This document shows positions 1 through 45,062 of a stretch of DNA of 45,062 nucleotides, piece after piece (position 1 is the first letter of the stretch; every line of letters begins with the position of its first letter). The position numbers and the translations under genes were made by a program. Under the pieces are notes generated by a model. The model worked only from the letters and a program-made list of their open reading frames with translations, searched no databases and was not told the DNA's origin. Origin of the DNA: a virus; the IMG/VR virus record IMGVR_UViG_3300048590_000726, positions 1-45,062 of that record. The stretch is one strand, 5' to 3'.

Positions 1-153
1 ATGTGGGGGGGTGGGGTGGTGGGTTCCGCGCCGGGGGTTCGCCGGCGCCCTGCAGGGCGCCCTGCGCGCACCTGGACCGCCCCCCCCCGCGTTGGCCGCT
101 GCGCCCCGGCCGTGCCGGGCGCCCCCTGCCAGGGGGCGCCTTCGTGCGCTGCG
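1..153. repeat. Terminal direct repeat, left copy
   Basis: Bases 1-153 recur at 44910-45062. The first 126 bases are identical; the copies differ at 127 (T against A) and 141 (T against G). The repeat contains a perfect 16-bp palindrome at 45-60 (GCGCCCTGCAGGGCGC). It is either a true direct terminal repeat of the packaged DNA or the overlap left by assembling a circular map; sequence alone cannot decide. The exact-match length near 126 would also fit an assembler k-mer overlap followed by read errors. Confidence 0.85.
118..140. other. GC-rich hairpin inside the terminal repeat
   Basis: GGCGCCCCCT and AGGGGGCGCC form a perfect 10-bp stem around a 3-base loop. In the right-end copy the innermost pair is broken by a single T-to-A change. 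There is no T-run after it, so a role as an intrinsic terminator is doubtful. A structural or packaging role is possible but is inference. Confidence 0.6.
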
Positions 154-988
154 CCGCCCGCAGTTCGACGGTGGCCGGGCTTTCCCTGGTGGACGTCGGC
201 GCCGCCCGCCACGGGCGGACGGCTTGCGCGTCCCCGCCCTGTCCGCAACCTGGCGGTTGCAGACAGTGTTCTCCCTGGCACTGCCTCACTTGAACGTTGT
301 TCTGTTCCAGCCGCATACCGCCCGCGTCCAAGGGTTGTGCCCCCTTGCCAGCATCCCCGGTATAGACATCCCAGGGACTGGATGTTCGAGGGTATCTCTG
401 TCGCCCGTCAGACCGTCGGACCCTCCCCCCGGCGCAACTCGGGGGCGTATGCGATGAACCCTGCGACGGGGATCACAACCGGGGACTGGCCGGTGGCAGA
501 CGTTGTCGGCAGCCTCTGCTCTGCGAGGAAGGCGGGTGCAGGCGCGGCAGAACTCCTTCATCCCGCGCCGGGCCTGGACCCGTCGAACCCTTCCCGGGGC
601 CTGGACGCCCCACGCCCGGCAGGTGGATTCCCGACCAATCGCCACGATTGCTGCCGCCCCCCTGGTCCGGGGCGTCAGGTCGAGGTCTCTGCCCCGAAGA
701 ACCGGGCGGTCCACCTGCTGTGCGCTTCACCGCCCAGCATACCCCTTCACCGCCCCGACGTGCGAGGATCGAACACCCGGGTCGGCGCGCCCTGCCCGGG
801 CGCGGGCGGCGGCGAGCCGCCCTCCACCACTGGACCTGAACGGGCCGCCCACCCCTGCTCCGCCCGTCTGCGGGCGGCGGCGTCCCTGCGCCGCCGGGCC
901 GGGGACTTCTCGCTGCCGTTCATCGGGACTCCGCGCGCTGCCATGCCTACAGCGTAGGATGCGGGCACAGGCAGGAAGGGGGTCGGCG
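154..988. other. Left-end region without a supported gene
   Basis: About 835 bases precede the small terminase gene. All six frames contain long open stretches because of base composition, but none shows the third-position GC bias, ribosome site and family-like sequence seen in the real genes. A TATAGA hexamer at 361-366 could be a -10 box, although the best -35 candidate (TTGTGC, 335-340) is 20 bases away. I found no HNH endonuclease, which often sits here in related phages. The region may hold packaging signals. Confidence 0.5.
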
Positions 989-1459
989 ATGGCGACACGG
1001 CGCCTGGCGGCCGCCGCCGCAGCCATGAGGATGGACGGCGCCTCCGAAGCCGAGACGGGGGCGCTGCTGGGGATGGGTGTGCGGGAAGTTCGCGCCGCCG
1101 TGGAGCAGCATCTCGCCGAGCAGGCCCGCAAAGCCGCCCCCCGCAACCGCGAAGTGCTGCGACGGGTGGAGGACGAGCGGCTGGAGCGGATGATGCTCGC
1201 GGTGTGGCCGCGGGCGCTGGACCCCGACGACCCCGACCAGCTCCCCGCGGTGCGCGCCGCGCTGTCCATCTCCGAGCGTCGTTCCCGCCTGCACGGCCTG
1301 GACGCCCCCGCCGAAGTCGTCGTGCACTCCCCCACCCTCGCCGAGATCGACGCCTGGGTGGCGCAGGTCGCCGGCGGCGGACCCGCCGGCCCCGTCGAGC
1401 CGGACGTGGTCGCGCTGCAGATCGCCGGGCAGGAGCAGGACGTTGCGGCGCAGGCCTGA
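989..1459 (+). CDS. Terminase small subunit / HTH DNA-binding protein
   Basis: A 156-residue protein starting at ATG 989, 8 bases after a GGAAGGGGG ribosome site; this start is preferred over upstream starts that run into the noncoding left end. The N-terminal half is helical, with an HTH-like stretch in which alternating hydrophobics follow 'GASEAETGALLGMGVREV'. The centre carries 'SISERRSRLHGLDAP', a signature I associate with actinophage proteins encoded immediately upstream of the large terminase. The expected role is recognition of the packaging site and loading of the large subunit. Its place directly before the terminase supports the call. It is short for a small terminase and could instead be a regulator with the same fold. 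Confidence 0.65.
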   Translation: MATRRLAAAAAAMRMDGASEAETGALLGMGVREVRAAVEQHLAEQARKAAPRNREVLRRVEDERLERMMLAVWPRALDPDDPDQLPAVRAALSISERRSRLHGLDAPAEVVVHSPTLAEIDAWVAQVAGGGPAGPVEPDVVALQIAGQEQDVAAQA

Positions 1460-1658
1460 ACGTCAGCGCCCGCTGGGGCAGTCCCGCCTGCGCACGCAGG
1501 ACGGGGTGGACCTGACCAGCATCCAGGTGGACGTGCAGTGGGAGTCCCTGCTCGCCCTGCGCCGGGCGGCGTACCTGATCGGCGCCACCCCCCGCGACCT
1601 GGCCTCGCAGCTCCTCGACGAGGCCCTCGAAGGGATCGAGGAGCGCTGTGCCCGATAG
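1443..1658 (+). CDS. Small protein between terminase genes, unknown
   Basis: A 71-residue ORF with a TTG start at 1443, placed 8 bases after GGAG inside the end of the preceding gene; an alternative GTG start at 1507 would give 50 residues. It overlaps the small terminase by 17 bases and the large terminase by 11, the spacing of a translationally coupled operon. The C-terminal half ('ALRRAAYLIGATPRDLASQLLDEAL') looks helical and resembles a ribbon-helix-helix or small DNA-binding protein, but I do not recognise a family. Confidence 0.6.
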   Translation: MRRRPERQRPLGQSRLRTQDGVDLTSIQVDVQWESLLALRRAAYLIGATPRDLASQLLDEALEGIEERCAR

Positions 1659-3018
1659 GACTGCGGCGCCGGACGACGACCTGCACCGCTACCGCTCCTG
1701 GACCCCGCAGGCCCAGGCCCGGGCGCTGGAGCGGCTGCGGGCCGCGGCCAACGACCAGTGGCGGCCCTTCTACTGCCCCGACCCGCACTGCGACGGCGCC
1801 CCCCACGGCGAATGGCCGTTCCGGCACGCCCGCAGCGACCAGCGGCCCCCGCAAGGGTCCGACTGGCTGGTGTGGGCGCTGGCCGGGGGCCGAGGGGCGG
1901 GCAAGACCCGCACCGGGTCGGAGTACACCCACCGGGTCGCCGAGCACATCCCCTGGATCACCATCGTCGCCGCCACCGGCGGCGACCTGCGCGACGTGGT
2001 GGTCGAAGGGGAGTCCGGCCTGCTCGCCACCGCCCCGCCGGGGCGGCGCCCCCAGTTCGAGCCGTCGAAGCGGCGGCTCACCTGGCCGAACGGGGCGCGG
2101 GCGCTGCTGGCCAGCGCGGACGAGCCCGACCGGCTGCGCGGGCCTCAGCACGGCTTCGCGTGGCTGGACGAGGCCGCCCACTACCGCCTGGTGGAGCAGG
2201 TCTGGTCGAACCTGAAGTTCGGGCTGCGCCTGGGGCGCCGCCCGCACGTCCTGCTCACCACCACCCCCAAGCCGACGGCGTGGATGAAGAAGGTGCTCGC
2301 CGACCCCACCACGGTGGTGTCCAGGGCTTCGACGTACGCGAACCTGGACAACCTCGCCCCCACGTTCGCCCAGGAGGTGCTGCGGGAGTTCGAAGGCACC
2401 CGGCTGGGCCGGCAGGAGCTGCACGCGGAGATGCTCACCGACGTGGAAGGCTCCTTGTGGACGTGGGAGCTGGTGGAGGCGTGCCGGGTCGAGCCGGAAG
2501 CGGTGCCGCAGGACTTCGACCGGGTGGTGGTGGCGGTGGACCCGGCGGGCAGCACCGCCGGGGACGAGACGGGCATCGTGGTGGCCGGGACCGCCGGCGG
2601 CACGGTGTACGTCCTGGCCGACCGCAGCGGGAAGTACACCCCGCACGGCTGGTCGGTGGCGGTGCGGGAGGCGTGCGATGCGTACTCCGCCGACGCGGTG
2701 GTGGCCGAGACGAACTTCGGCGGCGACCTCGTGGTGGCGAACCTGCGCGCCTCCGGGGTGGGTGCGCGGGTGCTGAAGGTGCATGCGCGGCGCGGCAAGG
2801 CGCTGCGCGCGGAGCCGGTGGTGGGCCTGTTCGAGCAGCGCCGGTGCCTGCTCGCCGGCATGTTCCCCCGCCTGGAGGACCAGTTGACCACCTGGGTGCC
2901 CGGGGACGCCTCCCCCGACCGGCTCGACGCGATGGTGTACGCGGTGACCGCGGTGGGGCGCACGGGCCGGCCCGCGCAGCTCGCCTCCCCGCTGCGGCTG
3001 GTGCCTAGAACAGCTTGA
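1648..3018 (+). CDS. terL: Terminase large subunit (packaging ATPase and nuclease)
   Basis: A 456-residue protein with a GTG start at 1648 behind GAGGAG. The ATPase domain shows Walker A GGRGAGKT (80-87), Walker B AWLDEAA (171-177) and the coupling motif TTTPKP (204-209). The C-terminal RNase H-like nuclease domain has its expected acidic residues in VAVDPAGS (D298), VVAETNFGG (E354) and PDRLDAMV (D427). It drives ATP-dependent DNA translocation into the prohead through the portal and cuts the concatemer. Length is normal for the Terminase_6 type. Its 3' end overlaps the convergent membrane gene by 14 bases. Function is secure; the packaging strategy (cos, headful or terminal repeat) is not visible from it. 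Confidence 0.96.
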   Translation: MPDRTAAPDDDLHRYRSWTPQAQARALERLRAAANDQWRPFYCPDPHCDGAPHGEWPFRHARSDQRPPQGSDWLVWALAGGRGAGKTRTGSEYTHRVAEHIPWITIVAATGGDLRDVVVEGESGLLATAPPGRRPQFEPSKRRLTWPNGARALLASADEPDRLRGPQHGFAWLDEAAHYRLVEQVWSNLKFGLRLGRRPHVLLTTTPKPTAWMKKVLADPTTVVSRASTYANLDNLAPTFAQEVLREFEGTRLGRQELHAEMLTDVEGSLWTWELVEACRVEPEAVPQDFDRVVVAVDPAGSTAGDETGIVVAGTAGGTVYVLADRSGKYTPHGWSVAVREACDAYSADAVVAETNFGGDLVVANLRASGVGARVLKVHARRGKALRAEPVVGLFEQRRCLLAGMFPRLEDQLTTWVPGDASPDRLDAMVYAVTAVGRTGRPAQLASPLRLVPRTA

Positions 3019-3244
3019 AGATCGCGTCGAACATCTCGATGGTGCCGTACAGGGCGCTCTCCCCCATCCCGGCCAGGGAGCCCTGCATCTTCAGCGGCCC
3101 GTCCAGGGCCAGGCAGATCAGGTACCCGCACAGGACGAGCAGCAGCACCGACAGGGCCACTGCGAGTGCGGACAGGAAGAACATGGACTTGAAGAAGAAC
3201 TCGACCACCAGGGACACCCTCTCGTTTCTGAACATGTAGAACAT
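3005..3244 (-). CDS. Single-pass membrane protein on the opposite strand
   Basis: About 79 residues from the ATG at 3244; another in-frame ATG at 3286 would add 14 residues, and neither has a strong ribosome site. It contains one long hydrophobic segment, from FFLSALAVALSVLLLVLCG to LICLAL, followed by a soluble tail ending in DAIFKLF. Third positions are almost all G or C, which argues that it is a real gene even though it is the only minus-strand gene in the late region. Its 3' end runs 14 bases into the large terminase. The gene to the right diverges from the same 45-base gap, whose minus strand carries TACACT as a possible -10 box. Function unknown. Confidence 0.65.
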   Translation of the reverse strand: MFYMFRNERVSLVVEFFFKSMFFLSALAVALSVLLLVLCGYLICLALDGPLKMQGSLAGMGESALYGTIEMFDAIFKLF

Positions 3245-3289
3245 CCAGCATATCAGCCCCGGCAGGTCCGGGAGTGTACCCTCCATCAC

Positions 3290-3637
3290 ATGAGCAGCGG
3301 CACCGGGATGTTCGGACAGGAATGGCCCGTCCTGCTCGCCGCGTCGCTGCTCGCCGCCCTCGCCGTCGCCCGCGCCGCGCGCCTGGTCGCCGAAGACGAC
3401 TGGCCCCCCTCCCAATGGCTGCGCGACCGCTGGATCGCCGCCCTCAACGGCACCGGCTGGGACGCCCTGGTGCTGTGCACCTTCTGCGTCTCCCCCTACC
3501 TCGCGGCGGCCGACCTCGCCTGGGCCGTCCTGTCCGACCTGCACTGGGCCTGGTGGCTCGTCAACGCCTGGGCGGCGCTGTCCTACACCGCAGCGATCAT
3601 CACCGCCCGCGACCTGCCGCCGGGCAGCCGGGAATAG
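3290..3637 (+). CDS. DUF1360-like membrane protein
   Basis: A 115-residue protein starting at ATG 3290. It has an N-terminal hydrophobic helix (LLAASLLAALAVARAARLVA), a conserved-looking 'EDDWPPSQWLRDRW' segment, a CxxC in 'LCTFCVSPYLAA', and a C-terminal hydrophobic region. This layout (membrane helix, acidic/Trp segment, Cys pair) matches small DUF1360-type proteins encoded near the terminase in many actinophages. The role is not established. It ends 16 bases before the portal gene, so it probably belongs to the late operon. Confidence 0.65.
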   Translation: MSSGTGMFGQEWPVLLAASLLAALAVARAARLVAEDDWPPSQWLRDRWIAALNGTGWDALVLCTFCVSPYLAAADLAWAVLSDLHWAWWLVNAWAALSYTAAIITARDLPPGSRE

Positions 3638-3653
3638 GGAGAGGGGCACACCG

Positions 3654-5416
3654 TTGGCCCGACCACGCACCGCCCCGGCGCCGCCGCCGCCGAACGGCTT
3701 CGTCGCCTCCGCCGCCCTGCTGCCCGCCGCCCACCCCGGCACCGTGTCCAGCGCCGCCGACTGGATGGAGCACGCCTGGCGGTACCACGACACCGTCGCC
3801 GAACTGCGCTACGTCGCCAACTGGGTCGGCAACATGATGTCCCGCGCCGTCCTGGTCCTCATGAAGCTCGAAGGCGACGCCCACATCCCCATCACCGAAG
3901 GCCCCGCCGCACAGACCCTGGAGGCCTACTTCGGCGGACGGCAGGGCCAGGAGCAGATGCTCCGTGCCACCGGGATCAACCTCACCATCACCGGGGAGCT
4001 GTACCACGCCGCCGTCAGCACCCCCGACGGCGGCGAGCAGTGGTACGTCCTGCCCAGCGGCGCCGTCCAGCAGGACCGCAGCAAGAAGCTGCACGCCCGC
4101 ATCGGCAGCCGCCGCCTGGCCCTGCAGCAGCAGGACATGGTCATCCGGGTCTGGACCGCGCACCCCCGCAACGCCGACGAGGCCGACTCCCCCGTCCGCT
4201 CCAACCTGTCCAACCTCGAAGAGGTGCGCCGCACCACCGAGCACGTCGCCGCCCAGCTCGACTCCCGCCTCGCCGGCGCCGGGGTGCTGCTGCTGCCCTC
4301 CGAGATCCAGTTCGCCGCCGCCCCCGGCACCGACGCCCAGGCCAACCAGGCCGACGCCTTCATGCAGGTGCTCGGCGAAGCCATGACCACCCCCATCAAG
4401 GACCGCTCCAGCGCCGCCGCCGTGGTCCCTCTGGTCGTCACCGCACCCGGGGAGCACCTCGACAAGGTGCAGCACATCACCTTCTGGACCGGCCTGGACG
4501 CCTCCGTCCTGACCATGCGGGACAACGCCGTCCGGCGCCTGGCGATGGGCATGGACACCCCCCCCGAAGTCATGCTCGGCACCCAGGACGCGAGCCACTG
4601 GAACGGCTGGCTCGCCGACGAGGCCAGCATCAAGAGCCACCTGGAGCCCCGCCTCGGCGTCGTCGCCCACGCCATCACCACCGGCTACCTGCGCCCCGCC
4701 CTGGAAGGGGTCGTGGACGACCCCCAGCAGTACATGGTGATGGCGGACACCAGCGCCATCCGGCTGCGCCCCAACCGCTCCAACGAGGCCCTGGAGCTGT
4801 ACGACCGCGGCGAGATCGGCGGCGACCCGCTGCGCCGGGAGACGGGGTTCGACCCCAACGACGCCCCCGACCAGCAGGAGTTCGCCCGCTGGCTCCTGCG
4901 CCGCGTCGCCACCGGCTCCACCAGTCCCGAGCAGACCACCGCCGCCCTGCGCAGGCTCGGCGCCGACCTGGGCATCACCGCCCCCGCAGACAGCAACACC
5001 GCCCCCGGCGACGACCGCCGCCTCGACACCCGCCGCAGGGCCGTGGACGCCCGCGCCCCCGACATGGAGCGCTCGGTGCAGGAGAAGCAGCAGCGCGACG
5101 GCCTCGTCGCCGCCTGCGAAGGGCTCGTCCTGCGCGCCCTGGAACGCTCCGGCAACCGTCTGTGCGACGCCCGCGCCCGCGCCGAAGGGCTCGGCGCGGT
5201 GGACCCCCACGAACGGCACCTGCACGCCTCCGGCAACCCCGACAAGCTCCTCGACAACGCCTGGAGCACCGCCCCCGTCGTGCTCGCCGGGCGCAGCGAG
5301 CGCCCCGAAGCGGTGGTCGCGGTCCTGGACCAGTACGTCCGCGGCCTGCTCACCAGCCGCACCCCGCACAGCAGGGCCGCCCTGGTGGCATGCCTGGCCC
5401 GGCTGGCGGAGGCGGC

Positions 5417-5420
<4 letters not shown>
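3654..5420 (+). CDS. Portal protein
   Basis: A 588-residue protein starting at TTG 3654 after GGGAGAGGGG. Size, position right after the terminase and sequence features fit an actinophage portal: a 'YVANWVGNMMSRAVL' clip-proximal segment near residue 50, a central 'NAVRRLAMGMDTPPEVMLG' and 'WNGWLADEASIKSHLEPRL' characteristic of these portals, and a divergent charged C-terminus. Twelve copies would form the channel at the unique capsid vertex that docks the terminase and later the connectors. Its TGA overlaps the ATG of the next gene, indicating coupled translation. The C-terminal 130 residues are the least conserved-looking part. Confidence 0.93.
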
Positions 5421-7909
<2,489 letters not shown>

Positions 7910-7911
7910 CC

Positions 7912-8055
7912 ATCGGATGCAACTGCGGCGGGAAGCCCCGCCGGGAGTACGAGCACATCTCCCCGTCCGGGACGGTGACCGTCGTGAGCAGTCAGAGCGC
8001 CGCGATGGTCCTGGTCCGCAGGGAGGGGGGGACATGGCGGATCAAGGCCGGTTGA
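7912..8055 (+). CDS. Small CxC-G protein of the head region, possible ATC start
   Basis: An open frame of 47 codons beginning 'GCNCGGKPRREYEHIS' and ending 'GTWRIKAG'. A near-perfect ribosome site, GGAAGGAGGG, lies 8 bases before an ATC codon at 7912, yet no ATG, GTG or TTG exists in frame at that point. The 'CNCGG(K)' opening resembles the N-terminus of small proteins encoded just before the capsid gene in other actinophages, where an ATG precedes it. Either ATC is the initiation codon, the protein is made by frameshift from the preceding gene, or the start has mutated. Confidence 0.55.
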   Translation: MGCNCGGKPRREYEHISPSGTVTVVSSQSAAMVLVRREGGTWRIKAG

Positions 8056-8167
8056 CTGCGCAGTGTAACGTCTGAACCAAGATCGGGCGCACCGCTGTAA
8101 CGCTGCACCCGGCCCCTCGGAGCGGGGAACAAGGAACCATCCCGCAGAACCGCCGAGGAGGCGCACG

Positions 8168-9778
8168 ATGGACGACATCGCAGACCTGAGCGTCGAGCAG
8201 GTCGAGGCCCTGATCGCTGAGCACACCCAGGCGTTCTCCGCGCTGAACCTGACCGAGGAGTCCGCAGAGGACGACATCGTGCGCGGCGAGGAGCTCGCAG
8301 CGAACGTCCAGGCCCTGCGCACGGCCCTGCAGGAGCGCGCCGATGCCGCGCAGCGGCGCGCCGACCGCTTCACCGCCCTGCAGGAGCAGTTCGCCGCCCC
8401 GGAGCCGGTCGTGGAGCCGGCCGAGCCGGTCGTGGAGCCGGTCGTGGCCGCCGAAGCCCCCCCGCTGGCTGCCGCCGCCCTGCCGTCCCCCGCCCGCCGC
8501 GCCGCCGCCCGCGCGCCCGAGGTCGCCGTCCCCGTCCGCCGCGCGGCGGTCCTGACCGCCGCCGCCGACGTGCCCGGCATGCCCAACGGGGCTCCCCTGG
8601 ACGACCTGACCCGGGTCGGGGAGGCGCTGCTGTCCCGGATGCGCGGCATGCCGACGCACCGCATGCCCGAGACCCGGCTCCGCTTCGGCGCCGCGGTCCT
8701 GAGCCGCGGCACCTTCAGCGACACCCTCATCCAGGGCCGCACCGACGACTACGGCCTGATCCAGCAGGCCGGGCGGGAGTCCCGCCTCGACGCCGGCAGC
8801 CTCGTCGCCTCCGGCGGCTGGTGCGCCCCGTCCGAGACCCTGTACGACCTGTGCCAGTACGAGACGCTGGAAGGGCTCCTGGATGTGCCCGAGGTCCAGG
8901 TGAACCGCGGCGGCATCCGCTACACCTCCGGCCCGGACTTCTCCGACATCTACAACGGCTGCGGCTTCCACCTCACCGAAGCCCAGGTGATCTCCGGCAC
9001 CGCCAAGAACTGCTGCGAGGTGGACTGCCCCACCTTCGAGGATGTCCGCCTCGACGCGGTCGGGGTGTGCGTGAAGGCCCCGCTGCTCACCAACGCGGCC
9101 TACCCCGAACTGGTGCGGCGCTACATCGAAGGCGCCCTCGTCGCGCACCAGCACAAGGTGTCCGGCTCGATCATCGCCAACATCATCGCCGCCGGCGGCG
9201 CCCCCATCGCGGTCCCCGACAACGGCACCCTGCTGTTCAACCTGGACCACCTGGAGTGGCAGGCCACCGCGATGCGGTACGCCTACCGCCTCGGGGTGAA
9301 CGCCAGCATCGAGGTGGTCCTGCCGGTGTGGGCGCGGACCCTGCTCCGCGCAGAGCTGGGCCGCCGCAACGGTGTCGCGCTGCAGTCGGTGTCCGACGCC
9401 GAGATCGCCCAGTGGTTCTCGGTGCGCAACCTCGCCCCGCAGTTCGTGTACAACCTGCAGGACTTGACCTCGTTCCCTGCGGCGCAGGCCGTGCCCACCA
9501 GCCTGCGGGTCGCGATGTACCCGGCCGGCTCCTGGGTCAAGGGCGTCGCGGACGTGATCAACCTGGACGCGGTGTACGACTCGGCGAGCCTGCAGCAGAA
9601 CATGTTCACCGCGATCTTCGTGGAGGAGGGCGTCCTGTCGGTGCAGCGGTGCCTGGGCACCTCGGTGCTGGACATCCCCGTCTGCGTCAGCGGGCAGACC
9701 GCTGCGGCGATCCTGGACGCCTGCATGGGCACCGCCCCTGCAGCTGCGGCCGCCTCCACCCGGTCGTCCGCCAAGTAG
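8168..9778 (+). CDS. Major capsid protein with N-terminal scaffold-like domain
   Basis: A 536-residue protein starting at ATG 8168 after GAGGAGG. Residues 1-75 are acidic and coiled-coil-like (delta or scaffold domain), followed by a Pro/Ala/Val-rich linker (PEPVVEPAEPVVEPVV) that is likely cleaved. From about residue 140 a HK97-type capsid core follows; 'RESRLDAGSLVASGGWCAPSETLYDLC' is a characteristic actinophage capsid region. Eight cysteines occur between residues 218 and 300, which may allow disulfide stabilisation. A 112-base gap precedes the gene and a terminator-like hairpin follows it, consistent with strong, partly independent expression. TTGACT at 8052-8057 is a possible -35 box, but the -10 is unclear. 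Confidence 0.93.
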   Translation: MDDIADLSVEQVEALIAEHTQAFSALNLTEESAEDDIVRGEELAANVQALRTALQERADAAQRRADRFTALQEQFAAPEPVVEPAEPVVEPVVAAEAPPLAAAALPSPARRAAARAPEVAVPVRRAAVLTAAADVPGMPNGAPLDDLTRVGEALLSRMRGMPTHRMPETRLRFGAAVLSRGTFSDTLIQGRTDDYGLIQQAGRESRLDAGSLVASGGWCAPSETLYDLCQYETLEGLLDVPEVQVNRGGIRYTSGPDFSDIYNGCGFHLTEAQVISGTAKNCCEVDCPTFEDVRLDAVGVCVKAPLLTNAAYPELVRRYIEGALVAHQHKVSGSIIANIIAAGGAPIAVPDNGTLLFNLDHLEWQATAMRYAYRLGVNASIEVVLPVWARTLLRAELGRRNGVALQSVSDAEIAQWFSVRNLAPQFVYNLQDLTSFPAAQAVPTSLRVAMYPAGSWVKGVADVINLDAVYDSASLQQNMFTAIFVEEGVLSVQRCLGTSVLDIPVCVSGQTAAAILDACMGTAPAAAAASTRSSAK

Positions 9779-9784
9779 CCGCCT

Positions 9785-9821
9785 CCCGGGCGGGCGGGCC
9801 ACCCTCTCCCGCCCGCCCGGG
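9785..9821 (+). terminator. GC hairpin after the capsid gene
   Basis: CCCGGGCGGGCGGG and CCCGCCCGCCCGGG form a perfect 14-bp stem with a 9-base loop, starting 6 bases after the capsid stop. No T-run follows, as is common for hairpins in high-GC actinobacteria. It may act as a partial terminator or protect the capsid transcript 3' end. Confidence 0.6.
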
Positions 9822-9854
9822 GGGCTTCCGCCCGACGTGAACGGAAGGTGGGGC

Positions 9855-10592
9855 ATGGGAACCATCGACAATGCAGCGGCCTGGTGGCCGCTGGGGGCGC
9901 CGGAGCCCCCCGCCGGCGGCCTGTTCGACGTGGTCCCGCTGGTGCAGCCGGGCGACCCGCACGTCTTCCTCGGCGCGCAGCACTGGTCGAACCGCTGCAC
10001 CCCCGGCGGGGTGTGGCTGGACATGTGCGACCCGCAGACCGCCAAGACGTTCCGCGCCCCCGAACTGGTGCAGGGGTACCCGTTCGCGGTGTACGACGGG
10101 ATGGAGTGCACCATCGGCGCCAGCGCCGACGACCTCGCCGGGATGCTGCTCGACACGTTCGCCGTGAAGGCCGAGGCCGTCGCGGAGGCGCGCCTGCAGG
10201 ACGCGCTGGCCCCTGCCCCTGCGGCCACCAGCCTGCCTGCCGCCGTGGCGGACCTGGAGGTGCTGCTCGCGGCAGGCTACGCGGGGCGGGGCCTGCTGCA
10301 CATGGACCGCGGCACCGCCGTGCACGCCTTCATGGAGAACCTCCTGGTCCCGTCGTCGGACGGCGCCGGGGTCCGCACCATCAACGGCACCCCCGTGGTG
10401 CTGGGCCGCGGCTACACCGCCGCCCCCGGCGGCTTCTTCACCGCCGCCACGGGGCAGGTCGTCGCCCTGGCCGGCCCGGTGCAGCAGGTCCGCACCCCGA
10501 TCACCGGCACCGAGCCGGGGCGGGTGCTGGTGGAGCAGCAGTTCGTCCTGCTCGTGGAGTGCGTCGCGACATCCGTCGAAGGTCCGCTGTGA
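9855..10592 (+). CDS. Conserved actinophage virion protein downstream of capsid
   Basis: A 245-residue protein. ATG 9855 is chosen over the in-frame GTG at 9837 because GGAAGGTGGGG lies just before it. The layout matches a family encoded right after the capsid gene in many actinophages: an N-terminal loop region with 'GGVWLDMC', a central helical part ('VADLEVLLAAGYAGRGLLHM'), then 'VVLGRGYTAAPG' and 'ATGQVVALAGPV' beta segments, ending near 'LLVECVATS'. It is probably a structural head or decoration/connector protein; I cannot assign the exact role. Confidence 0.65.
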   Translation: MGTIDNAAAWWPLGAPEPPAGGLFDVVPLVQPGDPHVFLGAQHWSNRCTPGGVWLDMCDPQTAKTFRAPELVQGYPFAVYDGMECTIGASADDLAGMLLDTFAVKAEAVAEARLQDALAPAPAATSLPAAVADLEVLLAAGYAGRGLLHMDRGTAVHAFMENLLVPSSDGAGVRTINGTPVVLGRGYTAAPGGFFTAATGQVVALAGPVQQVRTPITGTEPGRVLVEQQFVLLVECVATSVEGPL

Positions 10593-10611
10593 ACAGCCGA
10601 GGAGGCATCCG

Positions 10612-11535
10612 ATGACGACCAACTTCCCGCTCATCCGTGGGCGGCGGATGCGGGTGACCCGCCTGGACTCCTGCGGACGCCCGATGTACGGTTCCGGGGC
10701 TTCCGTGGTGACCAGCGGCTTCGTGTCGGTCGCGGTGACCGCGCAGGTCACCGAGGCCGAGGCGGTGGAGGTGACGAACGCGGCCGGGCAGGTGCACGCC
10801 CGCGACGCCGGCACCGCTGAGACGAACGGCTTCGGCCTGGAGATCACGTTCTGCGACGTGCAGCCGTGCACCTTCGAGATGCTGACGGGGCAGCCGCTGG
10901 CGCGGGACTCGGCGGGCCGGGCCATCGGGTTCAAGGTCAACACGAAGGTGGACAAGGAGGCGCAGGCGTTCGCCCTGGAGGTGTGGGCCGGGGTGCCGGG
11001 TTCCGTCTGCCTGCCGGGGCAGTCGTCCCAGGCCGGCTACATCCTGTTCCCGTACGTCAGTTCGGGCACCATCGGCGATTTCAGCCTGGAGAACGCGGCG
11101 GTGACGTTCGTGGTGACCGGGGCGATGACCAAGGACGGCAACGGCTGGGGCGCGGGTCCGTACGAGGTCATGCAGGAGGACGACGGCACCCCCACGAGGC
11201 TGCCCGAGCTGCTGGACTCCGAGGACCATCTGTACGTCGCGCGGACGGGTCTGCCGATCCCCGCCCCCACCGACGGGTGCGTGGAGCTGGTCGAGCCGGA
11301 CCCCATCGCGGTCACCGGGGTGGTCGCGGGGTCGCCGGGGGCTTTCCTGCCGCGCAACGCCGACCTGCCGGTGAGCCTGGCGGTCCTGTCGGCCCATCCG
11401 GTGGTCGGGGTCGGCGGCACCGCTGAACCTGCTGCGGCGTGGGAGCCGGGGCAGCATGTCCGGCTCGGGGACGGCACCGCCGCGCACTGGACCGGGACGG
11501 CTTGGGCGGGCGGGTCCGTCCCGGCGGGACGGTGA
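10612..11535 (+). CDS. Major tail tube protein with C-terminal Ig-like extension
   Basis: A 307-residue protein starting at ATG 10612 behind GAGGAGG. The opening 'LIRGRRMRVTRLDSCGRPMY', the central 'TFCDVQPCTFEMLTGQPL' and 'TGAMTKDGNGWGAGPYEVM' match the major tail proteins of actinophage siphoviruses. Polymerised rings of it form the tail tube around the tape measure. From about residue 230 ('AVTGVVAGSPGAFLPRNADL') there is an added beta domain with an Ala/Gly-rich end, plausibly displayed on the tube surface. Position after the capsid-associated gene and before the connectors is unusual but recurrent in these phages. Confidence 0.8.
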   Translation: MTTNFPLIRGRRMRVTRLDSCGRPMYGSGASVVTSGFVSVAVTAQVTEAEAVEVTNAAGQVHARDAGTAETNGFGLEITFCDVQPCTFEMLTGQPLARDSAGRAIGFKVNTKVDKEAQAFALEVWAGVPGSVCLPGQSSQAGYILFPYVSSGTIGDFSLENAAVTFVVTGAMTKDGNGWGAGPYEVMQEDDGTPTRLPELLDSEDHLYVARTGLPIPAPTDGCVELVEPDPIAVTGVVAGSPGAFLPRNADLPVSLAVLSAHPVVGVGGTAEPAAAWEPGQHVRLGDGTAAHWTGTAWAGGSVPAGR

Positions 11536-11538
11536 GGC

Positions 11539-12267
11539 GTGCCGCCCTGGCGGCCGGACACGTCGCAGTGCCCCGGCTGGGACGTGCTGCCGCAGAACGT
11601 GCAGGAGCGCGCTGAGGCGCTGGCGTGGCTGGCGCTGGGGCGGCTGACCGGCGGCCTGGTGCCCGGCGGGGAGGTGCTGCTGCGCCCCTGCGTGCAGGAG
11701 CCCTGCCGTCCCTGCCGGACGCTGCGGCACGTGCTGCCCGGGACGGCTGGTGCGGTGGTGTGCGGCGGGCAGGGGTGCTCCTGCGCGCCGCTGCCGGAGG
11801 TGCTGCTGCCCGGCCGGGTCGCTGCAGTGCTGTCGGTGGTGCTGGACGGGCAGGAGATGCCTGCGGGGTCGTGGCGCCTGGACGACGGGCGCAGGCTGCT
11901 GCGCACGGACGGGCAGGCGTGGCCGTCATGCCAGGACATGCGTGCCGGACTGGGCATGCCGGGCACGTTCGCGGTGTCCTACCTCGCCGGCATGGAACCC
12001 GGGCCTGCGGGCCTGGCGGCGGCGGGGGTGCTGGCCTGCGAGTTCGCCTCCGCGATGCGGGACGGCAAGTGCCGGCTGCCGTCCGGGGTCACCACCGTGG
12101 TGCGGCAGGGCGTCACGCTGGAGATGCCCGCCGACCTGTTCGCGCAAGGCTTGACGGGCATCCGGGAGGTCGATGCCTACATCCTGTCCATCAACCCGCA
12201 CCGCCTGGCGGTGCCGCCGCGGGTGTGGTCCCCGGACTCCCCCGCCGGACGGTACGTGGCGCCGTGA
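11539..12267 (+). CDS. Head-to-tail adaptor
   Basis: A 242-residue protein starting at GTG 11539, three bases after the previous stop. The C-terminal third ('RLPSGVTTVVRQGVTLEMP' through 'GLTGIREVDAYILSINPHRL' to 'PPRVWSPD') is the signature of actinophage head-tail adaptors, which sit as a ring below the portal. The middle is Cys-rich (CVQEPCRPCRTLRHVL; CGGQGCSC). It overlaps the next gene by four bases (GTGA), suggesting coupled production of connector components. Confidence 0.8.
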   Translation: MPPWRPDTSQCPGWDVLPQNVQERAEALAWLALGRLTGGLVPGGEVLLRPCVQEPCRPCRTLRHVLPGTAGAVVCGGQGCSCAPLPEVLLPGRVAAVLSVVLDGQEMPAGSWRLDDGRRLLRTDGQAWPSCQDMRAGLGMPGTFAVSYLAGMEPGPAGLAAAGVLACEFASAMRDGKCRLPSGVTTVVRQGVTLEMPADLFAQGLTGIREVDAYILSINPHRLAVPPRVWSPDSPAGRYVAP

Positions 12268-12728
12268 TCGGGGCGCTGCAAGGGTTGGCGGACTGCGTGG
12301 AGCAGGAGCTGCAGGCGGCCGGCTCCCCGGTGTGCTGGTGCGCCCCGGTCCCGGGGGGGCAGGCGGTGTGGGACGCCTGCGACTCCTGCGGCTCCGGCTG
12401 CGGGATGGCCTGGGTGGCGCTGGTGCGGGTGGAGCCGTACACCTCGTTCGGCTCCCCGGCGGCGGTGTCCTCCTGCGCGGCGGCGATGCAGGCGGTGCTG
12501 CGGGTCGGGGTGGCCCGCTGCCTGCCGGTGGAGGCGGACGGATCGGCGCTGCCGCCGCAGGACTCGGCGGAGGCGGCGGCGCAGCTGTGCGCGGACATGG
12601 CTGCGGTGCAGCGGGCGCTGACGTGCTGCGGCCTGGAGGTCGCGGTGCGCGGCTGGGTCGCGATGCCGGTGCAGGGCGGGTGCATGGGCGGGGAGTGGGA
12701 AGTGCTGCTGGACCTGCTGGAGGTGTGA
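12264..12728 (+). CDS. Head-tail connector / tail completion protein
   Basis: A 154-residue protein starting at GTG 12264, overlapping the adaptor by 4 bases. It has clustered cysteines ('PVCWCAPVPGG' and 'ACDSCGSGCGMAWVALV') followed by 'AQLCADMAAVQRALTCCG' and 'PVQGGCMGGEWEVLLDL'. The same Cys pattern and order occur in connector proteins of other actinophages between adaptor and tail genes. It probably closes the head or joins the tail tube. The assignment rests on position and recalled family pattern. Confidence 0.7.
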   Translation: MIGALQGLADCVEQELQAAGSPVCWCAPVPGGQAVWDACDSCGSGCGMAWVALVRVEPYTSFGSPAAVSSCAAAMQAVLRVGVARCLPVEADGSALPPQDSAEAAAQLCADMAAVQRALTCCGLEVAVRGWVAMPVQGGCMGGEWEVLLDLLEV

Positions 12729-12729
12729 G

Positions 12730-13239
12730 GTGCGGGCGTCGGTGCGCAAGGTCCGGATCGACCCGCGGAAGGTGCAGCGGCAGCTGCACGGCGCCGGCGG
12801 GACCGGCGGGTGCGGGGCGTACCGGGACCACCTGCTCGAACTCGCCGAAGAACTGGCCCGGGAGTCCTCCCCCGTCAACGACGAGCGGAACGCGCGGCAC
12901 CGCGGCTCCGTGGTGGGCACGTACCGCGCGTCGTGGCGGCGGTCCAGCTCGCGCCCCGCCCTGGCGGTGTCCGCCGGGGAGCTGCGGAACATCGCCGACC
13001 ATGCCGTGTTCGTGGAACTGGGCAGGGCCGCCTCGGGCAAGCGGCAGACGTTCTCCTGGACGCGGTGGGGGGGGCGGATCAAGACGGTCGGCGCGGGAAC
13101 GGGCAGCCCCGGCACCCGTGCCCGCGCAGGGCGGCACGTCGCGGTGAAGGCGGTGGCGGCCGCGCTGCGCTCCCCGCTGCCGGTGTTCCGGGCGCGGATG
13201 AACAGCCCCTACCGTCCACGCCCTGGTTTCCTGCCTTGA
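12730..13239 (+). CDS. Tail completion-like protein (HK97 gp10-like position)
   Basis: A 169-residue basic protein with a GTG start at 12730, one base after the previous stop. It has an N-terminal helical segment ('YRDHLLELAEELARESS'), then 'HRGSVVGTYRASWR' and 'IADHAVFVELGRAASGKRQ', the kind of beta/helix alternation seen in HK97-gp10-type proteins that join the connector to the tail. The following 41 bases before the chaperone gene contain its ribosome site. Function is inferred mainly from gene order. Confidence 0.6.
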   Translation: MRASVRKVRIDPRKVQRQLHGAGGTGGCGAYRDHLLELAEELARESSPVNDERNARHRGSVVGTYRASWRRSSSRPALAVSAGELRNIADHAVFVELGRAASGKRQTFSWTRWGGRIKTVGAGTGSPGTRARAGRHVAVKAVAAALRSPLPVFRARMNSPYRPRPGFLP

Positions 13240-13280
13240 CCCTGTCCCGACAGGTAGGGTCGAGGAGGGAGGGTGATGCG

Positions 13281-13628
13281 ATGCGCGAGTTCACGATGGC
13301 GGCGCAGCGGGCGGATGAGGTGGCTGAACTGCTGCCGGGGGCGCGCCCGTTGGAGTTCAAGATGCTGGGGCGGACGATGACGGCCACCCCGCCGTCCAAC
13401 ACCGGGCCGGTGGCGTACCTGATGGCGATGCAGTCCTCGGACGCCGACGAGTCCGACCAGGCGTTCGCAGTGGTCCGGTTCTTCTCCTCGCTGCTGGGGC
13501 AGAAGGATGGCCGCAGGGTCCGTGCCGCCCTTGCGACGGGGGAGATCGACCTGGACACCCTGATGGAGGTCTTCGCCTACCTGATGCAGGAGTGGTCGGC
13601 CCGCCCTACTGGGCCGCCGCCCGGCTGA
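13281..13628 (+). CDS. Tail assembly chaperone, upstream frame (gpG-like)
   Basis: A 115-residue protein; ATG 13281 lies behind GGAGGGAGGG. Short acidic/helical proteins placed between the connectors and the tape measure in two overlapping frames are the gpG/gpGT chaperones of siphoviruses, which bind and fold the tape measure protein. The region 'AFAVVRFFSSLLGQKDGRRV' and 'LDTLMEVFAYLMQEW' is typical. The downstream frame, -1 relative to this one, overlaps its last 37 bases and is open for at least 100 bases upstream, so a programmed -1 shift is expected. No canonical slippery heptamer was found; GGGGGAG at 13538-13544 is the best candidate. Confidence 0.75.
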   Translation: MREFTMAAQRADEVAELLPGARPLEFKMLGRTMTATPPSNTGPVAYLMAMQSSDADESDQAFAVVRFFSSLLGQKDGRRVRAALATGEIDLDTLMEVFAYLMQEWSARPTGPPPG

Positions 13629-13873
13629 TCCAGGCGGCGGCGCACCACTGGATCGCCTTGGACGGGTGGTGCGCACTGCGGGGCACGGACCTGATGGCGC
13701 TGCCCCTGGACCGCTTCTGCAACGCGGTGCAGTCGTGGCTGATGGAGCGGGTGGAGAAGCCTGAACTGCTCCTGGTCGAACTGCAGAAACCTCCGCCTGG
13801 CGCAGCGGTCGGACAGAATGTGTTGCAGGAGGAGCTCGCCGTCGTGGACGCCCTCCTGGGAGGAGGTCGCTGA
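13592..13873 (+). CDS. Tail assembly chaperone, downstream frame (gpT-like)
   Basis: The open part from GTG 13592 encodes 93 residues ('PPYWAAARLIQAAAHHWIAL' and so on). It is probably translated as a C-terminal extension of the preceding chaperone by -1 frameshifting, since the GTG overlaps its own AGGAG and no separate ribosome site is spaced properly. Its TGA overlaps the tape measure ATG by one base (TGATG). A separately initiated short protein cannot be excluded. Confidence 0.7.
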   Translation: MVGPPYWAAARLIQAAAHHWIALDGWCALRGTDLMALPLDRFCNAVQSWLMERVEKPELLLVELQKPPPGAAVGQNVLQEELAVVDALLGGGR

Positions 13874-16008
13874 TGTCGAACCTCGTCGGCAAGGTCCATG
13901 TCGGCGTCGAGGTCGATTCGACGGACTTCCCGGCCAAGCTCGCTGCAGCGCTGAGCGGCGTCGAGGCCGACGTGGACTTCGACCGCTCCCACATGGCCAG
14001 GCAGGCGCAGAAGTTCCGCACCCAGTTCGAGGCCGCGTTGAAGAACGTGATGCGCAAGCCGTTGACCGTGGGCGGGGTGAAGGTCGGGGTGGACTTCGAC
14101 GCCGCCCACCTCGCCGCGCAGGCCCTGAAGTTCCGCCGCCAGCTCCACGCCGCCTTGAAGGCGGCGACGCAGGGGATGGATTTGGAGGTCTCGGTGGACG
14201 TGGACCTGGACCCGGCCGGCAGCGCGGCCCAGGCCGCTGCCGGCAAGGGGCTCTGGGGGCAGTTCATGGACGGCTCCTGGTTCAAGCGGCTGCGCCGGGG
14301 TCTGAGGCGTGCAGGGTCCGGCGGCTTCTTCGACGTGTTCACCTCTTCCCTGTCGTACGCCTTGCAGGGCGTGAAGTGGTTCCTGGACGCCAACGGCTAC
14401 CTGTTCGGGGTGCTCGGCAACCTGGGGCAGAGGCTGGTGGACGTGTCCGGGAAGCTGGGCAGGTTCGGCAAGGTGCTCGCGCCGCTGGGCAAGGCGATGG
14501 GGGCGCTGGGCAAGGCTGGCCAGTCCTTGTTCTCCAACCCGTGGACCGCCGCGGTCGCCGTGGTCGGGGTGCTCGCCACGCTCGGCAAGGCGGTGAGCAT
14601 CCTGTCCCCGCTGCTGAATGCTGCCGCCGGGGTGGCGGCGACGTTCGCGTCCGCTCTGGGCAACACCGCCGCGGCGGGACTGGTGCTGGTCCCGGTGCTG
14701 GTGTCGCTGGCGGCGGGGGCCGGGGCGTTCCTGTACGTGGGGGGGGCGGCGGCGAAGTCGCTGGGCGCCTTGTTCTCGGCGATGTCCTCCGGCGACCCGA
14801 AGAAGATGGAGGAGTACCGCAAGTCCCTGGAAGGGCTCGGCCCCGCCGCCAGGTCGGCGGTGCGGGCGTTCGAGCCGCTGCTGTCCGACCTGGAAGAGTT
14901 GCGGCGACAGGCCCAGGACAGGATGTTCGACGGGATGGCGGACAGCGTCTCCACGTTCGCCCCGGTGCTGGACACGGTGAAAGGCTCCCTCGGCGACATC
15001 TCCGAGGCGGTCGGCGACGTGATCGACAGGTTCCTCGAACTGGGCAACAACGCCGTGTTCGTGGAGTCCCTCGGCGCGCTGCTGTCCAGCACGTCGGTGA
15101 TCGTGGGGAACATCGGCGCAGGACTGGTGAACCTGTTCGCAGGGTTCACGAACTTCTTCGCAGCCGTGGCCCCGGTCGCGGAACTGTTCTCCCAGTCGGT
15201 GCGCAGCGTCGGGGATTCGTTCCTGACCTGGACGGCCAGCGAGGAGAACAGGCAGAAGGTCACCGACTTCTTCTACGGCGCGTACGAGGTGGCGCGCCTG
15301 GTGGTCGGCATCCTGTGGGAAATGGGCGGGGTGCTGGTCACGGTGTTCACCGATTCGCAGGGGCCGATCCTGGAGACGGACGGCATCCTGCAGGGCATCA
15401 AGCGCAAGCTGGAGGACGTGAAGGCGTGGCTGGACAAGCCGGAGAACAAGGACAAGTTGAAGGAGTGGTTCCGGCAGGCGGCCCAGTTCGCTTCGTCCGT
15501 GTGGCAGGCGATCTCGTACATCGCCAGGGAGTTCCAGCGCCTCAACACCCCGGAGAACCGTGAAGCGATGCTGCGGGTCATCGGGTTCCTCGGGCAGATG
15601 GCCGGTGCCGCGCTGAGGCTCGCGGGGTACCTCGGGCAGGTGTTCGACCTGTTGATGAGCATCATCAAGTACCAGCCTGCGGCGCTGATCGGCAGGACGT
15701 TGGGGGCTGTCGGGAACGCGCTGCGGGGGTCGCAGCCGCAGGCGTTCGCCGCCGGCGGGCTGGTGTCGGCCCCGACGAGGGCGCTGGTGGGGGAGGCCGG
15801 GCCGGAGCTGATCGTCCCGCTGCGCCGCCCGCTGGGCCTGGTGGACCCTTCGGTGCGTGATGTCGCCGCGCTGGTGCGCGGCCTGCCGGGCAGGCCGCCG
15901 CCGACCAGGCAGGTCAACGTGGTGCAGCACATCTACCCGAACCAGGCCGACCCGCAGGCGGTGGCGGTGGCTGTGATGAACCGTTACGCCGTCGCGGTGG
16001 GGGGCTGA
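13873..16008 (+). CDS. Tape measure protein
   Basis: A 711-residue protein starting at ATG 13873 after GGAGGAGGTC. The N-terminus has two imperfect copies of a 'V-G-V-x-V/F-D' strand plus helix segment (residues 8-55 and 68-100), followed by long amphipathic helices and several hydrophobic stretches (about 210-300 and 415-445) expected of a protein that spans the tail lumen and helps DNA cross the membrane. The end 'AFAAGGLVSAPTRALVGEAGPELIVPL' is a tape measure hallmark. At about 1.5 angstrom per residue it implies a tail near 105 nm. Confidence 0.92.
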   Translation: MSNLVGKVHVGVEVDSTDFPAKLAAALSGVEADVDFDRSHMARQAQKFRTQFEAALKNVMRKPLTVGGVKVGVDFDAAHLAAQALKFRRQLHAALKAATQGMDLEVSVDVDLDPAGSAAQAAAGKGLWGQFMDGSWFKRLRRGLRRAGSGGFFDVFTSSLSYALQGVKWFLDANGYLFGVLGNLGQRLVDVSGKLGRFGKVLAPLGKAMGALGKAGQSLFSNPWTAAVAVVGVLATLGKAVSILSPLLNAAAGVAATFASALGNTAAAGLVLVPVLVSLAAGAGAFLYVGGAAAKSLGALFSAMSSGDPKKMEEYRKSLEGLGPAARSAVRAFEPLLSDLEELRRQAQDRMFDGMADSVSTFAPVLDTVKGSLGDISEAVGDVIDRFLELGNNAVFVESLGALLSSTSVIVGNIGAGLVNLFAGFTNFFAAVAPVAELFSQSVRSVGDSFLTWTASEENRQKVTDFFYGAYEVARLVVGILWEMGGVLVTVFTDSQGPILETDGILQGIKRKLEDVKAWLDKPENKDKLKEWFRQAAQFASSVWQAISYIAREFQRLNTPENREAMLRVIGFLGQMAGAALRLAGYLGQVFDLLMSIIKYQPAALIGRTLGAVGNALRGSQPQAFAAGGLVSAPTRALVGEAGPELIVPLRRPLGLVDPSVRDVAALVRGLPGRPPPTRQVNVVQHIYPNQADPQAVAVAVMNRYAVAVGG

Positions 16009-16009
16009 C

Positions 16010-17656
16010 ATGCCGGCGTGGATGGACTACCTGCGGTACGACGGGGTGGAGGTCGTGGACGCGGCCCGGACCAGGGCGTACGCGGAGCATCTGGGGCTGA
16101 CGTTCTTCACGGGCCTGCAGCACTGCCCGGACCTGCCGCAGGCTTTGGAGGGGTCGGGGTGGGCGCAGCGGCGGGTGGCTCCAGGGGTGGCGCCGACCGC
16201 CCCGTGGTGGGATGAGCGGTCCCCGGCTTCGGGGCGTTTCGCGGGGGTCCATCTGCTGGACGTGTCGAACCTGGACTCCTCCACCTGGACCTCGTCGGTG
16301 GTGCAGGGCCTGACGGACGGGGGGGCGCTGAGCAAGGGTCGTCATGAGGTCCGGGAGATGGTGTTCCGGGCGCTGCTGATCGGGGCGGACGAGGCGGCGG
16401 TGATGTACGGCTTGTCCTGGTTGAGCACGGTGCTGCGCCGCGGCAACCCGTGCCTGACGGACACGGCGATGGGTCGGCGGAGGCACAGCTACGCCGACCT
16501 GCTGCCCGGCCCGGGGCGGCAGTGGTGGGCGTACTACAAGGATGAGGCGTCGCTGCAGGCGGACGACGACCTGTACCAGGGGCCGCTGCTGGACGGCCTG
16601 CCGCAGACCTACCTGGGGGTGCGGCAGGCGCTGCGCGCCCGGTTGCCGATCACGTCCCTGTCGATGCCGTTGGACCCGTGCGGCGATCCGCTGCTGGAGT
16701 TCTTCGTGGCGTGCCCTGAGCCGGACGCCCCGGTGACGTATTACCGTTCCATGCTGGATGTGGGGTGCATCCAGGGGCCGCAGGTGCTGTCCAGCCATCA
16801 GGTCGGCGGGTCGGCCTGCACCGGGGGCGCGTGGCTGGAGGTCGAGTTCACTCTGGCGGCGGCCAACCCGTTCCGGTGGTCCGCGCCGCTGCCCATCGCG
16901 GAACGGTTCCGGGACTGGACGTACCGGGACTTCCTGCCGGATGTGGACAAGGAGTGGTGGCAGGTCTACAAGGACACCGCGGACCTGCTGGACGACAACG
17001 ACCTGTACAGCGCCCCGCTGCTGCATCCCGGGGTGCAGCATTCCTATTGGGGCCTGATCCGGGTGCTGTGGCTGCGGCTGCCGGTGTCGGGGGGCATTCC
17101 GGTGGGGGCGCGGGAAGGGGCGCCGCGGCTGCTGGAGGAGCCGCTGTGGCTGGACCCTGCGTGCGACCCGCCGCCGCTGTTCCCGCAGACCCCTGGGGAC
17201 GAGCTGCTGTGCCGCCCGCCGTACGAGGGGCCGTGGCAGCGGCGCCTGTACACGGCCGCCGACCGGCCGCCGCTGTTCGTGGAGTCGGCGCTGGTGGTGG
17301 AGCTGGTCGCGGACGGGGCGGACTTCTCCGATGTGCGGGTGCGGTTCACTCCGCAGGGCCGCGACCCGGATGTGGACTCGGCGGTGCAGTTCATCGCCCA
17401 CCACATCCCTGACGGGGCGACGCTGCGGATCGACGGGGCCAGGCGGAGCATCCTGATGTACTCGGGGGAGGTGGGCACCCCTGAACTGGTGTCGGGGCCG
17501 GCGGGGCATCTGGTGAGCGTGGATGCCGCGAGTGCGGCGTACACGTTCCCGACGCTGGTGTGCGGCGGCTCCTGGCTCGTCTCGGTGGACACCCGCGAGC
17601 AGGACCAGCACGACCTGCTCGGTCTGCGGGTGCAGGCCGTGTCCCGGGAGGATTGA
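16010..17656 (+). CDS. Minor tail protein, distal-tail-like
   Basis: A 548-residue protein starting at ATG 16010, directly after the tape measure, where the distal tail protein is encoded in siphoviruses. It contains an internal duplication: residues about 170-214 ('QWWAYYKDEASLQADDDLYQ') and 313-360 ('EWWQVYKDTADLLDDNDLYS') share the pattern WW-x-x-YKD, D-D-x-DLY, PLL and a following LP. The C-terminus has an Ig-like or galectin-like beta region. It probably forms the hexameric ring joining the tube to the hub. The next gene starts within its stop (TGATG). Confidence 0.7.
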   Translation: MPAWMDYLRYDGVEVVDAARTRAYAEHLGLTFFTGLQHCPDLPQALEGSGWAQRRVAPGVAPTAPWWDERSPASGRFAGVHLLDVSNLDSSTWTSSVVQGLTDGGALSKGRHEVREMVFRALLIGADEAAVMYGLSWLSTVLRRGNPCLTDTAMGRRRHSYADLLPGPGRQWWAYYKDEASLQADDDLYQGPLLDGLPQTYLGVRQALRARLPITSLSMPLDPCGDPLLEFFVACPEPDAPVTYYRSMLDVGCIQGPQVLSSHQVGGSACTGGAWLEVEFTLAAANPFRWSAPLPIAERFRDWTYRDFLPDVDKEWWQVYKDTADLLDDNDLYSAPLLHPGVQHSYWGLIRVLWLRLPVSGGIPVGAREGAPRLLEEPLWLDPACDPPPLFPQTPGDELLCRPPYEGPWQRRLYTAADRPPLFVESALVVELVADGADFSDVRVRFTPQGRDPDVDSAVQFIAHHIPDGATLRIDGARRSILMYSGEVGTPELVSGPAGHLVSVDAASAAYTFPTLVCGGSWLVSVDTREQDQHDLLGLRVQAVSRED

Positions 17657-18759
17657 TGCTGGGTCTGGGAGAGTACACGGTGATGGCCGCGGATCGGGGC
17701 GGGGTGACCCGGCTGGGGCAGTTGACGGGACTGTCGTCGCTGCGGTTCAACCGGGTCCGCGATGGCACCAGTGAATGCTCGATGGTGCTGACCGGCCCGG
17801 ACGAGGAGTGCTGCGGGTTGCTGGCGGACCTGCGGACGGCGCGCAACGAGGTGGTGGTGTACCGCAACGGGGCGCGGGTGTGGGAGGGGCCGATCACCCG
17901 GCTCGGCTACCGCCCCGGGGTGGTGGAGGTCGATGCGAGGGACATCTCCTGGTACGTGTCCAGGCGAATCCTGGAGCGTGAGGTGGATCAGGTGGGCCGC
18001 CCGGTGGAGGCGGGGGCGCTGCTGTACGACCTGCTGCTGGCGCACTACCCGCGGGCAGGCGATCCGTGGGGTTTCAACGTCGGCCCCTGGGTGACCCGGG
18101 TGCTGGGGGAGGATGAGGCGCGGACGGCGGCGCGGATCAAGGCGTACTCCCGGACCCTGTTCGACGTGCTGGACCAGTACGCGCATTCCGGTGGCATCGA
18201 CTACACGGTGACCGGGCGCCGGCTGGTGCTGTGGGACACGCAGACCCAGGTGTCGGTGCTGCCGACGATCACTTCCGACATGATCGACGGGACGGTGAAC
18301 GTCACCGAGTACGGGCAGGAGCTGCGGACCCGTTCCTATGTGACCACGTCGGAGGACACGTACTCCTCGGCCATCGCTGCGCAGCAGTGGATGGACTACT
18401 ACGGCCCCATCGACTTCGTGGACACGAACGTGGATGAGGGCGGCGGCTCCCCGACGCCGCCGGACGCCCCGGCGATGGAGGAGATCGCGACGCGGCTGCT
18501 GAATGTGGGGCATCCGGCGCCGACCCGGGTGTGGATCGGGGAGGATTCGCGGTTGGACCCGTGCTACCCGGTGGAGTTCTCCCAGCTGCAGGCGGGGGCG
18601 TTCGTGGTGCTGGAGTCGGTGGAGACGTGCCGACGGGTGAGCCAGTGGCAGAAGGTGCAGGAGGTGTCGGTGGTGTGGACGCCGGCGGGGGAGTCGGTGT
18701 CGATCTCCCTGGTGCGTGCGCCGGCGTACTGGACGAAGCGGACGGGAGTGGTCGGTTGA
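17656..18759 (+). CDS. Minor tail protein, hub-like
   Basis: A 367-residue protein starting at ATG 17656, overlapping the previous stop by one base. Features include 'VVVYRNGARVWEGPITRLGY' and 'VEVDARDISWYVSRRIL' near residues 70-110, common in the second minor tail protein of actinophages and in gp27/Gp44-like hub proteins. It probably forms the central tail-tip hub that holds the receptor-binding proteins encoded downstream. It ends with a four-base overlap with the next TTG start. Confidence 0.7.
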   Translation: MLGLGEYTVMAADRGGVTRLGQLTGLSSLRFNRVRDGTSECSMVLTGPDEECCGLLADLRTARNEVVVYRNGARVWEGPITRLGYRPGVVEVDARDISWYVSRRILEREVDQVGRPVEAGALLYDLLLAHYPRAGDPWGFNVGPWVTRVLGEDEARTAARIKAYSRTLFDVLDQYAHSGGIDYTVTGRRLVLWDTQTQVSVLPTITSDMIDGTVNVTEYGQELRTRSYVTTSEDTYSSAIAAQQWMDYYGPIDFVDTNVDEGGGSPTPPDAPAMEEIATRLLNVGHPAPTRVWIGEDSRLDPCYPVEFSQLQAGAFVVLESVETCRRVSQWQKVQEVSVVWTPAGESVSISLVRAPAYWTKRTGVVG

Positions 18760-19019
18760 GCGGTTCGAGGCCGGAGACGATGCCGGAGTGGATGCGGGAC
18801 ATCTCCCGCAGGCTGTCCCTGCTGGAGCGGCGGCGGTCGTTCGCGGGGCAGGTGCCGGTGGGGGCGGTGGTGATGTTCGCCGGGCAGGTGCCGCCTGAAG
18901 GCTGGTTGCGCTGCGACGGGTCGGCTGTGCCGCCGGGGCATGGGCGGCTGGTGGAGGTGCTGGGCTCCACGGTGCTGCCGACGGCCCCGGGGCCGGGCTC
19001 CTGGATCGTGCGCGGCTGA
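18756..19019 (+). CDS. Short tail-collar-domain protein
   Basis: An 87-residue protein with a TTG start at 18756 inside the previous stop (TTGA), preceded by GGGAG. A short helical N-terminus ('MRDISRRLSLLERRR') is followed by 'PVGAVVMFAGQVPPEGWLRC' and 'DGSAV', the conserved core of the phage tail collar domain (PF07484). Such domains tether fibres to the tail tip. It is truncated relative to full collar-domain fibres and may act as an adaptor. Confidence 0.75.
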   Translation: MSGSRPETMPEWMRDISRRLSLLERRRSFAGQVPVGAVVMFAGQVPPEGWLRCDGSAVPPGHGRLVEVLGSTVLPTAPGPGSWIVRG

Positions 19020-19022
19020 AAC

Positions 19023-19053
19023 TTGCGACTTGGGCTGCTGCTCGTCCTAGTGT
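19023..19053 (+). promoter_or_regulatory. Candidate promoter before the adhesin genes
   Basis: TTGCGA (19023-19028) and TAGTGT (19048-19053) are separated by 19 bases in the only AT-richer gap of the tail region. The following leader contains GAAGGGG 10-15 bases before the ATG at 19082. The same TAGTGT hexamer occurs before the primase gene at 36085. Spacing is longer than ideal. Confidence 0.35.
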
Positions 19054-19081
19054 GGATGGTGACGGGAAGGGGTTCTTCGGG

Positions 19082-19579
19082 ATGCCTGAGACTTCGCCTG
19101 ACGGCTTGCGCTACCCGGTGGATTCGGATTCTCCGGATGTGCCGAGGGACTTCAAGAACCTCGCCGAAGATGTGCAGGCCGCGCTGGTCGGGCGGGACGC
19201 GCAGATCGCCCGTTCCTCCGCATCCTCTGTGCGGCCCGGCTCGGCCAGCAGCGGGGCGGGCGCCTGGGTTCCTGTCGCCGCCGAGGTGCGGATCACGGCG
19301 CCAGCGGGCCTGTACCTGGTCAGCGTCACCGCTACAGGGGCGAGGCAGGGCGGCGTCGGCGCTCCGCTGCAGTTGAGCATCGTCGTGAACGGGGCGACCC
19401 AGTACGAGCGCACCGTCGCCGAGACTGCCGACGACTACACCAGGCCGATGAACGCGGCGGTCCTCTACAGCCATGCAGCCGCTGGGGTTCTTGCGGTGAC
19501 CGCATCCGGGCGGGCGGTCGGGGCGTCCTTCGTCGTCCACGCCGGCTCCCGCATCGACGTGGCCCGCATCAGCATCTAG
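19082..19579 (+). CDS. Short tail adhesin A (shared N-terminal module)
   Basis: A 165-residue protein starting at ATG 19082. Residues 1-36 ('ETSPDGLRYPVDSDSPDVP' then 'FKNLAEDVQAAL') are nearly identical to the N-terminus of the protein at 19666-20205 and look like a virion-attachment module with a short coiled coil. The rest, with 'ITAPAGLYLVSVTATGA' and a series of beta strands ending 'SRIDVARISI', resembles a C1q/TNF-like jelly roll used for receptor binding. The fold is inferred from strand pattern only. Confidence 0.65.
   Translation: MPETSPDGLRYPVDSDSPDVPRDFKNLAEDVQAALVGRDAQIARSSASSVRPGSASSGAGAWVPVAAEVRITAPAGLYLVSVTATGARQGGVGAPLQLSIVVNGATQYERTVAETADDYTRPMNAAVLYSHAAAGVLAVTASGRAVGASFVVHAGSRIDVARISI
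19089..19186 (+). repeat. 98-bp repeat, first copy (adhesin N-terminal module)
   Basis: This segment recurs at 19673-19770, offset by 584 bases, with about six mismatches concentrated in the middle (around 19123-19133). It encodes the same peptide module in both genes and would allow recombination that exchanges the downstream receptor-binding domains. Confidence 0.8.
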
Positions 19580-19588
19580 GAGGAGACG

Positions 19589-19666
19589 ATGTCATTGGAC
19601 TTCCAAGGCATGGCCGAGCTGCGCCCTGTCGGGGTGCAGCGGGACGCCGACCTGGGGGGGTGCTGA
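19589..19666 (+). CDS. 25-residue peptide between two adhesins
   Basis: The ORF starts at ATG 19589, behind the strong AGGAGGAG site, and ends at TGA 19664-19666, which overlaps the ATG of the next gene (TGATG). It encodes 'MSLDFQGMAELRPVGVQR' plus seven residues. The ribosome site and coupled junction argue that it is translated. It may chiefly serve to deliver ribosomes to the downstream adhesin, or be the relic of another adhesin. Confidence 0.5.
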   Translation: MSLDFQGMAELRPVGVQRDADLGGC

Positions 19667-20205
19667 TGCTTCAGACTTCGCCTGACGGCTTGCGCTACCC
19701 GGTGGACACCGACTTCCCGGATGTGCCGAGGGACTTCAAGAACCTCGCCGAAGATGTGCAGGCCGCGCTGCAGGTGCGGGACTACCTGCCATGGACCCGG
19801 CATCTCGCCACGAACTTCTCGGTCCCGAACGGGACGGTGATGCGCGCAGTGCCTGCTGGAACCAGCGTCGGCCCGCTGGCATCCCAGTGGAGCGGCTCCA
19901 CGTTCACGTTCCCTGAAGGCGGCACCGGCGGCATCTGGCTGATCTCGGTCAACGCACAGGTCGGGCCGGTCGCCGCAGTCGATGCCGTCATGGAGGTGCG
20001 GATCGGCGGCACTGCGACGCGCCTTACATCTGGACGGCTGTCCGGGGCCGTCTCGTCCGGGATGAGCCAGACCTCGATCGAGGCCACGGTCGCCACCGGC
20101 TCCACTGTCACGTTCTCCGTATGGCACGGGCACGGCGGGGCGGTGCCGTGGAGCACCCATATGGTTCATATTCTGAGGCTCTCCAACACTCAACCACTCC
20201 CGTAG
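19666..20205 (+). CDS. Short tail adhesin B (shared N-terminal module)
   Basis: A 179-residue protein; ATG 19666 is preferred to GTG 19660 because of the TGATG junction. Residues 2-37 repeat the N-terminal module of adhesin A. The remainder is a different beta-rich domain ('GGTGGIWLISVNAQVGPV' then 'TSIEATVATGSTVTFSVW') that again suggests a C1q-like jelly roll. The pair looks like paralogous receptor-binding proteins on a common anchor. Confidence 0.65.
   Translation: MLQTSPDGLRYPVDTDFPDVPRDFKNLAEDVQAALQVRDYLPWTRHLATNFSVPNGTVMRAVPAGTSVGPLASQWSGSTFTFPEGGTGGIWLISVNAQVGPVAAVDAVMEVRIGGTATRLTSGRLSGAVSSGMSQTSIEATVATGSTVTFSVWHGHGGAVPWSTHMVHILRLSNTQPLP
19673..19770 (+). repeat. 98-bp repeat, second copy (adhesin N-terminal module)
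   Basis: Second copy of the 19089-19186 segment, about 92 of 98 bases identical. See the first copy and the adhesin entries. Confidence 0.8.
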
Positions 20206-20216
20206 GAGGTCTGAAG

Positions 20217-20507
20217 ATGCCCCAGTCCCTCACCCACTCCCAGTCGCTGCTGGCTGCCGACCCTGTCGTGGCGGGCCGTGTCGGCGCCGTCCTGATCAGC
20301 GAGTCGATCGCTGACCCTCTGGACGTGCCCACGCAGGCGTGGGCGGTGATGCCGTGGGTCGCGGCGCAGCCCGGCATGGCGGCCGCCTACCACGCTGCGC
20401 TGCTGGCGGGCCGCCTGGACGCCGGGTCCGCCGACGACGTGATCACCGACGGGGCGCTCACCTCCGCCGTGGTCGCTGCCGTCGCTGCGATGCGGGCGGC
20501 CGGATGA
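20217..20507 (+). CDS. Small tail/lysis-region protein, family copy 1
   Basis: A 96-residue protein starting at ATG 20217 after TAGGAGGT. It has the pattern 'RVGAVLISESIADP', 'PWVAAQPGMAAAYHAAL' and 'DVITDGAL', also seen in the protein at 23210-23500 ('RVTACAARERIPQP', 'WAAAPGWAEAVESW', 'AVISDGMIL'). The two are therefore divergent members of one family, which in other actinophages is encoded among the minor tail and lysin genes. Its role is unknown. Its TGA overlaps the lysin ATG (ATGA). Confidence 0.65.
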   Translation: MPQSLTHSQSLLAADPVVAGRVGAVLISESIADPLDVPTQAWAVMPWVAAQPGMAAAYHAALLAGRLDAGSADDVITDGALTSAVVAAVAAMRAAG

Positions 20508-21235
20508 GGACCCCACCGGTCCCCGGGTTCCCCGTCTCGACGCCGTGGGGGCGCCGCGGACGGCACTGGTCCTGCCAGCGGGACGCCAACGGGAACGGCC
20601 TCCACACCGGGGTGGATGCCGCCGCCCCCCACGGGACCCCGATCGTCGCCCCCCTCGCCGGGGTCGTGCGGCACACCAGCCAGGGTGCAGCGTTCGGGCC
20701 GCACCAGTTCTTCATCGTCCCCGACGCCGACCCTCGGGCGGGAATCTTCTTCGCCCACACCCTGGACCGGCCCGCCCACGGGCGGCGGGTGGCGGAAGGG
20801 GAGCGGATAGCCCGGGTCGGCGCCCTCGGCAACGCCACCGGCCCGCACCTTCACCTGGAGTGGTGGCCGCAGCACGCCCGCGGCTGGGGCTGCGGCAACA
20901 ACATCGACCCCGTCCCGATCCTGACCCGACTGCAGGGCGCTGCGCCCGGAGGAGACGACGACATGACCCCTGAACAGGCCACCCAGCTGGCGGAGGTGCA
21001 TTGGATGCTGGGGCAGGTCCGCGGCACCGACCTGCCACCCATCCAACGGTCCACCGGCGCCAGGCTCCTCGGGCCGGTGGACGAGACCCGCTGGCTCACC
21101 TCGAACAGTGTGATCAACGCGTTGCAGGACATCATGCGGCGCCTGGCGCGGATCGAGGAGCAGACCGGGCTGCAGCCGTCCGCGGTGCCCGTCCTCGCCC
21201 TGGAAGCGCCGGACGGGGCGGTGCCCGGTGAGTGA
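20504..21235 (+). CDS. Endolysin, M23-family metallopeptidase
   Basis: A 243-residue protein starting at ATG 20504. The zinc-binding motifs of LytM/M23 enzymes are visible: HTGVD (H34, D38) and HLHLEWW (H115, H117), separated by the expected beta-sheet region with '[14 protein letters not shown]'. M23 enzymes cut peptide cross-links of peptidoglycan. There is no signal peptide. The C-terminal 90 residues ('[19 protein letters not shown]' and beyond) form helices of the kind that anchor lysins or mediate oligomerisation. Two small membrane proteins follow in overlapping frames, making this the lysis cassette; a tail-associated role is the alternative. Confidence 0.85.
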
Positions 21236-21326
21236 CTGGCTGCTGCTCCTGGCCGCACTCGCGGCCCTGTTCGGGCTGTGGTGGCTGCTGGACCGGGCCG
21301 AGCAGAAGCACCGGGACCGGTCGTGA
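21228..21326 (+). CDS. 32-residue membrane peptide, holin-like
   Basis: GTG 21228 begins 8 bases before the end of the lysin gene, and the ORF ends at 21326, overlapping the next GTG (GTGA). The peptide '[20 protein letters not shown]' continues with a charged tail ([11 protein letters not shown]). One membrane helix with a positively charged end fits a minimal holin, antiholin or lysis regulator. Too short to recognise by family; context is the main evidence. Confidence 0.6.
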
Positions 21327-21529
21327 AAGGCGGGTGGGAGGTCGGGAAAGCAGGCACCGCCGGTGGTGGCGCCGCCGCCATCCTCGCCGCCGCCTGGACC
21401 AACAGCCAGAACGAGGACGTGTCGGCGTTCCTGGAGGCGGCCGGGTTCATCCTGGTCGGGGTGTGGCTGACGATGGTGGTCGTGGACTGGCACCGCGGCA
21501 AGCACGACGACGATGGAGGGGTGTCCTGA
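21323..21529 (+). CDS. Small membrane protein, probable holin
   Basis: A 68-residue protein with a GTG start at 21323, overlapping the preceding peptide by 4 bases. A Gly/Ala-rich hydrophobic segment ('[14 protein letters not shown]') is followed by a second helix ('[18 protein letters not shown]') and a charged C-terminus ([10 protein letters not shown]). The two-helix layout next to an endolysin indicates a class II-type holin that would permeabilise the membrane and release the lysin. Confidence 0.65.
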
Positions 21530-23190
21530 TGGGGGTCCTGGCCGGCCGGTTCGAGCATCCGGACGGGCGCCCCGCCCGCGGACGGGTCGCGTTCACCTTG
21601 TCGGCGCGGGCACCGGCCGGGGATGTCGTGGTGGTGGAGGGTCCAGTCGTCGTCACCCTCGACCCCGGCGGAGGGTTCAGTGTGGAGCTGCGCGCCACCG
21701 ACGACCCCGCGTTCCAGGTCGAAGGCACCCTCACGTACCGGGTGCTGGAGATGCTGGACGCCCGCCCGCACCGTGAGCACTGGATCGTGCTGCCGGGTGC
21801 GGGGCCGTGGGATCTGGCTGTGGTGGGCGGCTGGTCGGTGGCGCCTGGCGTGGTGGTGCTGCCGGTGCCGGGTCCGCCCGGTCCCCTCGGTCCGGAGGGC
21901 CCCCGAGGTCCGCAGGGCGTGCAGGGTCCGGAGGGCCCGACCGGGCCGGAGGGCCCCCGAGGTCCGCAGGGTGCGGTGGGTCCGGAGGGCCCCCGAGGTC
22001 CGCAGGGCGAGCAGGGTCCGCCCGGTCCCGCGATCGGTGGCCTCCTCACCGCCAAGGGCGACCTGGCGGGCCGCGACGCGGCTGGGGCGGTGCGTGTCCC
22101 CGTCGGCGCGGCGGGGACGCTGCTGCACCCGGACCCTGCAGCGGCTGCGGGCCTGGTGTGGGGCGTGCCGCCGTCCGCATCGATCGGCGCGGAGTCCCCG
22201 TCCGCGGTGACAGGGCCGGAACTGGGCACCGGGTCCGGCCTCGTCCAGACCCCGACGCTGGTCCCTGGGCGGACGTACCAGGTCGGCGGGGCCGGGGTGA
22301 CCGGGATCGCGGTGGACGGGGCCGCCCTGGTGGTGTCTTCCGGGTACAGCAGTTTCGTGGCGTCCGCCGCCGTGCACACCATCGAGGCCACGGGCGGGAC
22401 GGTGCTGTCCGTCCGGGAGGTCGGTACGGTGCCCGCGCTGCTGACGGTCGGCGGGCAGGTTGAGGTGCGCCGCCGGGGCAGCAACACCGGGATCGGGGTG
22501 AACAGCCAACGGTCGCTCACCACCGGCATCAGCAACACCGGGATCGGGCGAGACGTGCAACGGTCGCTCACCACCGGCATCAGCAACACCGGGGTCGGGC
22601 TGAACGCGCAACTGTCGCTCACCACCGGCATCAGCAACACCGGGGTCGGGGTGAACGCGCAACTGTCGCTCACCACCGGCAGCAGCAACACCGGGATCGG
22701 GCGAGACGCGCAACGGTCGCTCACCACCGGCATCAGCAACACCGGGGTCGGGCTGAACAGCCAGCAGGCCCTCACCACCGGCAGCAGCAACACCGGGATC
22801 GGGCGAGACGTGCAACGGTCGCTCACCACCGGCATCAGCAACACCGGGGTCGGGGTGAACAGCCAGCAGGCCCTCACCACCGGCATCAGCAACACCGGGA
22901 TCGGGGTGAACAGCCAACTGGCCCTCACCACCGGCAGCAACAACACCGGGATCGGGGTGAACGCGCAGAACCACGCCTCGCAGGTGCCGCACGTCCGCGG
23001 CACCGTCGCCATCGGCACCGACTCCACCGGCGTCGGAGCGCACACCGACCGCGACGACACCATCGTCCTGGGCACCGACCGGCACACCCTCGTCCTGCGC
23101 GGCCCCGGCATCGAGATGCGGTCCCCCGACGGCACCCGCTGGCTCCTCACCATCACCACCGGCGGACAGATCCAGGTCGCACCCGCCTAA
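21529..23190 (+). CDS. Tail fibre with collagen-like and 17-residue repeats
   Basis: A 553-residue protein starting at ATG 21529 (TGATG junction). An N-terminal beta domain (1-110) probably attaches to the tail. Residues 115-167 are Gly-X-Y repeats rich in '[10 protein letters not shown]', predicting a collagen triple helix. After a linker, residues 318-470 are nine 17-residue units of the form SNTGxGxNxQxxLTTGx, plus a partial tenth, expected to stack as a beta-solenoid as in YadA-like heads. The C-terminal 70 residues ('[17 protein letters not shown]' onward) form a cap or receptor-binding tip. A trimeric host-recognition fibre is the likely role. Confidence 0.85.
22480..22938 (+). repeat. 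Nine tandem 51-bp coding repeats
   Basis: Nine exact-length 51-bp units encode the fibre's 17-residue repeats; a partial tenth begins at 22939. Variation is limited to a few codons that switch between alternatives (GI/GV, VN/LN/RD, SQ/AQ/VQ, RS/LS/QA/LA, final I/S) in mixed combinations, the pattern expected of unequal crossing-over or gene conversion among units. Confidence 0.9.
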
Positions 23191-23209
23191 ACCCGGAAAG
23201 GAAACCACC

Positions 23210-23500
23210 ATGTCGTTCCTCACCATCAGCGAGATCGCTGACAGCACCGTCATGAGGTCCCGCGTCACCGCCTGCGCCGCCCGCGAACGCATCCCGCAGC
23301 CCGAGGACTGGGCCTGGGCGCAGCGGTGGGCGTGGGCCGCCGCACCAGGCTGGGCTGAAGCCGTCGAATCGTGGCGCGCCGCCAACAGCGGTGACGGGTG
23401 GGCGGCGCACCCCGCCGTCATCAGCGACGGCATGATCCTCACCCAGGTGCAGGCCATGAACCCGGCCCGCCGCGACGACGACTGCGAGGCCCCGGCGTGA
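23210..23500 (+). CDS. Small tail-region protein, family copy 2
   Basis: A 96-residue protein starting at ATG 23210 after GGAAAGGAAA. It shares the 'RVTACAARERI', 'AAAPGWAEAVESW' and 'HPAVISDGMILTQVQAM' layout with the protein at 20217-20507, and both are of the same length. Each member directly follows a receptor-binding protein gene, so it may be a chaperone or accessory of the adhesin or fibre; that is inference. Its TGA overlaps the next GTG. Confidence 0.65.
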   Translation: MSFLTISEIADSTVMRSRVTACAARERIPQPEDWAWAQRWAWAAAPGWAEAVESWRAANSGDGWAAHPAVISDGMILTQVQAMNPARRDDDCEAPA

Positions 23501-24516
23501 GCATCGAGCAGGACGGGTTCCGCACCCTGTACGTCGTCCCCGGCGCCGGGACGTACGACATCTCGGGCCGGATCACCCTCACCCCCGTCGGCGACGGCGG
23601 GCCGCCGGAGCCTGAGGAGCCGGAGTTCCAATGGCCCGGCCCCGACACCACCGGCGTCCCCACCGGGACCGCCCTCACCACCGTCGCCGCCCCCGTGCAC
23701 CCGGCCGACACCATCAGCGGCGACACCCACCGGCGGGTGTACACCTGCCGCACCCCGCACGCCGTCTACCGCGGCCGCCGGTTCCCGTTCCTGGTGCAGG
23801 TCGCCGTCCCCGGCGTGCAGTTCGTGGACTGCGAGTTCTCGGGGGTGCGGGACCCGGGCGGGTCCACCGCCCTGCTCCTGATCCGCGACGACCGTCCCAC
23901 CGGGCAGCCCGTCCCGTCCGCGTCGGCGACCCGGTGCACGTTCTCCCCCGACACCCCGGCCCGCGCCGGGCACCTGTTCGACGCGGTGCGCGGCTCCCAG
24001 TTCCGGCTCACGGGATGCGAGATCACCGGCACCATCGACGGGGTGCACATCTTCGGGTCCACGCAGCGGGACGACCCGCACGCCGGGCACGTCCTGGTCG
24101 AGTCGTGCTGGATGCATGACCTCGTTGTCGCCCCGGACCCTGGTCAGGCTGCCACCGGGGGGCTGTCGCACACGGACGCGGTGCAGATCGTGGGAGGCCG
24201 GAACATCCACATCGTCGGCAACGACCTCGGCGACGCGCGCATGGCGAGCGTGATGCTGGCACCCGGCACCCGCAACGACCGCGCCACCGGGAACATCCTC
24301 ATCCGCCGCAACCGGATCGGGGTGTCCAAGGCGGGCATCAACGTCAACGACACCCGCCTGCCGGGCGCGATCGAGGGCCTGGTGATCGAGGACAACGAGT
24401 TCACCCGGCAGCCGACCGCGATCATCATGACCGCCCGCACCCGGACGGTCGCCGTCGTCACCGGCAACGAATGGTCCGACGGCAGCCAGCCGCCGCCCGA
24501 GGTCCGGCCGGGCTAG
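23497..24516 (+). CDS. Beta-helix tail spike, pectate-lyase-like
   Basis: A 339-residue protein starting at GTG 23497. After an N-terminal beta region ending in a Pro/Glu-rich linker ('GGPPEPEEPEFQWPGPD'), it shows the repetitive turns of a right-handed parallel beta-helix: 'VPGVQFVDCEFSGV', 'GCEITGTIDGVHIFG', 'SHTDAVQIVGGRNIHIVGND', 'NILIRRNRIGVSKAGINV' and 'GLVIEDNEFTRQPT'. Such spikes bind or depolymerise surface glycans. Catalytic residues cannot be named. It is the last gene of the late operon. Confidence 0.8.
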   Translation: MSIEQDGFRTLYVVPGAGTYDISGRITLTPVGDGGPPEPEEPEFQWPGPDTTGVPTGTALTTVAAPVHPADTISGDTHRRVYTCRTPHAVYRGRRFPFLVQVAVPGVQFVDCEFSGVRDPGGSTALLLIRDDRPTGQPVPSASATRCTFSPDTPARAGHLFDAVRGSQFRLTGCEITGTIDGVHIFGSTQRDDPHAGHVLVESCWMHDLVVAPDPGQAATGGLSHTDAVQIVGGRNIHIVGNDLGDARMASVMLAPGTRNDRATGNILIRRNRIGVSKAGINVNDTRLPGAIEGLVIEDNEFTRQPTAIIMTARTRTVAVVTGNEWSDGSQPPPEVRPG

Positions 24517-24522
24517 CGCGAC

Positions 24523-24562
24523 TTGACATCCTCCACCCCCTTCAGGGGGTGGAGGATGTCAA
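24523..24562. terminator. Bidirectional terminator between late and early operons
   Basis: A perfect 18-bp stem (24523-24540 with 24545-24562, outer bases TTGACATCC) closes on a TTCA tetraloop. It starts six bases after the spike gene and overlaps the last bases of the convergent dCTP deaminase gene, so it can stop transcription from both sides. There is no long T-run on the + strand; on the - strand the stem ends in TTGACATCC. Confidence 0.85.
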
Positions 24563-25059
24563 CAGTGCTTCTCGATCCTGCTCGGCGTGGGACCGCGCTG
24601 GCCCTGGTACTTCGAGCCTTCGCGGGGGTACGGTGAAGATGCCGGGCCGGTCATCTGGTGGAACGACACCTGCCCGATCCGGCACCCCTCCGTGATCCGG
24701 ATCGGCGCTTTCCCGACGTTGGACAGTTCCAACGTGACCTGCCCTTCGAAGCCGGGGTCGATGAAGCCCGCAGTGGAATGCACCATCAGACCCAGCCTTC
24801 CCCAGGAGGAGCGCCCGTCGAGCCGCGCGACGAGGTCGGTCGGGATGCGCAGCACCTCCAGGGTGGACGCCAGAAGGAACGCGCCCGGCTCCAGCCTCAT
24901 CTGGCCGACGTTGAGGTCCACCCCGGTGACAGGGTCGTGGAACCCGGCGTCCAGGCGCACGTCCAGGCTCGCCGGCTGGATGTGTTCCGGCAGGAACGGA
25001 TCGACACCGATGGAGGCGTCCATGATGCGCTGGTAGATGTCGGCGTCGTTCAAGATCAC
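24559..25059 (-). CDS. dcd: dCTP deaminase (dUTPase-fold)
   Basis: A 166-residue protein starting at GTG 25059. It shows the family motifs RSSWGRLG (83-90), HSTAGFIDPGFEG (94-106) and TLELSN (catalytic Glu 111). It converts dCTP to dUTP, or to dUMP in bifunctional enzymes, supplying pyrimidine precursors for replication. Length is slightly below bacterial Dcd (about 190). The ribosome site is weak (AGAAAG). It is the last gene of the early minus-strand operon and its stop lies in the terminator hairpin. Confidence 0.88.
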   Translation of the reverse strand: MILNDADIYQRIMDASIGVDPFLPEHIQPASLDVRLDAGFHDPVTGVDLNVGQMRLEPGAFLLASTLEVLRIPTDLVARLDGRSSWGRLGLMVHSTAGFIDPGFEGQVTLELSNVGKAPIRITEGCRIGQVSFHQMTGPASSPYPREGSKYQGQRGPTPSRIEKHC

Positions 25060-25092
25060 GGCTTTTCGCTTTCTGCGGGTAGTATCGGGTGC

Positions 25093-25165
25093 GCAGGGCG
25101 GGGCGGCGCTGGGCGCTAAGCGGATTCCAAACCCGTGATGCGGGGTTCGATTCCTCGGTCCTGCG
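25093..25165 (+). tRNA. Probable tRNA-Trp (CCA)
   Basis: A 73-base cloverleaf can be drawn: acceptor GCAGGGC/GTCCTGC (one G-U), D stem GGCG/CGCT with 8-base loop, anticodon stem GCGGA/CCCGT with loop TTCCAAA (anticodon CCA at 25127-25129), and T arm CGGGG-TTCGATT-CCTCG. Weak points: an A-C mismatch at the last anticodon-stem pair, one extra base after the D stem, G instead of U at position 8, and no encoded CCA tail. It lies antisense to the 3' end of the gene at 25116-25385, whose last residues ('RGIEPRITG') are the typical translation of a tRNA complement. Confidence 0.6.
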
Positions 25166-25385
25166 CCGATCGGCGACCGCGCTTGCGGGGCGGAGACTTC
25201 CAGCGGGCACCGCGCAGGTACGCCTGCCACATGGCGCCGTGGATCACGGCGCCTTCCTGGGCGCTGTGATCCTTGATCTGTTCCGGGGTGGTCAGCACAG
25301 CGCCGCACAGGCACCTGCCGAACACGCTGAGCATGCCCCCTTGCGCCCCGGCCCCAGTCCAGATGACGTGCCCCGCCCCGGCCAT
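25116..25385 (-). CDS. Small Cys-containing protein, unknown
   Basis: An 89-residue ORF with ATG 25385 overlapping the previous stop (TGATG). The recognisable part is 'FGRCLCGAVLTTPEQIKDHS' followed by a helical stretch with His and Trp, possibly a small metal-binding motif. The basic C-terminus and the last 17 residues lie over the tRNA on the opposite strand and are probably not functional. No family recognised. Confidence 0.5.
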   Translation of the reverse strand: MAGAGHVIWTGAGAQGGMLSVFGRCLCGAVLTTPEQIKDHSAQEGAVIHGAMWQAYLRGARWKSPPRKRGRRSAQDRGIEPRITGLESA

Positions 25386-26071
25386 CAGAGCTCTTGGGCG
25401 AGGGCGACCAGCGCCTGCATGTGCTCTTTGAGTCGCAGATTCTCCGCCTTCAGCTTGTTGATGTACACACGCATCGCGTCCAGCGGGTCTTCCTCCGGCG
25501 TGCTCGCAGCGACGGCAGGGGGTTCCGCCTTCGCGTCACCGGCCGGCGGGGCGAGGTGAGCCCGGGAAAGGTGGTCGGCAGCGGCCAGCATGGCCTGGCG
25601 TTCCCGCTGCAGCTGCTCCAGGCTGTTGCTCACCAGTCCCAGGTCGAGGCAGCGGTACTCCGCTTTGCTGCCGCAGGTGCGCTGCTGGATGCCCAGCATC
25701 CCCTCCATGTCCTTCCACTTCGTCCACTTCGGCGCGTGCCGTCCGACGTAGTGCCCCGATGTGCTGCGGGGTTCGACCAGTTCGCCGCAGTGGATGCAGC
25801 GGTACATGTCCTGCAGCGCTTCGAAGTTCTTCTTCGGCGGCAGCGCCGCGCCTTCCTGGGTTTCCATCTGCACTCCCCTCTGTGCGCGCCGTATCTCGGC
25901 GCGCACGTTCTGCTTGTTCCGCTTGTGCATCTTCCGGGGCACCGAGACGGTGGCCCCGGACGGGTGCTGCAGGATGGCGTGCCTACGGCTGGACACCCTG
26001 CCCTGCCATCCCTGCTCCAGCGCCTTCTCGATCTGCAGCTTCGCTTCCTTGTCGAAACCTGACAGGTTCAT
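25385..26071 (-). CDS. HicA-like domain, C2H2 zinc finger and coiled coil
   Basis: A 228-residue protein. ATG 26071 is chosen because GGAGGAG precedes it and it overlaps the upstream stop. Residues 1-66 ('GWQGRVSSRRHAILQHPSGA' and 'TVSVPRKMHKRNKQNVRAEI') match the dsRBD-like fold of HicA mRNA interferases, including the His in the R-R-H position. Residues 92-112 form a C2H2 finger (C92, C95, H107, H112). The C-terminus (about 195-225) is a coiled coil. HicA-like phage proteins exist without a HicB antitoxin, and none is encoded beside it. It may bind nucleic acid rather than act as a toxin. Confidence 0.7.
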   Translation of the reverse strand: MNLSGFDKEAKLQIEKALEQGWQGRVSSRRHAILQHPSGATVSVPRKMHKRNKQNVRAEIRRAQRGVQMETQEGAALPPKKNFEALQDMYRCIHCGELVEPRSTSGHYVGRHAPKWTKWKDMEGMLGIQQRTCGSKAEYRCLDLGLVSNSLEQLQRERQAMLAAADHLSRAHLAPPAGDAKAEPPAVAASTPEEDPLDAMRVYINKLKAENLRLKEHMQALVALAQEL

Positions 26072-26208
26072 GCCGGCTCCTCCTGGTCGTCGTCCAAGGC
26101 CAGGACGGCGATGATGTCGTGCGCCCCGCAGCGGGCGAGGTACGCCGAGGCGGCGTCCCGTTCTTGCCGGGTGCATGTCCGGGGCTCCCCGTACTGGTCG
26201 TGTTTCAC
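26068..26208 (-). CDS. 46-residue protein, unknown
   Basis: GTG 26208 overlaps the upstream stop (GTGA), and its own TGA overlaps the ATG of the HicA-like gene (ATGA). It encodes 'MKHDQYGEPRTCTRQERD' followed by an acidic tail (LALDDDQEEPA). GC third positions and the two coupled junctions support translation. No family recognised. Confidence 0.55.
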   Translation of the reverse strand: MKHDQYGEPRTCTRQERDAASAYLARCGAHDIIAVLALDDDQEEPA

Positions 26209-26333
26209 CGGCGGCCTACCGCTTCGACCAGGGACACTGCGAGGTAGACGATCCCGCCGAACGAACCGGCCAGCAGGAACGCCATGAGCAGCAGCCCGGT
26301 GCAGCCGGACACCTGCACCTTCTCCTCAGCCAT
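26205..26333 (-). CDS. 42-residue single-pass membrane protein
   Basis: ATG 26333 to TGA 26205, overlapping both neighbours. The sequence begins 'MAEEKVQVSGCTGLLLMAFL' and continues with 'LAGSFGGIVYLAVSLVEAVG', one membrane-spanning helix. Small membrane proteins are frequent in actinophage early operons, but their roles are mostly unknown. Confidence 0.6.
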   Translation of the reverse strand: MAEEKVQVSGCTGLLLMAFLLAGSFGGIVYLAVSLVEAVGRR

Positions 26334-26763
26334 GACCACCCCTCAGGACTTCCATGATCGCCTGGACCTTCATGTCGTCGGGGTCGGGGTGCCGCTGCCC
26401 GTCCGGAGCGATCCGCCACATGATCCCGCCGGAGAACTCCTGGGGCCAGGACCGCATGGCGTGGCCGCTGCGGTGGTGGATCGAGCAGCGCAGGCCCTCG
26501 CACAGCGCACTGTGGTGCACGTCGTGCACCTGGATGCTGGAATGCTCCAGCGTGTGCGTGCGGCTCTCTTCCGGCACCACCCAGGACGTGTCCTGGAGGT
26601 GCTCCCCGCCGCGGCGCAGATACTCCCTGCCGCCATCCACTACCGCCCCGCCGCAGGAGCAGGCCGCATAGTCGTGGCGGCGCCTGGATTCGATGCACTC
26701 CCCGCACCTGGTGCAGCGTGCGCTGTTGCGCAGGATCACGAACGACCCTTCCTCTTCAAGCAT
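26326..26763 (-). CDS. Zinc-ribbon protein (DUF7695-like) fused to a second conserved motif
   Basis: A 145-residue protein starting at ATG 26763. Residues 8-50 ('CTRCGECIESRRRHDYAAC', 'SCGGAVVDGGREYLRRGG') form the small zinc ribbon common in actinophages as a separate protein of about 60 residues. The C-terminal part ('CEGLRCSIHHRSGHAMRSW', 'RHPDPDDMK') resembles another small phage protein characterised by C-x-x-H-x-x-S-x-H and HPDPD motifs. It therefore looks like a fusion of two normally independent small proteins. Function unknown; nucleic-acid or metal binding likely. Confidence 0.65.
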   Translation of the reverse strand: MLEEEGSFVILRNSARCTRCGECIESRRRHDYAACSCGGAVVDGGREYLRRGGEHLQDTSWVVPEESRTHTLEHSSIQVHDVHHSALCEGLRCSIHHRSGHAMRSWPQEFSGGIMWRIAPDGQRHPDPDDMKVQAIMEVLRGGHG

Positions 26764-26896
26764 CGAGCACCTGCCCCCACAGCGGCTGGCAGACGAAAGA
26801 GGCGTGCAGCACCTGCCCGTCGTCCACGGTGCCGACGCCGGCGATGACGAACCGTCGGCAGGAGCACAGTTCCACCTTCCACCGCCGCCGGATCAT
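26756..26896 (-). CDS. 46-residue Cys-containing protein, unknown
   Basis: ATG 26896 overlaps the end of the upstream gene, and its stop overlaps the next ATG by 8 bases. It begins 'MIRRRWKVELCSCRRFV' and has a third cysteine further on. Compact basic protein; no family recognised. The coupled junctions are the main support. Confidence 0.5.
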   Translation of the reverse strand: MIRRRWKVELCSCRRFVIAGVGTVDDGQVLHASFVCQPLWGQVLDA

Positions 26897-27117
26897 GGCA
26901 GGTCCACCCGGATGATGACCGCGGGGGGCTGGTCCTGGTGGTGGGCGGCCTGGACCTGCGGCCACTGCTCCTGGCTGTACTCGCTGCCGAAGGCGTTGGA
27001 GCCGAGCCAGCCGATGAGCAGTGGCCGGGGGTCGTACTGCTCGGGGACCGACACCACGGCGTAGCTGCCGCTGCGCTCATGGTCCGACCCGAAGGTGTAG
27101 TACCAGTCCCTGTTCAC
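26893..27117 (-). CDS. 74-residue protein, unknown
   Basis: GTG 27117 overlaps the upstream stop (GTGA). It encodes 'MNRDWYYTFGSDHERSGSY' and ends 'PPAVIIRVDLP'. It is mixed alpha/beta in appearance with no membrane segment or Cys pattern. Position inside the continuous early operon supports it. Confidence 0.55.
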   Translation of the reverse strand: MNRDWYYTFGSDHERSGSYAVVSVPEQYDPRPLLIGWLGSNAFGSEYSQEQWPQVQAAHHQDQPPAVIIRVDLP

Positions 27118-27350
27118 GGCTGGGACTGCTCGGCGATGTAGGAGGCGACGACGGTGCCCAGGGTGATGGCGGCCCACACCAGTGCGGTGTAGACCGCTGC
27201 GGCGGCGGTCAGCAGCAGGGCGGCGAGGCCGCCGCCGCCGAGCGCGGTGACGAGGGCGAGGATGATCCCGATCCCTCCCAGGGCGAGGACTGCCCAGGCG
27301 ACGATGTCTAAGATGCGGGCCGCGAGCGCGGCCCGTGCTCTGGTGTTCAT
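27114..27350 (-). CDS. Two-helix membrane protein
   Basis: A 78-residue protein; ATG 27350 has GGAGAAG 11 bases upstream, which decides against the longer open frame. Two hydrophobic segments ('ILDIVAWAVLALGGIGIILA' and 'LAALLLTAAAAVYTALVW') suggest a helical hairpin in the membrane. Function unknown. The 61-base gap upstream is the only sizeable break in this part of the operon and contains TACTCT, which could be a -10 box of an internal promoter. Confidence 0.65.
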   Translation of the reverse strand: MNTRARAALAARILDIVAWAVLALGGIGIILALVTALGGGGLAALLLTAAAAVYTALVWAAITLGTVVASYIAEQSQP

Positions 27351-27411
27351 GTTGAAACTTCTCCCTCTACTTGCAGATGTGCTGTCGAAGAGTATTGCAT
27401 ACACGTTGCCG

Positions 27412-28446
27412 TCAGGCTGCATGCTTCAGCAGGTAGCGGTTGGAGATCGCCTTGAAGGAGTCCAGCAGCCTGCCGTGCCCGTCGTACGTCCGCACCACGA
27501 CCCCTTCCGCCCGGCGCTGAGGGTTCAAGGCGGACATCCGGTCGGCCTGCGCCAGCCAGCCGTCCACGTCGCAGGCGACCGGCACCTGCAGCACCGGCAC
27601 GCTGTACGGCTGCAGGTCCGGATGCCAGCGCGCCTGGACCAACCGCCGCCCCTCGCCGGCGGCGGCCACGTTGAACAGCCGCAGCTCGTTGGCGTTCAAG
27701 CCGAGCGGGTTGCCCTGGACGCCGGGACCGACCAGTTCCCCCTGCAGGATGCACTCTTCACGCATGGACCTGTCGGACAGGAACGCCTGCACCGCCTGCG
27801 TGGCCTCCACGATCCGGTAGGTGCCGCACCCCGGAGCCAGCGTCCAGTTCCTGCCGGCGACCAGCAGCGCGCCGTCCTTCACCATCACCGTGATCGAGGT
27901 GCCGTCCAACTTCTCGGTGACGACAAGGCTCCCGGTCGGCGCACTGCATGCGGCGGCGATCCGCTCCTCGCCGATGTTCTGCACACGTTCCTCGTCGGTC
28001 TTCCCCACACCTTCAGGGAAGCTTCCGGCGATCTGCGTGCCGGGCGGGATCGGAACCTCCCACAGCCGGATCGGCAGCAGCGGCGTCACATCGGTCCCCG
28101 GCGCTGCATCTTGGGGGACCGTGTCCGCCCAGTCGGACAGCCGCATCACCAGACCTTGGGACAGGATGCCGCGCAGTTGCGTCGTCCGCAGGACGTGCCC
28201 CCGCCGCCCGTCGGGGGCGGTGCGGCAGGAGCGGCTGGTGAGGAAGCCGAAGCGCGGCTCTTCCGCATCCAGGAATGCGTCCGGCTCGATGAACAGCACC
28301 CGGTCGCCCTGCGCGAAGCCTTGGTCGGAGCCGACGACGGCGCGCCAGCCCCGGATGGTCGCGACCTGCAGCCGGTCGGCATCAGGGTGCCGTTCCAGGG
28401 CGTCGATGACGGCGACCGTCGCCAGCGCCCGACTCGTCGTGTTCAA
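27412..28446 (-). CDS. RNA ligase, Rnl5/DraRnl-like
   Basis: A 344-residue protein with a TTG start at 28446 behind GGAGGAGGACTAG. The N-terminal 35 residues resemble the OB-like domain of DraRnl-type ligases ('RALATVAVIDALERHPDADR'). Nucleotidyltransferase motifs: I EKLDGTS (K179 adenylated), III QGELVGPG (E237) with LRLFNV, IV EGVVVR (314-319), V SFKAISN (K332). It seals nicked RNA, plausibly repairing tRNA cut by host defence nucleases; a probable phage tRNA is encoded nearby. No kinase-phosphatase partner was found. Confidence 0.88.
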   Translation of the reverse strand: MNTTSRALATVAVIDALERHPDADRLQVATIRGWRAVVGSDQGFAQGDRVLFIEPDAFLDAEEPRFGFLTSRSCRTAPDGRRGHVLRTTQLRGILSQGLVMRLSDWADTVPQDAAPGTDVTPLLPIRLWEVPIPPGTQIAGSFPEGVGKTDEERVQNIGEERIAAACSAPTGSLVVTEKLDGTSITVMVKDGALLVAGRNWTLAPGCGTYRIVEATQAVQAFLSDRSMREECILQGELVGPGVQGNPLGLNANELRLFNVAAAGEGRRLVQARWHPDLQPYSVPVLQVPVACDVDGWLAQADRMSALNPQRRAEGVVVRTYDGHGRLLDSFKAISNRYLLKHAA

Positions 28447-28680
28447 CTAGTCCTCCTCCATCTCGTCGGCGAGGTTCCTCAGCAGGTATGCGAGGCCTTC
28501 GGCGTCCACACCCGCCCCCGCCGTGGCCGGTTCGGCGTCTTCAGCGATGGCCCGAAGCTGGGCCACGATGCTCGTCCACTTCTCCTGATGCCTGATCAGT
28601 TTGCTGCCCAGCCTCCTGGTCAACTCGACCTGCCCCTTTCCATGCGTCGTAGAGGTCGCGGACGTCGTCAAACCAGCCAC
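28447..28680 (-). CDS. 77-residue helical protein, unknown; start region contains a duplicated segment
   Basis: The GTG at 28680 is used here, but codons 5-15 lie in a 30-bp sequence (28635-28664) copied from the 3' end of the exonuclease gene and read in a different frame. The real start may be the TTG at the 'VELTRRLGSKLIRHQEKW' segment, which has AGGGG upstream. The body is helical with an acidic end ('YLLRNLADEMEED'). No family recognised. Confidence 0.5.
   Translation of the reverse strand: MAGLTTSATSTTHGKGQVELTRRLGSKLIRHQEKWTSIVAQLRAIAEDAEPATAGAGVDAEGLAYLLRNLADEMEED
28635..28664. repeat. 30-bp exact repeat, copy of exonuclease 3' end
   Basis: Identical to 30542-30571, where it encodes the exonuclease end 'VRDLYDAWKG'. 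Flanks are unrelated. Probably the scar of a past recombination or deletion between early genes. Confidence 0.8.
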
Positions 28681-28841
28681 CGCATGAGACGAGGCAGATT
28701 CTTAGCCGGGCCGAAGGACAGGAACGTGCCGTCTACAGAATCAGCACGCAGAATGTCTCGTGCGTACCGGAACCGCTTGCCGGAGTTCACTCTCCCGACA
28801 TGGATATGGTGCCCACCTAGCGTCGGACAGTCCTCACCCAT
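28668..28841 (-). CDS. 57-residue basic protein, unknown
   Basis: ATG 28841 lies within the end of the upstream gene (overlap 8 bases) and the TGA at 28668 overlaps the next GTG. It starts 'MGEDCPTLGGHHIHVGRVN' and is rich in Arg and Lys. Its codons contain unusually many A/T third positions (ATT, GCT, AAT, CTA) compared with neighbours, suggesting recent acquisition or weak selection. No family recognised. Confidence 0.5.
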   Translation of the reverse strand: MGEDCPTLGGHHIHVGRVNSGKRFRYARDILRADSVDGTFLSFGPAKNLPRLMRWLV

Positions 28842-29154
28842 CACGGCCCCCGGGTGGGCCGAGGAGTTCGACTTCGAGGTTGATGAGGCGTTCCCACCGC
28901 TGGTGGTGGCCCCGGCACAGGTCCGCGTCTGGGAGGGGGCCGTCGTAGAACTGCTGGTAGTCCCAGGTCAGCGGTTCGATGAGGGTGAGGGGGTGGCCGT
29001 GGCATGCGACGCAGCGGAAGCCTGCCGCCCGCTGCCGTGCCAGCTGCCGCCTGCCCCGGTACCAGTCGATGAGGTCGGGCGCCGCCCAGTAGGCGATGGC
29101 GAGGAAGGCGGCGACGGCGAGCATCGCAGCGGCAGGCCGCAGCAGTTCACCCAT
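28834..29154 (-). CDS. Membrane-anchored Cys/His protein
   Basis: A 106-residue protein starting at ATG 29154. The N-terminal 'AAAMLAVAAFLAIAYWAAP' is one membrane helix, followed by a cytoplasmic or external domain with 'FRCVACHGHPLTLIEPLTW' and 'LCRGHHQRWERL', a possible zinc site (CxxCxxH and CxxHH). Function unknown. Confidence 0.6.
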   Translation of the reverse strand: MGELLRPAAAMLAVAAFLAIAYWAAPDLIDWYRGRRQLARQRAAGFRCVACHGHPLTLIEPLTWDYQQFYDGPLPDADLCRGHHQRWERLINLEVELLGPPGGRDG

Positions 29155-29494
29155 CGCGGCCTCCCTCCTGGAGGAGTTCGGCGACGATGATCCGCGCCAC
29201 CTGGTCGATGCAGTCGCACGGCGGGTCGCTGGCAAGGGGCCATTCGCAGCGCCAGGAGTGGAGGTTCCCTCCTGGCCGGCCGCCTTCCCGCTCGATGACT
29301 GCGGCGACCTGCTGCACCAGCGTCGCACGGCAATTCGGCTGGACGCTCCGGTCGTCCGCCTCGTACACGTCCGCGATGTGCTCGGCGTGGGAGGCGCCCC
29401 ACTCGGACCAGCCGCACAGGCATGCGGCTGGCGTGTGCCGCTGGTGGTCGTTGAGCACATGCACCAGCCGCGTCCGGTCGTAGGGGACGCTCAC
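29147..29494 (-). CDS. Actinophage protein with CLCGW motif
   Basis: A 115-residue protein; GTG 29494 overlaps the upstream stop (GTGA). The N-terminal 'HVLNDHQRHTPAACLCGWSE' and 'HAEHIADVYEA' (H-x-C-x-C with a spaced H) are frequent in small actinophage proteins and suggest a zinc-binding knuckle. The C-terminal half has a second Cys cluster ('WRCEWPLASDPPCDCIDQVA'). Role unknown. Confidence 0.6.
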   Translation of the reverse strand: MSVPYDRTRLVHVLNDHQRHTPAACLCGWSEWGASHAEHIADVYEADDRSVQPNCRATLVQQVAAVIEREGGRPGGNLHSWRCEWPLASDPPCDCIDQVARIIVAELLQEGGRDG

Positions 29495-29772
29495 GCTGCA
29501 CCGTCCTGGTGCCGCCGCTGCAGTTCCCGCTCGGGGTGATGGGTCCAGCCGCGGGCGGTTAGCCGCCACGGCACCTGCCGCAACTGGCCGTCACGGTCGG
29601 GCCGCCAGTCGTCGAGGAGGTCGGCGCAGCGGCGGACGCCTTTCGGCTCGTACGGCCCGACCCGGTGCTTGTCCGCGGCGCTGACGCTGGTGAAGGTGCG
29701 GTGGCAGGTGCGGCAGTGGCCGCCGCCGTTCCCGCTGTAGACGGCTCCGCAGTCTGGGCATCGGCACTTCAT
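29491..29772 (-). CDS. FDXHR-like zinc-binding protein
   Basis: A 93-residue protein starting at ATG 29772 in 'MKCRCPDCGAVYSGNGGGH'. C-x-C-x-x-C, then 'CRTCHRTFTSVSAADKHR' and 'RRC' follow the pattern of the FDXHR-type putative zinc-binding proteins widespread in Streptomyces phages. It probably binds nucleic acid or protein; the biological role is not known. Confidence 0.7.
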   Translation of the reverse strand: MKCRCPDCGAVYSGNGGGHCRTCHRTFTSVSAADKHRVGPYEPKGVRRCADLLDDWRPDRDGQLRQVPWRLTARGWTHHPERELQRRHQDGAA

Positions 29773-30017
29773 GCTCCGGACACCTCGCCCCCGAGCCGGC
29801 CGGACGCGCGCAGCGCTGCGACCCACTCCTCACGTGTGGCGTCGTCGGTGTTGTTGATCATGGCGGTGGCCAGGATCAACAGATGTTCGGTCTGGTGCTG
29901 CCGCTCCAACTGGTCTGCGCTGCCTTCGAGCAGTTGGAGCACCTGCCGTTCCGCGCTCAAGTAGAACCACCACCCGGTCACGCCGAACGCGAAGACGAGG
30001 ACCAGCAACCACGTCAT
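29769..30017 (-). CDS. Membrane protein with N-terminal anchor
   Basis: An 82-residue protein starting at ATG 30017, overlapping the upstream stop (ATGA) and ending within the next ATG. An N-terminal helix 'MTWLLVLVFAFGVTGWWFYL' precedes a soluble helical domain containing 'ATREEWVAALRASGRLGG'. No family recognised. Confidence 0.6.
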   Translation of the reverse strand: MTWLLVLVFAFGVTGWWFYLSAERQVLQLLEGSADQLERQHQTEHLLILATAMINNTDDATREEWVAALRASGRLGGEVSGA

Positions 30018-30535
30018 GCGGGCACCTCAACGCTGCCTAACCCATCACTGCCGCCGTCGAGGATCCAGTGGGCGAGCGCTTCAGCGTCATCGACGCTGAG
30101 GGTGACCCCCGCCCAATGCACGTCGTACGCAACCTCGACATGGACACCAGCGGGGGAGCGGGTCACGCTGATGCTCCCGTCACGGCTGTCACGGGCGAAC
30201 CACCAGGGCCAGGGGTTCGCCGGCGGCTGCTGCTCCACGAAGTAGGTGACGTTGTCCGACAGTCCCAGGAAGTGCTTCTTGAAAGCGTCCTGCCCGGTCT
30301 TGCAGGTCACCTCCAGCTGCCCATCAGCGGTGTCCGACTCGATGGAGCAGCGGCCCTCGACGACCAGCAGGTAGGTGTCGGTGATCCCGTTGAAGAAGAC
30401 GATCCGCCGGTCGATCTCGAACTGCTCCGACGCTGTCGAGAGGTTCCTGGATGCGACATCGGCGTCGGAGGAGCATCCTGCGAGCAGGAGTCCTGCCGCC
30501 GCCGCTGCGAGGGCGGTGGCACGCTTCCTGGTCAC
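30014..30535 (-). CDS. Beta-sandwich lipoprotein with extra C-terminal domain
   Basis: A 173-residue protein; GTG 30535 overlaps the exonuclease stop (GTGA) and begins a clear lipoprotein signal with lipobox LLAG-C (Cys 21). 'DVASRNLSTASEQFEIDRR' and 'HFLGLSDNVTYFVEQQ' identify the actinophage beta-sandwich lipoprotein family. In those proteins the domain ends here; this one continues with 'VEVAYDVHWAGVTLSVDDAE', 'ALAHWILDG', which resembles a separate small phage protein. A surface-anchored early lipoprotein suggests superinfection exclusion, but that is inference. Confidence 0.75.
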   Translation of the reverse strand: MTRKRATALAAAAAGLLLAGCSSDADVASRNLSTASEQFEIDRRIVFFNGITDTYLLVVEGRCSIESDTADGQLEVTCKTGQDAFKKHFLGLSDNVTYFVEQQPPANPWPWWFARDSRDGSISVTRSPAGVHVEVAYDVHWAGVTLSVDDAEALAHWILDGGSDGLGSVEVPA

Positions 30536-31086
30536 CGCTGGCCTTTCCATGCGTCGTAGAGGTCGCGGACGAGGCGGGCGTCGCCGAGCGCGGTGTGCCG
30601 ATCGTCGTGCTGCGCCAGCCCGTACCGGGCCAGCACCTCGTCGAAGTTCCACGGCGGCTCCATGCCGAGCGCCCCCGCCGCCAGCGTCTCGATGTCCACC
30701 AGGTGGTAGTGCCACGTCGGCTGGAGCCCGTTGCGGCCGTGCAGCGTGTCGGCGATGGTCTCCTCGTCGAAGGAGGGCACCGCGCCGACGATGATGGCGT
30801 CACGCATATCGGAGGCGACTTCCCGCCAGAGGTCGTGGGGGTCCACCAGGCTGTTGCTGATGCTCCTGGCGTCCCCCCTGGAGCGCATCGGGGACGGGTG
30901 CCTCTGGTAGTAGTTCCCGATCTTCAGGCTGATCGGGTCGGCCTCCCTGAGGCTGACAGGGAGGAACCACTGCTTCTCCACGTCGTTGTGGTCGTCGTCG
31001 CGGATGATGTAGGCCAAGTCCCAGATTTCCCGCGTGCGGCGGTCGAGGGAGGTCGTCTCGGTGTCCAGGAAGATCAGACGTGCCAT
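30532..31086 (-). CDS. DnaQ-like 3'-5' exonuclease
   Basis: A 184-residue protein starting at ATG 31086. DEDD-type motifs: ExoI 'FLDTETTSLD', ExoII 'AIIVGAVPSFDEETI', ExoIII 'HTALGDARLV' (H-x-x-x-x-x-D). It is the size of a stand-alone exonuclease domain and could serve DNA repair, proofreading or nucleotide recycling. The last ten codons are duplicated at 28635-28664. Confidence 0.88.
   Translation of the reverse strand: MARLIFLDTETTSLDRRTREIWDLAYIIRDDDHNDVEKQWFLPVSLREADPISLKIGNYYQRHPSPMRSRGDARSISNSLVDPHDLWREVASDMRDAIIVGAVPSFDEETIADTLHGRNGLQPTWHYHLVDIETLAAGALGMEPPWNFDEVLARYGLAQHDDRHTALGDARLVRDLYDAWKGQR
30542..30571. repeat. 30-bp exact repeat within exonuclease 3' end
   Basis: Source copy of the 28635-28664 repeat; encodes 'VRDLYDAWKG' here. 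Confidence 0.8.
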
Positions 31087-31114
31087 CGGTGCAGTTCCTT
31101 TCGCTGGTCGGTGC

Positions 31115-31408
31115 TCAGGTGGTGCTCAGGTCCGAGGGAAGCGCTTCGATGCGGTCCAGCAGCGCGGCCACACCGTCCTCGTCCAGGTGTCCGACCACGT
31201 CGTCGGTGATCGGGGTGTCGTAACGCAGTTCGAACCCCTCCTGCCAAGGGTCGGAGACGACCGCCAACTCCCACAGCCCGTCCAGCCCCCCGTAGGAGCC
31301 TGAATGACGGATCACGGACGCGCCGAACCCGTTGTCGAACCAGATGATCAGGCACCCTGGGGAGCCTTCTCGGACGGCCAGGTCGTGGCGGCCCATCCTG
31401 CGGTTCAT
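31115..31408 (-). CDS. Conserved small actinophage protein
   Basis: A 97-residue protein starting at ATG 31408. The sequence 'DNGFGASVIRHSGSYGGLDG' followed by 'WELAVV' and 'YDTPITDDVVGHLDEDGV' matches a small acidic protein found in many actinophage early regions. It has no cysteines or membrane segment; function is unknown. Confidence 0.65.
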   Translation of the reverse strand: MNRRMGRHDLAVREGSPGCLIIWFDNGFGASVIRHSGSYGGLDGLWELAVVSDPWQEGFELRYDTPITDDVVGHLDEDGVAALLDRIEALPSDLSTT

Positions 31409-31668
31409 GCGTGCCCCCCTGGAGGTCCTTCCTGCTTCCAGCGCAGCCCTACCAGGGCTGCGGCGACATCGTTGGTCGAGACGTACTGCCGACCGTCGCT
31501 GCCCACCATCCGCGGCACCTCGGCGAACCGCACCAGTTCCAGCGCGTCACGCACCGCTGCGCGGTATCCTCCGCCCAGTGCCTGCTGCCGGGCCAAGCCA
31601 GCAGCAGCGGAGGTGGCCTGCTGCACGTCCTCCAAGGCCTGCAGCAGCAGTTGCTGCTGCAGGTTCAC
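31405..31668 (-). CDS. 87-residue helical protein, unknown
   Basis: GTG 31668 overlaps the previous stop (GTGA), preferred over the longer open frame. It begins with a Gln/Leu-rich helix ('MNLQQQLLLQALEDVQQATS') and contains 'RFAEVPRMVGSDGRQYVST'. It overlaps the next gene by 4 bases. No family recognised. Confidence 0.55.
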   Translation of the reverse strand: MNLQQQLLLQALEDVQQATSAAAGLARQQALGGGYRAAVRDALELVRFAEVPRMVGSDGRQYVSTNDVAAALVGLRWKQEGPPGGHA

Positions 31669-31910
31669 CGCTTCGGGGACACGTAGACCACGTCGGCGAC
31701 GATCCGCACGGAGCACGGCGTCCCGCGGTTCAGCATCGCCTGCCGCAGCTTGGTGCGGATGTTCGCGTCGGTCCCGCCGACGCCGACAACGTCGCGGCGG
31801 TCCAGTTCAACGGCTTTGCCGGCTGCGAGGGCCTTGCTGAGGTGGTCGTACATGCGGGCCATCTGGCCTTTGCTCTTGCGGGGAACCTGATCCACGTCGA
31901 GCATCCTCAT
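31665..31910 (-). CDS. 81-residue basic protein, unknown
   Basis: The start is set at the second ATG (31910): the first ATG (31919) touches the GGAGG site, while the second lies 9 bases after it and overlaps the upstream stop (ATGA). It encodes 'MRMLDVDQVPRKSKGQMARM' and, further on, 'GVGGTDANIRTKLRQAM', ending in a short beta segment (SVRIVADVVYVSPKR). It may bind nucleic acid; no family recognised. Confidence 0.6.
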   Translation of the reverse strand: MRMLDVDQVPRKSKGQMARMYDHLSKALAAGKAVELDRRDVVGVGGTDANIRTKLRQAMLNRGTPCSVRIVADVVYVSPKR

Positions 31911-32041
31911 CGGTCGCATCCTCCTTCGGCGTGCAGCTGCCCGTCCATGATCCTGGGGAGGCCGAACGGCAGGGCCTGCCCGTGCCCGGCGCAGCGGATG
32001 GTGCGCTGGAGCTTCCACCACCGCTTCACTCCTACTAGCAC
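31907..32041 (-). CDS. 44-residue protein with CAGHGQ motif
   Basis: GTG 32041 lies 8 bases after AAGGAG; the stop overlaps the next ATG (ATGA). The sequence contains 'KRWWKLQRTIRCAGHGQALP' and ends 'DGQLHAEGGCDR', similar to short actinophage peptides. First gene after a promoter-like, AT-rich gap. Confidence 0.6.
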   Translation of the reverse strand: MLVGVKRWWKLQRTIRCAGHGQALPFGLPRIMDGQLHAEGGCDR

Positions 32042-32063
32042 TATGACCACTCCTTTTGCTTCG

Positions 32064-32092
32064 ATAACTCTTTATAGCATGCTTCAGTCCAA
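32064..32092 (-). promoter_or_regulatory. Candidate internal early promoter
   Basis: On the minus strand TTGGAC (32087-32092) and AGTTAT (32064-32069) are 17 bases apart; TATAAA also occurs between them. The local AT content is far above the surroundings, and the -35 box overlaps the end of the upstream gene. A -10 match of three of six is weak. Confidence 0.35.
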
Positions 32093-33184
32093 CGGGTCGA
32101 GGAGCTGCAGTGCGAGGAGCGCCTGCTGCGGGACGACGCCGTTGCCGAGCATCTTCAGCTGCGCGGTGGCGGGCATCCCGTCGATGCCGGTCACCCACCC
32201 TTCGGGCAGGCCCATCATCCATTCCACGAATGCGGGGTTGAGGCGGTGCCGTTCGCCGCGCTGGATGGTGGGTGGTGGGGCTTCCCTGCCGGTGGCCTGC
32301 TCCCAGCGTTCGACGGCCGCTGCGTAGGGGCCGTAGTCCGCTGCTCTTCCCGCTTGCATCAGTTGCCCCTTGAGCAGCAGTTCGCCGCCCCTGTCGCCGC
32401 CGCGGTTGAGGTGGCCTCCTGCTCCGTCAGCCGCTGATGGAGTGTTGAGGAGCGCCATGTCACCCCCAGAGGTCGGACCAGATGCGGTCGGCGATGTCTC
32501 GGTAATCGGCAGGGTCTCCGCCCAGTTGCTCGGCGAGGGATTGCCGCACGACCCGTGTTCCCCAGGCGGGTTCACCTGGGAGGCAGGCTGTGCAGATGTA
32601 CACGGCTCCGTCATCGTTGCCGCAGTATTCGCAGACGGTGCTTGGCATGGTTCCTCCAGTGATCGCATGGGGTCGGATTGCAGGATCGGTTTGCCTTCGG
32701 TAATGGAGCGTGCGGCGACGGCGAGCGGGAGGCCATGATGGGTGCCGGTGCGGGCGATCACGTCCGCACGTCGCCGCAACCATTCGTCCGGGGCTTCCCT
32801 GTTGTCGTTCGTGAACGGGGTAGGTGTGGGCAGGAGGGCGACAACGCCGGGCAGGGCGTCGGCGACGCCTCGCCCGTTCCGCATCCCCGGCCCGCCGTTC
32901 GGGCCGTCGCTCGCCTTCGGCGACGGCAGGCGGGCAATGCTGTGCCACAACGACCCGGAGTTGTAGCCGTCAGCCGGTGCGCCCTTACCATCCCTAGCCT
33001 GCGGGGTTCCGAGCAACGATGAACACCCTCTCGCGGCGGTGAGGGGCGCCGGCGTCGGCAGCGGCCACAGTCCCCCACCTCGCGTCATACCCCAGGTCGG
33101 CCAAGTCCCCGCAAACAGCGCCGAGTGCTCGCAGAGCAGGCTCCCCGCCCGCGTCTCCCACACACCACGGGCACGGTTCCACAT
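32084..33184 (-). CDS. Methyltransferase companion / C-terminal part with motif X
   Basis: 366 residues from ATG 33184 (an in-frame ATG at 33220 is also possible). The start lies inside the methyltransferase gene in another frame. 'CEHSALFAGTWPTWGMTRGG' and repeated 'LPTPTP', 'LGTPQARDG', 'LNTPSAADG' segments are typical of actinobacterial proteins encoded beside C5-methyltransferases. The C-terminus has 'NPAFVEWMMGLPEGW' and 'LKMLGNGVVPQQALLAL', the motif X end of a C5-methyltransferase. The enzyme may work as two chains. A small zinc gene is nested in another frame at 32460-32648, and the stretch of this protein over it is low-complexity. Confidence 0.65.
   Translation of the reverse strand: MWNRARGVWETRAGSLLCEHSALFAGTWPTWGMTRGGGLWPLPTPAPLTAARGCSSLLGTPQARDGKGAPADGYNSGSLWHSIARLPSPKASDGPNGGPGMRNGRGVADALPGVVALLPTPTPFTNDNREAPDEWLRRRADVIARTGTHHGLPLAVAARSITEGKPILQSDPMRSLEEPCQAPSANTAATMTEPCTSAQPASQVNPPGEHGSCGNPSPSNWAETLPITETSPTASGPTSGGDMALLNTPSAADGAGGHLNRGGDRGGELLLKGQLMQAGRAADYGPYAAAVERWEQATGREAPPPTIQRGERHRLNPAFVEWMMGLPEGWVTGIDGMPATAQLKMLGNGVVPQQALLALQLLDPLD
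32460..32648 (-). CDS. Zinc-ribbon protein nested inside the methyltransferase companion ORF
   Basis: A 62-residue protein; ATG 32648 follows GGAGGAACC. 'STVCEYCGNDDGAVYICTAC' gives CxxC...CxxC, and the acidic helical tail 'QLGGDPADYRDIADRIW' follows. The ribosome site and Cys pattern make it a credible gene, although a longer ORF runs through it in a different frame. Confidence 0.65.
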   Translation of the reverse strand: MPSTVCEYCGNDDGAVYICTACLPGEPAWGTRVVRQSLAEQLGGDPADYRDIADRIWSDLWG

Positions 33185-33566
33185 CGCTATGGGCTGCCCC
33201 GGTAAGCAAACCTCGGACATTCTCGATCACCACTCTCTGAGGTCGTAACTGGTCGATTGCGTAGGCCATGTGCTCCCACAGGCCGGACCGTGTCCCGGGT
33301 TTCAGGCCGAGCCGTTTCCCCGCATGGGACAGGTCCTGGCAGGGGAACCCGCCGGTCAGGATGTCGATAGCGGGCACGGCGGCCCAGTCCACGGCGGTGA
33401 TGTCGCCGAGGTTGGGTGCGTCTGGCCATCTGGCTGCGAGGATGCGCGCCGGCCACGGGTCGATCTCGCAGTGCCACACGACGCGCCCGCCGTAGTGGGC
33501 GGCGACGGCCATGTCGAGGCCGCCGTAGCCGGAGAACAGGCTCCCGATCCGGGGCTTCTCAGGCAT
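32994..33566 (-). CDS. DNA cytosine-5 methyltransferase, catalytic part
   Basis: A 190-residue protein starting at ATG 33566. Motifs of C5-methyltransferases in order: I 'GSLFSGYGGLDMAV' (AdoMet binding), IV 'GGFPCQDLS' (catalytic Cys 76), VI 'ENVRGL' (115-120) and VIII 'APHRRERVFIVA'. It stops after motif VIII, without target-recognition and motif X regions, which appear in the overlapping ORF 32084-33184. It would methylate phage DNA, most simply to evade host restriction. Whether the two chains form one active enzyme is inference. Confidence 0.85.
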   Translation of the reverse strand: MPEKPRIGSLFSGYGGLDMAVAAHYGGRVVWHCEIDPWPARILAARWPDAPNLGDITAVDWAAVPAIDILTGGFPCQDLSHAGKRLGLKPGTRSGLWEHMAYAIDQLRPQRVVIENVRGLLTGAAHSDVEPCPWCVGDAGGEPALRALGAVCGDLADLGYDARWGTVAAADAGAPHRRERVFIVARNPAG

Positions 33567-33572
33567 CAGGCG

Positions 33573-33947
33573 TCACCGCCCCCGGCGCAGGTGCCGGACC
33601 AGGGTGCGGAACCAGTCGCCGCTGTCCGGTGCTGCGACGAGCTCCGGCGGCAGCGTCCCCGCCTGCTGCGTCGGGGTCAGCTCCCCGGCCCGCTTCGCGG
33701 CCCGGTACTTGCGGCGCAGCTCGGCCCGGTCGGCGGCGACCATCCTGACCTTCAGGTGCTGCCCGCCCCACACTCCGCACAGGTTGTTGCGGTCGCCGTA
33801 GTCGTAGCATTCCGCCGCCACGGGGCACCCCGAGCAGACTTTGACGGCCCGGCGCAGCAGGTACGGCCCGTCCGGGCCTTCAGGGAACCACAGCTCCGGG
33901 TCGTGCCCGACGCAGGCGGCCTGCGCCATCCAGGCGGTGCCGTTCAA
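33573..33947 (-). CDS. WhiB-family Fe-S transcription regulator
   Basis: A 124-residue protein; TTG 33947 overlaps the upstream stop (TTGA), with ATG 33929 as an alternative. The four Fe-S cysteines C12, C38, C41, C47 and the GVWGG turn (58-62) define the family. WhiB proteins bind sigma factor and control transcription in actinobacteria; phage copies can interfere with host WhiB function or drive phage genes. The C-terminal region after the turn is long and basic (AELRRKYRAAKRAG), suitable for DNA binding. Confidence 0.92.
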   Translation of the reverse strand: MNGTAWMAQAACVGHDPELWFPEGPDGPYLLRRAVKVCSGCPVAAECYDYGDRNNLCGVWGGQHLKVRMVAADRAELRRKYRAAKRAGELTPTQQAGTLPPELVAAPDSGDWFRTLVRHLRRGR

Positions 33948-34279
33948 CGGGCGTTGAGGCGGACGAAGGTGGCCAGGTCCATCACGACGTGCCAGCGGCC
34001 CGTGTTGGCGTCGCCGACGCCGTGGGGCTTGTGCACGACGGCGCCGTACAGCTCTGCGGCGTTGACCCGTTCGGCCTCGGCCTCCCGCAGCCACTGCTGG
34101 TAGGCGGGGGTGCGGGAGGCTTTCACCTCCAGCGCCCAGCCTTCAGGTCCGCCGATGATGTCGCCGCGGTCGTTGGCGCCGGCCAGTCCGCGCCGTTCCG
34201 CCTTCGGCCAGCCGTGTTCGCGGAGGTAGGCCACGACCGCCGTCTCGGCGGCGGTCCCGATCCGCTTGGCCCTGCTCAT
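33944..34279 (-). CDS. Holliday-junction resolvase-like nuclease
   Basis: A 111-residue protein; ATG 34279 is chosen over GTG 34288 because it forms a TGATG junction. 'GTAAETAVVAYLREHGWPKA' with 'RRGLAGANDRGDIIGGPEGW' and 'ALEVKASR' gives the E...D...E-x-K layout of PD-(D/E)XK Holliday-junction resolvases seen in actinophages. It would resolve recombination or replication intermediates before packaging. Confidence 0.8.
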   Translation of the reverse strand: MSRAKRIGTAAETAVVAYLREHGWPKAERRGLAGANDRGDIIGGPEGWALEVKASRTPAYQQWLREAEAERVNAAELYGAVVHKPHGVGDANTGRWHVVMDLATFVRLNAR

Positions 34280-34551
34280 CAGCGCCACCGCACGTCACGG
34301 GTGGCGCGCTTGCCGACGATGCCGTCCTGCAGGGCCTGGACGCCGTTGCGGTGGAACACCTTGCGGCCCTCCGCGTCCACGGACCAGCCGATGACCCTGC
34401 CTTTGACCATCCAGGACAGCAGCACGTTGACGGTGATGCCGACGGCCCTGGCGGTCTGGGCGACGGTGAACCATTCCTGCCCGTCCGGCAGGCCTTCACC
34501 GACGACGGGGCGCAGGCAGGTGGAGCCGGTGGTGGCGGTGGTGGCGGTCAT
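34279..34551 (-). CDS. Helix-turn-helix DNA-binding protein
   Basis: A 90-residue protein starting at ATG 34551 (TGATG junction with SSB). 'EWFTVAQTARAVGITVNVLL' and 'SWMVKGRVIGWSVDAEGRKV' form a MerR/excisionase-like HTH with a wing. No integrase is present, so a regulatory or replication role is more likely than excision. Confidence 0.7.
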   Translation of the reverse strand: MTATTATTGSTCLRPVVGEGLPDGQEWFTVAQTARAVGITVNVLLSWMVKGRVIGWSVDAEGRKVFHRNGVQALQDGIVGKRATRDVRWR

Positions 34552-34955
34552 CAGAACGGGGCCTCCTGCGGCACGCCCCAGTCCTGGGCGGGGGCGGCGC
34601 CGGCGGGGCGCTCCTTCGGCTGCACAGCCTTGGGCTGGATGCCGACCCAGTCGGCCATGACGACCAGGGTGGTGCGGTCCTTGCCTTCGCGGTCCTGCCA
34701 GGTCTCCAGCTTGGGCCGGCCCTGGACGACGACCTTCATGCCTTTGCCGACACCTTCGGCGACGGACTCGGCGAGGGCTCCGAAGGTCACGACCTGCACC
34801 CACATGGTGTCGCCGTCCTCCCATTCCCCGGTGGCGCCTTTGCGGCGGTCGGTGCAGGCGACGTTGAACTTCGCCACGACCTTGCCGCCCTGGGTGAACC
34901 GGAAGTCCACCGTCGCCCCGACGTTGCCTTCGAAGGTCATGGTTGCGCGTGCCAT
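34551..34955 (-). CDS. ssb: Single-stranded DNA-binding protein
   Basis: A 134-residue protein starting at ATG 34955, immediately after the previous TAG. The OB-fold is recognisable in 'VDFRFTQGGKVVAKFNVACT', 'WVQVVTFGALAESVAEGVGK' and 'GMKVVVQGRPKLETWQDREG'. The C-terminus ends 'WGVPQEAPF' rather than the acidic DDDIPF tip of bacterial SSB, so partner recruitment may differ. It is next to the ERF annealing protein, a usual pairing. Confidence 0.9.
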   Translation of the reverse strand: MARATMTFEGNVGATVDFRFTQGGKVVAKFNVACTDRRKGATGEWEDGDTMWVQVVTFGALAESVAEGVGKGMKVVVQGRPKLETWQDREGKDRTTLVVMADWVGIQPKAVQPKERPAGAAPAQDWGVPQEAPF

Positions 34956-35597
34956 CTACTTGTCTCCGTTCTGCTTGACGTATGCGATGAGGGCGGACAG
35001 CAGGGGCCAGGTGTCGGCGACGGGCAGGGCGAGGAACTCGTCCAGGCTGAGGCCGCCGTGCTCGCCCCGCCACTTGGAGGTGATCTGCTCCACGCTGCGG
35101 CCGACCTGCTCGGCGATCTGCTCGAACTGCTCGACAGCATCGGCGGGGGTCATGCCGGGCGGCGGGGCGGGGGGCGCTGCTGCTGCGCGGGGGGCGGCGT
35201 GGGCGGCGGCGCCGTCGTCGTCGTCGGCGCCGGTCAGGCCCAGGGCGGCGGTGAGGCTGTAGCGGCGCCCGTAGGTGATGGCGCTGCCCACGTCCTGCGC
35301 GGCCCCGCTGCAGCGGATGACGACGGGCTCGAAGGACAGCTTCTCGCCGGAGGCGTGCAGGATGGTGGTGCGCACGGCGACGCTGCCTTCGGCGACGAAG
35401 GGGAAGTCCTGCACAGCGGCGAGGCCGTGCTGGGCCAGGACGGGGCGGACCTCCTCCAGCAGCGCGGGCAGGGTGAGGTAGGTGTACCGCTTGGCCCCGG
35501 CGGACACCTTCGCGTCCTTGACGGGGTCGCGGAGCGCGCCCATCGCGGCGACCAGTGCGGCGGCCAGCCCTGTGCTGCGGCGGTCTTCATCTGTCAT
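34956..35597 (-). CDS. erf: ERF-family single-strand annealing protein
   Basis: A 213-residue protein starting at ATG 35597 behind GGGAAGAG. 'RYTYLTLPALLEEVRPVLAQ' and 'GSAITYGRRYSLTAALGLTG' followed by acidic 'ADDDDGA' are ERF hallmarks. A Pro/Ala linker then leads to a C-terminal helical region. It anneals complementary single strands in homologous recombination, acting with SSB, the Cas4-like nuclease and the resolvase. Confidence 0.88.
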   Translation of the reverse strand: MTDEDRRSTGLAAALVAAMGALRDPVKDAKVSAGAKRYTYLTLPALLEEVRPVLAQHGLAAVQDFPFVAEGSVAVRTTILHASGEKLSFEPVVIRCSGAAQDVGSAITYGRRYSLTAALGLTGADDDDGAAAHAAPRAAAAPPAPPPGMTPADAVEQFEQIAEQVGRSVEQITSKWRGEHGGLSLDEFLALPVADTWPLLSALIAYVKQNGDK

Positions 35598-36007
35598 CGC
35601 TCTTCCCTCTCTCGTGGAGCTGCTGCGTGGTGCTGCGGCGTCCATCCCGGCTGCCGCTGCGGCAGGTGCCGCTGCTCGGCGGTCTCGGACATGTCCAGGC
35701 ATTCGAAGGTGGTCACCCAGGTCGGCGGCGGGGGGCGGCGGCCCCCCTGCTCCTCCGGCAGCAGGGGCCGGGCGCCGGGGACGACGAGGTAGAAGACCTG
35801 ATCGTGCGTCCCGGTCTGGATGTAGGCGAAGCGCCGGACCAGGCCGGCGCGGATGAGGGACTGCAGGCTCGCCCGGACGGCGGGGAGCTTGCCTCCGGTG
35901 GCCTGGGCGAGGTCGTTCTGCCGCCAGCGGCGGGTGGGGTCGGCGAGCATCGCGCGGTGCACCTGCACCCTGTTCGACTCGGCCACGGCTTGACTGTACA
36001 TCAGCAT
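35594..36007 (-). CDS. Winged-helix protein, first gene of the early operon
   Basis: 137 residues from ATG 36007; an in-frame GTG at 36100 would add 31 poorly biased residues, and GTG starts near 'VQVHRAMLADP' are also possible. 'RWRQNDLAQATGGKLPAVRA' with 'SLQSLIRAGLVRRFAYIQTG' is a winged helix-turn-helix. Its position at the divergent junction suggests it may regulate the early operon or the primase gene. The C-terminal 50 residues are Pro-rich and disordered-looking. Ends with an ATGA overlap with ERF. Confidence 0.6.
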   Translation of the reverse strand: MLMYSQAVAESNRVQVHRAMLADPTRRWRQNDLAQATGGKLPAVRASLQSLIRAGLVRRFAYIQTGTHDQVFYLVVPGARPLLPEEQGGRRPPPPTWVTTFECLDMSETAEQRHLPQRQPGWTPQHHAAAPREREER

Positions 36008-36123
36008 ATTCCGTTGCACCAGGGTTTCGATGGACGTTTCTGCCGGGGTGCCCGATGTGCTGCGCCGCGCCTCCGGCCGGGGGGTAGTGTCGCAGGTCAC
36101 AGCGAGGTGCAGGAGGGGTTGCT
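36008..36123. promoter_or_regulatory. Divergent control region between early operon and primase gene
   Basis: The gap is AT-richer near 35990-36030. On the + strand TAGTGT (36085-36090) is a plausible -10 box, 33 bases before the TTG start and upstream of AGGAGGGG; the same hexamer precedes the adhesin genes. Candidate minus-strand promoter elements (TACAGT near 35996) would fall at or inside the winged-helix gene. Exact promoters are uncertain. Confidence 0.4.
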
Positions 36124-38388
36124 TTGAGCACTGCCGTGTGCGTGGGGACAGGTCTGGGCGGGTTGCTGGATGCGGTGGACATCCGCGACGAGGAGCTGCT
36201 GTCGGTGCTGTGGCGCAGGCCTGGGGGGCCTGCGCAGGGGGGGCAGCGGACGGCGGGGGCGCTGCGGCGGGCGGTGCTGCCGCAGGGGGTGGACTGCTGG
36301 GTGGGGATCAACCCGATGCGCAGGGCGGCGGCGGGTCGGGGCGGGGAGCGGGACGTGCTGCGGGTGGCGGCGCTGGTGGCGGATGTGGATGTGCGGACGG
36401 CGGGGGTGAAGGAGTCCGGGGGGGTGCCGGACTTCGAGGCGGCGCGGCTGGTGGTGCAGGACATCTCGGTGATGCTGGGCTCGCTGCCGGTGGCGGTGGT
36501 GCGGTCGGGGCACGGCCTGCAGCCGTACTGGGCGGTGGAGGAGGAGGATTCCCGCGACCTGGAGGCGATGCGGGTGCGGCTGGCGCGGTTCGCGGAGCTG
36601 GTGGTGCGGGTGGGGGCGGTGCGGGGCGGGGCCTTGGACCGGCTGCGGGACATGGCTCGGGTGTGGCGGATGCCGGGGTCGCAGAACTGCAAAGGGGTCC
36701 GTCCGTTGCCGGTGGTGCTGGAGCCGGGCGGGGGGCGCCCGTTGTCGGGGGCCGAGGTGGACGGGGCGCTGGACGCCTACGCGGTGCCGCTGCCGTCGCG
36801 GATGGGCGCGGAAGGTCCGGCGGTGGACATGGCGGCGGTGCCGTGGGCGCAGCAGGACTGCGCGTATGTGCGGGCGATGGTGCAGGGGTGGGCGTCGGAC
36901 CGGCCTGCGGCGCGGCATCCGTGGCTGGTGGGGCAGGCGATCCGGTTGGAGCTGGCGCGGCGGCACGGGTGCTTCACGCAGGCGGGGTACGAGTGGGCGC
37001 GGCGGGAGCTGGGGGCGCGTTTCGCGGCCCTGGTGGGCCGCGATCCGCGGCGGGAGGGGGAGCTGGAGCAGGCGTCGGCGTGGGCGGTGGACTGCGCGTC
37101 GCGCAAGGATGCCGCCGCGGTGGCGGCGGAGCTGGGGGGGCACGACCACGTGGGGGAGGAGGGGTTCTGGCTGCTGCGTCCGCTGCTGCAGTGGTGCCTG
37201 GAGGCGGGGGATGCGCGGTACCTGCCGCCGGACCTGCTGCTGCCGTTCCTGCTGGCGCAGGTGCGGTGCCTGGCGGGGCCGTGGCCGCAGGTGCCGCCGA
37301 TGATCGGCAGCACGGCGTCGTTGAACCTGGGCCTGGCGGTGGTGGCGGCGTCGGGGGGCGGGAAGTCGGCGTCGGCCGCGGTGATCGCGGAGGCCGGCCT
37401 GCCGCCGGTGAAGTCGGGGGGGCTGGGCACGGCGGAGGGGGTGGCGGACCTGTTCGGGTCGGTGGTGGACGGACGGATGGAGTTCACGTCCCGGTCGGTG
37501 CTGCTGGCGGTGGATGAGGTGGAGGCGCTGTTCGGGGTGGCCGACCGGCAGGGGTCGGTGATGTTCCCGACGCTGCGGACGATGCTGACGGGCGGGCCGG
37601 TGCGGATCGCGTACAGGTCCAAGCCGGTGGAGCTGCCGGCGCGGGAGTACGCGACGGCGGCGGTGCTGGCGGGGCAGCCGGGGAAGTTCCAGCCGATGGT
37701 GTCGGCGGGGGAGCTGGAGGGGGGCACGCCGCAGCGGTTCGTGTGGTTCCGTCCGCAGGGGTGGGAGGTGCCGGCGCCGCGGGGGCGGCGGGTGCTGCCG
37801 GTGCCGCCGGTGCCGGTGCGGGTGCCGGAGCAGGCGCGGCGGCACTTCCTGCTGGAGTTCCCCGAGGAGGTGCATGTGGCGGTGCAGGAGGCGTGGGGGC
37901 AGCGGTTCTCGGGGGTGGCGGCGGGGGTGGCGGCGATGGACAGCCATCGGATGCTGGCGCGGTGCAAGGTGGCGGCGCTGTTCGCGCTGGCGGAGGGCCG
38001 TTTCGAGGTGTCGGCGGCGGACTGGTCGGATTCGGGTGCGTTGATGCGCAGGTCGGATGCGGCGCTGGAGCATGTGGTGTCGGCGAGCCGGGTGGAGGCG
38101 CAGGAGCGGCTGGTGCAGATGGGCCGGTCGGACGGCCATCGGGAGTCGGCGAAGCGGGACGTGCTGCATGAGGCGGCGGTGCGGCGGGTGGCGGGGGTGG
38201 CGGCGCGGTACGTGCTGTCGCACGGGGAGTGCACGCGCAAGCAGGTGCGGCAGGCGGTGGGGCGGGACCGGGGCCTGCTGGACGAGGCGCTGGCGGATGC
38301 GGTGGAGCGGGGGGTGCTGGTGCGGCGGCAGCGGCCTCGGGGCGGTGCTGCGGGCGGGGCCGACGTGACGGTGTGGGGGCCTGCATAG
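36124..38388 (+). CDS. PrimPol (AEP) primase-helicase fusion
   Basis: A 754-residue protein with a TTG start at 36124 after AGGAGGGG. The N-terminal archaeo-eukaryotic primase domain has ADVDV (D87, D89), RSGHGLQPYW (H130) and the downstream 'LRDMARVWRMPGSQNCKG' pattern. The C-terminal ATPase has Walker A ASGGGKS (409-415) and Walker B 'LLAVDEVEALF' (D464, E465). The last 70 residues form a winged helix ('HGECTRKQVRQAVGRDRGLL'). It would prime and unwind DNA, and AEP domains can also polymerise. As no other DNA polymerase is encoded, it is the central replication enzyme here. Confidence 0.85.
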   Translation: MSTAVCVGTGLGGLLDAVDIRDEELLSVLWRRPGGPAQGGQRTAGALRRAVLPQGVDCWVGINPMRRAAAGRGGERDVLRVAALVADVDVRTAGVKESGGVPDFEAARLVVQDISVMLGSLPVAVVRSGHGLQPYWAVEEEDSRDLEAMRVRLARFAELVVRVGAVRGGALDRLRDMARVWRMPGSQNCKGVRPLPVVLEPGGGRPLSGAEVDGALDAYAVPLPSRMGAEGPAVDMAAVPWAQQDCAYVRAMVQGWASDRPAARHPWLVGQAIRLELARRHGCFTQAGYEWARRELGARFAALVGRDPRREGELEQASAWAVDCASRKDAAAVAAELGGHDHVGEEGFWLLRPLLQWCLEAGDARYLPPDLLLPFLLAQVRCLAGPWPQVPPMIGSTASLNLGLAVVAASGGGKSASAAVIAEAGLPPVKSGGLGTAEGVADLFGSVVDGRMEFTSRSVLLAVDEVEALFGVADRQGSVMFPTLRTMLTGGPVRIAYRSKPVELPAREYATAAVLAGQPGKFQPMVSAGELEGGTPQRFVWFRPQGWEVPAPRGRRVLPVPPVPVRVPEQARRHFLLEFPEEVHVAVQEAWGQRFSGVAAGVAAMDSHRMLARCKVAALFALAEGRFEVSAADWSDSGALMRRSDAALEHVVSASRVEAQERLVQMGRSDGHRESAKRDVLHEAAVRRVAGVAARYVLSHGECTRKQVRQAVGRDRGLLDEALADAVERGVLVRRQRPRGGAAGGADVTVWGPA

Positions 38389-38427
38389 TACCTGCCGTGT
38401 CAAGGGGTTTCCTCCCGTTTTTGGGGT

Positions 38428-38541
38428 GGGGGGGTACAAAAGTTCTACGGAGTGTGACGGCGGAGTGGGTTTGTGCGCCCTTTTCGGCCCTAGCATGGGC
38501 AACATGTGACGGAAAGTTATGTCGGGGGTTTGTACCCCCCC
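38428..38541. repeat. 13-bp perfect inverted repeat
   Basis: GGGGGGGTACAAA at 38428-38440 and its exact complement TTTGTACCCCCCC at 38529-38541, separated by 88 bases. Confidence 0.85.
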
Positions 38542-38611
38542 TTTCGTCCGTCCAGTCTCGGCCCATGCTTCGTTCTGAGGTAGGCCGATTGTCACTCTCC
38601 GTAGAACTTTT
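38438..38611. repeat. 21-bp inverted repeat, one mismatch
   Basis: Arms at 38438-38458 (core AAAAGTTCTACGGAG) and 38591-38611 (core CTCCGTAGAACTTTT) match at 20 of 21 positions, the exception being base 38453. The left arm begins within the 13-bp repeat, so the two structures compete or nest. Confidence 0.85.
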
Positions 38612-38837
38612 CGGTGCCTGTGAGCCGAAAACCGTTGAACCTTCGATTACAGTTTGACAGCACCTGCTATGCTTGAGAGAAGCGACGGTCTCAAACCCGG
38701 AGCGCGTCGCATGGCCACCGCCCCGGCCTTGCGCCGGGGCTCGGGCGCGTGGCCCGGCCGGCACCCCGACCGTCCCCCCCTGGTCTGTGCCACCGCGATG
38801 GCACGGCACCGCAGCACGCGGTCCACGGCAGCACTGC

Positions 38838-38843
38838 TACGCT
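38838..38843 (+). promoter_or_regulatory. Candidate -10 box for leaderless clamp mRNA
   Basis: TACGCT lies 8 bases before the clamp ATG at 38852, and no ribosome site exists in between; this is the usual geometry of leaderless transcripts in actinobacteria. No clear -35 element is present. Confidence 0.4.
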
Positions 38844-38851
38844 CCGCCCCC

Positions 38852-39910
38852 ATGACGACCACCGACCGCAGCAGCCTCGCCGCCGCCGCAGCACTCCTGG
38901 CGAAGGCCACCACGAAAGACGGCAGGCTCGACCTGCACCACCGCGACGGCGCACTGCACCTGCACGCCGCAGGCCCCGACACCCGCGCATGGATCAGCAC
39001 CGCCGCCGAAGACGGCGGCGGCCTGCACTGCAGCGTCAACGCCGACCTCCTCGCCAACCTCCTGCGGCGGCTCGACGCCGCCGAGGTGCACCTCGACCAC
39101 GGCCCCGGCGGCCTTCGCCTGCGCTGCGGCCGCGCCACCTACGACCTGCCCGCCGCACGCCCCGACGACGGAACCCCCACCCTGCCCCCCGACGGCACAG
39201 GCACCACCACCACCGTCGAAGCCCTGCGCGCCGCCACCAGCCATTGCCTGCCCGCCGCCGGCGACCCCGGCGGCGGACTGCCCGTCCTGGGAGCGTTCCT
39301 GGCCACCGCCCGCAGCGACGGCCTGCACCTGGCCGCCACCGACCGCTACCGCCTCGCCACCGCAGCAGCAGCAGGCAGCGGAACCCCCTGGCAGGCCCTG
39401 CCCTCGGCCAAGCACCTCGCCATGCTCGCCAGAGCCCTGCCCGACGGCCCCCTGCGCATCGCCCCCCTGGACCACGGAGCAGCCGTCGCCCTCATCGGCG
39501 ACGGCGCAGGAGCCGTCCTGCCCTGCCTCGGCGGGCAGTACCCGGTGGAAGCGGTCCAACGGATGCTGGGGTTCTCCTCCGGCGACGACGCCGCCGAATG
39601 CGACGCCGCCGCCCTCGCAGCAGCGGTGGACCGCTTCCGCGCAGCAGCCGGCTGGTCCTGCGGCGCCCGCATCCACGTCCACGACGGCGTCCTGCACCTG
39701 TCCGGCTCCACCAGCAGGGCCGCCGGGCGGGACGAGCTGCCCGCCGAAGGCGGCATCGACGTGGAGCTGAACGCCGAATGGCTCGCCGACGCGGTGACCC
39801 CCCTGCGCGGCGGCAAGGTCCGGCTGAGCGCCGGACCTAAAGGCCCCGTCACCATCGCCGCCCCCGGCGACGGCCCCCGCACCCTTGTCCAGCGGCTCGC
39901 CAAGCAGTAA
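38852..39910 (+). CDS. dnaN: DNA polymerase III beta sliding clamp-like protein
   Basis: A 352-residue protein starting at ATG 38852; the open frame upstream lacks a ribosome site and is poorly biased. It has the three-domain clamp length, and the second domain shows 'LPVLGAFLATARSDGLHLAA' followed by 'TDRYRLA', the DnaN signature. It would encircle DNA and tether a polymerase, probably the host replicative enzyme since the phage lacks one. Its Ala-rich, high-GC composition blurs similarity in domains 1 and 3. Confidence 0.82.
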   Translation: MTTTDRSSLAAAAALLAKATTKDGRLDLHHRDGALHLHAAGPDTRAWISTAAEDGGGLHCSVNADLLANLLRRLDAAEVHLDHGPGGLRLRCGRATYDLPAARPDDGTPTLPPDGTGTTTTVEALRAATSHCLPAAGDPGGGLPVLGAFLATARSDGLHLAATDRYRLATAAAAGSGTPWQALPSAKHLAMLARALPDGPLRIAPLDHGAAVALIGDGAGAVLPCLGGQYPVEAVQRMLGFSSGDDAAECDAAALAAAVDRFRAAAGWSCGARIHVHDGVLHLSGSTSRAAGRDELPAEGGIDVELNAEWLADAVTPLRGGKVRLSAGPKGPVTIAAPGDGPRTLVQRLAKQ

Positions 39911-39941
39911 CATGGAAGCACATCCGCAAGGAAGGACCACC

Positions 39942-40190
39942 ATGGCCGCCGTCCGCCCCACCTCCTGGCCCGCCGAAACCCGCAGCGAGCAGCGCAGCGA
40001 GCTGTACGACGAACTCGCCGAATTCCTCCTCCTCAGCCCCCCCGGCGCCAGTGCAGCAGTCCCCCTGCCCTTCGGCGTGCACCCCGACAGCTTCCGCAGC
40101 AACCTGCACCAGGCCATGCGCATCAGGAGCCTGCTCATCCGCACCACCCGCGTCGATGACGAGATGATCGTCACCCGGAAGTTCGGATGA
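39942..40190 (+). CDS. 82-residue protein, unknown
   Basis: ATG 39942 behind GGAAGGACC is preferred to ATG 39912. It encodes 'YDELAEFLLLSPPGASAAVP' then 'SFRSNLHQAMRIRSLLIRTT'; the end ('DDEMIVTRKFG') resembles a small HTH or beta-hairpin protein. It overlaps the Cas4-like gene by 4 bases (ATGA), suggesting a shared role in replication or recombination. Confidence 0.6.
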   Translation: MAAVRPTSWPAETRSEQRSELYDELAEFLLLSPPGASAAVPLPFGVHPDSFRSNLHQAMRIRSLLIRTTRVDDEMIVTRKFG

Positions 40191-41218
40191 GCCTGGCAGC
40201 CGCCGTCCTCGGCGGCCTGGACGACTACCAGGCCGGGCGCGCCTGGGAACCCATCGGACCTTCCGGCCACAGCACCTGCATCCGGCAGCTCGCCTACCGC
40301 TACCTCAAAGTGCCCCGCACCGACACGGTCGGCACCGCCTCCGCCGACCGCGGCACCCTGGTCCACGACGGCTTCACCCACCGCATCCGCAGCGCCCCCG
40401 ACTACGACCCCGCCGCCCTCGACGCCGACGTGCGGATCACCATCCCCGGCCTGCCGCGCACAGGCGCGGCAGACGTGGTGGACTACACCCGCCGCATCTG
40501 CTGGGACATCAAGACCACCACCGCCCGCAACTACGACTACCTGCGCCCCCGCGGCCCCCGGGACGAATGGCTCGGCCAGATCGGGCTGTACACCCTCGGC
40601 CTGGCCGAGCAGCACCCCGGACCCTGGAACGCAGGCGTCCTGCTCATCGACCTGGACACCGTCAGCGACGGCAAGCTCCGCCACCACGAATGGGTGCTGC
40701 CGGTGGATGTGGAGCAGGCGGAGTCATTGCGGGCGCGGATCATTGCGCGTCACGACACGCTGACCGCAGCCGCAGCAGCAGCCCGCGAAGGCGACCGCGC
40801 AGCAGCGGAGGCGTTCCCCCGTGAAGGCGGAGGCCCCGGCCGCTTCCCCTGCGACTGGTGCGGCTGGCTGTCCGCGTGCTGGCCCGCTGCGGACGGTCAG
40901 CGGACCCCGCAGGCCGCAGTCATTGCCGACGACCCCGACGAGATCGGCGCGTGGGCGGCGCGGTACATCGCCGCGCGCACCGCGGAAGCCGACGCCCGCG
41001 ACGCCAAGAGCGCCGCCGCGGCGTACCTGCGGGGCAACCCCGGCGCCTGGCCGGCGCCGGGGGGCGGCCAGGTGGTGGTGTCCATGACCTCCCCGCGGCA
41101 GCGCGGCGAAGAGCCCGACCCGGCCGCGATGGCGCAGGCGCTGACAGCGGCGGGCCTGCCGGTGCCGATGCGGGTGCCGCCGCCGGCGACCCCGGCGCTG
41201 CAGGTCAAGCTCCTGTGA
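40187..41218 (+). CDS. Cas4/RecB-like PD-(D/E)XK nuclease with Fe-S cluster
   Basis: A 343-residue protein starting at ATG 40187. The nuclease core shows H60, D96/D99, D107-x-K109 ('ICWDIKT') and Q131 ('GQIGLYTLGL'). Four cysteines, C31 and C222, C225, C231 ('PCDWCGWLSAC'), match the 4Fe-4S cluster of Cas4 and AddB. Phage Cas4-like nucleases resect DNA ends for recombination; no CRISPR array or other cas gene is present. Three TCATTGC motifs lie within the gene. Confidence 0.85.
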   Translation: MSLAAAVLGGLDDYQAGRAWEPIGPSGHSTCIRQLAYRYLKVPRTDTVGTASADRGTLVHDGFTHRIRSAPDYDPAALDADVRITIPGLPRTGAADVVDYTRRICWDIKTTTARNYDYLRPRGPRDEWLGQIGLYTLGLAEQHPGPWNAGVLLIDLDTVSDGKLRHHEWVLPVDVEQAESLRARIIARHDTLTAAAAAAREGDRAAAEAFPREGGGPGRFPCDWCGWLSACWPAADGQRTPQAAVIADDPDEIGAWAARYIAARTAEADARDAKSAAAAYLRGNPGAWPAPGGGQVVVSMTSPRQRGEEPDPAAMAQALTAAGLPVPMRVPPPATPALQVKLL

Positions 41219-41229
41219 CCGGCGGCGAG

Positions 41230-41265
41230 CAGGAAGGGGCGGGCTTCCAGGCCAGCCCCTTCCTG
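41230..41265. terminator. Bidirectional hairpin between convergent genes
   Basis: CAGGAAGGGGC (41230-41240) pairs with GCCCCTTCCTG (41255-41265) over a 14-base loop, between the Cas4-like gene and the convergent gene ending at 41280. Confidence 0.7.
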
Positions 41266-41279
41266 TTGCTCCCGCCCGG

Positions 41280-41570
41280 TCATTGCCGCCCGGTGCAGGA
41301 CGGGCACGGCCATTCCCACAGCTCGTCATACACCAGCGCCGTGAGCGGGTGCGGCCCCTGCACAGGCCACGGCACCCCTGTCCGATCCAGCGGCGGCAGC
41401 CGGTGCCCGGGGCAGGCGGCGCAATGGTAGGCCACCGTGGAAGCCCACCCGGGGCCGCCTGCCCCATCCGTGGCCACGATCCGCGGATCGTCCGGACAGG
41501 CGGGGCCGCCGTACAGGTAGGCGCCGCCGTCGCCGGTGCGAACCCAACCGGCAGGCAGCGGCGCGCTCAT
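41280..41570 (-). CDS. Zinc-ribbon-like small protein
   Basis: A 96-residue protein starting at ATG 41570, overlapping the upstream CAATGA stop. 'YHCAACPGHRLPPLDRTGVP' and the C-terminal 'WPCPSCTGRQ' give CxxC pairs 44 residues apart that may bind zinc. Last gene of the right-arm minus operon; ends in a TCATTGC motif. Confidence 0.6.
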   Translation of the reverse strand: MSAPLPAGWVRTGDGGAYLYGGPACPDDPRIVATDGAGGPGWASTVAYHCAACPGHRLPPLDRTGVPWPVQGPHPLTALVYDELWEWPCPSCTGRQ

Positions 41571-41956
41571 TGCGCGCCCCGCGCATGCGCCGCGACGACA
41601 TCCCAGAACGCATCGTCGTCGGCGGTGATCAGGTAGTGGCCGTGCGCCACGGAGATGACAGCATCGCCGATGGCGTCAACGTCGTAGTCATTGCTGTCGG
41701 CGTCGCCGGCGTCGATGACGGCAGCGATGCACGCCAGCGCGTCGCCGCGGGTGCGGTACGCGTGGTCCCGCAGCCATGACCGGATCGCATCCGTGAGCGC
41801 GTCGGCCGCGTCGCCGGTCCATCCGGCGGCGTCGTCCAAGGCGAACTGCACCCCGGTGAGATCGAGCTCCTCCAGCGGGACCGGGGAGTCCCATCCAACG
41901 GCGAGGTAGGCTGCGGCGTCGATACGGTCGGCGTGGGTGCGGGTGTCGGTGATCAT
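41567..41956 (-). CDS. Acidic 129-residue protein, unknown
   Basis: ATG 41956 is selected by AGGAGCAGC just before it. It begins 'MITDTRTHADRIDAAAYLAV' and is strongly acidic ('VIDAGDADSNDYDVDAIGDA'). Its first codons are duplicated upstream (GCAATGATCACCGACACCCG occurs twice, 39 bases apart), carrying TCATTGC motifs. No family recognised; acidic small proteins can be DNA mimics, which is speculation. Confidence 0.6.
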   Translation of the reverse strand: MITDTRTHADRIDAAAYLAVGWDSPVPLEELDLTGVQFALDDAAGWTGDAADALTDAIRSWLRDHAYRTRGDALACIAAVIDAGDADSNDYDVDAIGDAVISVAHGHYLITADDDAFWDVVAAHARGAQ

Positions 41957-42084
41957 TGCTGCTCCTGTCTGGTCATTGCGGGTGTCGGTGATCATTGCGG
42001 GTGTCGGGCTGCAGGGGCCATCGCGCCCCGCACCAACCCCCGGCCCCCGGGCCGGACAGGCCCGGAGGTCGGGGGGGTTCGGTG
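41957..42084. promoter_or_regulatory. Intergenic repeats and strong hairpin
   Basis: Contains two TCATTGC motifs (41973, 41992), with a third at 41953 at the adjacent start codon, plus a hairpin of arms 42037-42053 and 42059-42075 (17 positions, one G-T and one mismatch, loop GGACA). The hairpin is likely the terminator or attenuator after the gene ending at 42085; the repeats may be operators for the downstream gene. Confidence 0.6.
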
Positions 42085-42375
42085 TCAGCGGCACCACAAG
42101 GCGTGCCAGCGAGGCACGCCCCCCCGCGGGCCGGCCGCTGCCAGGTAGTCGGCCATCGCCGCGGCCTCGCTGCAGGTGAGTCCGCCGCGCGCCAGCTCGG
42201 AGGCCAGTTCGGCAGGATCGGTGATTGCGCCAGTACTCACGAATCGGTAGCCGGCGGAGGCCTGGCCGCTGTAGGCCCAGGATGCGAGGGTGCGCGCCAC
42301 CCCGTCAGGGATGCTGCGGCCGGCGGCGGCCGCCGCAGCGATGGCGGCGGCCACTGCCCGCTCATCGCCGCTCAT
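42085..42375 (-). CDS. 96-residue helical protein, unknown
   Basis: ATG 42375 overlaps the previous stop (ATGA). Ala-rich helices ('RAVAAAIAAAAAAGRSIPDG') precede 'LTCSEAAAMADYLAAAG' and end 'WHALWCR'. Similar in style to small actinophage proteins with 'C-S-E-A-E-A-L-A-D' motifs. Followed by a strong hairpin. Confidence 0.55.
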   Translation of the reverse strand: MSGDERAVAAAIAAAAAAGRSIPDGVARTLASWAYSGQASAGYRFVSTGAITDPAELASELARGGLTCSEAAAMADYLAAAGPRGGVPRWHALWCR

Positions 42376-42611
42376 GCGGCGCTCATCGCAATGACATGCC
42401 CGCGGCCGTTGGTGGTGATCGTGATCGCAGCGCCGATACGGTGATTGGGCACGGCGTACGCCGTGGCCGAGTCCGGCGCGGTCGGCAGCGCGATGAGGCT
42501 GCCGTCGGCGGCGAGGATGGTGAGCGAGTACCGGGGGTTCCCGTTGCGGCTGCTGCGCATGCGGGTGGCCGCGGCCAGGGTGCCGGCGATCATCGCGTGC
42601 TTCGTTTCCAT
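42372..42611 (-). CDS. 79-residue beta-rich protein, OB-like
   Basis: ATG 42611 lies 8 bases after GGAAGGAG. 'GTLAAATRMRSSRNGNPRYS', 'LTILAADGSLIALPTAPDS' and 'YAVPNHRIGAAITITTNGRG' read like the strands of an OB-fold found in other actinophage small proteins. A promoter/operator candidate lies directly upstream. Confidence 0.55.
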   Translation of the reverse strand: METKHAMIAGTLAAATRMRSSRNGNPRYSLTILAADGSLIALPTAPDSATAYAVPNHRIGAAITITTNGRGHVIAMSAA

Positions 42612-42632
42612 GATGATTACTCCTTCCGTTTG

Positions 42633-42679
42633 CATGCTACTAGAACTGTAGCATGAGTGGTAGTGGTAGTGGAAGTCAA
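42633..42679 (-). promoter_or_regulatory. Promoter with overlapping operator-like palindrome
   Basis: On the minus strand TTGACT (42674-42679) is followed after 18 bases by CATGCT (42650-42655). Over it lies a perfect 8-bp inverted repeat CATGCTAC-TAGAACT-GTAGCATG (42633-42655). The tract between is a short direct repeat (CCACTACCACTACCACT). AT-rich for this genome. A repressor or autoregulator could bind here. Confidence 0.5.
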
Positions 42680-43557
42680 GGGCGATGAAAAACCGCAGGC
42701 CTTACGAATCCGCTGCGATCACTTTTTGCGCGGCCGAGCGCGGCGAGGGCTACGACCGTTCCCGGGGCGTCGCCCGTGCGGTCATCAGTAGATACCCCGT
42801 CGGTGAGCGGCAGCAGGCCCTGCCAATGCAGGCCGTCGGCGCAAGCCTGCCGGACAGTAGCCTTGGACGCGTCGAAGACCACCGACACGTTGCGCCCTTC
42901 ACCGATCATCGCGGCGATATCGGCGACGCTCATCCGCTCGTGCGCGGAGTACGTGAGGTGCAGCCCGACGGCCGCCGCCCCCTGCCGGTGGCGCGGCGGC
43001 CATTTGGTGTAGTCGTACGACCGGACGCCGCCGGCGGCGTAGTGCTGCAGCATGTCGGGGACGACGAGCTCCCAGCGGATATCAGCATTGACGTTCCAGC
43101 GCATCCCGATAGCGCCGTGCCGCGCACGCGCGGCGGCAAGCTCCGCCGCCAGGATGACGCCGGCCTCGCGCGGATGCTCGGCGAGGAACCGAGTCCGCGC
43201 GCGGCGCGCGGACTCCACACTTGCAAGCCCGCCTTTGCCTGCGGTGGCCAGGCAGGCCGCGCGGCACCCTGCCGTGCTCATTGGGCAAGCGTTGGCCCCG
43301 ACTATCCCGTGAGTCATTGCCGGCAGCAGGGTCAGGCCGTATGTCGGCAGGTGACTCTTCGCCAGCTTGGGTTGCGCTGCGGGGGGCGTGAGCAACGGCA
43401 CGGCGCACGCCGCGTAGCCCAGCGAGGCGCGGTGCCGCGCCTGCACAGCGCGGCTACGGGCGGTCATTGCGCGCGGGTCTTCCGCGGCGGCATGCTCGCG
43501 CATGCCGTCCGCCATCGGCAGCAACAGGCGCTCCAAGCGGGTCAGTGATAGTGACAT
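42676..43557 (-). CDS. GP88-family phage protein
   Basis: A 293-residue protein starting at ATG 43557 after AAGGTGC. The core 'YGLTLLPAMTHGIVGANACP', 'MSTAGCRAACLATAGKGGLA', 'RWNVNADIRWELVV', 'YDYTKWPPRH' and 'VGLHLTYSAHERM' matches the actinophage Gene product 88 family (PF17338). These are widespread, but their biochemical role is not established. Two TCATTGC motifs lie in its 5' half. The stop overlaps the promoter of the next gene. Confidence 0.8.
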   Translation of the reverse strand: MSLSLTRLERLLLPMADGMREHAAAEDPRAMTARSRAVQARHRASLGYAACAVPLLTPPAAQPKLAKSHLPTYGLTLLPAMTHGIVGANACPMSTAGCRAACLATAGKGGLASVESARRARTRFLAEHPREAGVILAAELAAARARHGAIGMRWNVNADIRWELVVPDMLQHYAAGGVRSYDYTKWPPRHRQGAAAVGLHLTYSAHERMSVADIAAMIGEGRNVSVVFDASKATVRQACADGLHWQGLLPLTDGVSTDDRTGDAPGTVVALAALGRAKSDRSGFVRPAVFHRP

Positions 43558-43607
43558 GAAAGCACCTTAGCATGGATAGCACAGGTGTTGCAACCCGGCG
43601 AGGCCAG

Positions 43608-43970
43608 TCATTGCGAGGCCCCAGTCATTGCAGGGATCGGATCGGGGACCACGGGGCGGCGGAGTACAGCTAGCTGCGCCATCGAGCCGGGCCGCTCCAC
43701 CAGGGTGGGGTACACCCCGGCCCAGAACTCGTCGGCGGACCACGCCCACGCCTCGTCGATGAACGCCCGGTCCAGGGTGCGGCCCCACAGGTTGGAGGTG
43801 GCGACGGTCCGCCACACGCTCCCGGACTCCCAGATGATCTGGGAGTCCGGGAGCTGCTTCGTGGTGGCCATCTCGAGCTTGTGCGCCCACGGCACCCACA
43901 GGGCCTGGTGGGACCGGGCGATGAGGACGGTGTTCGCGGAGTGCACGAGCTCGATGGGCTCGGGCGCCAC
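43608..43970 (-). CDS. Terminase-ATPase-like fragment
   Basis: A 120-residue ORF with a GTG start at 43970, right after an in-frame stop. 'SNTVLIARSHQALWVPWAHK', 'WRTVATSNLWGRTLDRAFI' and 'DEAWAWSADEFWAGVYPTL' recall the middle of large-terminase ATPase domains of the Terminase_1 type, including a Walker B-like 'RAFIDEAWAW'. Walker A and the nuclease domain are absent. It is not a copy of this phage's own terminase. It is either a remnant of another terminase or a small protein derived from one. The similarity is recalled, not computed. Confidence 0.5.
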   Translation of the reverse strand: MAPEPIELVHSANTVLIARSHQALWVPWAHKLEMATTKQLPDSQIIWESGSVWRTVATSNLWGRTLDRAFIDEAWAWSADEFWAGVYPTLVERPGSMAQLAVLRRPVVPDPIPAMTGASQ

Positions 43971-44035
43971 GCCTCACCGACCTTCAGGAGGCAGGCGCAG
44001 CGCTCGTCCAGGCGCGCGCGGTGCGGATGCAGGGG

Positions 44036-44278
44036 TCAAGCGCGCCATGCCGCAGAAGCGGGATGGCGCATCCCGCCAAGCGTGCTGCCGCACCCGTCGC
44101 ACGCGGCCCACGAAAAGAATCCGTCGTCATCCTCGCCGCACGGGACGATGGCAGCATCCCCCCACCGGGCCGCGATCGCATCGCACGCTCCCACCGCCTC
44201 GCCCGGCGCGATATCCGCGCCGGACGCGACTAGGAGGCAGTCTGTGCACACGTCGATATCGGTCCACTCAAGCCCCAT
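44036..44278 (-). CDS. Small CxxC protein (CTDC type)
   Basis: An 80-residue protein; ATG 44278 overlaps the upstream gene by 11 bases. 'GLEWTDIDVCTDCLLVASGA' and 'WAACDGCGSTLGGMRHPAS' provide two CxxC pairs, a pattern shared by many small actinophage zinc-binding proteins. An in-frame GTG at 44326 would extend it by 16 residues and could be the older start (see the duplicated segment). Confidence 0.65.
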   Translation of the reverse strand: MGLEWTDIDVCTDCLLVASGADIAPGEAVGACDAIAARWGDAAIVPCGEDDDGFFSWAACDGCGSTLGGMRHPASAAWRA

Positions 44279-44735
44279 GGCCGGCCGCCTCACACTCAAG
44301 CTCGGAAAGAGTCTCCAGACACTCACTCATCGGTCGCATCCACGTACCAGCTAGCTCATCGGTCGCATCCACGTACCAGACGGCAGGCAGGAGGCGGCCG
44401 GCCACAGCATCCCACCGGTCCCAACGGGCCGCCTCGCACAGGCGGCCCGGGACACAACCCACGATGAGACCTACATCCGCGTAGGCGTCATAGGCCGACC
44501 ATGAACCGTCACCCCACACGATGACGGACGGCGACGGATCATCCTGGCATGCGGCAGTGACGGCCGCATCCGTGGGACGGGGCGTCGAAAGTGGGTGCGC
44601 CGTGGCGTGTGCGGCTAGTCGTGCCGTGATGGTGGTGGCGCATGTGTCGGCGTGTTGTTGTTGTGTGTAGGTGTGGAGTGTGGTTGCTGTGAGTGCGGTT
44701 GCGGCCGCGCTCAGTATCGCTAGCGTTCTGTGCAT
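44268..44735 (-). CDS. Secreted or membrane-anchored protein, unknown
   Basis: A 155-residue protein; ATG 44735 is 6 bases after the -10 box, implying leaderless translation. The N-terminus 'MHRTLAILSAAATALTATTL' is a signal peptide or anchor. The mature part is acidic, with 'VIVWGDGSWSAYDAYADVGL' and two or three cysteine pairs. Its C-terminus has been altered by a tandem duplication that shifts the reading frame. First gene of the right-arm operon; an exported early product is plausible. Confidence 0.6.
   Translation of the reverse strand: MHRTLAILSAAATALTATTLHTYTQQQHADTCATTITARLAAHATAHPLSTPRPTDAAVTAACQDDPSPSVIVWGDGSWSAYDAYADVGLIVGCVPGRLCEAARWDRWDAVAGRLLPAVWYVDATDELAGTWMRPMSECLETLSELECEAAGHGA
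44326..44379. repeat. Tandem 25-bp direct repeat, 29-base period
   Basis: Copies at 44326-44350 and 44355-44379 (shared core CTCATCGGTCGCATCC). The period is not a multiple of three, so the second copy is read in another frame. The same 16-base core occurs at 31907-31922, at the start region of an early gene. Confidence 0.85.
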
Positions 44736-44741
44736 GCATCC

Positions 44742-44769
44742 ATCCTAGCGTGTTGACTGTGCTTGTCAA
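44742..44769 (-). promoter_or_regulatory. Near-consensus leaderless promoter with TTGAC dyad
   Basis: Minus-strand TTGACA (44764-44769), 16-base spacer, TAGGAT (44742-44747), then six bases to ATG 44735. Transcription should begin at or next to the A of the start codon. The -35 region is half of an inverted repeat TTGAC-N7-GTCAA (44753-44769), a possible operator. The best promoter in the window. Confidence 0.75.
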
Positions 44770-44909
44770 ATCGGCTTGCAGACCCACACGCCCGGGGGTT
44801 GACCGAAAACCTCAGCAGCACCCGCCAGGGGGCGCATTACCCCCTGTTGTGCTGGCGCTATCTGCAACCTTTCCGGCTTGCTAGCCTGCTTGCTAGTTTG
44901 ATGCTTTGC
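44770..44909. other. Right-end noncoding region with hairpin
   Basis: No gene supported. It contains an interrupted hairpin at 44816-44854 (CAGCAC...CAGGGGG / CCCCCTG...GTGCTG) and direct repeats of GCTTGCTAG (44876-44884 and 44889-44897) just before the terminal repeat. May be part of a packaging or end-processing site. Confidence 0.5.
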
Positions 44910-45062
44910 ATGTGGGGGGGTGGGGTGGTGGGTTCCGCGCCGGGGGTTCGCCGGCGCCCTGCAGGGCGCCCTGCGCGCACCTGGACCGCCCCCCCCCGCG
45001 TTGGCCGCTGCGCCCCGGCCGTGCCGGGCGCCCCCAGCCAGGGGGCGCCGTCGTGCGCTGCG
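44910..45062. repeat. Terminal direct repeat, right copy
   Basis: Second copy of bases 1-153 with two substitutions, at 45036 and 45050. The first disrupts the inner pair of the hairpin present in the left copy. Confidence 0.85.

What the first reader, a model, noticed from the sequence alone, without database searches (positions are those of the whole stretch)
40724..43631. A dense cluster of the heptamer TCATTGC confined to about 3 kb
Thirteen + strand copies and one inverted copy occur within 2.9 kb. With about 70% GC, roughly 0.06 would be expected per strand in this length. I saw none in the other 42 kb. The motif is embedded in at least two frames of the Cas4-like gene (Ser-Leu, Ile-Ala codons) and lies in genes on the opposite strand, at stop/start junctions and between genes, so selection acts on DNA, not protein. 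It forces rare codons such as ATT and TTG. Near pairs are 16-20 bases apart, about two helical turns. Consistent with iterons, a partition-like site, operators of a phage regulator, or an orienting recognition sequence; 13 of 14 copies share one orientation.
Basis: partly seen in the sequence, partly recalled or inferred. Interest (0 to 1): 0.78.

Follow-up and report, generated by a model that had tools for sequence, protein, structure and literature searches.

The report
Strand-oriented DNA site array in phage
An environmental phage carries 14 exact copies of one 7-letter DNA word, almost all pointing the same way and packed into 3 kb of its 45 kb genome, kept there by selection on the DNA rather than on the proteins; it is probably a set of landing sites for one DNA-binding protein, but which protein and what for is not shown.

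Summary
TCATTGC occurs 13 times on + and once on −, all at 40724-43631, and nowhere else in the record. A fourth-order Markov background expects 0.013 in that length. Selection acts on the DNA. At positions where the encoded protein permits the motif on the + strand, 12 of 15 carry it inside the cluster; at permissive positions outside, 0 of 50 (25 of them + strand) do. Protein-preserving codon shuffles never reach the observed 13. The extended site is RRTCATTGC.

Copies keep the same DNA orientation in the rightward Cas4-like gene, in the leftward genes, and across a very strong convergent terminator. The polarity therefore follows the DNA strand, not transcription. The phage is a complete circular-map virus of an unknown host. 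Its structural-gene relatives lack the cluster, and so do the PrimPol and GP88 phages examined. An iteron origin is unlikely to be here: relatives with the same PrimPol place inverted repeats directly behind the primase gene, and this phage does too (38428-38611).

Best reading: strand-polar recognition sites for one sequence-specific protein. They resemble cluster A stoperators most in layout, and also the one-strand nick motifs of phage tf. Neither family's defining features are all met. The mechanism stays open.

The parts
40724..40730 (+). TCATTGC copy 1 (in Cas4-like gene, Ser-Leu-Arg)
40740..40746 (+). TCATTGC copy 2 (in Cas4-like gene, Ile-Ile-Ala)
40920..40926 (+). TCATTGC copy 3 (in Cas4-like gene, Val-Ile-Ala)
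41280..41286 (+). TCATTGC copy 4 (last codon and stop of leftward ORF 41280-41570; foot of the convergent terminator hairpin)
41567..41573 (+). TCATTGC copy 5 (stop/start overlap of two leftward genes)
41688..41694 (+). TCATTGC copy 6 (leftward gene, Ser-Asn-Asp)
41953..41959 (+). TCATTGC copy 7 (start codon context of leftward gene)
41973..41979 (+). TCATTGC copy 8
41992..41998 (+). TCATTGC copy 9 (inside a 22-bp repeat shared with copy 7, 39 bp apart)
42388..42394 (-). only inverted copy
43314..43320 (+). TCATTGC copy 11 (in GP88 gene, Ala-Met-Thr, at an indel boundary relative to phage Goose)
43464..43470 (+). TCATTGC copy 12 (in GP88 gene, Ala-Met-Thr, the Met-Thr differing from Goose)
43608..43614 (+). 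TCATTGC copy 13 (last codon and stop of leftward gene)
43625..43631 (+). TCATTGC copy 14 (Ala-Met-Thr)
42220..42229 (+). one-mismatch near-copy GGTGATTGCG
40187..41218 (+). Cas4-like PD-(D/E)XK nuclease gene holding copies 1-3
41215..41285 (.). very stable hairpin between convergent genes, probable bidirectional terminator
   Evidence: (-52.7 kcal/mol, z -6.6)
42676..43557 (-). GP88-family gene (Pfam PF17338), holding copies 11 and 12
42601..42700 (.). most AT-rich 100 bp of the genome (53% AT, genome mean 28.6%), between the two blocks of sites
44742..44769 (-). leftward sigma-70-like promoter of the right-end genes; no motif copy here
36136..38388 (+). PrimPol (DNA polymerase/primase) gene
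38428..38611 (.). nested inverted repeats directly downstream of the PrimPol gene, putative replication origin

Best explanation
The cluster is an array of about 14 asymmetric recognition sites, RRTCATTGC, for one sequence-specific protein. The protein is probably phage-encoded and reads the site with a fixed polarity on the DNA. The sites are kept by selection on the double helix, not on protein or codon usage (shown). They form two blocks, 40724-41998 (9 sites) and 43314-43631 (4 sites), between the replication genes and the leftward promoter at the right end of the map (shown). I infer that a protein bound at these sites acts as a polar roadblock or docking point. The most likely function is a stoperator-like one, damping leftward transcription that would run from the right-end promoter into the replication genes. 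The binding protein is not identified; candidates are the MerR-like (34279-34551), winged-helix (35594-36100) and WhiB (33573-33947) proteins. This last step is inference.
For: Count and confinement. Synonymous-position test: 12 of 15 permissive + positions carry it inside the cluster, 0 of 50 outside; the three unused ones all lie in the gap between the blocks. Protein-preserving codon shuffles give a mean of 0.57 (genome codon usage) and 2.4 (within gene) against 13 observed, with no shuffle out of 5,000 reaching it. Genes on + and genes on - carry the same DNA orientation. Flank consensus RR at -2 and -1 in 13 of 14 each; 17.2 bits in all, more than needed to find 14 sites in 90 kb of strand (12.6 bits). 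Cluster A phage Goose, with a homologous GP88 gene near its right end, carries the stoperator core ATGTCAAG 17:0 in one orientation over its leftward arm, eight within 3 kb at the right end around its GP88 gene. The oriented stoperator mechanism is published (PMC9283540).
Against: No copy at the leftward promoter 44769-44742, where L5-type phages also have repressor sites. No homolog of the Goose repressor gp71 in the window, and no integrase found in the proteins tested. Three copies lie in the rightward Cas4-like gene, beyond a -52.7 kcal/mol convergent hairpin, so their orientation cannot follow gene transcription. About 11 of 14 copies lie inside coding sequence, whereas most Goose sites lie between genes. 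No binding protein has been shown.
Confidence: 0.38

Rival explanations
1. The motif is the recognition sequence of a strand-specific nicking activity. [quoted passage not shown]
For: Phage tf has 14 sites of a strict 9-mer (TACTRTGMC), all on one strand, unevenly distributed, in a lytic ~46 kb phage with convergent gene sets (PMC3517423); in its relative Rembedalsseter the breaks map exactly to a one-strand 9-mer, and in that phage group the motifs lie mostly within genes (PMC11780129). Here: 14 strict sites, 13 on one strand whatever the gene direction, convergent gene sets.
Against: tf sites spread over most of the genome, while here they sit in 6.5% of it. Neighbouring sites 16-20 nt apart would release short oligonucleotides. 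One copy is inverted. No nickase is identified.
Confidence: 0.2
2. Replication sites: iterons of an origin, primase start sites or a polar replication-fork barrier next to the replication module.
For: The PrimPol, clamp-like and Cas4-like genes lie immediately to the left. The most AT-rich 100 bp of the genome lies between the two blocks. The sites keep DNA polarity.
Against: Four phages with the same PrimPol family have inverted repeat clusters directly behind the primase gene, and this phage has inverted repeats there too (38428-38611). Spacing is irregular (16 to 926 bp) and the sites sit inside coding sequence. The structure model of PrimPol was too poor to look for a site-binding domain (pLDDT 39).
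Confidence: 0.2
3. An RNA-level signal: GCAAUGA repeated in the leftward transcript, read by an RNA-binding protein or a small RNA.
For: Ten of 14 copies lie in leftward genes as GCAATGA in the sense strand.
Against: Copies 1-3 lie in the opposite, rightward gene beyond a strong hairpin, yet have the same DNA orientation; no Rfam family in the window.
Confidence: 0.07
4. Remnant of an expanding dispersed repeat, such as the TGTCATTGCGAGG-type repeats seen in other contigs, or local tandem duplication.
For: Arrays of GTCATTGCGAGG-type repeats occur in other viral contigs (L044, L047, L095, L137, L138, L143). Copies 7-9 and 13-14 lie in short local duplications.
Against: Flanks outside RR and a weak G/C preference are unrelated between most copies, and copies sit in frame in several genes without breaking them. 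Those contigs were pre-selected for the heptamer.
Confidence: 0.05

Closest known systems
Cluster A mycobacteriophage stoperators (L5, TipsytheTRex, Goose)
   Same: Asymmetric, strict, many copies in one orientation, densest near the right end around a GP88-family gene.
   Different: 13-bp site with a different sequence, mostly between genes, spread over the whole arm, also at promoters, read by gp71-type repressors. Here the site is 7-9 bp, mostly inside genes, confined to 2.9 kb, absent from the promoter, and no gp71 homolog is found.
Single-strand nick motifs of phage tf / Rembedalsseter (TACTRTGMC, WACTRTGAC)
   Same: About 13-14 strict 9-bp sites on one DNA strand, uneven distribution, ~45 kb phage.
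   Different: Different sequence, different phage group, and not confined to one 3-kb stretch. No nick has been shown here.
Inverted repeat clusters behind the primase gene of PrimPol actinophages (BetterKatz, TPA4, Anaya, KiSi)
   Same: Short repeated site near the primase gene.
   Different: Those lie directly behind the primase gene in inverted pairs in non-coding DNA; this phage has such repeats at 38428-38611, separate from the cluster.

Membership tests
Cluster A stoperators | asymmetric site, one orientation relative to transcription | tested here: not met
   Asymmetric and 13:1 oriented, but the three copies in the rightward gene keep the DNA orientation rather than the transcription orientation
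Cluster A stoperators | same site also serves as operator at the early promoter | tested here: not met
   No copy or good near-copy at 44769-44742
Cluster A stoperators | gp71-type repressor encoded | tested here: not met
   tblastn of Goose gp71 gives no meaningful match (best E 1.8)
Cluster A stoperators | sites located mainly between genes | tested here: not met
   About 11 of 14 inside coding sequence, 3 overlapping stop codons
Phage nick sites (tf/T5/phiKMV type) | sites on one DNA strand regardless of gene direction | tested here: met
   13 of 14 on +, in genes of both directions
Phage nick sites (tf/T5/phiKMV type) | single-strand interruptions at the sites in virion DNA | not testable with these tools
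   needs native DNA
Phage nick sites (tf/T5/phiKMV type) | one of the known nick motifs (TACTRTGMC, CGACNNNNNCCTA, T5 type) | tested here: not met
   the motif here is RRTCATTGC
Replication iterons | located in a non-coding origin near the initiator gene, regular spacing | tested here: not met
   Sites in coding DNA with irregular spacing; an origin-like repeat region lies elsewhere

The most novel reading that the evidence does not exclude
A regional, strand-polar site array unlike described phage systems: for example a phage-encoded polar fork barrier, or nicking zone, restricted to one 3-kb stretch, into which every + strand position that the proteins allow in the two blocks has been filled with the site.
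Probability: 0.2. Interest if true: 0.75.

Novelty: new variant of a known kind. Interest (0 to 1): 0.55.

Why it matters
The selection on a short DNA word is unusually clear here. Inside the two blocks, all + strand positions that the proteins permit carry it; outside the cluster, none do. It gives a direct, cheap test case for two open questions: how monomeric proteins use oriented sites away from promoters, and what one-strand nick motifs in phage DNA are for.

Tried and rejected
Close relatives by DNA in INPHARED: none. Relatives in IMG/VR by capsid: about 80 loci; the five compared in detail share structural genes (and in one case ERF) only; 9 and then 42 records searched, none with a cluster. 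GP88 relatives: the environmental loci examined have no TCATTGC cluster. Host or prophage in GTDB genomes by GP88 and by capsid: nothing. Scan of viral contigs for triple TCATTGC arrays: apart from the near-identical contig, mostly AT-rich chance hits, tandem repeats, or GTCATTGCGAGG-type dispersed repeats. Rfam: no match. Literature search for the heptamer together with 'phage': no paper. Helical phasing at 10.5 bp: vector length 0.31, not striking. PrimPol structure prediction from a single sequence: too poor to use. Protein-repeat or codon-bias origin: rejected.

Full report
Observation. TCATTGC occurs 14 times in the 45,062-base window, 13 on the + strand and one on the −, all between 40724 and 43631. 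Expectation for that stretch, both strands, falls from 0.17 with a first-order to 0.013 with a fourth-order Markov background trained on the rest of the genome. In a scan of heptamers occurring at least four times, with a second-order background, it is the most clustered one in a 3-kb window. The bases before it are purines at −2 and −1 in 13 of 14 copies each, so the site reads RRTCATTGC. Only a few one-mismatch relatives exist in the region, such as GGTGATTGCG at 42220.

Source. The record is an IMG/VR virus contig. Its first 153 bases recur at its end, and a second contig (G001) reads through the joint, so the map is complete and circular at about 44.9 kb. The two contigs differ by one base in the 5.7 kb shared before the end overlap, at 39212, outside the cluster. 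The genes are those of a tailed phage: terminase, portal, capsid, tape measure, PrimPol, a beta-clamp-like protein, Cas4-like nuclease, ERF, SSB, WhiB, C5 methyltransferase, RNA ligase. No integrase or cluster A repressor was found among the proteins tested.

Selection on DNA. The copies fall in all reading frames and both coding directions. For each place where the encoded amino acids would allow the motif, I asked whether it is there. Inside the cluster 12 of 15 + strand and 1 of 3 − strand positions carry it; outside, 0 of 50. The three unused + positions (42383, 42590, 42906) read TCATCGC and all lie in the gap between the two blocks. Within the blocks every permitted + position is used. 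Resampling codons while keeping the proteins gives on average 0.57 copies, or 2.4 when codons are only permuted within each gene, against 13 observed; none of 5,000 shuffles reached it in either model. Flank similarity beyond the site is weak except for two local duplications, so I infer that most copies arose independently.

Anatomy. Rightward genes (PrimPol, clamp, Cas4-like) end at 41218 and leftward genes run from 44735 to 41280. The convergent junction is a hairpin of −52.7 kcal/mol (z −6.6). Three copies lie on its rightward-gene side, in the Cas4-like gene, with the same DNA orientation as those on the leftward side. Polarity therefore follows the DNA strand. The leftward promoter at 44769-44742 has no copy. 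The most AT-rich 100 bp of the genome (42601-42700) lies between the blocks.

Origin hypothesis. Four phages with the same PrimPol family (BetterKatz, TPA4, Anaya, KiSi) have inverted clusters of short repeats directly downstream of the primase gene. The window has nested inverted repeats at the same place, 38428-38611. That is the better origin candidate, so iterons are an unlikely reading of TCATTGC. That these repeats are origins is itself inference from position and form.

Comparison with stoperators. Cluster A phage Goose has a homologous GP88 gene near its right end. Its stoperator core ATGTCAAG is 17:0 oriented over the leftward arm, with eight copies in 3 kb at the right end. The layout is strikingly similar. 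But orientation tied to transcription, an operator at the promoter, a gp71 repressor and an intergenic location are all unmet here. It may work like a stoperator array; it is not a member of that family on these tests.

Comparison with nick motifs. Phage tf has 14 strict 9-mers on one strand, each a real single-strand break (PMC3517423); Rembedalsseter has 13 (PMC11780129). One-strand polarity independent of genes is met here. Breaks cannot be tested without DNA, and the confinement and the 16-20 bp pairs speak against it.

Conservation. Nine and then 42 capsid relatives lack the cluster. The five compared in detail share structural genes with the window, plus ERF in one case. Environmental GP88 relatives lack it too.

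Verdict. Shown: a real, strongly selected, strand-polar site array. Inferred: one sequence-specific reader protein. Not resolved: which protein, and whether the sites stop polymerase, position a nick or serve replication.

Noticed in passing
38428-38611: Nested inverted repeats (21-nt arms 95% and 13-nt arms 100% complementary) directly behind the PrimPol gene, matching the place of inverted repeat clusters in four PrimPol actinophages; putative origin.
   Followed up: partly
43818-43854: Perfect 18-bp inverted repeat with a one-base centre inside the leftward gene 43608-43970.
   Followed up: no
44326-44379: Exact 25-bp direct repeat at 29-bp spacing near the start of the right-end operon.
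   Followed up: no
32084-33566: C5 cytosine methyltransferase in two overlapping reading frames, like the split pair gp79/gp80 in phage Goose and the annotated pair in Dylan.
   Followed up: partly
22479-22967: Tandem repeats of about 51 bp in the tail-fibre-like gene.
   Followed up: no
43407-43495: ARAGORN calls a tRNA-Cys on the + strand, antisense inside the GP88 gene and containing motif copy 12; probably spurious.
   Followed up: no
L064 311-3047: Another viral contig (60% GC) has 11 one-orientation TCATTGC copies in two groups, often followed by TCGCG, with TTATTGC variants; a separate site array worth a look.
   Followed up: partly
44910-45062 / 1-153: End overlap is exact for 126 bases, then two mismatches; looks like an assembly overlap of a circular map with a strain variant rather than proof of terminal repeats.
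   Followed up: partly
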